A stretch of 64,000 nucleotides of DNA, from assembly GCF_964019755.1 (NCBI RefSeq), contig NZ_OZ026469.1:930001-994000 (forward strand). The letters are read 5' to 3'. This DNA is from Spiroplasma endosymbiont of Polydrusus cervinus (lineage in GTDB: Bacteria; Bacillota_I; Bacilli_A; Mycoplasmatales; Mycoplasmataceae). The notes under the pieces are model-generated. The model ran no database searches. It worked only from the letters and a program-made list of their open reading frames with translations, and was not told the origin of the DNA. Shown piece after piece: positions 1-64,000 of the stretch. The position numbers were made by a program, and so were the translations under genes. Each line of letters starts with the position of its first letter. Position 1 is the stretch's first letter.

Positions 1-1376
1 CCCAAGAAATTGGAAAATTAACAAAGTATCGTTATAATATTGTAACGTTAGATGGTGAAATAGTGCGTCCGCAAGGAGCTGTTACGGGGGGGTCACGGCG
101 AACAAGAATGACAATTATTAATCCAGAAAAAGAACTTAACATTCTTAATGAAAAAATAGCAATGAGAACAGAAGAACAACATCATGTTATAAAACAATCA
201 AGCCTTCTTTGCCGTCAATTAGATGAGATTAACGAAGTTATTGCCGAAAATCAAGCTTCAATTGGGGCTGGTAAACGCCAAATTGAAATTATCATGCATG
301 ATCAAATGAAATTACAGAATGAATACCAATTGTTAACATCAAAAAATATTGATGAAACAAAAATTGAAGAAAATGAAGCAGTCCTTAATATTGTGGATCA
401 AATCAAACAAAAAGAGCTTCTAAAAACTAAAATTGAACAACAATTAAATGTTGCTCGCAGTTTAAAAGATAAACAATCGTTGATGATTAATGATCTTAAT
501 AATCAGATTGGAGAGAAACATTATTATATCTCTGCTTTACAAGACCAAATTAGTAAAATTAATACTGATTTATCAATTATTAATGTTAAAATTCAACAAA
601 ATTTAACAAGGTTAACAGAAGAATATCAAATGACATATGACCATGCTAAAACATTAGAGCTGAAGGTTATTGATAATGAAGATTTAATTCGGGATGAAAT
701 TAAACAGTTACGCAGTGACTTAGCACAAATTGGGAATGTTAATTTAGAGGCAATTGCCGAATATAAAGAAGAAAATGATCGTTTTCAATTTATGAGTAAT
801 GAATATAATGATGCCAATGATGCCGTTAAAAATTTATTAAAATCAATTGATGAAATGGACCGCATTATGGAAGAGAAATTTGATAAGACAATTAAAGAGG
901 TTAATGAAAACTTGCCATCAACTTTTGAAGTATTATTTGGTGGTGGAACAGCAAAAATCATTTATACTGAACCAGATAATTTATTAGAAACCGGCGTTGA
1001 TATTAAAGTATCTCCACCCGGGAAGAACATTACTAATTTAAATTTATTATCTGGAGGGGAAAAATCATTAGTTGCCTTATCAGTTTTATTTGCAATTTTA
1101 AAAGTTCGACCAATTCCATTAGTAATTTTAGATGAAGCTGAAGCACCCTTAGATCCAGCGAATGTTGAACGTTTTGCTAAATATATTCAAACTTTTGTTG
1201 AAACAACGCAATTTATTGTTATTACGCATCGAGTGGGAATAATGGAACATTGTGATGTATTATATGGAGCAACAATGCAACAGAAAGGTGTTACAAAAAT
1301 TGTTGGAATTAAATTACAACAGGCAGCGGAAATGATTCAAGAGTTTGAAAATAAACTTGAAGATAAAAAAGCATAA
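1..1376 (+). CDS. smc: SMC chromosome partition protein, C-terminal part
   Basis: The frame is already open at base 3, so this is the 3' part of a gene that starts outside the window. SMC forms a dimeric ATPase that compacts and segregates the chromosome. Seen here are the end of the hinge region, a long charged coiled coil (about residues 30-260 of the visible part), and the C-terminal ATPase half with the ABC signature LLSGGEKSL, Walker B VILDEAEAPLD and a D-loop. A full SMC is usually near 980-1200 aa, so more than half is missing to the left. It ends with TAA directly before a relic of an IS end that separates it from the phosphate operon. Confidence 0.96.
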   Translation, partial: QEIGKLTKYRYNIVTLDGEIVRPQGAVTGGSRRTRMTIINPEKELNILNEKIAMRTEEQHHVIKQSSLLCRQLDEINEVIAENQASIGAGKRQIEIIMHDQMKLQNEYQLLTSKNIDETKIEENEAVLNIVDQIKQKELLKTKIEQQLNVARSLKDKQSLMINDLNNQIGEKHYYISALQDQISKINTDLSIINVKIQQNLTRLTEEYQMTYDHAKTLELKVIDNEDLIRDEIKQLRSDLAQIGNVNLEAIAEYKEENDRFQFMSNEYNDANDAVKNLLKSIDEMDRIMEEKFDKTIKEVNENLPSTFEVLFGGGTAKIIYTEPDNLLETGVDIKVSPPGKNITNLNLLSGGEKSLVALSVLFAILKVRPIPLVILDEAEAPLDPANVERFAKYIQTFVETTQFIVITHRVGIMEHCDVLYGATMQQKGVTKIVGIKLQQAAEMIQEFENKLEDKKA

Positions 1377-1380
1377 GGAC

Positions 1381-1446
1381 TAGACTGCACCCAAAAAAGT
1401 TTAGCAAAGACTTTTTTTCTTTACTTACTTTTTTGGGTGCAGTCTA
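1381..1446. mobile_element. 66-bp solo IS3-end relic (MITE-like), possible terminator
   Basis: This 66-bp segment begins TAGACTGCACCC and ends with its reverse complement, forming a perfect 20-bp terminal stem. On the minus strand about 50 bases match the left end of the IS3-family element at 7604, after which it jumps straight to a closing inverted end. It contains no transposase. It lies 4 bases after the smc stop and the hairpin carries T-runs, so it could act as a terminator between smc and pst. That role is inference. Confidence 0.75.
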
Positions 1447-1539
1447 AGAATTTATGATTTTTTATCTTTTTTGATACAATTAATGTAAACAAGTTGAATA
1501 GGGTAAAAACATATATTACAATAGGAGGAAACTTAACGA

Positions 1540-2856
1540 ATGAAGCCAAGCGAATCTACTAAAGTTGTTGATGAAAAAAAGAATTTTTTTAAGCGTTTAG
1601 TAGGAGAGATTAGTCACCATAAAATGATTACTTTAATTTGTTTAGTTTTAGTCTTAGTAATATCAATTATTATTTGAACAATTGCGGCTGCGAGTAATGT
1701 AATTGTTGCTGGTGGAAGTACATCAATAGCCCAAGTAATGGCAAGTGTTACGGAACAATATAAACGTGATCATAAAGAAGATATCTTATATAATTCATTA
1801 GGGAGTGCTGCTGCGCGGGTTAGTGTTACAAATCGTAGTTATGCTTTTGGTTTTTTATCAAAAGATATTCCTTCAAGCCCACAACGAGGCGATAATCGGG
1901 GTAATGCTCGACAATTATGAGAAGATGAACGGATTGGACGGTTCGTTATTGCTCGTGATTATATTATTTTGATTTATCATTTACCAGTTGATTGTGAAAT
2001 TAAACCAGAACAAGAATCACTACAGTTTAAAAGTTTTGATGGTGGAGAAGGAACAAAATTGATTCATCAAATTTATACTAACCACAATTTTACTTGACAA
2101 GATGTTTTTGGCGAGCAATTAGTTTGTTCTACTGGTAAGAAAAATAAATTCTATACTTTAACTCGTGAATCTGGTAGTGGAACAAGAGATTTCTTTGAAT
2201 CAAAAGTAATTCAAAGCAAAAACTACGAGACAAACCAAGTTGTATCATCAAATGGTTCAATGTACCAAGCAATTGCAACAGTTCCAGGTTCAATTGGTTA
2301 TATTTCTTTTTCATATATTCGTGAAATCATTAATAATAAAAATTTAGGAAAAAAAGCAATTGCTAGTATTATTGGTAATAAAACAACAAAACCAGAACTA
2401 CCGTATCAAATTATTGATAATAATTATGAATTTAATCCTGCTTATTCGTTAACAAGACCTTTTACTGGAATTATTAATTATCAAGGCAATCAATTTGGTA
2501 GAGTCTTAGCTTTTATTGCTTGAATGTTAGATCCATTGCCGTATTCAAAAACAAAACCAAAATTACGGAATGGTGATAATAATCCATACTATGTTCCAAC
2601 ATTTAAATTAACGGAACATGATACCGCATATTGATATATAAAAGAAGGGGAAGAACCATTAACATTTGATGATATTTTATTCCGAAAGTACAATAATAAT
2701 AAAAATTTTGCTAAAAGTGGGCAAAAAATTGATGATGAAAAAGTACCTTGAAATTTTAATCCAGATTATAAAAGTCTTTGAGATATTATTGTCGAAAGAT
2801 TTCCTGAAAAATATCAGTTATATTGTGGATATGAATATAATGGAATGGAGAATTAA
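1540..2856 (+). CDS. pstS: Phosphate ABC transporter substrate-binding protein PstS
   Basis: The 438-aa product captures phosphate at the outer face for the Pst importer. The start ATG follows the strong RBS AGGAGGAA at 1523-1530. Residues 29-51 form one hydrophobic anchor, which is not a typical lipobox, so the protein looks membrane-anchored. Phosphate-binding motifs are GGSTS near residue 58 and ESGSGTRDFFE near residue 210, plus the family segment PGSIGYIS. Several TGA codons read as Trp. It is the first gene of pstS-pstCA-pstB-phoU, and the next ATG is 3 bases beyond its stop. Confidence 0.93.
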
Positions 2857-2858
2857 TA

Positions 2859-4952
2859 ATGGAGAAGAAAGAAGCCGCAAAAAAGGACAAACAATCTCTT
2901 TCAAAAAAATTACAAATGTGTAAAGTTCGTTTTACCAATAATTTTGGGGGACGAAAACAAATTATTGATTTTATTTCAAAAATTATGATTTATTGTTTTG
3001 CCCTTTTAACAATCTTAATTTTATTAATGTTAGTTGGCTTTATTATTTATAAATCAGTTTATTTTTTTCAAAACTATCCAGGGGGGTTTTGAGGATTTTT
3101 ATCTGGACAAACTTGAAATTCTAATAATAGTCAATTTGGGATTTGACGGATTGTTATTGCAACATTTTTTGTGATGTTAATTGCCTTATTATTTGCAATT
3201 CCCTTAACAATTTTTTCTTCATTATATATTTCAGAATATTTAAGACCAAACATTAAACTTAAGGTTATTGGGATTATTCAATTATTAACGGGGATTCCTT
3301 CGATTGTTTTTGGGTTATTTGCCTTAGCAATTTTAGGGCCATTATTTATGTGAATGGGAGCACCAGCGACCTCAAACTTATTGGTAACCTCAATTACGTT
3401 AGTTTTTATGGCATTACCAATTATGATTTCATTATCAATTAATGCGCTAGAAAATGTCCCGGATTCTTATCGCTTTGGTTCATTAGCCTTAGGATTAAGT
3501 AAAACGCACACTACTTATCGAATTGTTTTACGCTCAGCTTGATTTAAAATTATTACTGCGATTATGATGGGAGTCGCTCGTATTATAGGGGAAACAATGG
3601 CTGTTATGATGATTGCCGGAAATGCGCCAGATGGGTTAAAACTTGGTAATGGTTTTATTAATTTTATTTTTTCTTCAATTGCAACATTAGCCTCAACAAT
3701 TGGATTAGAAATGTTAGAAAATTCTGGACCAATGCATGAATCAGCTTTATATGCGATTGGGTTAGTATTATTTATTATTGTTTGTGTCATTAATATTTTT
3801 ATTATTTCTTCCCAAGCATTTCATAATCGAAAACGAAATTATCATACTCATAAGGCAACAAAAGGTTTACGATTAAGTAAATCATATAATGCCAATAAAA
3901 TTAATAAATTATTTTATCAACGAATTGAAAAAACAAGAGGAATTAAAAAGTTTAAGGATGGAATTGGAATGTTCTTTTTAATTTCTTCAACGGTAATTGT
4001 GGTATCCTTTACATTAGTTATTTTGGCCACAATTATTTGAAAAGGATTATTTGGCATGGTATGAAGTGATTTAATTTCCACTTCAACATTTGATGGCGGG
4101 GCTGGAATTCTTGCTACTTTTCTAGTTACCTTATTGTTAGTAATTTGTGCGATGATCTTTGCAATTCCATTATCCTTAATGGTTTCAATTTATTTAAATG
4201 AATATGCGCGACCACGTAGTGTTTTTGCTAGAATAGTACGTTTTGCAATTGATGTTTTATCATCAACACCAAGTATTATTTATGGAACATTTGGCTTAGC
4301 CTTCTTTATTGGTGTTTGTCATTTACCCTTATCCATCCTAAGTTCTGGTTTAACATTAACGATTGTTATTTTACCAATTATGATTCGTAGTATTGAAGAT
4401 ACTTTAACCGGCGTGGAAGATTCGCTTCGGAATGCTTCATTAGCCCTAGGAGCTAATAAAACATCAACAACAATTAAAGTTGTGTTACCAAATGCAATGC
4501 CAGGAATTATTACCGCTATTATTTTAGCACTTGGTCGGGTTATTGGTGAATCAGCCCCAGTTTATTTAACCTTAGGAACAGCGGTTCGTTTACCAATTGC
4601 TGGCTTTATGTCACCAGGAGCAAGTTTGACAACACAAATCTTAATGTTGTCAAAAGAAGGATCGACAGCCGGGGCAATACGAATTATGTTTGAATTAGCA
4701 TTTGCAATTATCGTTTTAATTTGATTATCAAATACGTTAGCTTATATTCTTGGCAAGAAATTTGCGCCAAATTATGTTACAATAGGATTTAAGCAAAAGT
4801 GAAAAATTCGAATCAATAATTTAAAATTTTTCTTTTCAAAAGAAAAATTCTTGCAGCAAAAGCAGCATTGACATAATTTTTGAAAGAAATTTGTGCCAAA
4901 GAAAAAGAAATGTCATCCGAAAAATAAAGTAGATAAGAAGGGAGAAAAATAA
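2859..4952 (+). CDS. pstC-pstA: Fused phosphate ABC permease PstC-PstA
   Basis: One 697-aa ORF holds two permease domains that are separate proteins in most bacteria. The PstC-like half is about residues 45-330 and the PstA-like half about residues 375-650. Each half has its own cytoplasmic coupling (EAA) loop: SLALGLSKTHTTYRIVL in the first and SLALGANKTSTTIKVVL in the second, both followed by a GE[TS]-type motif. A basic linker separates them and the C-terminus is Lys-rich. The channel should be a single chain working with the PstB ATPase. The stop overlaps the pstB start (TAATG), which implies translational coupling. Confidence 0.93.
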
Positions 4953-5761
4953 TGGATCCAAAAGTAATTATTAAAAATCCGACATTTGACTCATCAGATA
5001 ATAATCCTGATTTAATTAAAGTAAAACATGTTGACTTTTTTTACAAAGGAAAGAAACAAGCCCTTTTTAATATCTCAATGAAAATTAAAGAACATACGGT
5101 GACGGCTTTTATTGGTTCATCAGGATCGGGAAAATCAACATTGTTACGATTATTTAATCGAATGAACGATGTTGAACCAAAGTCTATTATTAGAGGTGAG
5201 ATTTTAATTAATGAAAAAAATATTTATAGTCCTGAAACAGATGTTGTTAAATTACGAACTGATATTGGGATGGTGTTTCAGAAACCGTCGCCATTTCCAA
5301 TGTCAATTTATGACAATGTTGCCTATGGTCCTCGTAATCAAGGAATTCGTGACCGTAAATTAGTTAATAGCCTTGTTGTAGAAAGTTTAAAGCGCGCAGC
5401 ATTATGAGATGAAGTAAAAGATAATTTACGTGATTCAGCGTTTGCCTTGTCCGGGGGACAACAACAACGATTATGTATTGCCCGAGCAATTGCGATGAAA
5501 CCAAAAATTTTATTAATGGATGAGCCAACCAGTGCTTTAGATCCTATTTCAACATCAAAGATTGAAGAATTAATTACGCATTTAAAAAAAGATTTTACGA
5601 TTATTTTAGTGACCCACCATATGCAACAAGCAGCACGGGTTGCTGATTATACTGCTTTTTTTGTAAAAGGAAAGTTAATTGAATATAATAAAACTAAGAT
5701 TATTTTTTCCCGTCCGGCTAATAAAAAAACAGAAGATTATATTACTGGTCGGTTTGAATAA
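4952..5761 (+). CDS. pstB: Phosphate ABC transporter ATP-binding protein PstB
   Basis: A 269-aa ATPase that powers phosphate import through the fused PstCA channel. It has Walker [10 protein letters not shown] (about residues 56-64), the Q-loop [16 protein letters not shown], the signature LSGGQQQRL from residue 166, Walker B ILLMDEP near 186, and the switch histidine in VTHHMQQA. This motif set and order are those of PstB. One in-frame TGA (5405-5407) is Trp. It overlaps the previous stop by one base and is followed closely by phoU. Confidence 0.95.
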
Positions 5762-5784
5762 TAATGAGCGGAAGGAGGCAAAGT

Positions 5785-6444
5785 ATGAGCGTTAAAATTG
5801 AAAATGATTTAGCACAAACAAAGCAAATGATTATTGATATGATTGCAATGACAAAAAATCAATATGATGATATGGTTAAATGTTTAGAAACAAATGACAT
5901 TGAACTTGGTAAAAGTGTTATTTCAGCTGATGAAACAATTAACAAAATGCAAGAAGCTTTCATTGAGGTTTCATTATGAAAAATTGCAAAGCAGCAAATG
6001 GTAGCAAGGGACTTACGTCGAATAGTTGGTTTTATTTTGATTGTTAAGGAAGTTGAACGAATTGCGGATTATGTAAAAAGTATTTGTCGTTATTATATTA
6101 AATATAAACCTTCAAACAAATTAATTAGTTTTTTAAAAAAATTAGTTGCCAAAGTGATTGAAATGTTAACCGAAGTATCAAATATTTTTGAAGAGGAACG
6201 AATTGAGTCGGCCTATAATATTTTAAAATATGATGCGGAATTAGATAAAATTTATAGAGTTGAGAATGATGCATTAATTGAAAAAATTCGGGAAGCAAAA
6301 ACAAAAGAAGAGATTAAAGTTATTACTTTAACAATGCAGCAGTTACGCTCAATTGAACGAGCAGGGACGCATATTATTAATATTGCCGAAACATTAATTT
6401 ATATTATTGAAGGAAAAATCTATGATTTTGAATTACCAATCTAA
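5785..6444 (+). CDS. phoU: Phosphate transport regulator PhoU
   Basis: The 219-aa all-helical protein has the two PhoU-type helical bundles, with repeated segments such as ARDLRRIVGFILIVKEVERIADY and the C-terminal QLRSIERAGTHIINIAETLIYI. PhoU restrains Pst transport and, where present, PhoR signalling. I chose the ATG at 5785 because the RBS AAGGAGG lies at 5772-5778. An upstream in-frame ATG at 5764 would swallow that RBS. A hairpin begins at the stop codon, marking the end of the operon. Confidence 0.92.
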
Positions 6445-6473
6445 TATGGTCTTCATTAAGAAGATCATATTAG
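6441..6473 (+). terminator. Hairpin at end of pst-phoU operon
   Basis: A 14-bp stem starts on the phoU stop codon: CTAATATGGTCTTC pairs with GAAGATCATATTAG around a 5-base loop, with one G-U pair. There is no clean T-run after it, so it may be an RNA-protecting 3' hairpin as much as a terminator. Confidence 0.6.
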
Positions 6474-6585
6474 ATGCAAGATTATGTAAAATAATTAGGA
6501 TTTACTCGTAATTTATTAGTAAAATATTATAAAATAAAATTATTAAAAGGTTATTTTAAAGGATGTAAATTGAAATACCAAATCA

Positions 6586-6622
6586 TAAAAAGTTAACTAT
6601 TAATTTAGTTAACTTTTTTAAG
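6586..6622. repeat. Plectrovirus-type palindrome
   Basis: AAAAAGTTAACTA pairs with TAGTTAACTTTTT around a short AT loop. Closely related palindromes occur at 10969-11050, 13867-13887 and 14221-14275, always next to plectrovirus-like scraps. The stretch 6474-6656 holds nothing else I can name. Confidence 0.6.
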
Positions 6623-6656
6623 TTAATTTTTAAGTTAATTATAGGGGGTTGAAATT

Positions 6657-6767
6657 ATGCAAATAAAGCAATATTTAATCTTGCGGTTGTTAGTGAAAAA
6701 GTATGGTAAAGATATTGTTATTAATACTGTCAATAAGATTGCAAATGATATTGAAATTAAAAAGTAA
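6657..6767 (+). CDS. 36-aa plectrovirus-type mini protein
   Basis: A short basic peptide starting MQIKQYLILRLLVKKYG and rich in Lys, Ile and Val. It has a good upstream AGGGGG. A second copy, 36 aa with only a few changes, lies on the minus strand at 14083-14193 beside the same kind of palindrome. Two preserved copies next to phage-like inverted repeats suggest SpV1-type viral origin. Assignment to a particular viral gene is not certain, and no function is known to me. Confidence 0.55.
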   Translation: MQIKQYLILRLLVKKYGKDIVINTVNKIANDIEIKK

Positions 6768-6789
6768 AGAATAAATTATCCCGCGTAAT

Positions 6790-6945
6790 TTACAATTTTC
6801 AATTAACTTTCAATTACTTCCAACTGGTGGTTGTTGTGGTTTGGGTTCTGGTTTATTACTCCCCGTTTTCACTATTATTTGGTTTTTCGCAACTAATTAA
6901 TGATGTTGTACTTGTTGCTGTTAATCCGATTGCTCCTAAAATATT
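6790..6945 (-). pseudogene. Lipoprotein N-terminal fragment
   Basis: On the minus strand the frame reads ILGAIGLTATSTTSLISCEK, the end of a typical Spiroplasma lipoprotein signal peptide with lipobox LISC. It stops at 6856-6858, but a +1 shift continues as a Pro-rich segment (SNKPEPKPQQPPVG). The initiator is missing and the 5' end merges into the palindrome ahead of the IS30-type gene, so the insertion probably destroyed it. Confidence 0.6.
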
Positions 6946-6998
6946 TAAAATGTTATAATTTATGTACAATAATTATAACATTTTAAATATTTTAGGAG
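6933..6998. repeat. Perfect long palindrome upstream of the IS30-type transposase
   Basis: A stem of about 29 bp runs from CTCCTAAAAT to ATTTTAGGAG around a short loop. It includes the RBS AGGAGG of the transposase gene at 7006, so folding could hide the RBS. It also joins the truncated lipoprotein to the transposase. Confidence 0.65.
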
Positions 6999-7005
6999 GT
7001 AAAGT

Positions 7006-7603
7006 ATGAAAAAATATGAAAGATTAGATTTTAATGAAAGAGTAAATTTGGAAAAATTAAAAAATAATGAATTATTTAAAAAGAAAAATGAAACAATTAA
7101 TATTCAAAAAATTGCTAAACAAATGAATAGAGACTATAGAACTATTTGGCAAGAGTTAAATATGTTTGATAATATTAATGATTATAATGCTGCAAAAGCA
7201 CAAAAAATACATAATAAAAATAAAAAACAATGTCGTAAATATTCAACGTTAAATTCACAAGAATTAAGTTATTTTTCTAATGAATATAATAATTTTGGTC
7301 GTTCGCCACAAAATATTATTACTTCGTATGAATTACAATATAATGTAAAATTTGGTGTATGTTTTAAAAAAATGTATAAATATATTAAATTAGGTTATTT
7401 TAATTTAAAAAAAGAAATGTTATATATTAAAAATAAAAAATGGGAAACAAAATGATAATCGTGGAAAATTACTTAATATTAGAGATTATAAGCAATTTTT
7501 AAATGATTATGGAAATGATTTAAGTTTTAGTGGAATTTGAGAAATGGATACTCTTGATTGTGGTAATTTTCATTTGTTAGTTTTAGTAAATCGTAAATCA
7601 AAA
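7006..7603 (+). pseudogene. IS30-family transposase, 5' portion (broken)
   Basis: The first 149 codons encode an N-terminal helix-turn-helix (IQKIAKQMNRDYRTIWQEL), then hit stops at 7453-7458. Shifting frame by one base continues as NDNRGKLLNIRDYKQF and reaches WEMDT, the first catalytic Asp of IS30 DDE transposases. At 7604 the coding sequence is cut by an inserted IS3-family element, and a 3' piece resumes at 8876. SpV1 plectroviruses carry a related transposase gene, so this may be viral rather than a free IS. Confidence 0.8.
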
Positions 7604-8834
7604 TAGACTGCACCCAAAAGAGTAAGTAAAGAAAAAAAGTCTTTGCTAAACTTTAAAGGAGGTGTATTTTTATATGGCAAGAAAAGGACAAAAATTTAAT
7701 AAATATACAGCATATTTTCGAAAAATGATAGTATAAGAGGTTAAAAATAATAGTATAAGTTTTATTGCAAAAAAATATCAAATTAATAAAAAAACCGTTG
7801 CTTCATGGTATGAAAATTTTAAGAAAGGAATTTTAAACACCAATAAAGGTCCAAAAGAATCATTTGAAAAAAGAGATTTAAACTATTACAAAGTTAGGTA
7901 TGAATTACTAAAAAAGCTTCATGACTTTTACAATTAAATAAAAGAAAAATTGTATCTTTTATCAAAGAAAACATTAATAAATATCCACTAAATTTATTAC
8001 TTGATATAACAGATTTAAAGCGTAGTTATTGAGATAAATATAAAAATTATTCAAGTAATGGTAAGGATAGCGAATCATTAAAAAATATTGTAAAAGTCTA
8101 TGAAGAAAATTTAAAACAATTTGGTTATCGTCGAATTACCAAATATTTAAAAGAAGATTATGGCATTGTTTATAATGCTAAAAAAGTATTGCGAATTATG
8201 AAAGAAAATAATATTCAAGCTGAATATGTAAAGCGTATACGTAGAAAAATATTAATAAAACAAAATAGAAATAAAAATATAATTAAATATCCTGATTTAG
8301 TAAATCGTAATTTTAATGATATTAAAGAAAGATTTTCAATTTTATTTACTGATGTAACTTATTTAATTTGAAATGGTAAAAAACATTATCAATCAACAAT
8401 ACTTGATGGATATACTAAAGAAATTATTGATGTAAAATGATCAAAATTTAATAATAACAAACTTGTAATTGATAATTTAAATGATGCAATTAATAAAATT
8501 AAAAAAATAAAAAAAAAGATTTAAATAAAATAATAATTCATTCAGATCACGGATATCAATATACATCTAAAGATTACAATAGTAAATGTTTAGATAACAA
8601 AATTATAATTTCAATGGGTAAAAATTATCATTGTGCAGACAACATTATTATTGAAAGTTTTCATTCATTACTTAAAAAAAGAACAATCCATAATAAAAAT
8701 TATAAATCTCATAATGAATATATTAATGATGTTAAAAAATGAAATAAATGATATTCAAACCAAAAAGAAAAATATATAATAAATGAAAGTTTGTAAACCT
8801 TTTTATTAATACTTACTAAACAGGGTGAAGTCTA
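7604..8834 (+). mobile_element. IS3-family element copy 1 (defective)
   Basis: The 1231-bp element is bounded by imperfect inverted ends beginning TAGACTGCACCC; the right end is mutated to a CTTCACCC reading. It is nearly identical to copy 2 at 11317-12545 but carries a nonsense codon in orfA and a frameshift in orfB. It sits inside the IS30-type transposase gene. Confidence 0.9.
7674..8796 (+). pseudogene. IS3-family transposase OrfAB, inactivated
   Basis: OrfA starts at 7674 after the RBS AAAGGAGG but meets TAA at 7734-7736, where copy 2 has CAA (Gln). A slippery heptamer A AAA AAG at 7910-7916 would shift ribosomes by -1 into orfB. OrfB has the DDE residues in DVTYLI, IIHSDHG and IIESFH, but extra A residues in an A-run near 8510-8520 break its frame just before the second Asp. 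It therefore cannot make an active transposase by itself. Confidence 0.88.
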
Positions 8835-8875
8835 GTATTTTAACCTATAGAGAAAAAGAATTTTATAGATAAAAA

Positions 8876-9088
8876 ACAATAGAAAAATATTTTAAAATAA
8901 GAGTTTATTTTTGTGATCCTGGTAAACCTCGTCAGAAAGCATTAGTAGACAGAATAAATAAAGATATAAGGCGTTGATTGGGTCAAAATGAGCCATTAAT
9001 TAATATTCGTAGTAGATTAAAATCTATTTTAGATATATTAAATACCACAATTAGACCTTGCTTGGAAAATTTTACATCAAGACAATAA
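8876..9088 (+). pseudogene. IS30-family transposase, 3' portion
   Basis: This segment encodes YFKIRVYFCDPGKPRQKALV, RINKDIRRWLGQNEP and ends ENFTSRQ. It matches the C-terminal catalytic end of IS30 transposases, including the CDP and RIN motif region. It resumes the gene interrupted at 7604, but part of the middle, including the second Asp region, is missing. The junction therefore involved deletion as well as insertion. Confidence 0.75.
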
Positions 9089-9139
9089 TTTAAAAAAATT
9101 TTTTTAAATTAAATTAGTGTTTGTTAAGATTAGTAAAAT

Positions 9140-9290
9140 TTATTTTTTGTTGTGTTTAATTTTATAATTTTAAAAATAAATATTAAAAACAATATTTTTA
9201 ATTTAATATTTTTTGTAATTATTGTTTTTTATTTTTAATTTGTTATAATCTTATTAAATTTTTATGATTTAGTTTTACAGTATACAGGAG
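9140..9290. repeat. Half copy of the phage-derived mini-element, in inverted orientation
   Basis: The stretch from 9150 to about 9250 is almost identical to the reverse complement of 13888-13985. It is followed by TTTATGATTTAGTTTTACAG and TATACA, the same end that bounds the mini-element at 13853-14275. It supplies the DNA just upstream of the phosphomutase gene. Nothing else is visible in 9089-9297. Confidence 0.75.
9222..9249 (+). promoter_or_regulatory. Likely promoter of the phosphomutase gene
   Basis: A -35 TTGTTT (9222-9227) and a -10 TATAAT (9244-9249) are separated by 16 bases. They lie about 50 bases before the phosphomutase ATG and within the repeated phage-derived segment, so the promoter appears borrowed. 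Confidence 0.55.
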
Positions 9291-9297
9291 AATAAAA

Positions 9298-10974
9298 ATG
9301 TCATATTTAGATAATTTAAATTTATGAAAAAATGCTAAAAATTTAGACCCAATTTTAGCAACTGAATTTCAGAAAATGTCGGAACCAGAATTACTTGCTG
9401 CTTTTTCAGATGATTTAGAATTTGGAACAGCAGGTTTACGGGGATTACTTGGACCAGGAACGGGAAAAATTAATTTATATACAATTCGAAGAGCAACATT
9501 AGCCTTTATGGCTTATTTAAAAACAATTTATGCTGCAGATGATTTAAAAACAAAAGGAGTTGTAATTGGTCATGATAATCGGCATTTTTCAACTGAATTT
9601 GCCCAAGAAGCTGCCGATATTTTTGTAAGTAATAATATTAAAGCAATTTTATTTGCCAATAATGAACTTCGGCCAACTCCTCTTGTTTCATATACAATTC
9701 GGAAAATAAAAGCCGTCGCAGGACTTATTATTACAGCAAGCCATAATTCACGAGAATATAATGGTTATAAAATTTATGATCATAATGGGTCGCAATTTTT
9801 ACCAGTGGCAACAGATGTTATTGGCGAAAATTATTTGAAAATTAAGGAAGAAGCTTTTACTTTGGTTTTACATCCTGATGCAAGTTTAATTACTTATGTT
9901 GACAAAGTAATTGAGGAAAATTATGTTACTGATGTTAAAGCGATGCAGTTTTATCCAGAACAAAAACGCAATATTAAAATTGTTTTTTCTAATTTGCATG
10001 GGACAAGTAAAGAGTGGACTCCACGAATTTTAGAAGAGTGTGGTTATGAAGTTATTATTGTGGAGGAACAATTTGCTAATGATCCGAATTTTACCTTTGC
10101 TCCAAATCCAAATCCAGAATTAACAGAATGCTATGATTTAGCATTAAAATATGCCAAAAAAGTAAAGGCTGATATTATTATTTTGAATGACCCTGATGCT
10201 GATCGCTTAGGGATTGGCGTTAAGATTAAGGATGATAAATATTATTTAATGACTGGAAATGAAACAGCCCCAGTTTTAAATGAATATTTGTTTTCGCATT
10301 ATCAAAAGCAAAAAACATTACCTCCAAATGGTGTTATGTATAATACTTTTGTTACTGGTAATTTATCAGATAAAGTTGCGGAAAGTTATGGCGTGCAAGT
10401 AGTTAAAACATTAACTGGTTTTAAATGAATTGGTGATCAAATGAGCAAAGCGCCAGCGAAAGGGTTACAATTTTTATTTGGCTTTGAAGAAGCATATGGT
10501 TATGTTTTAAAAGACATTACCCGTGATAAAGATGGGATTCAATCATCATTAGTATTAGTAGAGGCTTGCTGATATTATCATCAACAAGGAAAAACATTAT
10601 ATGATGTCTTAGTTGAACAATATAATAAGTTTGGTTATTTTTATTGTAAAACAGTTAACTTAGTTCGTGATGGAATTGATGGTAAAAAAATCATTAATAA
10701 TATGTTAAAGAAACTACGCCAAGAAACAATTACTAGTTTATCTCAAATTAAATGTACAAAGAAAGAAGATTATTTGACAGGATTATATGAAATGCCAGGA
10801 CAAGATTTACTGAAATTTTATTTTGAAGATGGTAGTTGATTTGCCGTTCGTGCCAGTGGAACAGAGCCGAAAATAAAATTTTATTTTGTTTGTGTCGATA
10901 AAACAAGTGACCAAGCAGCAGCAAAGATGACGGCAATGTACCAAGAATTGGAAACTAATTATTTAAATGTGTAA
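9298..10974 (+). CDS. pgcA: Phosphoglucomutase/phosphomannomutase family protein
   Basis: A 558-aa alpha-D-phosphohexomutase, probably interconverting glucose-1-P and glucose-6-P, in the cytoplasm. Key features are the N-terminal GTAGLRG, the active-site serine loop TASHN around residue 147, the metal loop DPDADR at about 298-303, the sugar-binding loop GFEEAYGY, and the C-terminal phosphate-binding RASGTEPK near residue 518. Length and motifs match the PgcA/ManB group; the exact sugar preference cannot be told from sequence. The RBS is CAGGAG. Three or more TGA codons read Trp. It stands alone between mobile debris and ends in a very large palindrome. Confidence 0.92.
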
Positions 10975-11050
10975 ATTGTAAATACTAAATCATAAAAAGT
11001 TAACTAAATTAATAGTTAACTTTTTATGATTTAGTATTTACAATTTACAC
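10969..11050. repeat. 82-nt perfect palindrome over the phosphomutase stop codon
   Basis: A 38-bp perfect stem around a 6-base loop (AATTAA) begins at GTGTAA, so it includes the stop codon. The core AAATCATAAAAAGTTAACTA is shared with the plectrovirus-type palindromes at 6586, 13853 and 14241. It could end transcription on both strands and may be a viral replication or recombination site. Confidence 0.85.
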
Positions 11051-11191
11051 TCTGCTACGCAAACAAAAGAAACTTGCAACAAAGTATTAAGAACAATTAA
11101 AACTGATAAATTACTAATAAAAGTAAAAATAAAACCGATAATCTCAAATTTATTAAAACTGTTATTGATATTTTTAATAGCTTTTGTTTTT

Positions 11192-11316
11192 AAAAACTAA
11201 CACGAGTAAGAATACTAATAATAAAGAAAATAAAAATTCAAAGAAAATCGATGAAAAAATATTCTCTATAAAGTTAATAAATTCATTAAATTTACTATCA
11301 GACAAAAAATTTTTAA
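11192..11316 (-). pseudogene. Membrane-protein fragment cut by IS3 copy 2
   Basis: On the minus strand the frame enters at the IS border and reads a short amphipathic segment, then a strongly hydrophobic stretch ending FLLVLVFKNKSY before TAA. The N-terminus is missing where the IS begins at 11317. The position next to plectrovirus palindromes suggests a viral membrane or coat gene tail; the identity is unproven. I see nothing in 11051-11191. Confidence 0.45.
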
Positions 11317-12545
11317 TAGACTGCACCCTGTTTAGTAAGTATTAATAAAAAGGTTTACAAACTTTCATTTATTATATATTTTTCTTTTTGGTTTGAATAT
11401 CATTTATTTCATTTTTTAACATCATTAATATATTCATTATGAGATTTATAATTTTTATTATGGATTGTTCCTTTTTTAAGTAATGAATGAAAACTTTCAA
11501 TAATAATGTTGTCTGCACAATGATAATTTTTACCCATTGAAATTATAATTTTGTTATCTAAACATTTACTATTGTAATCTTTAGATGTATATTGATATCC
11601 GTGATCTGAATGAATTATTATTTTATTTAAATCTTTTTTTATTTTTTTAATTTTATTAATTGCATAATTTAAATTATCAATTACAAGTTTGTTATTATTA
11701 AATTTTGATCATTTTACATCAATAATTTCTTTAGTATATCCATCAAGTATTGTTGATTGATAATGTTTTTTACCATTTCAAATTAAATAAGTTACATCAG
11801 TAAATAAAATTGAAAATCTTTCTTTAATATCATTAAAATTACGATTTACTAAATCAGGATATTTAATTATATTTTTATTTCTATTTTGTTTTATTAATAT
11901 TTTTCTATGCATACGCTTTACATATTCAGCTTGAATATTATTTTCTTTCATAATTCGCAATACTTTCTTAGCATTATAAACAATGCCATAATCTTCTTTT
12001 AAATATTTGGTAATTCGACGATAACCAAATTGTTTTAAATTTTCTTCATAGACTTTTACAATATTTTTTAATGATTCGCTATCCTTACCATTACTTGAAT
12101 AATTTTTATATTTATCTCAATAACTACGCTTTAAATCTGTTATATCAAGTAATAAATTTAGTGGATATTTATTAATGTTTTCTTTGATAAAAGATACAAT
12201 TTTTCTTTTATTTAATTGTAAAAGTCATGAAGCTTTTTTAGTAATTCATACCTAACTTTGTAATAGTTTAAATCTCTTTTTTCAAATGATTCTTTTGGAC
12301 CTTTATTGGTGTTTAAAATTCCTTTATTAAAATTTTCATACCATGAAGCAACAGTTTTTTTATTAATTTGATATTTTTTTGCAATAAAACTTATACTATT
12401 ATTTTTAACCTCTTGTACTATCATTTTTCGAAAATATGCTGTATATTTATTAAATTTTTGTCCTTTTCTTGCCATATAAAAATGCACCTCCTTTAAAGTT
12501 TAGCAAAGACTTTTTTTCTTTACTTACTTTTTTGGGTGCAGTCTA
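11317..12545 (-). mobile_element. IS3-family element copy 2 (apparently intact)
   Basis: A 1229-bp element with terminal inverted repeats starting TAGACTGCACCC at both ends and an internal shared AGTAAGTA. Both reading frames are open, so it could be the active source copy. It is followed directly by a partial extra copy of its own end (12550-12593). I see no clear target duplication. Confidence 0.9.
11355..12475 (-). CDS. IS3-family transposase OrfAB, made by -1 frameshift
   Basis: OrfA (from ATG 12475, RBS AAAGGAGG, stop at 12212-12214) has a helix-turn-helix (FIAKKYQINKKTVASWYENF). OrfB lies in the -1 frame and ends at 11355; it has the DDE set in FTDVTYL, IIHSDHG and IIESFH. The heptamer A AAA AAG at 12233-12239 (minus strand) is a classic IS3-family slip site. 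After the slip the frame reads KKASWLLQLNKRK, using TGA as Trp. The fusion would be about 374 aa. This is the only copy in the window without a break. Confidence 0.9.
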
Positions 12546-12549
12546 AAAA

Positions 12550-12593
12550 TAGCAAAGACTTTTTTCTTTACTTACTTTTTTGGGTGCAGTCTA
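12550..12593 (-). mobile_element. Partial extra IS3 end next to copy 2
   Basis: About 44 bases repeat the terminal part of the IS (TAGCAAAGAC to GGTGCAGTCTA) a second time, 4 bases beyond the end of copy 2. It resembles one half of the 66-bp relic at 1381-1446, so copy 2 may have landed beside or within such a relic. Confidence 0.75.
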
Positions 12594-12635
12594 TCATTTT
12601 TCCTCCCCCGCTCCTATTTTTTACATAAAATTATT

Positions 12636-12668
12636 TTACAAAAAAAAGAAAAGGGGTATCCTTGCTTT
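12636..12668 (-). terminator. Possible terminator after rplL
   Basis: Downstream of rplL on the minus strand a weak short stem (AAGG/CCTT) is followed by a run of 12 pyrimidines, mostly T. The stem is weak, so the call is tentative. Confidence 0.4.
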
Positions 12669-12685
12669 ATTTTAAAAAAATTAAA

Positions 12686-13051
12686 TTATTTAAGCTCAAC
12701 TGTAGCACCTGCTGCTACTAATTGTCCTTTAATTTCTTCTGCTTCTTCAACTTTTACTTTTACTTTAATTACTGCTGGTAATTTATCAACAATAGCTTTT
12801 GCTGCCATTAATTCTTTTCCAGTAATTTCTTTAACTAATTTAATAATTGCAACTTTACTTGGCCCTGAATCTGTTAATACAATATTAACTTCTGAAGGTC
12901 CTGCATCTGTTACACCATCTGCTGGTGCTACTGCAACTGCTGCCGCAGTAATAATTCCAAAATGATCTTCAATTGCTTTTACTAATTCATTTAGTTCTGC
13001 TAATTTCATTCCTTCTAATGCTTTAATAATATCATCTTTTGATAATGCCAT
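12686..13051 (-). CDS. rplL: Ribosomal protein L7/L12
   Basis: The 121-aa stalk protein recruits translation factors to the large ribosomal subunit. It has the N-terminal dimerisation domain (residues 1-35), an Ala-rich hinge (about 36-45) and the C-terminal factor-binding domain with IKLVKEITGKELMAAKAIVD and the end AAGATVELK. Length and order are standard. It follows rplJ on the same strand 55 bases downstream, with its own AGGAGGAAAA RBS. No rpoB follows; the DNA beyond is IS-derived. Confidence 0.97.
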   Translation of the reverse strand: MALSKDDIIKALEGMKLAELNELVKAIEDHFGIITAAAVAVAPADGVTDAGPSEVNIVLTDSGPSKVAIIKLVKEITGKELMAAKAIVDKLPAVIKVKVKVEEAEEIKGQLVAAGATVELK

Positions 13052-13106
13052 AATATTTTCCTCCTCAATAAGAATTATTTTCTTATAAAATATTTGAATA
13101 AATTAA

Positions 13107-13598
13107 TTATTCACTTCTTGTTTTAGCAATTTCTTTAACTGCTATTGCAAACATATATAATGGGTATAATAAACTTGATGCAAAGATTGAAAGTAACTCG
13201 TCTTTTGTTGGTAACGCCGCAATTTCAATAATTGCTTTGGTATCCAAGACTTTACCCTCATAAATTCCAGCTTTTAATTTTATTGCTGGATGTGTTTTTG
13301 CAAATTTTGCTAAATTTTTTGCGGCAGCCATCTGTTCGCCCATACCAAACGCAAAAGCATTAGGACCTGTTAAAAATTGATCTAACTCAACAAATCCGGC
13401 CTCTTTAGCAGCCAAGTTCACTAAGTTATTTTTATATACTTTAATTTTTATTTCTTTTTTTGTAAGCATTCTTCTTAGTTCTGTAAATTCAGCAACCGTT
13501 AATTTTTGATATTCAACAACAACTGATGAATTAGAAGTTTTAAAGTTATTAATAATTTCATTAACAACTGCCGTTTTAATTTTCATTGCTGGCTTCAT
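13107..13598 (-). CDS. rplJ: Ribosomal protein L10
   Basis: A 163-aa protein that anchors the L7/L12 dimers to 23S rRNA. The N-terminal segment MKPAMKIKTAVVNEIINNF and the region VYKNNLVNLAAKEAGF are typical, as is the C-terminal helix that binds L12. I start at 13598 because GGGAGGCGAAG precedes that ATG; a longer frame upstream would run through the leader hairpin. It is co-transcribed with rplL. Confidence 0.96.
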   Translation of the reverse strand: MKPAMKIKTAVVNEIINNFKTSNSSVVVEYQKLTVAEFTELRRMLTKKEIKIKVYKNNLVNLAAKEAGFVELDQFLTGPNAFAFGMGEQMAAAKNLAKFAKTHPAIKLKAGIYEGKVLDTKAIIEIAALPTKDELLSIFASSLLYPLYMFAIAVKEIAKTRSE

Positions 13599-13604
13599 TC
13601 TTCG

Positions 13605-13790
13605 CCTCCCTAATATTTTAAAAAGCAAAGGCAATTAACCAAATTGATTAATTGCCTGAAACATTATTTAAAAAATATAAAAACATGTCATTGTTCTATA
13701 TCACAATAATGCCTCGGCAACATAATTAAGATTTAATAAAATCCGTTGCTATCTATGGTATTTTGATGACTATGGTACAATACCAAAGAT
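13605..13790 (-). ncRNA. L10 leader (autoregulatory mRNA leader of rplJL)
   Basis: The long transcribed leader before rplJ contains paired segments typical of L10 leaders, which bind L10(L12)4 and shut down their own operon. Directly upstream of the RBS is a strong hairpin (AGGCAATTAATC pairing with GATTAATTGCCT across an AATTTG-type loop region, 13628-13657), followed by T-rich sequence. Other paired parts contain ATACCATAG and related segments. Position, length and the hairpin support the call; I did not fold it computationally. Confidence 0.65.
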
Positions 13791-13820
13791 TATATTATTA
13801 TAATTTTCCCTAAAAGTCAA
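13788..13820 (-). promoter_or_regulatory. Likely promoter of rplJL
   Basis: On the minus strand TTGACT is followed after 17 bases by TAATAT, within TATAATAATATAAT. This gives a leader of about 190 nt ahead of rplJ. Confidence 0.55.
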
Positions 13821-14024
13821 ATAAATAAGATTAAAAAATAATAAAAACGACTATGTATACTGTAAAACTAAATCATAAAAAGTTAACAAAATTATAACAA
13901 ATTAAAAATAAAAAACAATAATCACAAAAAATATTAAATTAAAAATATTGTTTTTAATATTTATTTTTAAAATTATAAAATTAAAATTTGCAAACTCGCT
14001 CCGCTCCACTTAAAAAACATTGTT

Positions 14025-14081
14025 GAATAAATTATCCGCTAATAAATTACGCGGGATAATTTATTAGCGGATAATTTATTC
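14025..14081. repeat. 57-nt perfect palindrome
   Basis: A 25-bp stem (GAATAAATTATCCGCTAATA at its outer side) closes on the 7-base loop CGCGGGA. A related half, GAATAAATTATCCCGCG, follows the other copy of the mini gene at 6768, so this belongs to the viral unit, perhaps as its terminator. Confidence 0.8.
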
Positions 14082-14082
14082 T

Positions 14083-14193
14083 TTACTTTTTAATTTCAAT
14101 ATCATTTACAATCTTATTGACAGTATTAATAACAATATCTTTACCATACTTTTTCACTAACGACCGAAAAATTAAATATTGCTTTATTTGCAT
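14083..14193 (-). CDS. 36-aa plectrovirus-type mini protein, copy 2
   Basis: The second copy of the peptide at 6657-6767, differing at only a few positions (for example IFRSL for ILRLL). It has an AGGAGG-type RBS (CCTCC at 14211-14215 on the plus strand). It ends just before a large palindrome inside the 35-bp inverted repeats. The function is unknown. Confidence 0.55.
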   Translation of the reverse strand: MQIKQYLIFRSLVKKYGKDIVINTVNKIVNDIEIKK

Positions 14194-14336
14194 AATTTCA
14201 ACCTCCTATAATTAACTTAAAAAAGTTAACTATTAATTTAGTTAACTTTTTATGATTTAGTTTTACAGTATACATATTATAAATATTAAGTAATTTTTGT
14301 TATAATGGTATCAACTAGAAAATAGGGGCGAACTTG

Positions 14337-15683
14337 ATGCAAAAAAAAGCAAAGTTTTTAGAATTAAATAGTATTGTTAGTAAGCAACTTAATTTAGCAA
14401 CTAATATTCGAAAAAAATGCAAGAAGTTTTTAATATTTATCAAAAGAGTTTTCAAAAATTAGGTTATCAAACAGTTTCCTTAGGTGAATATGGTTTTAAA
14501 ACATTAACAAAATATGATAAGTTAGAGCTAGAAATAGCGGTCATTAAATATCACCCTAAAAATAAAACTGGGTTACGAGAATGAATGTTTCAAACAATTT
14601 TAAATGAAATCCAAAAGAATATTAAAAAAGGAACAGCAATTAAAGATAGTCAAAATGAGGGTTATTTGGAATATCAAGTTAATGATGAAATTAATTTTAT
14701 TGTCCGGATTATTCCTTTTTATTATAATAAAAATTCTGAAGGTGAAGTAGCATGTATTTTTTGACGAAATGGCATTGAAAAAAATGATAATGTTATTCAA
14801 GTTATGCAAGCTTTTAATAAAGCAAATAAAATTTCGAATAATTTATTACGGACATTAATCAAGATGATTAAGTATGTTCTTAAAGTTTATTTTACATATT
14901 ATTATATTTTATATACTTTAACTTTACGGTGGTTTTATGAATATTTTACGAAAAAATATGATAATTATTTGCAAAAAATTTATGCAAGTAAACGAATTGA
15001 AAAGCAGGATTTAATTAAATATCGTGATATTAATTTTCAAAAAAATTGGTTTTTAAATAATATTGTTGGGGAAGAATTAATTTTTTATATTTTAGAATGG
15101 TTCTGAAAAACAGAAACATATTATTTCCGTGAATTTGAATTTATTGAAGAAGAAATTTTTGAATCAATTTCTCGTTATAGTTGGTATACCAATAATTTTT
15201 TTAACACCGTATGATTATTATATTGATTTTAAAATTTATAATATTAAGGAATTTAATGATTTAAATTATGTTCAATCAGAGTTTAAAAATGCTAATTTTT
15301 CGTGAATTCAATATGATTATTGTCGTAATCATGACTTAGGAATTTATGTAACACCATTTAAAATTTCAGGGGTAGTTAGTTTTATTGATTATGCGATTAA
15401 TTTTAAACAAAAAGCAACAAATTTATTTAAAAAATTAGATCCAGAGAAGCAAAAAGATGCGATAAGTGTTAATCAACGTGAAATTATAGAAGAGTTAAAT
15501 TTAATTGCCCATAAATGATTAACAACTTATCGTGAAAAATTAACCTATATTAAGGTTTATTTTGATAAAAAATATCCAATTATTTCATCGTCAAACTACT
15601 ATATGCGCTTGCAAGCAATTATGACTTCTGTTGATAATTTAAAAAATGATGATTATATTATTGGAAATGATTGTAAATTGTAA
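14337..15683 (+). pseudogene. Unrecognised protein gene with two frameshifts
   Basis: The gene starts at ATG 14337 after AGGGGCG. The frame must shift twice to stay open: at an A-run near 14408 (one A short) and at a T-run near 15200 (one T too many). The composite product is about 448 aa, with a charged N-terminal domain, one hydrophobic helix region near the middle (YVLKVYFTYYYILYTLTL), and a Lys-rich C-terminus. I do not recognise the family. Both shifts lie in homopolymers, so they could be real decay or sequencing error. A broken IS3 copy lies about 50 bases downstream. Confidence 0.7.
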
Positions 15684-15730
15684 ATACCAAATATAAATCA
15701 AACTGAAAGTTAAAATAAAAAAGAGGGTAA

Positions 15731-16048
15731 TAGACTGCACCCTGTTTAGTAAGTATTAATAAAAGGTTTACAAACTTTCATTTATTATATATTTTTCTTT
15801 TTGGTTTGAATATCATTTATTTCATTTTTTAACATCATTAATATATTCATTATGAGATTTATAATTTTTATTATGGATTGTTCCTTTTTTAAGTAATGAA
15901 TGAAAACTTTCAATAATAATGTTGTCTGCACAATGATAATTTTTACCCATTGAAATTATAATTTTGTTATCTAAACATTTACTATTGTAATCTTTAGATG
16001 TATATTGATATCCGTGATCTGAATGAATTATTGTTTTATTTAAATCTT
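15731..16048 (-). mobile_element. IS3-family element copy 3, truncated
   Basis: 318 bp match the right end of copies 1 and 2 starting at TAGACTGCACCC, then stop abruptly at 16048. It encodes only the last part of OrfB, from DLNKTIIHSDHG to INESL, with the second Asp and the Glu of the DDE set. The open frame runs 26 codons into foreign DNA upstream; that part is accidental. The cut marks the left border of the phage-like region. Confidence 0.88.
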
Positions 16049-16071
16049 GGCATCGTGTACGATGAACCTCC

Positions 16072-16112
16072 AAAAAACAACTCTTGTTAAATAAAAAGGG
16101 TTGTTTTTTTAT
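16072..16112. terminator. Bidirectional terminator-like hairpin
   Basis: AAAAAACAAC pairs with GTTGTTTTTTT across a 20-base loop. Flanking A- and T-runs on the two sides allow termination on either strand at the border of the phage-like region. Confidence 0.6.
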
Positions 16113-16127
16113 TTGTAAACCCATAAT

Positions 16128-16314
16128 TATTAATTAATTCAGAGAAAGGGCAGCATCTTAAATTCTTAAAATAGAAACTTTTTATCACAACTTTAAGTTA
16201 ACGAAAAAAGTTGTATTACACATTTATTAAATATCTTAGAAATCTTTACAAAGTGTACCTGTTTTTTTCTCCTAATTTAAGGTGTTGTCCTTTCTCTGTT
16301 TTAGTTAATTAATT
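16128..16314 (+). ncRNA. Structured RNA element with a 24-bp wobble-rich closing helix
   Basis: Bases 16141-16164 (AGAGAAAGGGCAGCATCTTA...) pair over 24 positions with 16274-16297. The only three non-Watson-Crick positions are all G-U pairs, and an outer 8-bp helix TTAATTAA (16130-16137 with 16305-16312) extends it. The 109-nt interior contains ACAACTTT/AAAGTTGT. Preservation through G-U pairs suggests the RNA, not the DNA, is functional. It lies just upstream of the gene at 16360. Confidence 0.6.
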
Positions 16315-16359
16315 TGGCTAATAAATAAAAAAACTTAATATCAAAGAAAGGAGTAAGTA

Positions 16360-16599
16360 ATGGAAATTAATACGCAACAAACAATATGTGATGTTGATAA
16401 TTGCTATAAATCAATATCATTCATTACCGAAGAATTTTTATCAAATAAAGTTTTATGAACTTGTGATAAACACAAAGATTTATTAAATCGTACAAAAGAT
16501 AAGAAACAAAAGCGATTTTATCAAAAAATAGAAAATTCAAAAATTATCTTTGATTGAGAAACTGGTTATTTTAAACTTTGATTTTATAAAACAACTTAA
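16360..16599 (+). CDS. Small unknown phage-region protein (79 aa)
   Basis: Starts at ATG with RBS AAAGGAG at 16346-16352. The product has CDVDNCYKSI and WTCDKHKDLL, giving a C-x4-C plus C-x2-H arrangement that could hold zinc, then a basic C-terminal half with several Trp (TGA). I do not recognise it. It sits between two candidate structured RNAs at the start of the rightward phage module. Confidence 0.6.
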
Positions 16600-17145
16600 T
16601 GCAGTGTGGGACGGTTATTTTAAATAACTAAGTGCTTCCATAAGAACATGAGTTTAAGCTCATTTCCACAACCAGCCGAGGCAAGTGCTGAAATAGTGTA
16701 TGAGGAAATATGTAAATCGGCGCTGGTTTATTAGAACTAAGCGATAGTCGTGATAAGTGCAAGGTCAACATCGAACGACAATAAAGATAGAGATGGCCAC
16801 TTTATAAATAAATTTGCGATAGATATTGTCCCATAGAGGATGGCAGCGGTTTAAAAACCACAAAGCCAGCATTAGGCTCTTCAAGGTGCAAGTGAATTTA
16901 TTTTAAAAACTGAACGTTTTGACCTGAAATGGTGCGGATGAAGAGAGAGAATTCTCTGGCGTAAACAATAAAAAACAACTGTCTATTATCTAATAATAAA
17001 TAAATATTAAATATATTATCGCCACCGCTCATCCCCAGTGAAGCGGATGGCGTAGTAAATAAATAGATAAATACTTATATAACTAATTATCGCTTTGACA
17101 CTTTCACTTGGGAGTGAGTGCCAGCGAATTAAAAATAGGAGGAAA
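16600..17145 (+). ncRNA. Large candidate structured non-coding RNA (about 540 nt)
   Basis: There is no credible ORF here, yet the sequence is clearly more GC-rich than its surroundings and full of pairings: ACCAGCCGA with TCGGCGCTGGT (about 16671 and 16716), ATGAGTTTAAGCTCAT, AGAGAGAATTCTCT, GCCACCGCT with AGCGGATGGC (about 17021-17052), and CACTTTCACTTGGGAGTGAGTG at the end. It lies in a phage early region between small genes, the setting of large ornate phage RNAs such as ROOL and GOLLD. Membership of either family is not shown. Confidence 0.6.
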
Positions 17146-17149
17146 TATA

Positions 17150-17431
17150 ATGGAATATAAAAGTTTGTATATTAATAAAACTTGAAATGAAATAACAACA
17201 TTATTTGATTGAGTGAATTGTCAACCTGTTAATTGTCGTATTTCACATCATAAAAATCATTATGATTTACAATGTTTAGAATGAGCAAAAATGTATTTAA
17301 ATTTATTTGAAAATAAATGAGATGTTATTGCTTCTTATATGCAATATTACAAAATTAACGATATTTTAGATTTAGCATCAGATGGTTGAAAAATATTACA
17401 AATTGAGAAAAAAATCAATCAAATAATTTAG
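17150..17431 (+). CDS. Unknown phage-region protein (93 aa)
   Basis: ATG follows the strong RBS ATAGGAGGAA. The Trp-rich product (several TGA codons) has CQPVNCRISHHKNHYDLQC, a Cys/His cluster that might bind metal. It shares the tight, same-strand layout of phage early genes, with the next ATG 9 bases after its stop. The family was not recognised. Confidence 0.6.
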
Positions 17432-17440
17432 AAGGTTTAT

Positions 17441-17608
17441 ATGAAAAAGTTAAATAAAATTTGTCTTAAACAAAGATATTGAGGTTATTGTTTTCATAAA
17501 GAATGCAATAAAGAAAATAAATTGAATGAATTAATGCTTAAAAGTTATTCAGTATCGCAAGAAGATATTACGGATGAACATTGAGCATTAAACAATAAAA
17601 AGAATTAG
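17441..17608 (+). CDS. Small unknown phage-region protein (55 aa)
   Basis: A 55-aa basic peptide starting MKKLNKICLKQRYWGYCFHK, with C-x8-C-x3-H-x2-C spacing suggestive of a metal knuckle. The RBS GAAGG is at the end of the previous gene. It is too short for family assignment. Confidence 0.5.
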
Positions 17609-17621
17609 GAGGAATAAGAAA

Positions 17622-17912
17622 ATGTCATATTGTATTAGTGATTACTTAAATGAAAAATGAATTAATAATAACGCATTAAAAATTAGTAATAAAGATATTA
17701 TTTATGCACAAATTGATAGTGACTATGCTATGAGTTGAGAATTAAATTTATATCTTAAATTTGGTAATGCAGAGCGACATGTAGGTAATATTTCATTGCC
17801 AAAAGATTTTGATTTAAATTTAAAATGATATGAAATTGATGAGGTTAAAGGTTTAATAGATGATTATTTAGAAGATGAAGAAGCAGACTACGAAGTGATA
17901 AATTATGAATAA
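17622..17912 (+). CDS. Unknown acidic phage-region protein (96 aa)
   Basis: ATG follows AGGAGGAATAAGAAA. The product ends in a strongly acidic tail (DDYLEDEEADYEVINYE). There are no membrane segments. The next gene starts inside its last codons, showing an operon. Small acidic early proteins are common in phages, but the function is not recognisable. Confidence 0.6.
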
Positions 17913-18051
17913 TATGTGAAAAGATGAAAGTGGTTATGTTTATAGCGAAGAAGATTTATTTAATATCGCATTAGAAGAATGTTATTCAGAAGAGACTGCT
18001 TACGAATATATTGATAATTTAATAAGTGAAGTGGATTTGGAGGAAATTTAA
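17905..18051 (+). CDS. Small acidic unknown protein (48 aa)
   Basis: Overlaps the previous gene by 8 bases (ATGAATAA). The peptide is acidic (SEEDLFNIALEECYSEETAY). It may be translated by re-initiation. Its 3' end carries GGAGGAAA, the apparent RBS of the following gene. Confidence 0.5.
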
Positions 18052-18830
18052 TTCTGGCAGATTTAAAGTTAAATAATCAAATTAAAAATATTACCTATCC
18101 ATTTTATTTAAAAGGTAATGATTTTAAAGAATTAAGTTTAAAAGCATTACCGATTAAAAATTGAATTGATAATCACGGTAAAGAATTAGCAGAGTTTATC
18201 TATCGTCATCTTAATCATTATGCATTAAATGGTTATCAAGATATACATTTAAAAGATATACCCAGTGCTATTAGTAAAATTGATTTTGTTTTTAGAGAAC
18301 CATTAGAATTAATAAAAGATTTTAAAGATGAATTAAATCGAATTAGAGTTAATATTATTAATTTAGAAAAAGTACTTCAAAATAATAAAATTGAAATTAA
18401 AAATAGCCTAATACAAGTTCAATACTTAAAACAACAACAGTTTATTCAAACTAAAAAACAAGAACAAGAAAATAGGGTTGAATATGCTAATAACTTAACG
18501 CCTGATATGGGGTTAGACATGGACCAAATTGAAGATGAACAAGTTCGTGTTATGGAAGATGTAGCAAAAATAGAACAAGATTTAGAAAAAACTACTAGTA
18601 AATTTCGGAAAGAAAAAATATTAATTAAAGATATTGATATTTTGGGTGTTAATGATGATTTTTTACAAAATGCTGATAAATTAGAACTTATTAATTTAAT
18701 TAAAAATTATTTAATTGTTGATGAACAAATTATTAAAAACGAAATTAAAAAACAATGATATAGTAATAAAAACATTAATACTATTGGTGTTAATGGAATT
18801 AAATTCAAAATAAATAAAGGAGAGAAATAA
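18051..18830 (+). CDS. Coiled-coil phage early protein upstream of recT
   Basis: An open frame of about 259 aa without ATG at its start; GGAGG at 18039-18043 points to ATT at 18051 (or CTG at 18054) as initiator, possibly a mutated ATG. The N-terminal 90 residues are globular (KNITYPFYLKGNDFKELSL); residues 95-190 form a charged coiled coil with Gln-rich segments (YLKQQQFIQTKKQEQEN); the rest is helical. It ends 2 bases before recT, where phages often place a nuclease or accessory recombination gene, but I see no nuclease motif. Confidence 0.65.
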
Positions 18831-18832
18831 TT

Positions 18833-19710
18833 ATGAATAATCAAATGGGAATAAAAGAATTAGTAGCAACAGCAGTTAAAGCATATGAATTAAATGTTAA
18901 TTCTAAATATTTACAAGAAAATTTAATTGCTTTACAATAACTAAAATTAAAAAATAATCAAAGTTATATGAATTTAGTGAGTGGGTAATGCTGATAATGG
19001 AAAAATTACAGCCTTAGGAATTATTAATTTAAGTAATAAAGGTTTAATATTCGGAAAAGATTTTAATATTATTCCATTTAAAAATAAATTAATAACTATT
19101 ATTGATAGTAGTGTGTTTCAAAAAAGAATGGAACAAGAAAATTGAATGTTAAAACGAGGAATTATTTATAAAAGTGAAAAATTTGTATGAGATACCGATT
19201 TACAAAAACCAAAATTACATGAAATAGATTTTATGACAAATACCAGTCAATATGAAAATATTATTGGTGCTTATGCTTTTGGAATTAATCGTTTAACTGG
19301 TGAAACAAAAGGAATTTTATTAAGAAAAGCTGATATTGACCGTTTAAAAAATAGTAGTCCAAGTGGAAATAGTGAATATTCGCCTTGAAATAAATGACCA
19401 AAAGAAATGGTTAAAGCAAAATTATATCGTAAATTAGCCCAAGAATTAGGTGTAGATATTACTGACATTGATTTAGATGAAAAAGAAATAAAAGAATATA
19501 GTAATTTTGATTATATACCTTTTAATGATATTACTGTCGCCAAAAATAAGGGGCATATGAGCGATGAACCATTATCAAATAATATAAATAAATACCCTAT
19601 CTTATGAAGAAATAGCGGACACTAATGATAATGTAGTTAAAGAAGAAGATATATCAAATGTAGTACCAACAGTTAATAATAATGATGAAGAATGATCAAG
19701 ATGGGAATAA
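18833..19710 (+). pseudogene. recT: RecT-family single-strand annealing protein, degraded
   Basis: RecT anneals complementary single strands in phage recombination. The hallmark region is present: IIGAYAFGINRLTGETKGIL, then RLKNSSPSGNSEYSPWNKW, KEMVKAKLYRKLAQELGVDI. The frame is broken by TAA at 18938, a shift near 18985 and another near 19590, after which an acidic tail continues to TAA at 19708 (NNNDEEWSRWE). A full-length protein would be about 290 aa. With this many lesions it is decayed, unless several are sequencing errors. Confidence 0.82.
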
Positions 19711-20195
19711 AAATGGGTATTGACCCATCAGGAACTGGCACTACGGCTATTGTTGCTTTTAAAGATAATATGTTATTAGATAAACAAGAATTTATAAACA
19801 AAGATTGAAAAGAACACTCTAAATTTATTATAAATTATTTGAAAAATGAAAAACCACTTGAGGAAATATTATCAAATAATAATAAACTAAAATATTTAAT
19901 TTTTATAGAAAATTGTTTATATACAAATGCCAATGGCTCAAAAGATAGAGATAATTTATTAAGACTATTAGGTTCATTAGAAATACAAGGATATATTGCT
20001 ACTGTTTCACCAAAACACACTAAATCAGTTGTTAAAAATATGGAAAATTTAAGTAAATATAATGATAGTTGTATATGAGAATTTGATAAAGATAGTAATT
20101 TAATTTATCAATATGGTAAAGGTTGAAAATATAATAATGAGAAAATAAGTAATCATTTACGAGATGCCATTATTATTGCTAATTATGAGGTTTAA
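19692..20195 (+). CDS. RuvC-like Holliday junction resolvase / RNase H-fold nuclease
   Basis: A 167-aa (or slightly shorter) protein with MGIDPSGTGTTAIVAF, the first strand and catalytic Asp of the RuvC/RNase H fold. A central FIENCLYTNA carries an acidic Glu, and the C-terminal HLRDAIIIANYEV has the Asp-Ala helix typical of phage resolvases. It would cut branched DNA during phage recombination or packaging. Starts at 19692, 19701 and 19713 are all possible; the core begins at the last. It overlaps the end of recT, supporting one recombination operon. Confidence 0.75.
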
Positions 20196-20199
20196 TATT

Positions 20200-20379
20200 A
20201 TGAAAAAATCATATAATCAAAAAACAGGAAAATATTATTCTTGTAAAATTCGAAATGTTAATATTTACTTAAATAAAAATGAAGAAAAAGTTTGAAATCA
20301 ATTATCTAACTTTGATACTTATTCGCAACGAATAGAACATCTTATTAATTTTTATATAAGTCACAACAAAGAAAAATAA
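20200..20379 (+). CDS. Small basic protein, possibly ribbon-helix-helix (59 aa)
   Basis: A 59-aa basic protein with NIYLNKNEEKVWNQLSNF then helical IEHLINFYISHN. The strand-helix-helix pattern resembles short DNA-binding regulators; this is a guess. It is the last gene of the rightward module and ends 2 bases before a shared terminator. Confidence 0.5.
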
Positions 20380-20380
20380 A

Positions 20381-20408
20381 AAATAACCTTAATTGGTTAT
20401 TTTTTTAA
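20381..20408. terminator. Shared terminator between convergent phage modules
   Basis: AAATAACC pairs with GGTTATTT around TTAATT, with a following T-run on the plus strand and an A-run in front that serves the minus strand. It separates the rightward early genes from the leftward late genes. Confidence 0.8.
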
Positions 20409-20692
20409 ATACTATTTGTTAGTTTTCTAATAGCATATTTTTGTGCTTGTTTTTTGTCGTTTACTTTAACTTGTTTTTTAACATTTTTAATTTGTCCTGT
20501 TTTAAGGACTAATTCTGTTGCATAATCAGGCCCTCGTAAATATTTTTCGTGGGCAATAACAGCCGTTCTTAATTCTCTAATTTCTGCTTTATATTTTTTA
20601 ACTTTTTTAGCAGATAATCCAAGAATGCCAAGACTACCCACCCCCCCTGCGCCAGCTAACACAAGTAAAGCAATCATTAATGTTTCATTCAT
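20405..20692 (-). CDS. Small membrane protein, possibly holin-like
   Basis: I start at 20692, preceded by GGAAG, giving 95 aa; a longer frame exists but lacks an RBS. One hydrophobic, Gly-rich segment (IALLVLAGAGGVGSLGILGL, residues 6-25) is followed by a basic helical tail. A single-span small protein at the end of a late module fits a holin or virion membrane protein. Neither is proven. Confidence 0.55.
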   Translation of the reverse strand: MNETLMIALLVLAGAGGVGSLGILGLSAKKVKKYKAEIRELRTAVIAHEKYLRGPDYATELVLKTGQIKNVKKQVKVNDKKQAQKYAIRKLTNSI

Positions 20693-20847
20693 TTTTTTGC
20701 TTCCTTTCTTATCCTTACTCAAACAGTGGCCATCCATTCTTTCAGAACAAAATAATTTATAAATTAAGCTATATAACCACCCAAAAATATCTACCACCCC
20801 TATATATAGTCTATTTTAATAAAATTTAATTATTAGTTTCATAATTA

Positions 20848-21480
20848 TTATTTATATTTATTTTTATCGTTATTTTCTTCTTGTTTTTGTTTTTTAATAT
20901 TTTCATCTTGTATATTTTTAAATATTTCTTCTGTTATACCATCTAAATTATTTCATTGTTTTGCTATTCTTGGTTGAATAACGCGCGGATTAATCCGACA
21001 ATCTAAGCAATATCTTAAATGGTCTTTTTTTCATTTTGATTTATCAATTAAAATAATAATTAAAGAAATTATTAAAGTAATTAAAGGTAAAATTGTAAAT
21101 AATAATCCCATTTTAGATAATTTTAATCGTGGAATATCAATTTTCATATCTACTTTCGGTTTACTACTAGCAACAAATATACCCTGAATTCCATGGATAA
21201 ATAAAGGTGTTAATAAAATAGCGATGCCATTACCTCAATATTGACCATAATTGTATCAATCAATTTTTCCTTTAATTGCATCAATCATTCCATATTCTAA
21301 CCAACAATTTAATGCTAAAAATATTAATGTATAAAAACTAACTACTCAACTACGAATTTTATATTTTCTTTCTCATTCTCTAATATCTTTATGAGTTCAA
21401 TTATAAGTTGGAATAGGATCTTTTTTAAATCAATTTCAAGGTAATACACCCTTTAATCAAGTTTTTTTATCTTGTTTCAC
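20848..21480 (-). CDS. Phage-region membrane protein (210 aa)
   Basis: GTG start at 21480 after AGAAAGGAA. Three hydrophobic segments are visible (around VVSFYTLIFLALNCWLEY, GIAILLTPLFIHGIQGIFV and LLFTILPLITLIISLIIIL), then C-x2-C (YCLDCRIN) and a long Lys/Glu tail ending NDKNKYK. Its placement between the fibre-like and holin-like genes suggests a lysis or virion membrane role. I do not recognise the family. Confidence 0.6.
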
Positions 21481-21495
21481 TAATTAAATTCCTTT

Positions 21496-22704
21496 CTAAC
21501 TTACTTTTTTTCTTTGAATATATAATGCTTGCATTTTTGCAGGTGTTCCGTATTGATTTTTATATGATATAACTCTTCCTTGCGAAAATGATACATAAAA
21601 ATATAATCCATCATTTGTTTCAATTGGAGCTTTAACCGAAAATGGAAATTTAGGATGTGTTGTAACCATACCACCATATCCACCAGTTGGATTATTTTCA
21701 TTATTTTGAACAAAAACTTGATAACTATAATTATCTTTATCATAGTTTTTAATGTCATAATAATGACTACTATCTGATATAAAATCACTAGTATTCACAA
21801 CTTCTCAATCATTATCAGTATTAATAGATATATCACCATTATCTAATAATGAATTCCCATTAATAGTTTTAATATTTGTTCCACTTATTAATTTATCTTA
21901 TTTAACATCTGATACCATTAATTGTTGTTGGTCATTTTTAATAATAGTTTTATTATCAATTGATGTTTCTACACTTGAACATTGTTTTGCTTTTCATACA
22001 TTATTTTCATAATAAATCGTATCATTATCAAACGGAACAACAAGTTTAATATATTCATTATAATCAATTTTACTATAATCAATAATTGTTGGATGAGTAA
22101 TATTAATAGTGTTATCAGTTTGCACTCTTTCTTTTAAATAAAATAATAAACTGTCATAAAATGTTTTTTTAGTAATATATTTATATTCTTCTTCTCAAGA
22201 ATGAGCATAATTCCCTAAATGATAATTATATGGTCTATCAACCGTTTTACTAGATATAATATCAATTATTTCACCAGCTAATTTTAAAGCATTTTTAACA
22301 TCTCTAGTAATATTTTCATTTGCTTCGGGGTCATTAGTTTGTGAATAAGCAACTCCACCTTGTGAAAAAGATGCACTACCAGTTAAATCATTAACACCTT
22401 TTGGTAAATATCAATTCATAACTGCTAATAAACAAGCAGATTGAATATAACTTAATCATTTATCATATTCAATTAAACCAGTATTATCTTTTTTCACTCA
22501 GGGAAATAAATCTTTTTTATTAATCTTATCTGAAATTGTGCCACCTGATAATCTATCCATTCATAAACTAGTTTTTAAAATAGCATTATAAATTAAATTA
22601 TCATTATAAGCAGATTGCTTACGGTCATTAATAGGTTGTCAAAGGTTACTTTCTTTAACATCTTCAACTGTTATAAATAACAAATTACTTAAATTATTTT
22701 CCAT
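21496..22704 (-). pseudogene. Phage structural/fibre-like protein with an in-frame stop
   Basis: ATG at 22704 after AAGGGGTG opens a 402-codon frame interrupted once, by TAA at 21898-21900 (codon 269). The first 268 residues include a head-connector-like N-terminus and ASFSQGGVAYSQTNDPEANE. Just after the stop comes SGTNIKTINGNSLLDNGDIS, a motif common in phage tail-fibre and baseplate proteins. Either a nonsense mutation truncates it or the second part is re-initiated at 21798. The product would be a virion protein. Confidence 0.65.
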
Positions 22705-22834
22705 ATAAAACACCCCTTAATTGATTTCGATATTTATTTCTTAAATTAGATAGTTTATAACTATTAACTTTTCTTTGTACTTTTTTAATTTTTTTAATAG
22801 TTTGATTAGTTTTATAAAACATACTTGACCGCAT
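22694..22834 (-). pseudogene. 3' remnant of a phage gene (46 codons)
   Basis: The peptide MRSSMFYKTNQTIKKIKKV... ends overlapping the ATG of the next gene, as expected in a phage operon. The frame stays open upstream (KFSPNDFF) to about 22855, where phage sequence ends. It is probably the C-terminal tail of a larger virion gene lost when the neighbouring element arrived. Confidence 0.5.
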
Positions 22835-22876
22835 AAAGAAATCGTTTGGTGAGAATTTTAAAAAAACTACTAAGAA

Positions 22877-22906
22877 AAAGACTGAGATAAAATAAGTCTT
22901 TTTTAA
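22877..22906. terminator. Terminator-like hairpin at the phage/ICE border
   Basis: AAAGACT pairs with AGTCTTT followed by TTTTAATT. It lies at the junction between the leftward phage genes and the rightward plasmid-like region and would insulate the RNA that follows. Confidence 0.55.
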
Positions 22907-23155
22907 TTAGGTTAAAATTGTCGTTAACCTTGCTTAGTTTAAAAAAATAATAGCAAAACCAACCGAATAAAACTCTCCTACTTGGAATGTCGTTAAACCA
23001 AGCAAGCGAGGATAAACAATATAGGGGTGGCCGTACCGCTACGACATAATGGAGGCAATTCTTTTAGGCAATATAAAAGAGTTATCGTGGTTTGGGGATA
23101 AATCTTTAACCTGCAATGGTCAAATGGTAAGTGTTCCACAATAAAAAAATTTAGA
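22907..23155 (+). ncRNA. Candidate structured RNA before the gene at 23186
   Basis: No ORF fits, and GC is locally raised. Visible pairings include GGTTAA/TTAACC (22913-22933), CTTGG/CCAAG around AATGTCGTTAAA (22983-23004), and AATTCTTTTA with TAAAAGAGTT around GGCAATA (23056-23081). The motif GTCGTTAAACC echoes GTCGTTAACC earlier in the element. It ends about 30 bases before a strong RBS, so it may be a leader or an independent RNA. Confidence 0.5.
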
Positions 23156-23185
23156 AATCTTACTATTTATAAGGAGGTTTTGAAA

Positions 23186-23488
23186 GTGTCTTTAAAAGAA
23201 CTCTGTTGAAAAGAGTTAAAAATTAAATTAGCAAATAAGACAATATCAATTAATAAATGTCAGTGTTATATCAATGAGTACTTTACAAAATTAACCAAAA
23301 ATAGAAAAGGTGGTTGATATTGTAAAAAATATGCTCGGCATTGTTTAGCAAGGTTAGAATTTATTAATAAACAAAAAATAAATGCTAAACTTTGATTTTT
23401 AACTTTGCAATGCCAAAATAATCATCAAATTATTAAAAAATTAATTTTTGAACAAAATAAATGGAAAATTATTAATATCAAAAATTAG
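23186..23488 (+). CDS. Unknown Cys-rich basic protein (100 aa)
   Basis: GTG start after AAGGAGG at 23171-23177. The basic product has Cys/His clusters (NKCQCYINEYF, WYCKKYARHCLARLEF, LQCQNNH), so metal or nucleic-acid binding is plausible. It lies between two candidate structured RNAs. It has no recognised relatives. Confidence 0.6.
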
Positions 23489-23511
23489 GAAATATATATA
23501 GATGTAAGAAA

Positions 23512-23758
23512 TTTCACAAAGTGGTCAAGCTGGAACACTAAAAAATAAACGAAGTGGGAGGATATCTGATAAGGTTAATCAACTAATTAAATTATTACTA
23601 CACGGGGCAGAAGAGTAGTCGCAAGTGATTAACCAAACCAATGCCTAAGGGAAACTCTACCTAAATGAGAAAAAGCAATAAAGTTATTTAACAAATAACT
23701 AATGATAAACAAAAAGAAAAGAGAGAGAGTAAGACAATTGTTTACTCTCTATTTTTAT
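23512..23758 (+). ncRNA. Conserved structured RNA, copy A, with intrinsic terminator
   Basis: A stretch of about 190 bases without an ORF is repeated at 47400-47620 on the other strand with a handful of changes. GGTTAATCA (23573-23581) pairs with TGATTAACC (23628-23636) around an inner ACTAC/GTAGT stem, and AGTTATTT/AAATAACT forms a later hairpin. It ends in an AGAGAGTAA/TTACTCTCT stem plus ATTTTTAT (23722-23758), a good intrinsic terminator. This points to a discrete transcript or an attenuated leader. The family is unknown to me. Confidence 0.65.
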
Positions 23759-23793
23759 ATAACAAAAAAATAAATGAGGAAAGGAAAATATAT

Positions 23794-23946
23794 ATGCTCG
23801 AAAATAATATCAAAAATACAATTAGTGATTTAATTAACGAAATTAAAACAACAACAGAAAACAATTTAAGCAATTTAGAACAAATTATGGAAGCTTTAAT
23901 TGACAAAGTTAACAATATTGAAAATATCTTAAATCAAATAAGATAA
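23794..23946 (+). CDS. Small helical protein (50 aa)
   Basis: ATG after AGGAAAGGAAA. The 50-aa peptide is a continuous amphipathic helix (SDLINEIKTTTENNLSNLEQ) with heptad-like Leu/Ile spacing, suggesting a short coiled coil. A strong terminator follows directly, so it is the end of its transcript. Its function is unknown. Confidence 0.55.
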   Translation: MLENNIKNTISDLINEIKTTTENNLSNLEQIMEALIDKVNNIENILNQIR

Positions 23947-23952
23947 AAAAAT

Positions 23953-23993
23953 TAAACCAACTATTTATTAAAATTAGTTGGTTTTTTATTTTT
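23953..23993 (+). terminator. Intrinsic terminator
   Basis: AAACCAACTA pairs with TAGTTGGTTT around an AT loop and is followed by a T-run. Confidence 0.85.
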
Positions 23994-24024
23994 GATAAAT
24001 AAAAAATAAAGGAGATGAAAAAGT

Positions 24025-24141
24025 ATGTCTGAAAATACTTTTATTAAATGCAAAAAATGTGGAACACCAAATCAGTTTCACAAAGTTAACCATCGTGAAA
24101 AAACAGAATGATTTGAAGATGTTTATTATACTGAATATTAA
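24025..24141 (+). CDS. Small zinc-knuckle-like protein (38 aa)
   Basis: ATG after AAGGAGATGAAAAAGT. The peptide contains IKCKKCGTPNQFHKVNH, a C-x2-C followed by two His, a possible zinc site. It is too short for family assignment. Confidence 0.5.
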
Positions 24142-24207
24142 AATTTTATTTTTTTAAACTTAATATTTTATAAAATAGACGACGATTGTAAAGATTTATG
24201 ATACAGT

Positions 24208-24239
24208 AATAATTATTTTTTTTCAAAAAATAATTATAT
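24208..24239 (+). terminator. AT hairpin before the zinc-ribbon gene
   Basis: TAATTATTTTTT pairs with AAAAAATAATTA around TTC. It lies upstream of the RBS of the next gene and may separate transcripts. It has no G-C pairs, so it is weak. Confidence 0.4.
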
Positions 24240-24260
24240 TGGAAATGAGGGTTTCAAATA

Positions 24261-24581
24261 ATGAATATAACAGAATCAATTAAATTTGATAAAATTAAAG
24301 AAGAAAATGAAAAACTTAAAAAAGAACTTGTTGAAAAAGATAAACAAATTAAAAATTTAGAAAAAGAATGAGAAATTCTTGTATGTGATAAATATGAATT
24401 ACAACAAACACAATTATATAAAGAAAATTTTACAGTATATAAATATTGTATTAATTGTAGAGGTGAAGAATTTCCTTTTGACAATAAGTGTCGAACTTGT
24501 GGATGAGAAAGAATAATTAATTTAAAAGATAATTCATTATATGACAGATTACCTAGTAAGAAGGATAAAACATGTATTTAG
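24261..24581 (+). CDS. Coiled-coil zinc-ribbon protein (106 aa)
   Basis: ATG at 24261. Residues 5-45 form a charged coiled coil (KIKEENEKLKKELVEKDKQI). The C-terminal half holds YCINCRGEEFPFDNKCRTCGW, a C-x2-C...C-x2-C zinc ribbon. The set suggests a small nucleic-acid or protein-binding factor of the plasmid. It overlaps the next (broken) gene by 10 bases. Confidence 0.65.
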
Positions 24582-24933
24582 TTATAAAAGATTCAGATAA
24601 TATAAAAGATCATTATAAAATAACGGATTTAATTTCAAAAAATACCGATCATTAAGAAAAAGAAAACTTTTGATATAAATTTAGTTTAGAACAATATTGA
24701 ACGGAATATTGTTGATCAAGCGGAATGATAGATAATATAAAAGATATTGATGAATATTTAATAAAAAAGTTTAAAGAATTACAAGAAAAATCGTGAAATG
24801 AAATTATAGAAAATTATGTTGAAGATAAATTTGGTTATATAGTGGTAAATCATTTATCTGATATTAATTGAAAAAAGATCCAGACAAAAATATAGAACCA
24901 GTTCGTTATGAAGCGGTTCTATGGTTTAATTAA
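24572..24933 (+). pseudogene. Unknown acidic gene, broken by a stop and a frameshift
   Basis: ATG 24572 overlaps the previous gene. TAA at 24653-24655 interrupts codon 28, then the same frame continues (EKENFWYKFSLEQYWTEYCW) until about 24872. There a one-base shift is needed to read KKDPDKNIEPVRYEAVLWFN and TAA at 24931. The coherent composition on both sides of each lesion supports one original gene of about 120 aa. The function is unknown. Confidence 0.6.
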
Positions 24934-25156
24934 TTATTTATTTTTAAACTACTATTGGATATTAATTTTAGGAAAAATAAAATTAAAAGCAAAAAAGCGA
25001 GGTGATTATCATAAAAAAGATTATTCAAAACCAAAAGCAAAATTAAATGGAAATATAATTATTGACTGTATTAGATGTGAACAAGAGTTCGCTATTTTAA
25101 ATTCAGAATGATTAACGCTTAATAAATTCTATAAATGCCAAAAATGTAAAAAATAA
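24908..25156 (+). CDS. Small membrane-anchored zinc-ribbon protein (82 aa, start uncertain)
   Basis: The frame contains a hydrophobic N-terminal helix (YLFLNYYWILILGKI), a basic linker, and a C-terminal ribbon IDCIRCEQEF...KFYKCQKCKK (C-x2-C twice). The ATG at 24908 lies inside the end of the previous gene and has no clear RBS, so the true start may be downstream. Its function is unknown. Confidence 0.5.
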
Positions 25157-25171
25157 AGTGAGGTATTAAAT

Positions 25172-25639
25172 ATGATAAAAAAAATTTATTTAAACCAAAA
25201 TATAATTTCACAAGAAATAAATAATAAAACACACATTTTAATAAACAAACAAAAAGATTGCGTTGTTTTAGATAAAAATTGTTTAGGTTTATCAAGTTAT
25301 CAAAATTATTTTAGTTTAGAAATTGATGAAAATAAAAATTATATGGTTCATAGTAGGGTTAATAATAAAAATGGTAATATTGTGGGAAAAAATTTAATTT
25401 TATATTTTGAAAAATTAAAACAAGAAAATGAAAAACAGTTTAATTTACAAAGCAAAAATTATGCTAATAATGATTTACTAAATGAATATAACAATCATTA
25501 TGATAACAAAACAACACAACAAAAATTAACATCAGAACAATTAAAACAATTACTAGAAGATTTAGAAAATATTGATAACCCCAATTATTGAGATAATGGT
25601 TTTTATTTAGGATACAACAAATATGAAAAAAATAATTAG
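25172..25639 (+). CDS. Unknown cytosolic protein (155 aa)
   Basis: ATG after AGTGAGGT. A beta-rich N-terminal half is followed by a helical C-terminus (LTSEQLKQLLEDLENIDNPN). TGA at 25589 is Trp. It overlaps the start of the lipoprotein gene at 25623, so they are co-transcribed. I do not recognise the family. Confidence 0.6.
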
Positions 25640-26159
25640 TTTGTTATCAATATTTTTGTTATCGTGTACAAACACGGTGAATTTGATTAGTTGTGGTAAT
25701 ATTGCAAATAACAACAAACCATACTTACCACCAACAAAACCGAATAAACCAATAATAAAAGATGTTTTTTACTATGAAAAATTAAAACAAGAAATTACAG
25801 CAGAAACCAAAGAATATGATGAAATAATTAAAGAATTTGAAAATAGTAAAAATGATTATGAAAACGAAACAGATTATCAAACAGAACTAAAACAAACACA
25901 AGCATAAAAATTTATTAAAATGTCTGAACTAAATAATTGTGAATATCAAATTTTACTATGTCAAAAAGAAAACAAATTTACTGAGGAACAAAAACAACAA
26001 GCAATTAAGTTGTTAGAAAACCAAATTAACAACTTAAATAGTGCTTTAAATTTACTAAACGAAATTAAAAATAGTGATTTTGATCAGAAAGATTTAGAAA
26101 AAATTCAAACAAAGTTTAAAAATACAAAAATTATTTTAGATGAAATTAAAAACAATTAA
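25623..26159 (+). pseudogene. Lipoprotein gene with an in-frame stop
   Basis: ATG 25623 opens a signal peptide with lipobox (LLSCTNTVNLISCGN), a Pro/Lys-rich linker and a helical region ending at TAA 25905-25907. The same frame continues after the stop (KFIKMSELNNCEYQILLCQ) for 80 codons of coiled coil to 26159. Either one lipoprotein of about 178 aa carries a nonsense codon, or the second half is translated from ATG 25920. There is no RBS for the latter, so I favour a lesion. Confidence 0.65.
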
Positions 26160-26176
26160 GAAAGGAATGATTTAAT

Positions 26177-26422
26177 GTGAAAAAATATAAAATTAATAAA
26201 TTAAGATTATTTTTTAGTTGCATATCAATTATAATGTGTGTTTTAATGACCACAGTTTTAATTTTATGTAGAGAATGATATTCAAGTGAAAACTTATTAA
26301 TTTTTTCAATATATATTTGTTTCTGTTGTTATAATTCTGCTTTTGTTGGTTTGTTTATAGTATTTACTTTGAGTGAAATTTCAGAATTTATAGACAACAA
26401 AAAAATAAAACAAGATAAGTAA
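26177..26422 (+). CDS. Small membrane protein with two TM helices (81 aa)
   Basis: GTG start after AAAGGAATG; an overlapping ATG at 26175 gives a quick stop. Two long hydrophobic helices (about residues 11-33 and 40-65) surround a short loop with EWYSSEN. A Lys tail follows. The function is unknown; such small membrane proteins are frequent in this element. Confidence 0.55.
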
Positions 26423-26427
26423 TTACT

Positions 26428-26851
26428 TTATTTCAAAAAATTTAAATAGTTAGTTATAATTTTATCTATTTTATTTAAAAAATAATGATTTTCAATATTA
26501 ATTTCATATTCTATACATTGATTTTTTATTTTATTTTTTAATTCTATATACATATCTAAATGTTTAATAGTTAATATTTTATGATTATTTAATATTCAAA
26601 ATTTATTAGCAATTATTATTCCAAAATTACTCTTTACTATAAACCAACAATATATTGAAAAAAAATGGAATTCCTATTGAAATAGTATATAATAATCAAT
26701 TTTGATTTTCTAATTTAATTAAAAAATTTGAAATTAATAATAATAAAGAAAATAAGATAGAAAACAAAGGCACAGCAATAATAATAAAACTCGAAAATAT
26801 GAAAATACAATATAAAATTCAAACAAACAAATGCTTAGTACTTTTTTTCAT
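26428..26851 (-). pseudogene. Unknown membrane protein, frameshifted
   Basis: On the minus strand ATG 26851 (RBS GGGG) begins two or three hydrophobic helices (HLFVWILYCIFIFSSFIIIA). Near a run of eight Ts about 26670 the frame is lost and resumes one frame over as NFGIIIANKFWILNNHKIL, then a helical tail to TAA at 26428. It is the only leftward gene in this part. The shift in a homopolymer may be decay or a read error. Confidence 0.5.
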
Positions 26852-26942
26852 TTTTACCCCATTAATTTGATTTTAATAAAATACTAAAATATAAATCTAA
26901 ATAAATTATATATAAATTTTAAAAGAAAGGAATAAATTTAAT

Positions 26943-27247
26943 GTGAAAAAATTTTTTAAAAAAGGAGGAAAAAATGATATTTTTAAAATTTGTTTAACGA
27001 GTTTATTGATAACAATAACAACAACATTTTTGTTTTTTATTTTAAAATATGGCCATCATCTAGTTTTAAGTATAACGAATGAGGAATACAGATTGCTTTT
27101 TTCCGTTTAATTATATACATTATCCTTGTTGTTGTGGATATTCTTTTTATTGGAAAAATAATATTTGATTTGTTATTTTGTATTTGAGAACTAATTGAAA
27201 ATAAAAAACAAAACAAAAATAATAAAAATAACACAAAAACAAGATAA
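26943..27247 (+). pseudogene. Small membrane protein, frameshifted
   Basis: GTG start after AAAGGAATAAATTTAAT. The first helix (ICLTSLLITITTTFLFFIL) is followed by loss of frame near 27045; one frame over it reads WPSSSFKYNEWGIQIAFF, a second helix (LIIYIILVVVDILFIG) and an Asn/Lys tail ending at 27247. It is probably one small two-helix protein of about 100 aa. Confidence 0.5.
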
Positions 27248-27268
27248 CTAATATCTTGTTTTTTTAGA
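27234..27268 (+). terminator. Intrinsic terminator
   Basis: AACAAGATA pairs with TATCTTGTT around a short loop, followed by seven Ts. It includes the stop codon of the preceding frame. Confidence 0.75.
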
Positions 27269-27281
27269 AAGAGGTGCAGAA

Positions 27282-27431
27282 ATGATAAATTGTCCGTTGT
27301 GTAAATATGTCCATCATATTTATAATGAAAACAATACCCAAATATTATTTTTTTGTTCTTATAGGCATCCCAATCCATGAATCATTTTAGATAAAAGAAA
27401 AATTAGAAGAACGATGGTTTGTTATGCTTAA
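27282..27431 (+). CDS. Small Cys-rich protein upstream of the methyltransferase (49 aa)
   Basis: ATG after AAAGAGGTGCAG. MINCPLCKYVHH holds a C-x2-C pair and FFCSYRHPNPW a Cys/His pair, so it may be a zinc ribbon. Its end overlaps the methyltransferase start by 8 bases, implying coupling. Confidence 0.5.
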
Positions 27432-28683
27432 AATAATTGAATTATTTGCTGGGATTGGAAGTCAAAGAAAAGCTTTAGAAAAGATTGGAATTAACCACAA
27501 AGTAATTGCATTTTGTGATAACGATAAATACGCTGAAAAATCATATCGAGCAATATTTAATGATTATGACACACAAAATTTAGGAGATATTACTAAACTA
27601 GAAACTTTACCGTATGCTGATTTAATAACTTGATCATTTCCATGCCAAGACATATCAAATGCCAATAATAATGGGCGAGGATTAAATGGCAAGCGAAGTG
27701 GTTTAGCTTACAAGGTTGTTGATTTAATAAAAACAATGCCAACTAAACCAAAATATCTTTTAATGGAAAATGTACCAAATTTATTAAATAAAAAGTTTTT
27801 TGTCGGATTTCAAAATCTTCAAAATCAACTTGGTGAATTAGGATATTATAACCAATATTTTACAATGAATGCCAAAGATTATGGAGTTCCCCAAAATCGG
27901 AAAAGATTGTTTATGATTTCAACATTAAAGCAAGATTTTACATTTCAATATCCCCAACCTTGTAATTTAAAATTTTTGGTAAAAGATATTTTAGAAAATA
28001 ATGTAAATGAAAAATATTTTATTAGACAAGAATCAATGAAAAAAGCAATTGAAAACAATAAACTTAAAATTATTGAACAATGTGCTTATACAATTACAAC
28101 AAAACAAATGCGATGAGGAAACGCTGGAATTATTGCAATTCCCAATGATATAAAATTTAATGCTCGTGGCAAAATGGAAATAGACTTTAATTCTTATCAA
28201 CAAGAAAGTAGAGTATATGATGCTAGTAATGAAAATACATATCTAGATACATTAACTACAAATTCAAAATCAGCAAAAATTGCAACTCCAATTAAAAATT
28301 ATAGAAATTTTATTGTTTTACCACGAGCAAAAGATGGTTTACTAGTTAATGGTTCATATAATCGGTTTTGAAAAACAGAAAATAACTATATGGGAACAAT
28401 CGCAGCAAGTAATATCAATAAAATCATCGTTGATAAACATAAATTACAACAACAAGATAGTAGTAAAATACTATCTTTTTTAATTAATGAAAAAGAATAT
28501 TTTTTGCGAGTATTAACTCCAAAAGAATGTTGATTATTAATGGGATTTAGTAATAAAGACTTTGATAAAGCAAGCAAAGTTGTTTCAGAAACCCAACTTT
28601 ATAAACAAGCTGGCAATAGTATTGTTGTGGATGTGCTAGAAAGAATTTTTACAGCAATGTTTCAAATAGAAAGGAAAAATTAA
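27424..28683 (+). CDS. DNA (cytosine-5) methyltransferase
   Basis: A 419-aa C5 methyltransferase using S-adenosylmethionine. Motif I is ELFAGIGSQRKALE, motif IV SFPCQDISNANNNG with the catalytic Cys near residue 75, motif VI LMENV near 114, motif VIII QNRKRLF and motif X QAGNSIVVDV at the C-terminus. The region between VIII and X, about 230 residues, is the target-recognition domain; the site cannot be read from sequence. No restriction endonuclease is next to it, so it looks like an orphan enzyme that may shield the mobile element or regulate it. Confidence 0.93.
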
Positions 28684-28685
28684 AG

Positions 28686-28877
28686 ATGCAAAATAAGAGA
28701 AAAGTTTGATGAAAATGGATTTTATATCCTTTGACAATTATAATCGGAATTTTGTTGCTAGTAATTTCCCCTATTTTGTTTTTAATTTCCCTTGGAATTG
28801 ATTGTGATCTGATATTAGGTGATTTATTATTGCGTTTATTTTTTCTACCTTTCGAAAGGAAAGACAAAAATGGCTAA
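28686..28877 (+). CDS. Small membrane protein (63 aa)
   Basis: ATG 2 bases after the methyltransferase stop, with RBS AAGGAAAAATTAAAG. There are two hydrophobic helices (YPLTIIIGILLLVISPILF and beyond) between basic ends. The next gene starts inside it. It begins the run of small membrane proteins that leads to the VirB2/VirB6-like genes. Confidence 0.6.
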
Positions 28878-28989
28878 GAAAAACAATATTAAAAATTACT
28901 TTAATAATCAACAACAATATTATCAAAAGAAGAAAAATAATTTTTATAAAAAAATTAATAAATTTAACAAAAGAAAATTTTTAAAATAA
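28870..28989 (+). CDS. Very basic small protein (39 aa)
   Basis: Overlaps the previous gene by 8 bases and has the RBS GAAAGGAAAG. Almost half of its residues are Lys, Arg or Asn, with a QQQYYQKKKNNFYKK core. It may bind nucleic acid. Its existence rests on the overlap and the RBS. Confidence 0.45.
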   Translation: MAKKNNIKNYFNNQQQYYQKKKNNFYKKINKFNKRKFLK

Positions 28990-29006
28990 CAAAGGAGGAC
29001 GAAAAT

Positions 29007-29297
29007 GTGAAAGCAAACAACACAGCAGATTTTAGCGGAATAATTGATGTTGCCATAATGTGAACTAATATTGTTTTGGGAGTTATTCTAACATTGCAAG
29101 TTATATTTGCAGGTTGAAAATTAATTATTATTTTAATTTCAATAATGCGAAATGCCGATAATCCAGAGGCGCGAGCAAATGATCTAGGTGCTTTAAAATG
29201 ACCAATTGTCGGAATTATTGCTTCTTTGGTAGTAATTGCCATAATTAATGTTTTTCTGCAAGCTTATAAAGGATATAATCCCGCGATTGGCGGATAG
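29007..29297 (+). CDS. VirB2/TrbC-like small membrane protein
   Basis: GTG start after AAAGGAGG. The 96-aa product has two long hydrophobic helices (about residues 14-43 and 62-86) separated by a short polar loop (NADNPEARANDLGALKW). This layout and its place ahead of the VirB6-like gene match pilin-like or VirB2-type subunits of conjugative systems. Homology is not proven; there is no cleaved signal. Confidence 0.55.
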
Positions 29298-29328
29298 TTT
29301 ATATAAAAATGAAAGGAAGTGATAAAAA

Positions 29329-30981
29329 ATGATAGTTAATGCACTGTATAAATTAATATGATCAATTTTTGTACAAGGGCCATTGCAATTAATCGCATCA
29401 TTTAACACCGTCCTAAATTATTTAACGGGCGGTGTGGTTGGTGATTTAATGTTTGGATCAAAACAAGAATTTAGTTTTCAAAATATCCCAATGGCATTCT
29501 GATATTTTGTAATTAGTGCTGTTTGTTTATTTGCTTTAATTTTTACAATTACCATGATTAAAATTTTGTTTCAAGATGCTACCGAAACAAAAACAAAATT
29601 TATTGTTGCTTTACAAAATGGTAGTAAAGCGTTTGTTTTTATTTTTTTCATTCCAATATTTTTCTTTTTGGCAAATTTTGCAATGGCCAACATTGCCAAA
29701 ATGATTACATCGGGGTTTGGGGGTGAAAACGGAAATATTGCCAATTACCTATACAATATTGGAAATTCCAATTGAGATGGTGGTGGCGATAATATACCAA
29801 GCAATTATTCCTATCCTGATAATATTGGTGATTTTAATATGATTGCCGAAGTTTTTGGAGTATGATTTATGTTATTTGCAATGTTTATGATTGGAATTGT
29901 TTTGGTACAAAAAATAATCGAATTTTTTTTCTTATTTATTATTTCACCATGAGTAATGGTTGCCATGACTATTGACAATGGTAAAGGAGCATTTATTTGA
30001 AAAGATATGGTAATTGCAAAATTTCTAGCATCAACTGCCACTTTAACAGGATATTTTATTTTTATGACAACAATTCAAACAATTTTAAGCACTAATTTAG
30101 CAGGATTAGGCATTGAGGGAATTGGAAAATCATTGTTTGTTATTCTGATGATGTGTGGTGGCGGATTGGCAGTAATGGCGTTTTCGGATGTTGTTGCCAA
30201 CTTAATTGGTGAAGCAGCTGGTGTTCGGGAAGGTATGAGTTCAATGAAATCAACTGTTGCTGGTGGAATGATGGCAATGGGGGCTGCTAAAATGGCAGGA
30301 AAAGCATTCGGATTTGCCAAAAGTAAAAGAGCCAAACGAGCAATGGCAATGGGTGGTACTAGTATGGCAGATAAAACCATGAATGCGATGGGTTATGGCG
30401 ATGGTGATTGAGGGGATAATGAAACATCAAACAGTCAATCTCGCCAAGAAAAACCACTTGACTTTCGCCATTTCTGACACGCTACCGAGGGAATGAGTTC
30501 GCGTGCTGGGATTGTCGGGTTAGCAGGCTTCGGACTTGGAGTCACAACACTTGCCACAAGTAAACTAGTGGGGGCTGCTCGCGGCGGTGGAACAAAAGGA
30601 TTCTTCCGCCAAATTGGAATTGGAGTTGCAACACCATTCAAAGCAATTGGTAAAAGATTTAATCCACAATTGACTAGCAAAGGAAATCAAGAAAACAAAA
30701 GAAATACAAAAGATTTAAGTGATTGAAAAACTGAGTCTTTAAATAAAAAACTAGGTAAAGTAAGTAAAGTCAAAAATAAATTAAACATTCCAAATAATAG
30801 TTTTGTTTTTGTTAATCCACAAAATAAGCAACAAGCAAAACATAATAAACCAGTTAAAAAAGTTTATAAAAAAGAAGATAAATTTAATAAAAATATTGGT
30901 AGTCATATTACAAAACAAAATACTAGAAACAAAAAATGAACAGAACAAGCAACCAAAAAAGCAGAAAAGAAAAAGTCATAA
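29329..30981 (+). CDS. VirB6/TrbL-like conjugation membrane protein
   Basis: A 550-aa protein with about five to seven TM helices in its first 310 residues, including a conserved-looking core WYFVISAVCLFALIFTITM and FFFLFIISPWVMVAMTIDNG, then Gly/Ala/Met-rich soluble segments (GGMMAMGAAKMAGKAFGFAK) and a basic C-terminus. This is the plan of VirB6/TrbL proteins that form the inner-membrane channel of T4SS. The frame is continuous with TGA as Trp. The last 326 bases up to 30981 lie within the left arm of the large inverted repeat. Confidence 0.7.
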
Positions 30982-31045
30982 TTTAAAAAACACCTGACAA
31001 AAACAATAAATATGTGTATAATCTAATTAAAAGGATTGATAAATC

Positions 31046-31755
31046 ATGGGATTATGACGATTATTAGGTGGCGAAGTCAACTGAGAATGCGTTGCCAGAA
31101 TGCAAAATAAAGAACATTTGCGAGAAATTCATGCTGCAATTATTGATGCACTCGGGGGGGTTCATCCATCAATATTCCGCTAAGCATTGATAGATTAAAT
31201 GATGATGACAAAAATAATGTCATGTGAGTGTTAGAAAAGTTTGGTCGTAGTGTCCCAACAACCGCTAAATATCGATGATTAAAACCAGTTGATGGTATTG
31301 GAAATTTACATTCCAGAAGATTTGAATATAATCAAATAAGATGAGATCAAGCGTGAGAATGATACGACGAATATAAAAGCGGAGCAATTCCATTTCTCAA
31401 ATATCGCATTCAAATCCGCGAAAAAGAATTAGAAGAAGATGAAAGTAAATTTGTTCTTTATAAACAAGAAATAGAATATTATGAAATATGAAGAAAAAGT
31501 GAAAATAAAACAAAATGAAATAAAATAGATAAACCATCTAAAACAACACATAAATTAATAAAATACTACGAAGAAAATATTACTAAACAAAAATCAGAAA
31601 TTGCAAAATTAAAAAGAGAATTAGAATCATTGAAAGCAAAAGAAATACAAACACAACAAGAAAAGAAACCTGACTTAACCCTTGAAAATGAAAATTTACG
31701 CTTAAAAAAAGAAATTTTAGAAATAGAACTAAAATTAAAAGAAGGAAACAAATAA
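31046..31755 (+). pseudogene. Coiled-coil plasmid protein, left copy (frameshifted)
   Basis: ATG 31046 after AAGGATTG. In this copy a run of 7 Gs at 31154-31160 shifts the frame and the product stops after 45 codons (HPSIFR). The right-arm copy has 8 Gs and is open for 236 codons. The remainder after the G-run is intact in the other frame, ending at 31755 with a long coiled coil (KQKSEIAKLKRELESLKAKE). See the entry at 62899 for the full protein. Confidence 0.8.
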
Positions 31756-31757
31756 AA

Positions 31758-33869
31758 ATGAAAAAACTTTTAAGTATATTAAGTATATTAACAATTAGTG
31801 GAACTACTATACCAACAACAATTGCTGCCAGTCCTTATCAAAAAGAAACAAAATCAAAAATAAATAAAAGACAAAAAAGAAGCAATAATGAAAATATAAT
31901 TAAAAAAAAAGTTGTAATTAAAGCAAATTGAATAATTAGATCTGCTGGAATAATATTAAATAATAAAGTTTATTTTGGTTCGAGTGATCATAATGTTTAT
32001 GAGTATGATCCAGTAACGGTACAACAAAAAATCGTTATTAGAACAGAGGGGGAAATTTGATCTTCTGGTGTGGTTTTCAATAATAAGTTATATTTTGGTT
32101 CAGATGATCATAATGTTTATGAGTATGATCCAGTAACAGAACAACAAAAAATTGTCATGACAGCAAGTAATTGGATAAGATCTCTTGGCATTGGTGTAAG
32201 CTTAAACAATAAGTTATATTTTGGTTCAGGAGATAAAAATGTTTATGAGTATGATCCAGTAACGGGACAACAAAAAATCGTTATTAGAACAGAGGGGGAA
32301 ATTTGATTTTCTGGTGTAGTTTTCAATAATAAGTTATATTTTGGTGCAACAGATAAAAATGTTTATGAATATGATCCAGTAACAAGAAAACAAAAAATCG
32401 TTATTATAGCAGAGGGGGCTGTCCAAACTTCTGGTGTAGTTTTCAATAATAAAGTTTATTTTGGTGCAACAGATAAAAATGTTTATGAATATGATCCAGT
32501 AACAGGACAACAAAAAGTTGTTATTAGAACAGACGGTGAAATTCATGGGGGCGGAATTGCTTTCAAAAATAAATTGTATTTTGGTTCAGATGATTATAAT
32601 ATTTATGAATATGATCCAGTAACAGGACAATAAAAAGTTGTCATGACAGCAAATGAAAAAATTCGAACTTTTGGGGTAATATTTAATAATAAATTATATT
32701 TTTGTTCAGGAGATAAAAATTTTTATGAGTATGATCCAGTAACAGGACAAAAAAGAATTATATTTACAACAGATTCATGAAATGAATCTTCTGGTGTAGT
32801 TTTCAATAATAAGTTATATTTTGGATCCGCAGATGGTAATGTTTATGAATATAGTGAGTACCGTTTAGATTCAAATTTAGGACAAATTAATGATAATTCT
32901 GATAATGCAATTTTAAATGAATTAAATTATTTAAACCCCGATATAGACATATCACAATTAGAAGTTATTAACAAAACAAACACATCAGTTACAATTAAAT
33001 CAAAAAACAAGAAATATTTTGATGAATTTATTTTTAATTTTATAATTAAAAATAAAGATGAGGTTAATGTTATTAACTTAAATGAATTAATTAAAAAGGC
33101 AATATTTTTTAAATTTCGAGATGAAAATCCTAATTTAAAATTTAAAGAAATAAAAGATATTAATACTAATAATTTAATTTTTTCAAATGTTGAAGTAACA
33201 AAAAAAATAAATTCATTATCAAAATCTATTAATAAAAAAAGTATATGTTCTAATAAAGAATTTATTAATAAGACTACAAATGTAAGATCATTTAATATAC
33301 CCGTTTGTGTATATAATTCAAAATATAAATTAACATTTCAAATTGTAATAGGACTAATTAACAAAAACAATGAAAACAAATTAAATGGTTGAAGTATAAA
33401 TTATGATGATGAAATGAAGTTGGTGGAATTTGTAAATCCAAATGTTAGTGAAAATAATGAGATTATTAATGAATTATCAAATAATTTTGATTTATCAAAT
33501 ATAAATAAACAAGAACAAGAAACAGTTATACATTATTTAAATGAGTCTAGTGATAAATTTGAACTTAACTCAAATGAAAAATTACAAATTAATTATTCTC
33601 CATTAATAATTAATAAATATAAAAATATATTAAATTTAAAACAAAAAGTTATGGGGACAGTTACTGCTAAAATAGTTAGTTCTTCTAATGAAGAACAAAT
33701 GGTTACATTTTCAATTAAAGAAGCAATACAAATATTGCAAAATTATAGTTTATTACCAGATGAAATTATTATTAATGAAGATAATAGTATAACTTTTAAT
33801 GGAAAAGCACTTATTTCATCAGAAATAGAAAGCAAAATAAGAACAGATGTAACTATCTCTGTAGTATAA
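31758..33869 (+). pseudogene. Secreted beta-propeller-like repeat protein, left copy (stop in repeat 6)
   Basis: A 703-codon frame from ATG 31758 with a signal peptide but no lipobox (LSIL TISGTTIPTTIAA). Residues about 68-370 are eight near-perfect repeats of 40 aa, one every 120 bases, with core NNKLYFGS.D.NVYEYDPVT; two extra codons occur between repeats 2 and 3. A C-terminal domain of about 330 residues follows. Here TAA at 32631-32633 replaces a CAA Gln codon that is intact in the right copy. It is probably a surface propeller protein. Confidence 0.82.
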
Positions 33870-33882
33870 AATAAGAAAACTT

Positions 33883-33981
33883 ATGAAAAAAATATTAAGT
33901 ATTTTAGGTACAATTAGTTTATTTGGAACAAGTATAACCAGTTTGGCTGATTGTTGTGATATATTAGAAAAATATTTTTAA
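33883..33981 (+). CDS. 32-aa signal-peptide-like protein
   Basis: MKKILSILGTISLFGTSITS then LADCCDILEKYF. It looks like a lipoprotein or secretion signal with little after it, possibly a remnant of a larger gene. It is present identically in both arms and followed by a strong terminator. Confidence 0.45.
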   Translation: MKKILSILGTISLFGTSITSLADCCDILEKYF

Positions 33982-33994
33982 TAAATAAATATTT

Positions 33995-34027
33995 AAAATG
34001 GCAATTTAATTAAATTGCCATTTTTTA
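33995..34027 (+). terminator. Intrinsic terminator
   Basis: AAAATGGCAATTTA pairs with TAAATTGCCATTTT, followed by Ts. It closes the propeller-protein transcript. The same hairpin lies at 60627-60659. Confidence 0.9.
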
Positions 34028-34060
34028 TTTTGGCAAAATAGAAAGGATGATAAAAAATGG

Positions 34061-35038
34061 ATGAAAAAATTACTTAGTTTGTTGGTAATATTTTCGTTGT
34101 CATGTGCAAACACAATGACGTTGATTGGTTGTGGTAATATTGATACCAACAAACCACATTTACAGCCAAATAATTTTAAAAATAATTTAAAAATTAATTT
34201 AGAAACAAATATTGATTTAGAAAAAAGATACTTATCCCACCCTATTTTAATGCAAAAACGAGGTTATAAAGGAACTTTCTTTAATCAATATAAGACAGAT
34301 ACTATCAAACGGTTAACAAATGTTTTTTTAAGCAAAGCAGATAATAATTTAGCAATTAAATTTAAAACAGAATTTAGTACTTATGAACAACTACAAAGTT
34401 ATCTAAAAATAGAACAACAAAATTACTGACAAAATTTACTTAATAATATTTGTCAAAAATACCAAGATAATTTAAAACAACTTATCTTATTATTTTATAA
34501 TTTTATTTCAAATATTTGAAATAAAACAATGATTAATTCAATTTTAAGGAAAATAGAAATTGAAAATGTGATTGATGGGGATGATAATGTTTGGGGACAA
34601 ACAAATAATCACCAAACTATTTTGCTAAACAAAAAGGTTTTATCTTGTGCGTTTGAAAAAACAATAAATAGTGAATGACACAAAGGACAATTTACAACCA
34701 ATAATTTTCTGCATATTTTAATCCGTGAATTAGGACATATCTTTTATTTTTATGATTGAGAAGCATTTAAAATCAATCATATTTTTTATTTAAAGCAATT
34801 TTTAGGACAGAAAATTAATAACTTAAATAAGTTTGCAGAACTAGACAAAGAAAAAGTGTTAAGGATATTTGCTAACAGTAATTATGGATTGAGTGATGAT
34901 GAGGAGTTATTGGCAGAGGGATTTGCATATTGGTTATTAGCAAAACAAAGTATGCAAACAAAAATATGAGCATTTTGAAACGAATACTTTACAAGTTATT
35001 TACCACAAATAAGAGATAAAAAAAGAAAGGAAGTGTAA
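34061..35038 (+). CDS. Lipoprotein with degenerate HExxH metalloprotease motif
   Basis: A 325-aa lipoprotein with signal MKKLLSLLVIFSLSCANT and lipobox LIGC. Residues near 228-240 read HILIRELGHIFYFYDWEA, where the zinc-protease signature HELGH would have His; here it is Arg. Downstream is EELLAEGFAYW, the place of the third ligand Glu. This suggests a gluzincin-like fold that has lost, or replaced, one zinc ligand. Both arms carry the same Arg. The stop is adjacent to the next ATG. Confidence 0.7.
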
Positions 35039-35269
35039 ATGATGTTAAATACAATAATTGGAATGATGGGAACAATCGCCGTAATCGGCTTGTTTGTTTG
35101 TTTATGGAAGTTTCTTGGTATTAAATTGCAAAAAATGAAAAAACAAATTGAGTTAACGAAATACAAAAAAACTTGTCGAATAATATTATATTTTAGTATA
35201 AGTTGTTTTGTGTTATTTTTGTTAGTAATTGGATTGTGAATTGGATTAATATATCCAACTTTGAAATAA
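35039..35269 (+). CDS. Small two-helix membrane protein (76 aa)
   Basis: Starts immediately after the lipoprotein stop, RBS AAAGGAAG. Hydrophobic residues 4-28 and 48-72 flank a basic cytoplasmic loop (KLQKMKKQIELTKYKK). TGA near its end is Trp. The partner or role is unknown. Confidence 0.55.
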
Positions 35270-35477
35270 AATAAAAAAAAAATTCATATTTTTAATATGT
35301 GTTTTTCTAGTTGGCAATTTTTTAATTGGAATATACTTTTTCGCAACAAATTCAATATATTTAATTAAAAATTACAATACGAGTGAATGGTTAATATGAT
35401 TTGTTATTATGCCAATTCGGCTGATGTTTTTTTATCTTATAGATCATATATTTTATAAAATAAAAAGCTATATATAA
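35268..35477 (+). CDS. Possible small membrane protein without standard start
   Basis: A frame from about 35268 to TAA 35475-35477 reads a two-helix membrane protein (FIFLICVFLVGNFLIGIYFF and EWLIWFVIMPIRLMFFYL). No ATG, GTG or TTG with RBS is present; ATA at 35271 is the first candidate. The right copy differs by one base (Leu to Arg). It may be a gene whose start was lost. Confidence 0.35.
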
Positions 35478-35506
35478 TTTTTAAAAATAGAAAGGAGGAA
35501 TAAAAT

Positions 35507-35623
35507 ATGTGTGATAATTGCAATAAAAATAAAATATTTCAAATAATTAGATTAGGATGTACCGGACATCATTTAAAAAAATGATAAGATAGTTAGTGGA
35601 AAAGTAATTAAAATAAAACTTTG
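35507..35623 (+). pseudogene. Small zinc-knuckle gene, disrupted
   Basis: ATG after GAAAGGAGG encodes MCDNCNKNKIFQIIRLGCTG, then TAA after LKKW; a one-base shift continues as IVSGKVIKIKLC. The IS1595-family element inserted at 35624, in its last codons. C-x2-C suggests a small zinc protein. Confidence 0.5.
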
Positions 35624-36620
35624 CTTTAATTTTGTAGAAAACTCTTGATGAAATAAAAAAAATCATCAATATGACAATTTAAAAACTAATTTTGTGTAAG
35701 AATATGATTTTGCTTTAAATTTTTAAACGTTGAAATATAATACCGTTGATTGTTGTTTTGGTGTTAAACCTTTATGCTGGTATTTTCATTTTCATAGATT
35801 TAAATAATTTTGAATATTAGTGAAACCTAAACCATGATAATGAATTAAGGCTTCTTTAAGACTAGATTGTAATTTACTAATCTTACTTAACTTTCGATAA
35901 CTAGTATCAGGATTTATACTAGTTTTGGTAGAATATAGAGTAGAATTTGTTTGTTTTGCTACTAATAAATATAATGGTTGCATGTCAGAAAAAATCAATG
36001 ATTTTTCTTTAATTAATTGCTTATTCATATTTTTAATAATTCATTGTTTTTGTAATCGTTTGGTATTGGTGGATTGAACAAAAATATTATTATTGATATC
36101 AACTGCCATTTGAATACAACATTTGGTATTAGTTGAAAATGGATCAAGATGAGTTTTTCGTTTATCAAATTTATCTTTAAAATTACCTTTATGGATTTCT
36201 TTAATAAAAGTTTCATCCATTTGGATTTGACCACTTAATTTTTTAAATTTTAATTGAGTATTTTCTAATTGTTTTGATTGGATTAGTTTTTGTCGATTAT
36301 ACCAAGCGGTTTTTGGTGTTGTTTTAATAAAACAAGAAATTATTTTGCTAGATTGTCCTAACAATGAAAAGATTTGCAATTAGGACATATAATGCCTTTA
36401 TCTCTAAATTTCTGATCAATTTCATTTAAACGTTTTTGTTTTTTGATTAGCTCTTCTTCTTTTTTTATTTTTTCAGCAAATTCTAAAAATTGATCATCTG
36501 TAAAACTGTTTTTTAATTCTTTAATTATTTTTTCCATCAATTTTTTACCTCTATATATTAAAAATATACCTAAAATTAGGTATATTCTATAAATATCAAG
36601 AGTTTTCTACAAAATTAAAG
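35624..36620 (-). mobile_element. IS1595-family (ISXO2-like) element, left arm
   Basis: A 997-bp element with perfect 26-bp terminal inverted repeats (CTTTAATTTTGTAGAAAACT at the outer end) and an 8-bp target duplication AAACTTTG at 35616-35623 and 36621-36628, the length typical of IS1595. It occupies the same site in both arms, so it was there before the duplication. Confidence 0.88.
35723..36540 (-). pseudogene. IS1595-family transposase, internally deleted
   Basis: The N-terminal part (60 aa) has the zinc ribbon start ICPNCKSFHC and then stops. The remainder lies in another frame from near 36379: TTPKTAWYNRQKLIQ, the first catalytic Asp in QIQMDETFIKEI, the second in IFSDMQPLYL, and the C-terminal HKGLTPKQQSTVLYFNV. 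The second half of the zinc ribbon and about 50 residues are missing between them, so the element cannot move on its own. Confidence 0.82.
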
Positions 36621-36628
36621 AAACTTTG

Positions 36629-36840
36629 TTAAAGCTGTTGAATAATTTTTACAAAGTTTGTCAATGAATTTAAATTATCATTAATAGTTAGCCAGCTTAA
36701 CCATTATGGTCCGTTATTTCAAAATTACTAATTTTTGTTATTCCAGATTTAATAAATTCAGAAAATGAATTTGCATAATATCTACCGCGGGGTCATTTAT
36801 CTGCGTGGTTTTATATTTCAGTAATACACAAACATATATT
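36629..36840 (-). pseudogene. Fragment of an unknown protein gene
   Basis: On the minus strand a frame reads ADKWPRGRYYANSFSEFIK then SGITKISNFEITDHNG and TAA. There is no start and upstream codons are lost. It looks like the C-terminal tail of a degraded gene. The arms differ here at two bases (about 36742 and 36793). Confidence 0.4.
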
Positions 36841-36869
36841 TTTTTAAAACAGAAAGGAGGTTATATGAT

Positions 36870-39800
36870 ATGAAAAAAACTATATTGGTACCATTGTTAT
36901 TAACAGCCACAATTGGTATAAGTGAACCACTTATTTTTAAATCATCCCTCAATGATAATTTTTCGATTGCAAAACAAGAACAAATTATAAATAAAAATGC
37001 AAAGAAAAGTTTTAACCCAACAGCCCCAAGTTTTACGAAAAATATTAATTGAGATAATAATATTGATGTCGAAACTGGCGGTACTTGGAGTGGTGATTAT
37101 ACAGAAAAAGTAGAATCAGGATACTATTATGTTAATATTTTAGATTATGCAAGTAGTTGAAATGATTTTAAAAATAAGTATAAACAAATTCAAATAGATT
37201 TTGAGGGTTATGTTGATCATAACCAAGCAGATAGGGTTGATTATAATGCTTACTATTATATCAATCTAAGTCAAATAAGTGGCATGGCCAAAACATCCCA
37301 AATTTTTCATCACTATCAAGGTTATACCCAAAATGCAGAATGAGGATGAGCAGATGTAAGATACCAATTAGAAAATAATGATGAGCGCATTAAAATTGAT
37401 TTTTTGGTTTATGCAAGAGCCACAAACGGATGAAATTCTCATAATACATGAGCTAAAACCTGATTAAAAGTTAATAAATTGATTTTTAATACGAGTTTTA
37501 GTTTTAATGAGATGAAAAGTAGTTTAATAAGCGAATTAAATAAAGAGCTTAGTTATTATTCTAATATTGATAATAACCCGCAAAGTGCTAATAATTGAAA
37601 TCAAATTAAAGAGCAAATGGATAGCAAAATCAGAAAAGCACTAAATGATAATAATAATACACAGGAATGAATTGAATTTTTAAACCCAAATTATCAATTA
37701 GAAAAAAGGAACAATAATTATTATCTTAAAACAAGTTTTAATATTGAAAATTATCAAAATGGCAGTTCTGAAATATGAGAATTTAAAACACCTTTAAATT
37801 TTAATAGCGATTATAATATTGCTAATGCCAAAAATAGAATAGAAAACGAGTTAAAACAAACAATTATTTATCAAAGTGATACATCAACCAATATTTTAGA
37901 TGAAAGTAATTGAAATGCAATTAAAACTATCTTAGATAATAAAATATTTAATGTTTTAAGCAAAAAAGGAAGCATAATTGAATGAAAAAAACTTATTAAA
38001 CCAAATTATGCTTTAATAACAGAAAATAATAATTATTATCTTAAAACAAGTTTTAATATTTTTAATCATTTAACAGAACAATGAGAAAATTGAGTTTTTA
38101 AAACAAAACTCAATTTTTCATTAAGTGCAAAATATTGAAAAAGTAAATTACAAGAACGAATTTTAATAACACCAGGAAAAATTAGTGATAAAAATGGGGT
38201 TACAATGATTAATGATATCGAAGAAGTTATTAATAACGGTGAGGGAAGGGAAAATAAATACAATAAAGGAATAATAAAATATCATACAACAACATTTTTT
38301 CAATATATCGAACCAAAGGAAAATAATAATGATCCTGATTATGATATTGTTAAAATAAATGGGGTTAATTTAAACGCTGTTAATGGTTTATACACACATA
38401 CTTTTGATGATAAAGAAAAAGTTAATAAATATGAAATTGAAATTATTCACCGACCAAACCCTAAAATTGGGGGAGATGTTGGTGGTAATTTTAAGTTAAC
38501 AATTTTAATTGAAACAATTACCCCATCATTGCAATTAAAATTAATGGGATGAGGGCCAAAGAATATTGACTATGAAAAACTAACAAATGAATTTATCAAA
38601 GACCCTAGCAATGAAAATAAATCAATCAAAAACCCTAATTATGATAAAGAAATTAATAAAGAAACAGGGACGAAAAAGCAATTAATCTGAGTTCAACATC
38701 AATCTAACACCCCTTTTCCATTAGATCCAATTGACAAAGATGGAAATTTAATAAAAACTAGTAATATTAATGATTATGATATCGGTTATTTAGCAGAAGC
38801 AAGTGCAGTCGGAGCTGGTTTTGAAAACTTTTACAATAATGACAACATTGAAAAAGTTACTCGTTATTTATCAAATGAAAAGTTAAATACTAAATTCGAA
38901 AATGGCTATCAATTAGAAAAAAACAAAACTGGTGATGTTAACACTAGTGCTGGGTGATTTCATTTTATTATTCAACAAAAACGCTTTAATGATTTAAATG
39001 GTAATACCCAACCGCCATTTTATCAACACAAATTTATCTATGTTGATAAAAATAAAAGTTCAAATTATCAGTATTTTTTAAATTCAGTTGATAGTAAAGA
39101 TGCGAGTGATTTTTGAAATACAACACAAGGAAGACATCTAAAAGATTATATGATTAACTATAAAAAGTGAAACACAGACAATGATTTAGCAAAATTAAAT
39201 TATGAAGCAGTGTTATCATATTGGCGAGATTATGTTTCAGATATTCGCAATCATTTAGCAATCAATGAAAGTATCAATAATTTTAAGGCATTAAATGATT
39301 TAAATATTAGTGCTTTAAAAATGAATGCCAAAGATATTAAAACTATTAGAGATAAAATTAACAAATATGTTTGACAAGAAATAAATAAACTTAGTTTATT
39401 AGCAACAATAAACAAAGATTATATTATTCAAATATATAAAAATCAGCAATGACAAAAATTAATTGATGATGATTTAAATGAACTAATAACTAATCAACAA
39501 GAACAAACAAAAGAAATAATGATAAAAATAAAAGCACTAAATACATCAATGATACTAATTGGGGAAACAAACCAATTTAAAGTTATTAACAACTTAAATT
39601 ATGATGAAAATAAAGTAATTGATTTAAGTAAAATTAAATATCAAAATCAAGAATATAATTTTAAAGATAAAACAAAAGATAATATTTTTAATAATTATAT
39701 TATGGAATATATTAAACAAGGTTTTAAAATTAATAAATTAGATGAAATCTTAAAACAAGATATTGATTATCAAATATCATTGCAAGGAGTAAACGGAAAA

Positions 39801-40328
39801 AAGATTAATATTAATGATAATGAATTACAGGAATTTATGAAAAAGATTCAAGAAAATAAAGGTGCTGAGTTAAAAATTACTATTTATGCTTTGGATAATA
39901 GTTTAAAAGTTATTGGGAATGCTTCATATAAATTAATAAACAACCCAATAACAGAAAATGCCCCCAACAAACCAAATGAAATTCCCCCAACAGAGGGTAT
40001 TATACTTAACATTATCAATAAACCAATTGATCCCAATAATCCAAATGGAAATAACGGAAATAACGGGAATGGAGAAAATAATAATCCAAATAAACCAGAA
40101 AAACCAAATAAACAACCAGATCCTAACAAACCTAATGAAAATAATGAAAGTGGTTGAAAAAAGTTTTTAAAAAAACCAGTTAATTTATTTTTTATGACTT
40201 TGATTAGTTGTGGGATAGTTGGTGGGTTTATAACTTGAATTATCATTAAAAATCAATTAAATAAAAAAATTGGGGGCAAAATAGAAAATAAAAAAAGTAA
40301 AAACAAAAAGGAAATAAAAAAACAATAA
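36870..40328 (+). CDS. Spiroplasma adhesion-related protein (ScARP/SARP1-like), left copy
   Basis: A 1152-aa surface protein expected to bind insect-vector cells. ATG 36870 follows AAAGGAGG; the overlapping ATG at 36865 is out of frame. It has a signal peptide (residues 1-25), a beta-rich N-terminal region, two related segments each ending NNNYYLKTSFNI (near residues 285 and 385), a large middle region, a Pro/Asn-rich stalk (about 1030-1095: NPNGNNGNNGNGENNNPNKP), and one TM helix near 1106-1126 followed by a Lys-rich tail. This order matches plasmid-borne ScARPs. It is open throughout in both arms. Confidence 0.8.
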
Positions 40329-40448
40329 ATAATATCTGTTTATTCCCCTTTTATTTAATACCCTTATTACGCATTTTAAGGGGTAAATTAGGCGCTGAAA
40401 GTTATTTTATTAAAATATAAAAATATTATAAATATGAAAATAGTTTTT

Positions 40449-40475
40449 AAAACGGCATTTTAAATGTCGTTTTTA
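40449..40475 (+). terminator. Intrinsic terminator between adhesin and traE
   Basis: AAAACGGCAT pairs with ATGTCGTTTT (one G-U) around a 6-base AT loop, followed by a T. The 170-base gap also has a looser CCCCTT/AAGGGG pairing at about 40346-40384. The same terminator lies at 54179-54205. Confidence 0.75.
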
Positions 40476-40499
40476 ATTTAAAAGAAAGAGGCGCAAAAT

Positions 40500-43163
40500 A
40501 TGAAAAATGTAATACCAAAAAAACTAAAAGACGCCAAATACCGATTTTGACGCAATATAACAATAACAGATGTTTTAATAATTGCCGTTTGAGTTGGATT
40601 AACAATTATGTTTATATTTGGTTTTCAATGAAAACTATGAATAAAATTATTATCATCATCAATAATGATTTTAATTAGTTTACCACTAATTATTACAAAT
40701 AAAAAAACTAATTTAAAGGGGTGACAATGCTTATATTATAAAATTAATTACTTATTTAGTTGTAAGAAATATAGTAAAAACAAAACCAGCTTACTGGTAC
40801 CATATAATAAAGTTATTACCAATAACTTTATTACAACTCACGGAATTTTAAAAGGTACTTTAAAAAAGACTCTAATTGGAGGAATTCAAATAAAAGGATT
40901 TGACATTACTTTATTAAGCGGTGAAGAGCAAATAATAAGATTAAGAGATTTACAAGATATTTTTAAATTTGCTAATTTTCCAATAACTTTATTAAAGTTA
41001 TAATTACCATTAAATTTTGATGATAACATTAAATATTTACAAAAACAAATTAATAAAACGCAAATCCGTTATAAAGACAAAGAAATTAGTTTTAATCAAT
41101 TTGTAAAAATTACAAAACAAATTAAAAATAATATTAATTTTTTAAAAAAAGAATTAATTAAAATAAACGATGAAATTAAAACTGAAAAATGTTTTTTTCT
41201 TTTTGTGTACGGAAATAGTGAACAAGATTTAAACGAAAAAATATTATTTTTAGAAGATAAATTATATAAAGGAAAAATTAATTGTAATATTTTATCTAAT
41301 TATGAAATAACAAAAATCTTAAAATTAATGTGAAATCCACATGAAAAACCATTAAATAAAACAGATTTTAATAAAAATAAAGATAATTTAGCAAAATTAT
41401 TGCAATTTAACTACCTAAATATTAAAAAAAATTATTTTATAGCAAATGATTTATATTATTCAATTAATACCATTCAGGACTATCCTTTATTTATTAATGA
41501 TTTATGAGGGGCATGTTTATTTTCAAACGAACAAACTATCATTTGAAATATAAATCCTCTAAATTATGATGAAACAAAAAAAGCAATAAACAGTGCTATT
41601 CAAACAACCCAAACAAGACAAGTAATGACAAAATCATATGTTAATACAAATGAAAATAACTATGAACTAGAAACATACTATCATTTAATTGATGAGGTTA
41701 ATGGTGGCGGTGAATTATTGAAAAATGTTAATATTTTATTTTTAAATTATGGAACAAATAAAAAAACATTATCACAAGCACAAGTACGATTAACAAAAGC
41801 ATTAAAAGAAATGGATATTAAAGTTAATCCATTGTGATATCAACAATTTAATGGTTTAAAAGGATTTATACCATATAACAATAAAATCATAATAAAAAAA
41901 TATGGCCGAGAAATGCCAACAAGTACCCTAGCAGCATCATTTCCATTTATTGATAGTGGTTTATATGATAAAAAAGGTGCGTGATTAGGAACGAATAATA
42001 TGGGTAATGTTGTGTTGTGAGATCAATTTAAAATTACGAGCAAAAGAACAAACCATAATATGTTTATTCTCGGTACAGCCGGAATGGGAAAATCATTTAC
42101 AATGAAAAAAATGATAAATCATCATATCAAGATGGGTCGTAAAGTTATTGTTATTGACCCTGAACGAGAATACCAAGAATTATGCAAATATTATGATGGA
42201 AATTGAATTGATGCAGGAGATGCTTCGATCGGAAAAATAAACCCCTTACAAATTTTAGATAATAATTTTATTGATGATGTGGAAAATGCTAATTCATCGC
42301 CATTATCAAATCATTTACGATTTTTAGAGCAGTGATTTAAAACGCTTTATCCCGATTTTAACGGGCGAGAAATTAATTTATTAACAAAATATTTAAAATT
42401 ATTATATCACCAATTTAACATTACAAATAATAGCGAAATTAACAAAATTAATAACATTGATTTTCCAATTATGAGTGATTTTTATGACTTATTAGAAAAA
42501 GAATATAAAAATAATAAAAATCAACTTTTAAAAGAGTTTATGGATTTAATTACCACAGATTTTTTAAATGATGGAAAATATCAAGCACTTTGAAATGGAC
42601 ATACAACGATAAAATTTAAAAATAATTTTGTTGTTTATGATGTTTATAATTTGTTTGACTTAGATGACAAAAAAACAAACGCAGCACAATTAATTTTAAT
42701 GCTAAATATTATCAAAAAAGAAGTAAAAGAAAATCGTTTCAAAGATGATAATGAAATAGTGATAATTGTTGATGAAGCTCATTTAGCAATTGATAAAGAT
42801 AATCAAGTGGCTTTAAATTTTATGTACCAAATGACAAAAAGGATTCGGAAATATAATGGTGCTTTGGTTGTGGCAACGCAAAATATCGCTGATTTTGTAG
42901 AAAATGAAACCGTTTTAAAGAAAACAACAGCAATTATAAATAATAGTCAATATTCATTTATTATGGGGTTAAAACCCAATGACTTAGAAAAAGTAATTAA
43001 TTTATATAAAAGTTATGGGGGATTAACATCGGCAGAAAAAGACTATATTGCTCGTAGTGTAAAAGGACAAGGACTATTTTTTGTTTCAGGATTTGAAAGA
43101 TATCGGATTGAAATACAAGCAAACAAAAAAGAAAAAGCCGGATTTGGAAAAAAAGATAATTAA
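40500..43163 (+). pseudogene. traE: VirB4/TraE conjugation ATPase, left copy (nonsense codon)
   Basis: An 887-codon frame from ATG 40500 (RBS AAAGAGG). Two N-terminal TM helices are followed by an ATPase with Walker A GTAGMGKS (residues 525-532) and Walker B VIIVDEAH (754-761), and VVATQNIADF afterwards. This is the T4SS motor. In this copy TAA at 41001-41003 (codon 168) replaces GAA, which the right copy retains. The frame is otherwise open. One further difference is Q versus P after Walker B (42806). Confidence 0.88.
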
Positions 43164-43195
43164 AATAAAAAACTAAAAAGAAAGGAACTATCAAA

Positions 43196-43585
43196 ATGAA
43201 AGAAACAGAAAAATATATAAGTTATCAACTTATGACAAGTAATTTAATTTTAACAAAACCTTATTATGATAATAAAGGTAGTAAATGAATTGAGTTAAGG
43301 ATAAAAGATTTATTGTATCCTTATGCAAGTATTAATATAAATAATAAATATTTTAAATTACAATATAACAAAGATTATTGTTTTATTACAATTTTTAGAA
43401 ATCAAAACTTTTATATTAAAAATAAAGATTGAAAAATTGAGGGTGAGGTTAATTGAGAAAAACTGCACCCTTTTTTGTTGGCGTTGAATAAACAATGTTT
43501 AATTAAAAAAGCCGAGAAAAAACAAATATACCAAGAAAATTTAAAATATTTTAATGGTAATAAATTTCCAAAAAAAGACAATTAA
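43196..43585 (+). CDS. Unknown plasmid protein between traE and mob (129 aa)
   Basis: ATG 43196 after AAAGGAACT. A mixed alpha/beta soluble protein with KIEGEVNWEKLHPFLLALNK near residue 90 and a Lys-rich end. It is conserved in both arms and followed by a terminator. I do not recognise a family. Confidence 0.6.
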
Positions 43586-43624
43586 TTAGACAAAATAAAA
43601 ATGAAATTTTTGAAATATTTTGGC

Positions 43625-43662
43625 AAAGCCAAAAGATATAATGAGTGGACTTTTGGCTTTTT
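43625..43662 (+). terminator. Intrinsic terminator before mob
   Basis: AAAGCCAAAAG pairs with CTTTTGGCTTT across a 14-base loop, followed by Ts. The gap 43586-43715 would be the natural place for oriT, but I see no known nick motif. Confidence 0.8.
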
Positions 43663-43715
43663 AAATTTAACAAATTTTAAAGGGTAAAAATTTCCAAAAT
43701 AAGGAGGAATAAAAT

Positions 43716-44927
43716 ATGGAAAAAGAATATAAATTTAAGTCATCACCACCGATTGGAAAATATCAAAAATATATCAATGGTGCCGTTGATAAATTAATAC
43801 GGCATAATTTTAGAATTAAAATACCCGAAAATGTTAACCCTGAATTTACAAAATATAATTTTTACTATGTTAATGGCATAAAAGAAATAACAAACAATGG
43901 CAAAGGTTTTGAAATAGTAAAACAAAAAAGATTTGAAAAAATGAAGTTATTAGAAGATAATTGAAATAAACAACAAACTAAATATAGTGAAGCACAAAAA
44001 ACAAGTTTTAAAAATAATTGTGAAAAGAAAAATATTTATATAGACATTATTTTGCCGGGAACAAGGCAGGAATGATTTGAAAAAATGGGAATATGTCAAT
44101 TTACAGATATTCAAGTATGAGATAAATTTACTGGAACACGTAAAATGGGAAAATTAATTCTTGAAAGTATCAATTGGAATAAATTAAATGAATGAGTTAA
44201 CATTGAAATTAATTTTATGAAACAATGAATGAAAAATAATCTTGGTACAGATATGGGTTATCTATATTCAGCAATCCATTTGGACGAAACAACGCCCCAT
44301 ATTCATTTTGATTTAATTCCAATTAATAAAGGTTTTTCAAAAAAACTTAATGAAGAAAGATATACAATTAGTCAGAATAAACTTTTTGGTGGTAGTAATC
44401 GTTTTTTTACAATTAGACAAAAAGATGATTTACTAAACAAATTTCATCGCTATCATGCTAATTATTTAACAAAAGCAGGTTATGAAATCGAACCTGGTGA
44501 AATCGGCGGTAAAGGTAGCTATAATGCGATGAATTTTCGGCAAGTTAAAGAATTTGAACGAAATAAGTTAGAAAATGAAATTAATACTCTATTTGATGAA
44601 TATAGGTCTACCAAAGATAATATAGAAGAATTTAGCAAAATTAAAGGTATCAGTGATGATTATGATGGTTTAATTTATGAAATTAAACAATATTTAAGAT
44701 ATGAAAATAATTTTACAGATTATGAAATAAATCAATTAACTAAATATTTAGATTTAGCAGAAAAAATGAAATACTACAAGATTATCACTACTATCACTAA
44801 CCCAAAAGAATCAGATTTTAAAAATATGAGTTTAATTGAACAAGAATTTAATGAAATGGTTTTTAAAATCAATCCAATTATGCAAAAAGGTTATGATTTG
44901 GTGAGCAGTCTAGAAAGAGAGTTATAA
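43716..44927 (+). CDS. mob: MobV/Pre-family relaxase, left copy
   Basis: A 403-aa nicking enzyme that would start plasmid transfer at oriT. ATG after AAGGAGG. The relaxase three-His metal motif is IHLDETTPHIH (His188, His195, His197), preceded by the mob domain strand WVNIEINFMKQWMKNN. A possible N-terminal nucleophile is one of several Tyr in KYNFYYVNG. The C-terminal half is coiled coil. It is identical in the right arm as far as I can see. Confidence 0.85.
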
Positions 44928-44931
44928 AAAT

Positions 44932-45777
44932 ATGTGAAATAAAATTAAAAAGAAAAAAATAAGTTTATTAATTGGTTTATGTTTTGTTCCAATAATTTTT
45001 ATTTTTTGTTTAACATTATTTGGAATAGGTTATTCAATTTTTAATAATTGAAAACAAATGGTAATATTTATCAACGAAATTAAGCAATTTCAAATATTAT
45101 CATGATGAAATTATATAATTAAAAGTGAATACGGATTATTAATAACAGTTGGATTAAGTTTATCTTTTTATTGCTGGTTTTTTTATTTTGTTTTATTTAG
45201 TAAAGTGAAGAGTAAAGAAACTGCAATTAAAACAACCGATAAAATAGATTTTGGGGATAGTAAGTGATTAAGTATAAAAGAAATTGATGATATTGGTGAT
45301 AAAGTTAATATCAAAGATAATTATAAAAATACTGGTTTTGTTTTTAGCTGTAATAAAAATAAAAAAGATTTATTGTTTAACTTAAAAAATAATATTCATA
45401 GTGTTATTGTTGGCTCAACAGCAAGCGGAAAAACACAAGGAATAGTAGTACCAACAATTTATTTAAACGGAAAATCAACCACCAAACCAACTATGATCAT
45501 AACCGACCCTAAGGGTGAATTATATAATTTAACCAGTGGGTTTTTAGCAGAAAATGGTTATAAAATAAAAGTTATTGATTTTCGTAATTTAGAGAAAGGA
45601 AATACTTGAAATCCATTAAAATTAATTTACGATGATTTTATTAAAATGATGATAACAGGATGGAATAAAATATTCGTTTGGTGATGTCTTATTTTAATAA
45701 ATATTTTATCTATTAAAATAAAACTAACTAAGAAAAAGAAAAATTTATCTTTTTTAACCATCTTGATAATAACATAA
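44932..45777 (+). pseudogene. traG: TraG/VirD4 coupling protein, left copy, truncated at the arm end
   Basis: ATG 44932 (with TGA next, Trp) starts two TM helices and the Walker A GSTASGKT at 161-168, then TDPKGELYNLTSG. At 45658 the sequence leaves the traG sequence and runs 40 more codons of unrelated DNA (GWNKIFVWWCLILIN) to TAA 45775. The C-terminal two thirds, including Walker B, are missing. The intact copy is at 47656-49722. Confidence 0.9.
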
Positions 45778-45851
45778 AATCACAAAATTACAAAACAAAA
45801 ATAATAATTTATAAAATTATTTAATAAATATTTATTGAATTGTTTTATATT

Positions 45852-47273
45852 TTAAATAAACACGCTTGCTTGTTGAGAAACATTTTTATTTATTAAAAAT
45901 TGGTAATTATCATTATTTTTAAAATAATAACTATGTTCTTTTTGCAGGTGATTAGCATCATTTTTGAAATAATAATTATGTTCTCTTTGCAATTTTTTAT
46001 TTAACTTATTAAGATAAAACTCAATTAAATTAACCACGTTTTCTTTCGCCATTTTCATTGCAATCATATTTTTGAAAACTTTTTCACTATATGATTTAGA
46101 GCCATATCCTTTTAATCATTTGACATTATGTGAAATTTGTGATTCAGTGCAAGACCCCCAATATCAATCTTCTTTATAAACCTTAATCCCATCTTTTCTT
46201 TTATTAATATAATTAATAAATTTTTTTATATCTTCTTTTTTATCTTTCAAAAATGGATGTTCTTTAATGTTCTTGATTTTTATTAAATTTTTTAAATATT
46301 TTATCGCTTCATCAGGATCGCCACTTTTCAATAATTTATTAATATCTAAATAAATTTGTTTTCTTATTTTTTCGTTATCAGTTAAATTTTTGGTAAGTTT
46401 TCTTCTTCGATAAGGAACTATTGTTTTTAATTCTTTCATTAAGTGAAATTCATCTAAAATATAAATTGCACCAATTTCATTAGCGAATTTTTGAATTCAT
46501 GTTGCTCCATCACCTGCCAGCGTTAACTTACAATTTTCAATATTAAAATTTTGATTTAAAAAATGTAAAAATTCTTTTTTATATTTTTTAATAAGATAAT
46601 ATTTATTTTTTACTGATTTCATAACAATAAAAATCTTTTTATCTCTTAAAACATTTTTGTTTTTAGTACTTTTTACTTCATCATATCCAGTATGGAAATA
46701 TGCTACTCTAAACATGTTTTTTTCTATTTTTTTATATTTTGTTAAATTACTAAAAGAATCGTCAACTCCAGCATATAAATATGGTGTTTGAACATTTATT
46801 TTTTCTGTCTTTGTTTTTAATTGTTCTTTAAATAATTTATCAAAATTAACCTCTTTATTAATATTTGTGATTGTCATATTGGATATGTTTAATTTTGGAT
46901 ACGTATCCTTAATATCTCTTTGTCTTTTGGCACTATCCATTTCTTTTCAAATTGCTATTTTAATAAAAATGCTAATTCTACTTCATTTTTTTCTCCCAAT
47001 TTTTTTATCAAATAAAAAAACAAATTCATATTTATTAGTATCTTTATTGTAAAAACGAAATAATGTTCTATAAAAAGTAATATCGCCATACTCTGTTTTT
47101 TCTGTAAAAGGTCTTTTCCCTCACATAATATAACCATTTTGACCGTTGCAATTTTGTTTTCTTAATTCTTGATCAGTGCTTTCTCATTCTTCTAATATTA
47201 ATCTTTTTCCTACTTCATTAACATCAATATTTACTTTTTCTCTAAAATTAATAGTATTGAAAATATTTAACAT
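45852..47273 (-). CDS. UPF0236 family protein (transposase-like)
   Basis: The 473-aa frame is intact with four or more TGA Trp codons. ATG 47273 follows AAAAGGAAT. Recognisable features are the N-terminal YGDITFYRTLFRFYNKDTNK YEF segment, the central LTLAGDGATWIQKFANEIGA and ILDEFHLMKEL, resembling the DGA/D..H core of UPF0236, and a Lys-rich C-terminus with two near repeats LQ[RK]EH[NS]YYFKN. Proteins of this family are abundant in mollicute mobile DNA and probably mobilise DNA; the mechanism is not established. It sits exactly at the join of the two arms. Confidence 0.8.
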
Positions 47274-47399
47274 ATACTTATATTCCTTTTAAATCATCAT
47301 TGCATGATAGTAAGATTTTATACTGCTTAAAATAATTTGTCAGCAGTTTTATTACATTATTTTTATCGATAGAAAGATAGAAATTAATTAACCTTCTTA

Positions 47400-47620
47400 T
47401 CCTTTTTCTTTTTATTTTTCACTAGTTATTTGTTAAATAACTTTATTGCTTTTCCTCATTTAGGCAGAGTTTCCCTTAGGCATTGGTTTGGTTAATCACT
47501 TGCGACTACTCTTCTGCCCCGTGTAGTACTAATTTAATTAGTTGATTAACCTTATCAGATATCCTCCCCCACTTCGTTTATTTTTTAGTGTTCCAGCTTG
47601 ACCACTTTGTGAAATCTTAC
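47400..47620 (-). ncRNA. Conserved structured RNA, copy B
   Basis: The reverse complement repeats the RNA at 23512-23700 with about six changes (extra Gs in GTGGG(GG)AGG, ATTA to AGTA, CTACC to CTGCC, GAGAAAAAG to GAGGAAAAG). GGTTAATCA/TGATTAACC and AGTTATTT/AAATAACT pairs are kept. It follows traG on the same strand. The terminator stem found after copy A is absent here, replaced by different sequence from about 47395. Confidence 0.65.
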
Positions 47621-47627
47621 TATTTAT

Positions 47628-47660
47628 AAAAAATAATTATTCCTTTTCAGAATAATTATT
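47628..47660 (-). terminator. traG terminator
   Basis: AATAATTATTC pairs with GAATAATTATT around a 7-base loop and is followed by Us on the minus strand. It overlaps the traG stop. Confidence 0.75.
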
Positions 47661-49722
47661 GGTTTTCTTGTCTTTTGATTAACTCTGTTTCAAGATTTTT
47701 AATTTTTTGTAAAAGTAAATTTATCATTGTTTTATTTTGAATAGATTTATAGTTTGTTTTTTCATATTCTGTTAATTGGATTTTTAAATTATTAATATTT
47801 GTTGTAATTTCTTCTGTTGTTAAATTGGCAAATTCATTAGTTTCATTTTCTTTCATTTCTTTTTTATTATTTTTAATATCATAAAAATATTCTTTATTAA
47901 AATTGATATATTCAATTTCTTTTAATTGAAATGGGTTTGTTTTTTCTGATAACTTTAAATCTTTCCATAGTTTTAAAGTTATTTTCATTGGGTTATAGCG
48001 TGATATTTTAACAATTCCTTGTCCTTGTTTTAAATTTGCTAACTCACTAGTTAACATTAGCGGATGGCTTTTTAAATTTTTTGAAACACTAATATTGCTT
48101 TTATTTTCATTGATACTAATTTGTTCGATTGTTTTTGTACCAAATAATTCGCTATAATATTTAATTGTTTCTAAATCGTTGGTATGTAAGAAAATATGCA
48201 TTCCACAATTATTTAAAATAATTTTTGCTATTGTATCACCATAATTTAATTTTAATTGGTTGATATCTTGTAATATTAATTGAAAAAAGATGTTTCTACT
48301 GCGTGAAATACTAACTCATCTTTCAAAATTATTTATTTTTGTTAAATTAGCAAATTCATCTAAAATAAAATATATTGATTTTTCTAGTTTTTGCTTGATT
48401 GTTTTACTTGCGTGATTTGTTAAAAATTGATAAATTTGACTAATTAATATTGCTATTAATTTATAGTAATTATCATTTTCATCACTAAATATGATGTATA
48501 GAACTGTTGGATATTCGATAAAATCATTGTAATTAATATCATTTTGGGATGTTAAATTACGAATAAAATCATTGTTAAATATTTCTAAACTTTTTGCAAC
48601 AGTCATTAAAATACTATCTAGTGTCCGATTTTCTTTACTATCAACTAAAGCCTGGCTTGCGGTGATTTTGGCAATGCTGGTATTTTTTCGATTATTTAGT
48701 CATTCAACTAAATCTTTTTTAAAACTAGCGATTGCTGCCACTGATGCCATATTAAATTTGTTAAAAAATAATTCTTGGTTTAAATTTTCTTCGATTTCTG
48801 ATTTTTTACTAAATTTATTTATTTTATCTTCATAATCTTCTAATATTGCCAAAATAATTCCTTGAACAATCATGCTTGTTGATTCGTTTCAAAATTCATT
48901 TTCAATATTTATATTTTTGTTAATTAACATACGACTAAGTGATCTAATTTTATCTTGATATTTTATTTTTCACTTTATTTTTTCTTTTTCGTTATCTGTT
49001 ATCATCATTTTAATAAAATCATCGTAAATTAATTTTAATGGATTTCAAGTATTTCCTTTCTCTAAATTACGAAAATCAATAACTTTTATTTTATAACCAT
49101 TTTCTGCTAAAAACCCACTGGTTAAATTATATAATTCACCCTTAGGGTCGGTTATGATCATAGTTGGTTTGGTGGTTGATTTTCCGTTTAAATAAATTGT
49201 TGGTACTACTATTCCTTGTGTTTTTCCGCTTGCTGTTGAGCCAACAATAACACTATGAATATTATTTTTTAAGTTAAACAATAAATCTTTTTTATTTTTA
49301 TTACAGCTAAAAACAAAACCAGTATTTTTATAATTATCTTTGATATTAACTTTATCACCAATATCATCAATTTCTTTTATACTTAATCACTTACTATCCC
49401 CAAAATCTATTTTATCGGTTGTTTTAATTGCAGTTTCTTTACTCTTCACTTTACTAAATAAAACAAAATAAAAAAACCAGCAATAAAAAGATAAACTTAA
49501 TCCAACTGTTATTAATAATCCGTATTCACTTTTAATTATATAATTTCATCATGATAATATTTGAAATTGCTTAATTTCGTTGATAAATATTACCATTTGT
49601 TTTCAATTATTAAAAATTGAATAACCTATTCCAAATAATGTTAAACAAAAAATAAAAATTATTGGAACAAAACATAAACCAATTAATAAACTTATTTTTT
49701 TCTTTTTAATTTTATTTCACAT
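47656..49722 (-). CDS. traG: TraG/VirD4 type IV coupling protein, complete copy
   Basis: A 688-aa hexameric ATPase that links the relaxosome to the T4SS. ATG 49722 begins two TM helices (about residues 8-35 and 60-85), then Walker A GSTASGKT (161-168), Walker B SIYFILDEFANL (near 450), and VSISRSRNIFFQLILQDINQL, typical of VirD4. The C-terminus is a coiled coil (TEEITTNINNLKIQLTEYEK). It is the only complete traG in the window and enters the right arm at 48996. Confidence 0.9.
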
Positions 49723-49726
49723 ATTT

Positions 49727-50938
49727 TTATAACTCTCTTTCTAGACTGCTCACCAAATCATAACCTTTTTGCATAATTGGATTGATTTTAAAAACCATTT
49801 CATTAAATTCTTGTTCAATTAAACTCATATTTTTAAAATCTGATTCTTTTGGGTTAGTGATAGTAGTGATAATCTTGTAGTATTTCATTTTTTCTGCTAA
49901 ATCTAAATATTTAGTTAATTGATTTATTTCATAATCTGTAAAATTATTTTCATATCTTAAATATTGTTTAATTTCATAAATTAAACCATCATAATCATCA
50001 CTGATACCTTTAATTTTGCTAAATTCTTCTATATTATCTTTGGTAGACCTATATTCATCAAATAGAGTATTAATTTCATTTTCTAACTTATTTCGTTCAA
50101 ATTCTTTAACTTGCCGAAAATTCATCGCATTATAGCTACCTTTACCGCCGATTTCACCAGGTTCGATTTCATAACCTGCTTTTGTTAAATAATTAGCATG
50201 ATAGCGATGAAATTTGTTTAGTAAATCATCTTTTTGTCTAATTGTAAAAAAACGATTACTACCACCAAAAAGTTTATTCTGACTAATTGTATATCTTTCT
50301 TCATTAAGTTTTTTTGAAAAACCTTTATTAATTGGAATTAAATCAAAATGAATATGGGGCGTTGTTTCGTCCAAATGGATTGCTGAATATAGATAACCCA
50401 TATCTGTACCAAGATTATTTTTCATTCATTGTTTCATAAAATTAATTTCAATGTTAACTCATTCATTTAATTTATTCCAATTGATACTTTCAAGAATTAA
50501 TTTTCCCATTTTACGTGTTCCAGTAAATTTATCTCATACTTGAATATCTGTAAATTGACATATTCCCATTTTTTCAAATCATTCCTGCCTTGTTCCCGGC
50601 AAAATAATGTCTATATAAATATTTTTCTTTTCACAATTATTTTTAAAACTTGTTTTTTGTGCTTCACTATATTTAGTTTGTTGTTTATTTCAATTATCTT
50701 CTAATAACTTCATTTTTTCAAATCTTTTTTGTTTTACTATTTCAAAACCTTTGCCATTGTTTGTTATTTCTTTTATGCCATTAACATAGTAAAAATTATA
50801 TTTTGTAAATTCAGGGTTAACATTTTCGGGTATTTTAATTCTAAAATTATGCCGTATTAATTTATCAACGGCACCATTGATATATTTTTGATATTTTCCA
50901 ATCGGTGGTGATGACTTAAATTTATATTCTTTTTCCAT
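49727..50938 (-). CDS. mob: MobV/Pre-family relaxase, right copy
   Basis: Same 403-aa protein as at 43716, with motif IHLDETTPHIH. Here it is followed 4 bases later by an intact traG, so this arm keeps the mob-traG pair. Confidence 0.85.
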
Positions 50939-50991
50939 ATTTTATTCCTCCTTATTTTGGAAATTTTTACCCTTTAAAATTTGTTAAATTT

Positions 50992-51029
50992 AAAAAGCCA
51001 AAAGTCCACTCATTATATCTTTTGGCTTT
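50992..51029 (-). terminator. Terminator before mob, right copy
   Basis: Mirror of 43625-43662, same AAAGCCAAAAG stem. Confidence 0.78.
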
Positions 51030-51068
51030 GCCAAAATATTTCAAAAATTTCATTTTTATTTTGTCTAA

Positions 51069-51458
51069 TTAATTGTCTTTTTTTGGAAATTTATTACCAT
51101 TAAAATATTTTAAATTTTCTTGGTATATTTGTTTTTTCTCGGCTTTTTTAATTAAACATTGTTTATTCAACGCCAACAAAAAAGGGTGCAGTTTTTCTCA
51201 ATTAACCTCACCCTCAATTTTTCAATCTTTATTTTTAATATAAAAGTTTTGATTTCTAAAAATTGTAATAAAACAATAATCTTTGTTATATTGTAATTTA
51301 AAATATTTATTATTTATATTAATACTTGCATAAGGATACAATAAATCTTTTATCCTTAACTCAATTCATTTACTACCTTTATTATCATAATAAGGTTTTG
51401 TTAAAATTAAATTACTTGTCATAAGTTGATAACTTATATATTTTTCTGTTTCTTTCAT
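51069..51458 (-). CDS. Unknown plasmid protein (129 aa), right copy
   Basis: Mirror of the gene at 43196-43585, with no change seen. Conserved position between traE and mob suggests a part in conjugation, but there is no motif to support it. Confidence 0.58.
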
Positions 51459-51490
51459 TTTGATAGTTCCTTTCTTTTTAGTTTTTTATT

Positions 51491-54154
51491 TTAATTATCT
51501 TTTTTTCCAAATCCGGCTTTTTCTTTTTTGTTTGCTTGTATTTCAATCCGATATCTTTCAAATCCTGAAACAAAAAATAGTCCTTGTCCTTTTACACTAC
51601 GAGCAATATAGTCTTTTTCTGCCGATGTTAATCCCCCATAACTTTTATATAAATTAATTACTTTTTCTAAGTCATTGGGTTTTAACCCCATAATAAATGA
51701 ATATTGACTATTATTTATAATTGCTGTTGTTTTCTTTAAAACGGTTTCATTTTCTACAAAATCAGCGATATTTTGCGTTGCCACAACCAAAGCACCATTA
51801 TATTTCCGAATCCTTTTTGTCATTTGGTACATAAAATTTAAAGCCACTGGATTATCTTTATCAATTGCTAAATGAGCTTCATCAACAATTATCACTATTT
51901 CATTATCATCTTTGAAACGATTTTCTTTTACTTCTTTTTTGATAATATTTAGCATTAAAATTAATTGTGCTGCGTTTGTTTTTTTGTCATCTAAGTCAAA
52001 CAAATTATAAACATCATAAACAACAAAATTATTTTTAAATTTTATCGTTGTATGTCCATTTCAAAGTGCTTGATATTTTCCATCATTTAAAAAATCTGTG
52101 GTAATTAAATCCATAAACTCTTTTAAAAGTTGATTTTTATTATTTTTATATTCTTTTTCTAATAAGTCATAAAAATCACTCATAATTGGAAAATCAATGT
52201 TATTAATTTTGTTAATTTCGCTATTATTTGTAATGTTAAATTGGTGATATAATAATTTTAAATATTTTGTTAATAAATTAATTTCTCGCCCGTTAAAATC
52301 GGGATAAAGCGTTTTAAATCACTGCTCTAAAAATCGTAAATGATTTGATAATGGCGATGAATTAGCATTTTCCACATCATCAATAAAATTATTATCTAAA
52401 ATTTGTAAGGGGTTTATTTTTCCGATCGAAGCATCTCCTGCATCAATTCAATTTCCATCATAATATTTGCATAATTCTTGGTATTCTCGTTCAGGGTCAA
52501 TAACAATAACTTTACGACCCATCTTGATATGATGATTTATCATTTTTTTCATTGTAAATGATTTTCCCATTCCGGCTGTACCGAGAATAAACATATTATG
52601 GTTTGTTCTTTTGCTCGTAATTTTAAATTGATCTCACAACACAACATTACCCATATTATTCGTTCCTAATCACGCACCTTTTTTATCATATAAACCACTA
52701 TCAATAAATGGAAATGATGCTGCTAGGGTACTTGTTGGCATTTCTCGGCCATATTTTTTTATTATGATTTTATTGTTATATGGTATAAATCCTTTTAAAC
52801 CATTAAATTGTTGATATCACAATGGATTAACTTTAATATCCATTTCTTTTAATGCTTTTGTTAATCGTACTTGTGCTTGTGATAATGTTTTTTTATTTGT
52901 TCCATAATTTAAAAATAAAATATTAACATTTTTCAATAATTCACCGCCACCATTAACCTCATCAATTAAATGATAGTATGTTTCTAGTTCATAGTTATTT
53001 TCATTTGTATTAACATATGATTTTGTCATTACTTGTCTTGTTTGGGTTGTTTGAATAGCACTGTTTATTGCTTTTTTTGTTTCATCATAATTTAGAGGAT
53101 TTATATTTCAAATGATAGTTTGTTCGTTTGAAAATAAACATGCCCCTCATAAATCATTAATAAATAAAGGATAGTCCTGAATGGTATTAATTGAATAATA
53201 TAAATCATTTGCTATAAAATAATTTTTTTTAATATTTAGGTAGTTAAATTGCAATAATTTTGCTAAATTATCTTTATTTTTATTAAAATCTGTTTTATTT
53301 AATGGTTTTTCATGTGGATTTCACATTAATTTTAAGATTTTTGTTATTTCATAATTAGATAAAATATTACAATTAATTTTTCCTTTATATAATTTATCTT
53401 CTAAAAATAATATTTTTTCGTTTAAATCTTGTTCACTATTTCCGTACACAAAAAGAAAAAAACATTTTTCAGTTTTAATTTCATCGTTTATTTTAATTAA
53501 TTCTTTTTTTAAAAAATTAATATTATTTTTAATTTGTTTTGTAATTTTTACAAATTGATTAAAACTAATTTCTTTGTCTTTATAACGGATTTGCGTTTTA
53601 TTAATTTGTTTTTGTAAATATTTAATGTTATCATCAAAATTTAATGGTAATTCTAACTTTAATAAAGTTATTGGAAAATTAGCAAATTTAAAAATATCTT
53701 GTAAATCTCTTAATCTTATTATTTGCTCTTCACCGCTTAATAAAGTAATGTCAAATCCTTTTATTTGAATTCCTCCAATTAGAGTCTTTTTTAAAGTACC
53801 TTTTAAAATTCCGTGAGTTGTAATAAAGTTATTGGTAATAACTTTATTATATGGTACCAGTAAGCTGGTTTTGTTTTTACTATATTTCTTACAACTAAAT
53901 AAGTAATTAATTTTATAATATAAGCATTGTCACCCCTTTAAATTAGTTTTTTTATTTGTAATAATTAGTGGTAAACTAATTAAAATCATTATTGATGATG
54001 ATAATAATTTTATTCATAGTTTTCATTGAAAACCAAATATAAACATAATTGTTAATCCAACTCAAACGGCAATTATTAAAACATCTGTTATTGTTATATT
54101 GCGTCAAAATCGGTATTTGGCGTCTTTTAGTTTTTTTGGTATTACATTTTTCAT
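51491..54154 (-). CDS. traE: VirB4/TraE conjugation ATPase, right copy (intact)
   Basis: An 887-aa ATPase, open throughout: codon 168 is GAA here, where the left copy has TAA. The protein has two N-terminal TM helices, Walker A GTAGMGKS and Walker B VIIVDEAH. It carries DNPVA after Walker B where the left copy has DNQVA. With the complete traG and mob in this arm, the right copy is the one able to encode the transfer ATPases. Confidence 0.9.
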
Positions 54155-54178
54155 ATTTTGCGCCTCTTTCTTTTAAAT

Positions 54179-54205
54179 TAAAAACGACATTTAAAATGCC
54201 GTTTT
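54179..54205 (-). terminator. Terminator after adhesin, right copy
   Basis: Mirror of 40449-40475. Confidence 0.72.
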
Positions 54206-54325
54206 AAAAACTATTTTCATATTTATAATATTTTTATATTTTAATAAAATAACTTTCAGCGCCTAATTTACCCCTTAAAATGCGTAATAAGGGTATTAAA
54301 TAAAAGGGGAATAAACAGATATTAT

Positions 54326-57300
54326 TTATTGTTTTTTTATTTCCTTTTTGTTTTTACTTTTTTTATTTTCTATTTTGCCCCCAATTTTTTTATTTAATTG
54401 ATTTTTAATGATAATTCAAGTTATAAACCCACCAACTATCCCACAACTAATCAAAGTCATAAAAAATAAATTAACTGGTTTTTTTAAAAACTTTTTTCAA
54501 CCACTTTCATTATTTTCATTAGGTTTGTTAGGATCTGGTTGTTTATTTGGTTTTTCTGGTTTATTTGGATTATTATTTTCTCCATTCCCGTTATTTCCGT
54601 TATTTCCATTTGGATTATTGGGATCAATTGGTTTATTGATAATGTTAAGTATAATACCCTCTGTTGGGGGAATTTCATTTGGTTTGTTGGGGGCATTTTC
54701 TGTTATTGGGTTGTTTATTAATTTATATGAAGCATTCCCAATAACTTTTAAACTATTATCCAAAGCATAAATAGTAATTTTTAACTCAGCACCTTTATTT
54801 TCTTGAATCTTTTTCATAAATTCCTGTAATTCATTATCATTAATATTAATCTTTTTTCCGTTTACTCCTTGCAATGATATTTGATAATCAATATCTTGTT
54901 TTAAGATTTCATCTAATTTATTAATTTTAAAACCTTGTTTAATATATTCCATAATATAATTATTAAAAATATTATCTTTTGTTTTATCTTTAAAATTATA
55001 TTCTTGATTTTGATATTTAATTTTACTTAAATCAATTACTTTATTTTCATCATAATTTAAGTTGTTAATAACTTTAAATTGGTTTGTTTCCCCAATTAGT
55101 ATCATTGATGTATTTAGTGCTTTTATTTTTATCATTATTTCTTTTGTTTGTTCTTGTTGATTAGTTATTAGTTCATTTAAATCATCATCAATTAATTTTT
55201 GTCATTGCTGATTTTTATATATTTGAATAATATAATCTTTGTTTATTGTTGCTAATAAACTAAGTTTATTTATTTCTTGTCAAACATATTTGTTAATTTT
55301 ATCTCTAATAGTTTTAATATCTTTGGCATTCATTTTTAAAGCACTAATATTTAAATCATTTAATGCCTTAAAATTATTGATACTTTCATTGATTGCTAAA
55401 TGATTGCGAATATCTGAAACATAATCTCGCCAATATGATAACACTGCTTCATAATTTAATTTTGCTAAATCATTGTCTGTGTTTCACTTTTTATAGTTAA
55501 TCATGTAATCTTTTAGATGTCTTCCTTGTGTTGTATTTCAAAAATCACTCGCATCTTTACTATCAACTGAATTTAAAAAATACTGATAATTTGAACTTTT
55601 ATTTTTATCAACATAGATAAATTTGTGTTGATAAAATGGCGGTTGGGTATTACCATTTAAATCATTAAAGCGTTTTTGTTGAATAATAAAATGAAATCAC
55701 CCAGCACTAGTGTTAACATCACCAGTTTTGTTTTTTTCTAATTGATAGCCATTTTCGAATTTAGTATTTAACTTTTCATTTGATAAATAACGAGTAAATT
55801 TTTCAATGTTGTCATTATTGTAAAAGTTTTCAAAACCAGCTCCGACTGCACTTGCTTCTGCTAAATAACCGATATCATAATCATTAATATTACTAGTTTT
55901 TATTAAATTTCCATCTTTGTCAATTGGATCTAATGGAAAAGGGGTGTTAGATTGATGTTGAACTCAGATTAATTGCTTTTTCGTCCCTGTTTCTTTATTA
56001 ATTTCTTTATCATAATTAGGGTTTTTGATTGATTTATTTTCATTGCTAGGGTCTTTGATAAATTCATTTGTTAGTTTTTCATAGTCAATATTCTTTGGCC
56101 CTCATCCCATTAATTTTAATTGCAATGATGGGGTAATTGTTTCAATTAAAATTGTTAACTTAAAATTACCACCAACATCTCCCCCAATTTTAGGGTTTGG
56201 TCGGTGAATAATTTCAATTTCATATTTATTAACTTTTTCTTTATCATCAAAAGTATGTGTGTATAAACCATTAACAGCGTTTAAATTAACCCCATTTATT
56301 TTAACAATATCATAATCAGGATCATTATTATTTTCCTTTGGTTCGATATATTGAAAAAATGTTGTTGTATGATATTTTATTATTCCTTTATTGTATTTAT
56401 TTTCCCTTCCCTCACCGTTATTAATAACTTCTTCGATATCATTAATCATTGTAACCCCATTTTTATCACTAATTTTTCCTGGTGTTATTAAAATTCGTTC
56501 TTGTAATTTACTTTTTCAATATTTTGCACTTAATGAAAAATTGAGTTTTGTTTTAAAAACTCAATTTTCTCATTGTTCTGTTAAATGATTAAAAATATTA
56601 AAACTTGTTTTAAGATAATAATTATTATTTTCTGTTATTAAAGCATAATTTGGTTTAATAAGTTTTTTTCATTCAATTATGCTTCCTTTTTTGCTTAAAA
56701 CATTAAATATTTTATTATCTAAGATAGTTTTAATTGCATTTCAATTACTTTCATCTAAAATATTGGTTGATGTATCACTTTGATAAATAATTGTTTGTTT
56801 TAACTCGTTTTCTATTCTATTTTTGGCATTAGCAATATTATAATCGCTATTAAAATTTAAAGGTGTTTTAAATTCTCATATTTCAGAACTGCCATTTTGA
56901 TAATTTTCAATATTAAAACTTGTTTTAAGATAATAATTATTGTTCCTTTTTTCTAATTGATAATTTGGGTTTAAAAATTCAATTCATTCCTGTGTATTAT
57001 TATTATCATTTAGTGCTTTTCTGATTTTGCTATCCATTTGCTCTTTAATTTGATTTCAATTATTAGCACTTTGCGGGTTATTATCAATATTAGAATAATA
57101 ACTAAGCTCTTTATTTAATTCGCTTATTAAACTACTTTTCATCTCATTAAAACTAAAACTCGTATTAAAAATCAATTTATTAACTTTTAATCAGGTTTTA
57201 GCTCATGTATTATGAGAATTTCATCCGTTTGTGGCTCTTGCATAAACCAAAAAATCAATTTTAATGCGCTCATCATTATTTTCTAATTGGTATCTTACAT

Positions 57301-57784
57301 CTGCTCATCCTCATTCTGCATTTTGGGTATAACCTTGATAGTGATGAAAAATTTGGGATGTTTTGGCCATGCCACTTATTTGACTTAGATTGATATAATA
57401 GTAAGCATTATAATCAACCCTATCTGCTTGGTTATGATCAACATAACCCTCAAAATCTATTTGAATTTGTTTATACTTATTTTTAAAATCATTTCAACTA
57501 CTTGCATAATCTAAAATATTAACATAATAGTATCCTGATTCTACTTTTTCTGTATAATCACCACTCCAAGTACCGCCAGTTTCGACATCAATATTATTAT
57601 CTCAATTAATATTTTTCGTAAAACTTGGGGCTGTTGGGTTAAAACTTTTCTTTGCATTTTTATTTATAATTTGTTCTTGTTTTGCAATCGAAAAATTATC
57701 ATTGAGGGATGATTTAAAAATAAGTGGTTCACTTATACCAATTGTGGCTGTTAATAACAATGGTACCAATATAGTTTTTTTCAT
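54326..57784 (-). CDS. Spiroplasma adhesion-related protein (ScARP/SARP1-like), right copy
   Basis: Second complete copy of the 1152-aa adhesin described at 36870, with signal peptide, repeated NNNYYLKTSFNI segments, Pro/Asn-rich stalk and C-terminal TM anchor. I saw no amino-acid difference between the two. Two intact adhesin genes, one in each arm, would double gene dosage. Confidence 0.8.
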
Positions 57785-57813
57785 ATCATATAACCTCCTT
57801 TCTGTTTTAAAAA

Positions 57814-58025
57814 AATATATGTTTGTGTATTACTGAAATATAAAACCACGCAGATAAATTACCCCGCGGTAGATATTATGCAAATTCATTTTCTGAATTT
57901 ATGAAATCTGGAATAACAAAAATTAGTAATTTTGAAATAACGGACCATAATGGTTAAGCTGGCTAACTATTAATGATAATTTAAATTCATTGACAAACTT
58001 TGTAAAAATTATTCAACAGCTTTAA
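57814..58025 (+). pseudogene. Fragment of an unknown protein gene, right copy
   Basis: Mirror of 36629-36840. Base changes give YW-type versus KW-type reading near the CCGCGG site and F-M versus F-I near 57912. No start is present. Confidence 0.38.
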
Positions 58026-58033
58026 CAAAGTTT

Positions 58034-59030
58034 CTTTAATTTTGTAGAAAACTCTTGATATTTATAGAATATACCTAATTTTAGGTATATTTTTAATATA
58101 TAGAGGTAAAAAATTGATGGAAAAAATAATTAAAGAATTAAAAAACAGTTTTACAGATGATCAATTTTTAGAATTTGCTGAAAAAATAAAAAAAGAAGAA
58201 GAGCTAATCAAAAAACAAAAACGTTTAAATGAAATTGATCAGAAATTTAGAGATAAAGGCATTATATGTCCTAATTGCAAATCTTTTCATTGTTAGGACA
58301 ATCTAGCAAAATAATTTCTTGTTTTATTAAAACAACACCAAAAACCGCTTGGTATAATCGACAAAAACTAATCCAATCAAAACAATTAGAAAATACTCAA
58401 TTAAAATTTAAAAAATTAAGTGGTCAAATCCAAATGGATGAAACTTTTATTAAAGAAATCCATAAAGGTAATTTTAAAGATAAATTTGATAAACGAAAAA
58501 CTCATCTTGATCCATTTTCAACTAATACCAAATGTTGTATTCAAATGGCAGTTGATATCAATAATAATATTTTTGTTCAATCCACCAATACCAAACGATT
58601 ACAAAAACAATGAATTATTAAAAATATGAATAAGCAATTAATTAAAGAAAAATCATTGATTTTTTCTGACATGCAACCATTATATTTATTAGTAGCAAAA
58701 CAAACAAATTCTACTCTATATTCTACCAAAACTAGTATAAATCCTGATACTAGTTATCGAAAGTTAAGTAAGATTAGTAAATTACAATCTAGTCTTAAAG
58801 AAGCCTTAATTCATTATCATGGTTTAGGTTTCACTAATATTCAAAATTATTTAAATCTATGAAAATGAAAATACCAGCATAAAGGTTTAACACCAAAACA
58901 ACAATCAACGGTATTATATTTCAACGTTTAAAAATTTAAAGCAAAATCATATTCTTACACAAAATTAGTTTTTAAATTGTCATATTGATGATTTTTTTTA
59001 TTTCATCAAGAGTTTTCTACAAAATTAAAG
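58034..59030 (+). mobile_element. IS1595-family element, right arm
   Basis: Mirror of 35624-36620, with the same 26-bp inverted ends and AAACTTTG target duplication. Confidence 0.88.
58114..58931 (+). pseudogene. IS1595-family transposase, internally deleted, right copy
   Basis: The same broken gene as at 35723-36540: ribbon half ICPNCKSFHC, then catalytic part in another frame with QMDETFI and SDMQPLY. The shared deletion shows that the transposase was already dead before the arms were duplicated. Confidence 0.82.
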
Positions 59031-59147
59031 CAAAGTTTTATTTTAATTACTTTTCCACTAACTATCTTATCATTTTTTTAAATGATGTCCGGTACATCCT
59101 AATCTAATTATTTGAAATATTTTATTTTTATTGCAATTATCACACAT
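59031..59147 (-). pseudogene. Small zinc-knuckle gene, disrupted, right copy
   Basis: Mirror of 35507-35623, cut at the same base by the IS1595 element. Confidence 0.48.
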
Positions 59148-59176
59148 ATTTTATTCCTCCTTTCTATTTTTAAAAA

Positions 59177-59386
59177 TTATATATAGCTTTTTATTTTATA
59201 AAATATATGATCTATAAGATAAAAAAACATCAGCCGAATTGGCATAATAACAAATCATATTAACCATTCACTCGTATTGTAATTTTTAATTAAATATATT
59301 GAATTTGTTGCGAAAAAGTATATTCCAATTAAAAAATTGCCAACTCGAAAAACACATATTAAAAATATGAATTTTTTTTTTATTTT
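59177..59386 (-). CDS. Possible small membrane protein without standard start, right copy
   Basis: Mirror of 35268-35477. One base differs (CTA to CGA), placing Arg in the first hydrophobic helix, which argues that this frame is not under strong selection. Confidence 0.33.
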
Positions 59387-59615
59387 ATTTCAAAGTTGGA
59401 TATATTAATCCAATTCACAATCCAATTACTAACAAAAATAACACAAAACAACTTATACTAAAATATAATATTATTCGACAAGTTTTTTTGTATTTCGTTA
59501 ACTCAATTTGTTTTTTCATTTTTTGCAATTTAATACCAAGAAACTTCCATAAACAAACAAACAAGCCGATTACGGCGATTGTTCCCATCATTCCAATTAT
59601 TGTATTTAACATCAT
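59385..59615 (-). CDS. Small two-helix membrane protein (76 aa), right copy
   Basis: Mirror of 35039-35269, unchanged. Directly follows the lipoprotein gene. Confidence 0.53.
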
Positions 59616-60593
59616 TTACACTTCCTTTCTTTTTTTATCTCTTATTTGTGGTAAATAACTTGTAAAGTATTCGTTTCAAAATGCTCATATTTTTGTTTGC
59701 ATACTTTGTTTTGCTAATAACCAATATGCAAATCCCTCTGCCAATAACTCCTCATCATCACTCAATCCATAATTACTGTTAGCAAATATCCTTAACACTT
59801 TTTCTTTGTCTAGTTCTGCAAACTTATTTAAGTTATTAATTTTCTGTCCTAAAAATTGCTTTAAATAAAAAATATGATTGATTTTAAATGCTTCTCAATC
59901 ATAAAAATAAAAGATATGTCCTAATTCACGGATTAAAATATGCAGAAAATTATTGGTTGTAAATTGTCCTTTGTGTCATTCACTATTTATTGTTTTTTCA
60001 AACGCACAAGATAAAACCTTTTTGTTTAGCAAAATAGTTTGGTGATTATTTGTTTGTCCCCAAACATTATCATCCCCATCAATCACATTTTCAATTTCTA
60101 TTTTCCTTAAAATTGAATTAATCATTGTTTTATTTCAAATATTTGAAATAAAATTATAAAATAATAAGATAAGTTGTTTTAAATTATCTTGGTATTTTTG
60201 ACAAATATTATTAAGTAAATTTTGTCAGTAATTTTGTTGTTCTATTTTTAGATAACTTTGTAGTTGTTCATAAGTACTAAATTCTGTTTTAAATTTAATT
60301 GCTAAATTATTATCTGCTTTGCTTAAAAAAACATTTGTTAACCGTTTGATAGTATCTGTCTTATATTGATTAAAGAAAGTTCCTTTATAACCTCGTTTTT
60401 GCATTAAAATAGGGTGGGATAAGTATCTTTTTTCTAAATCAATATTTGTTTCTAAATTAATTTTTAAATTATTTTTAAAATTATTTGGCTGTAAATGTGG
60501 TTTGTTGGTATCAATATTACCACAACCAATCAACGTCATTGTGTTTGCACATGACAACGAAAATATTACCAACAAACTAAGTAATTTTTTCAT
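59616..60593 (-). CDS. Lipoprotein with degenerate HExxH motif, right copy
   Basis: Mirror of 34061-35038, 325 aa. The motif again reads IRELGHIF, so the Arg is not a single-copy accident. Confidence 0.7.
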
Positions 60594-60626
60594 CCATTTT
60601 TTATCATCCTTTCTATTTTGCCAAAA

Positions 60627-60659
60627 TAAAAAATGGCAATTTAATTAAATTGCCATTTT
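60627..60659 (-). terminator. Intrinsic terminator, right copy
   Basis: Mirror of 33995-34027. Confidence 0.88.
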
Positions 60660-60672
60660 AAATATTTATTTA

Positions 60673-60771
60673 TTAAAAATATTTTTCTAATATATCACAA
60701 CAATCAGCCAAACTGGTTATACTTGTTCCAAATAAACTAATTGTACCTAAAATACTTAATATTTTTTTCAT
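60673..60771 (-). CDS. 32-aa signal-peptide-like protein, right copy
   Basis: Mirror of 33883-33981, unchanged: MKKILSILGTISLFGTSITS. Confidence 0.43.
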   Translation of the reverse strand: MKKILSILGTISLFGTSITSLADCCDILEKYF

Positions 60772-60784
60772 AAGTTTTCTTATT

Positions 60785-62896
60785 TTATACTACAGAGATA
60801 GTTACATCTGTTCTTATTTTGCTTTCTATTTCTGATGAAATAAGTGCTTTTCCATTAAAAGTTATACTATTATCTTCATTAATAATAATTTCATCTGGTA
60901 ATAAACTATAATTTTGCAATATTTGTATTGCTTCTTTAATTGAAAATGTAACCATTTGTTCTTCATTAGAAGAACTAACTATTTTAGCAGTAACTGTCCC
61001 CATAACTTTTTGTTTTAAATTTAATATATTTTTATATTTATTAATTATTAATGGAGAATAATTAATTTGTAATTTTTCATTTGAGTTAAGTTCAAATTTA
61101 TCACTAGACTCATTTAAATAATGTATAACTGTTTCTTGTTCTTGTTTATTTATATTTGATAAATCAAAATTATTTGATAATTCATTAATAATCTCATTAT
61201 TTTCACTAACATTTGGATTTACAAATTCCACCAACTTCATTTCATCATCATAATTTATACTTCAACCATTTAATTTGTTTTCATTGTTTTTGTTAATTAG
61301 TCCTATTACAATTTGAAATGTTAATTTATATTTTGAATTATATACACAAACGGGTATATTAAATGATCTTACATTTGTAGTCTTATTAATAAATTCTTTA
61401 TTAGAACATATACTTTTTTTATTAATAGATTTTGATAATGAATTTATTTTTTTTGTTACTTCAACATTTGAAAAAATTAAATTATTAGTATTAATATCTT
61501 TTATTTCTTTAAATTTTAAATTAGGATTTTCATCTCGAAATTTAAAAAATATTGCCTTTTTAATTAATTCATTTAAGTTAATAACATTAACCTCATCTTT
61601 ATTTTTAATTATAAAATTAAAAATAAATTCATCAAAATATTTCTTGTTTTTTGATTTAATTGTAACTGATGTGTTTGTTTTGTTAATAACTTCTAATTGT
61701 GATATGTCTATATCGGGGTTTAAATAATTTAATTCATTTAAAATTGCATTATCAGAATTATCATTAATTTGTCCTAAATTTGAATCTAAACGGTACTCAC
61801 TATATTCATAAACATTACCATCTGCGGATCCAAAATATAACTTATTATTGAAAACTACACCAGAAGATTCATTTCATGAATCTGTTGTAAATATAATTCT
61901 TTTTTGTCCTGTTACTGGATCATACTCATAAAAATTTTTATCTCCTGAACAAAAATATAATTTATTATTAAATATTACCCCAAAAGTTCGAATTTTTTCA
62001 TTTGCTGTCATGACAACTTTTTGTTGTCCTGTTACTGGATCATATTCATAAATATTATAATCATCTGAACCAAAATACAATTTATTTTTGAAATCAATTC
62101 CGCCCCCATGAATTTCACCGTCTGTTCTAATAACAACTTTTTGTTGTCCTGTTACTGGATCATATTCATAAACATTTTTATCTGTTGCACCAAAATAAAC
62201 TTTATTATTGAAAACTACACCAGAAGTTTGGACAGCCCCCTCTGCTATAATAACGATTTTTTGTTTTCTTGTTACTGGATCATATTCATAAACATTTTTA
62301 TCTGTTGCACCAAAATATAACTTATTATTGAAAACTACACCAGAAAATCAAATTTCCCCCTCTGTTCTAATAACGATTTTTTGTTGTCCCGTTACTGGAT
62401 CATACTCATAAACATTTTTATCTCCTGAACCAAAATATAACTTATTGTTTAAGCTTACACCAATGCCAAGAGATCTTATCCAATTACTTGCTGTCATGAC
62501 AATTTTTTGTTGTTCTGTTACTGGATCATACTCATAAACATTATGATCATCTGAACCAAAATATAACTTATTATTGAAAACCACACCAGAAGATCAAATT
62601 TCCCCCTCTGTTCTAATAACGATTTTTTGTTGTACCGTTACTGGATCATACTCATAAACATTATGATCACTCGAACCAAAATAAACTTTATTATTTAATA
62701 TTATTCCAGCAGATCTAATTATTCAATTTGCTTTAATTACAACTTTTGTTTTAATTATATTTTAATTATTGCTTCTTTTTTGTCTTTTATTTATTTTTGA
62801 TTTTGTTTCTTTTTGATAAGGACTGGCAGCAATTGTTGTTGGTATAGTAGTTCCACTAATTGTTAATATACTTAATATACTTAAAAGTTTTTTCAT
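60785..62896 (-). pseudogene. Secreted beta-propeller-like repeat protein, right copy (early stop)
   Basis: Same 703-codon gene as at 31758, but codon 45 is TAA (62762-62764) where the left copy has GAA. The repeat-6 Gln codon that is TAA in the left copy is CAA here. Other differences are Lys to Thr just after the stop and Ala to Asp in repeat 6. Downstream in-frame ATG codons could allow a signal-less product only. Combining the two copies gives the ancestral intact gene. Confidence 0.82.
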
Positions 62897-62898
62897 TT

Positions 62899-63609
62899 TT
62901 ATTTGTTTCCTTCTTTTAATTTTAGTTCTATTTCTAAAATTTCTTTTTTTAAGCGTAAATTTTCATTTTCAAGGGTTAAGTCAGGTTTCTTTTCTTGTTG
63001 TGTTTGTATTTCTTTTGCTTTCAATGATTCTAATTCTCTTTTTAATTTTGCAATTTCTGATTTTTGTTTAGTAATATTTTCTTCGTAGTATTTTATTAAT
63101 TTATGTGTTGTTTTAGATGGTTTATCTATTTTATTTCATTTTGTTTTATTTTCACTTTTTCTTCATATTTCATAATATTCTATTTCTTGTTTATAAAGAA
63201 CAAATTTACTTTCATCTTCTTCTAATTCTTTTTCGCGGATTTGAATGCGATATTTGAGAAATGGAATTGCTCCGCTTTTATATTCGTCGTATCATTCTCA
63301 CGCTTGATCTCATCTTATTTGATTATATTCAAATCTTCTGGAATGTAAATTTCCAATACCATCAACTGGTTTTAATCATCGATATTTAGCGGTTGTTGGG
63401 ACACTACGACCAAACTTTTCTAACACTCACATGACATTATTTTTGTCATCATCATTTAATCTATCAATGCTTAGCGGAATATTGATGGATGAACCCCCCC
63501 CGAGTGCATCAATAATTGCAGCATGAATTTCTCGCAAATGTTCTTTATTTTGCATTCTGGCAACGCATTCTCAGTTGACTTCGCCACCTAATAATCGTCA
63601 TAATCCCAT
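62899..63609 (-). CDS. Coiled-coil plasmid protein, right copy (intact, 236 aa)
   Basis: ATG 63609 after AAGGATTG. With 8 Gs at the run the frame stays open: an N-terminal domain (GLWRLLGGEVNWECVARMQN), a Gly-rich turn (DALGGGSSINI), a Trp-rich middle (TGA codons; YNQIRWDQAWEWYDEYKSG) and a C-terminal coiled coil from about residue 130. It is the first gene of the propeller-protein transcript. The family is unknown. Confidence 0.72.
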
Positions 63610-63673
63610 GATTTATCAATCCTTTTAATTAGATTATACACATATTTATTGTTTTTGTCAGGTGTTTTTTAAA

Positions 63674-64000
63674 TTATGACTTTTTCTTTTCTGCTTTTTT
63701 GGTTGCTTGTTCTGTTCATTTTTTGTTTCTAGTATTTTGTTTTGTAATATGACTACCAATATTTTTATTAAATTTATCTTCTTTTTTATAAACTTTTTTA
63801 ACTGGTTTATTATGTTTTGCTTGTTGCTTATTTTGTGGATTAACAAAAACAAAACTATTATTTGGAATGTTTAATTTATTTTTGACTTTACTTACTTTAC
63901 CTAGTTTTTTATTTAAAGACTCAGTTTTTCAATCACTTAAATCTTTTGTATTTCTTTTGTTTTCTTGATTTCCTTTGCTAGTCAATTGTGGATTAAATCT
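63674..64000 (-). CDS. VirB6/TrbL-like protein, C-terminal part of right copy
   Basis: The last 108 codons of the protein described at 29329, ending EQATKKAEKKKS. It continues beyond the window edge, showing that the right arm extends at least into this gene. Confidence 0.7.

Follow-up and report, generated by a model that had tools for sequence, protein, structure and literature searches.

A conserved long RNA helix predicted at the head of the first gene set in many Spiroplasma prophages

A Spiroplasma prophage contains, close to its left end, a long inverted repeat, which raises the question of whether it is kept as DNA or as a folded RNA and, in the latter case, what this RNA may do for the phage. 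The window analysed here comprises 64,000 nucleotides (bases 930001-994000 of the 1.12-Mb assembly of the Spiroplasma endosymbiont of Polydrusus cervinus); it consists of Spiroplasma-like DNA, the genes of which are read with genetic code 4. Positions 16049-22826 (plus strand) represent a truncated prophage remnant related to Spiroplasma phage MaM-2019a, whose left end adjoins an IS3-type fragment (15768-16124; two further IS copies or fragments, likewise IS3-like by eye, are located at 8189-8796 and 11355-12487). Segment 16038-22826 is 98.5% identical, without a break, to copy L073 of genome G000; matches to L009 and L011 likewise end at 22826, and the match to L010 ends at 21536. The repeat precedes the early genes, whose region is marked by a RecT-like protein (18981-19625, plus strand; PF03837, E 1.3e-7; phrog_148, E 2.3e-11). 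BLAST comparison of 16050-17150 with 50,697 phage records yielded three matches, all of them MaM-2019a clones. The helix is present in 3/3 of these records, which carry annotations for TerL, TerS, portal, RecT or ERF, RuvC and transposase, and no other records were matched by their TerL. Thus, the first-pass annotation was right in assigning the helix to a phage. Rfam 15 returned no match above the gathering cut-off for the helix region, which speaks against a known Rfam family, and weak sub-threshold matches within 16000-17200; the sole Rfam match in the window above cut-off is a ribosomal protein L10 leader (13669-13776, minus strand).

The main helix of the window copy comprises 25 bp, in which the left arm (16140-16164) pairs with the right arm (16274-16298) from C16140-G16298 to T16164-A16274; its pairs were counted over 35 aligned copies. 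The helix had originally been described as 24 bp long (16141-16164 with 16274-16297), that is, at the correct location but one pair too short. Its three departures from perfect complementarity had been claimed to be G-U compatible, and indeed G16150-U16288, G16153-U16285 and U16156-G16282 are wobbles, and the sole non-Watson-Crick pairs, in plus-strand RNA of the window copy. In the predicted fold, a second helix of 9 bp (16129-16137 with 16301-16309) surrounds the main helix, and the arms enclose a loop (16165-16273) with small inner hairpins, which is roughly constant in length and free in sequence. One small inner hairpin loop (~16190-16212) has opposite orientations in copies L035 and L074, as though flipped. 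The minimum free energy of the plus strand is -52.4 kcal/mol as compared to -23.9 kcal/mol (sd 3.4) for 200 dinucleotide shuffles (z -8.4; equalled by 0/200), and the minus strand of the helix region gives -40.2 kcal/mol (z -4.3). Homologues from other groups share the fold (z -10.6 for L056 and z -7.9 for L066); in L056, outer and main helix are fused into one unbroken stem of >30 bp.

The module recurs in different surroundings. In the assembly containing the window, 20 copies of block 16110-16360 include both arms, 13 of them window-like and 7 of a second kind; two further copies break off within the loop, and of one only the left arm is present. Across 198 genomes of the order, a wobble-tolerant stem pattern was detected in 6, all within Spiroplasma, and the reversed pattern in 0. 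The upstream flanks are unrelated among the copies. The module is found behind three types of prophage end, and in each case a terminator-like hairpin comes after the end. Downstream, three groups can be distinguished. In group A, the module precedes the first gene of the window, an ORF of 79 aa (16360-16599, plus strand), whose presence under genetic code 4 agrees with the earlier claim that the helix precedes a small gene at 16360; its product shows a Cys/His pattern by eye and has no match in Pfam or PHROGs. In group B (~76% identical), the first gene starts ~430 nt downstream and encodes an N6/N4 DNA methyltransferase (PF01555, E 1.9e-28). In group C, found in other genomes of the genus, a 39-aa ORF stands between the module and the 79-aa gene. 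The orientation relative to the first gene is the same in the copies examined. We also considered group B as a mini-element, but one copy (L071) runs on into more phage-like genes, and group B therefore reads as another prophage. Loci L028 and L065-L071 would make up this second prophage type with the methyltransferase as first gene; L071 also encodes a predicted membrane protein that is transporter-like by eye. Prophage ends and transposases have probably been exchanged while the module stayed, and, as far as such comparisons can tell, it is the same structured RNA module that heads the first gene set in many Spiroplasma prophages.

The first-pass annotation had further argued that the helix is kept by G-U pairing, unlike a DNA repeat decaying by chance, and had proposed to look for covariation in homologous phage regions, with randomly mismatched homologues as the counter-case. 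In the alignment of 35 copies, from which L025 and L026 (interrupted) as well as L034 and L072 (truncated) were left out, 96.8% of 854 cells are paired, as compared to 46-53% (maximum 52.9%) when one side is slid. Two-sided changes occur at 5 pairs, RNAalifold retains 18 helix pairs, and the values for pairing, two-sided change and covariation were reached by 0/500 shuffles. A search for randomly mismatched homologues gave none: of the 735 cells of the 21-bp core, which count sequences and not events, 723 are paired, the others being A-C (3), other mismatches (4) and gaps (5). Events were counted by parsimony for 50 distinct homologues in three groups, using a tree built from the columns outside the arms, which is rough because prophages recombine. 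Watson-Crick pairs changed to G-U 14 times, to A-C 2 times and to another mismatch 3 times; G-U pairs changed to Watson-Crick 13 times, and two-sided compensations occurred 6 times. The bias towards G-U over A-C (14 of 16 events, p = 0.002) has to be read with the make-up of the 50 rows in mind, 35 of which were found via BLAST and 15 via the stem pattern (four antisense duplicates being removed), since this pattern admits only wobble-compatible letters at 11 positions per arm and the added rows thus favour the RNA reading. A conservative count, which omits one Watson-Crick to G-U event unique to the added row L048 and two ambiguous events at 16140, gives 11 G-U versus 2 A-C changes (p = 0.011, hand arithmetic).

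Nothing in a DNA repeat would favour G-U over A-C, as both are one mismatch viewed from two strands. With G-U far above A-C, the selected form is therefore the RNA of the plus strand, and the strand bias rules out an ordinary decayed DNA inverted repeat. Pairing kept via compensatory and wobble changes is what characterizes a conserved cis-acting structured RNA. Thus, the pattern of changes indicates that selection keeps a plus-strand RNA helix and that this helix is a working RNA part; the same strand bias is the one pointer to the putative transcription of the region. A DNA element that mimics an RNA helix, i.e. a protein-bound inverted repeat or a replication or transposition site, would account for the finding that the stem is conserved beyond pairing, with 17/21 positions in each arm identical between the consensus sequences of groups A and C. 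Nevertheless, we regard such an element as very unlikely, because a bias of 14 G-U versus 2 A-C changes is unexpected for double-stranded DNA sites and because the arm is hardly present outside the hairpin: a 13-nt arm motif, with at most one mismatch allowed, occurs at 45 genome places, nearly all of them inside copies of the same hairpin. Moreover, the module is common to three end types and is therefore not the transposase's own end.

Which part of the module matters can be judged from the same comparison of groups A and C. The spacer between terminator and helix (16103-16139, plus strand) is identical at 30/39 columns and the loop, whose length varies between 98 and 117 nt between the 21-bp arms of the 50 rows, at 47/124 positions (38%). 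As stem and spacer are conserved and the loop is free, the function is expected to depend on the stem, possibly together with the spacer, and not on a loop domain. This bears on the earlier suggestion that the leader may sense something. A ligand-sensing, riboswitch-like leader would likewise be structured and located upstream of a gene, but is hardly credible here: the loop is free where the ligand pocket would sit, such that no conserved ligand core outside the helices was found, there is no Rfam match, and the helix is very stable, with no rival fold of similar energy. Indeed, taking the left arm away from the leader costs >20 kcal/mol of stability at 10/10 loci with values. The loop is also relevant for the idea of a free-standing small RNA of ~185 nt with its own role, e.g. 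a phi29-type packaging RNA. In group B and in phage clone NSRO-P1, conservation starts just before the helix and stops at ~16315, right after it; in addition, the phage is ~19 kb in size and the module occupies its left end. Yet no terminator follows the helix, the loop, which would have to serve as functional head, lacks conservation from group A to group C, and the phage records annotate TerS and TerL, unlike phi29, all of which makes such an RNA quite unlikely. In another clone, NSRO-P2, 5 nt of the left arm are missing.

Upstream of the helix, the prophage end carries a terminator-like hairpin with a T run (16072-16109, plus strand; AACAACTC...GGGTTGTTTTTTT, read directly). Its sequence varies by end type; for most classes, the energy lies between -8 and -18 kcal/mol. 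The conserved spacer that follows may contain a promoter: the window has a -10-like CATAAT at 16122-16127 and many group C copies have TAAAAT, which may be compared to the promoters of S. melliferum with a -10 element TAWAAT and a start ~6 nt further, as given in excerpts of PMC5138195. The spacer has no acceptable -35 element, and a consensus scan detected no promoter over threshold between terminator and helix. Within 16098-16122 of the window, the T-run tail can pair with the sequence right after it, and the partners vary together between classes (native mean -4.9 kcal/mol versus -3.5 kcal/mol when re-paired; 0/5000 as low). A terminator/antiterminator switch acting as attenuator on the plus strand was nevertheless rejected, as the partner of the tail lies past the T run and would thus be transcribed too late for attenuation. 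The order of tail and partner suits attenuation on the minus strand. The Mycoplasma sRNA MCS4 was also rejected; its match at 16019-16111 stayed below threshold (34.7 bits, cut-off 56) and covers mostly the terminator, and an MCS4 search of the organism's own genome gave no match, with the search controls matching nothing either.

The location of module and terminator-like hairpin directly behind the prophage end, whatever the end type, could also suit an insulator. That is, transcripts entering from host DNA would fold at the module and be terminated or destroyed, thereby keeping the early genes silent in the lysogen. We consider this unlikely: the early genes would then require a separate internal promoter downstream of the left arm, and the scan of 16165-16360 on the plus strand found none. 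Moreover, the long helix has no trailing T run.

Tentatively, we favour a different role, namely that the helix provides the early transcript with a stable double-stranded leader, probably serving RNase III-type processing or protecting the 5' end. According to this proposal, the helix would be transcribed as 5' leader of the early message, with a start near the helix base, and would act through its double strand in processing or protection. Its likeliest form would be an RNase III substrate that provides the early message with a defined, stable 5' part, by analogy with the substrates that flank rRNA precursors and separate early mRNAs in other phages. We prefer RNase III because a long, near-perfect stem closing a free loop resembles the processing helices of this enzyme; at 25 bp in the window, the helix exceeds the 20 bp expected of a near-perfect RNase III element, and the host encodes RNase III (TIGR02191, E 1e-67, above the curated cut-off). 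Cutting of the helix itself is suggested by analogy. A stabilizing 5' helix is a close second form of the same idea, so that protection of the message, which had been named in the first-pass annotation, is possible. Expression of the module may need induction, given that prophage expression varies by condition in Spiroplasma glossinidia, where many of the unexpressed genes are prophage genes according to a preprint (PMC12408004).

The proposed leader could additionally affect translation in group A, where the right arm and the first gene's ribosome-binding site are almost complementary. The right arm could mask this site, whereas the left arm occupies the right arm, and the intact leader would therefore leave the ribosome-binding site open. 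At 9 group A loci, the predicted unpaired fraction of the site is 0.47-0.83 in the full leader and falls to 0.02-0.34 when the left arm is taken away; at the group C locus L062, removal of the left arm changes the value from 0.52 to 0.42. These values, as well as those for leader stability, come from 10 of 14 loci, and the site of L011 is not that of the 79-aa gene. The complementarity is absent in group C. Conserved masking was accordingly rejected, and masking is, at best, an addition peculiar to one lineage.

The module is missing upstream of about a dozen copies of the first gene. The sequences preceding the 79-aa gene fall into 54 distinct contexts, of which 40 were assigned to a class with the right-arm motif and 14 to a class without it, although L054 was placed in the former and shows none in its row, and the latter include L097 with a full module and L083 with a 5'-truncated module match. 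At 13 of the 17 loci listed, prophage end and terminator stand straight before the ribosome-binding site, with no helix; L090 has the identical tail behind other DNA. In L091, the region between the arms is gone, an apparent deletion having fused the left arm to the ribosome-binding site; the two have AGAAAGG in common. Thus, the module can be lost or replaced and is not indispensable in every lineage. A helix-less lineage (L039, L040, L047, L049, L054, L061 and similar) has a leader of its own, in which a strong hairpin spans the T-run tail and CTCCTAAAAGGAG and could conceal the ribosome-binding site.

Downstream of the 79-aa gene, positions 16597-17140 form a stretch of ~540 nt without annotated gene, which reaches 40% G+C as compared to a background of ~25%. 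It is conserved in 8/14 genomes of the genus, with exchangeable blocks, has no Rfam match and looks like a large structured RNA; two-sided changes affect 16/127 predicted pairs on the plus strand and 21/116 on the minus strand. In NSRO-P1, the 79-aa gene is absent and the helix is adjacent to this region. The helix might accordingly be one domain of a phage RNA machine, i.e. of a stable non-coding transcript that runs from the prophage end and, in several lineages, into 16597-17140, the 79-aa gene being optionally inserted between helix and region. We give this reading little credence. If it were true, a role in replication, packaging or control of transposing phages would have to be envisaged in place of an ordinary leader.

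Tailed phages of mollicutes are little studied, and some Spiroplasma genomes contain up to dozens of related prophages. An early RNA that is conserved across phage lineages, first genes and integration ends may offer a handle on how these phages are switched on in hosts that have few regulators. Apart from that, the strand bias of wobble changes provides a clean test case for deciding whether an inverted repeat is kept as DNA or as an RNA helix.

A full-text literature search, judged by titles and excerpts (including PMC8208695), retrieved no description of this RNA. As regards known systems, the module shares with the 5' stabilizing stem-loops of bacterial mRNAs a helix near the 5' end, which is presumed here, and an open ribosome-binding site downstream, but its stem is much longer. 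The prohead RNA of phi29 is encoded at the left end of a ~19-kb genome and has a long helix joining its 5' and 3' ends and a branched interior. The module resembles it in its position at the left end, the long closing helix and, in the window copy, the branched interior. In contrast, MaM-2019a has TerS and TerL by record annotation, unlike a phi29-type phage, which would package with a pRNA-dependent ATPase and no such terminase, the interior with its 38% identity between groups A and C offers no conserved head with interlocking loops, and there is no match to prohead RNA in Rfam. Early mRNAs of T7-type phages contain several RNase III sites between genes. These sites have in common with the module a double-stranded element before early phage genes; here, the stem is longer, a single copy stands at the head of the unit, and cleavage is only predicted. 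The leader-trailer helices of bacterial rRNA precursors processed by RNase III, a family described in PMC10250234, likewise combine a long, near-perfect helix with a large loop on which the helix imposes no constraint and, like the module, belong to one transcript with the product; the module differs in that it surrounds ~100-117 nt of non-product RNA in place of rRNA, and its cutting is proposed by analogy. Seen against these systems, the helix is a conserved long-stem phage RNA element, and as such of a kind already known, with a putative function at the start of the early message.
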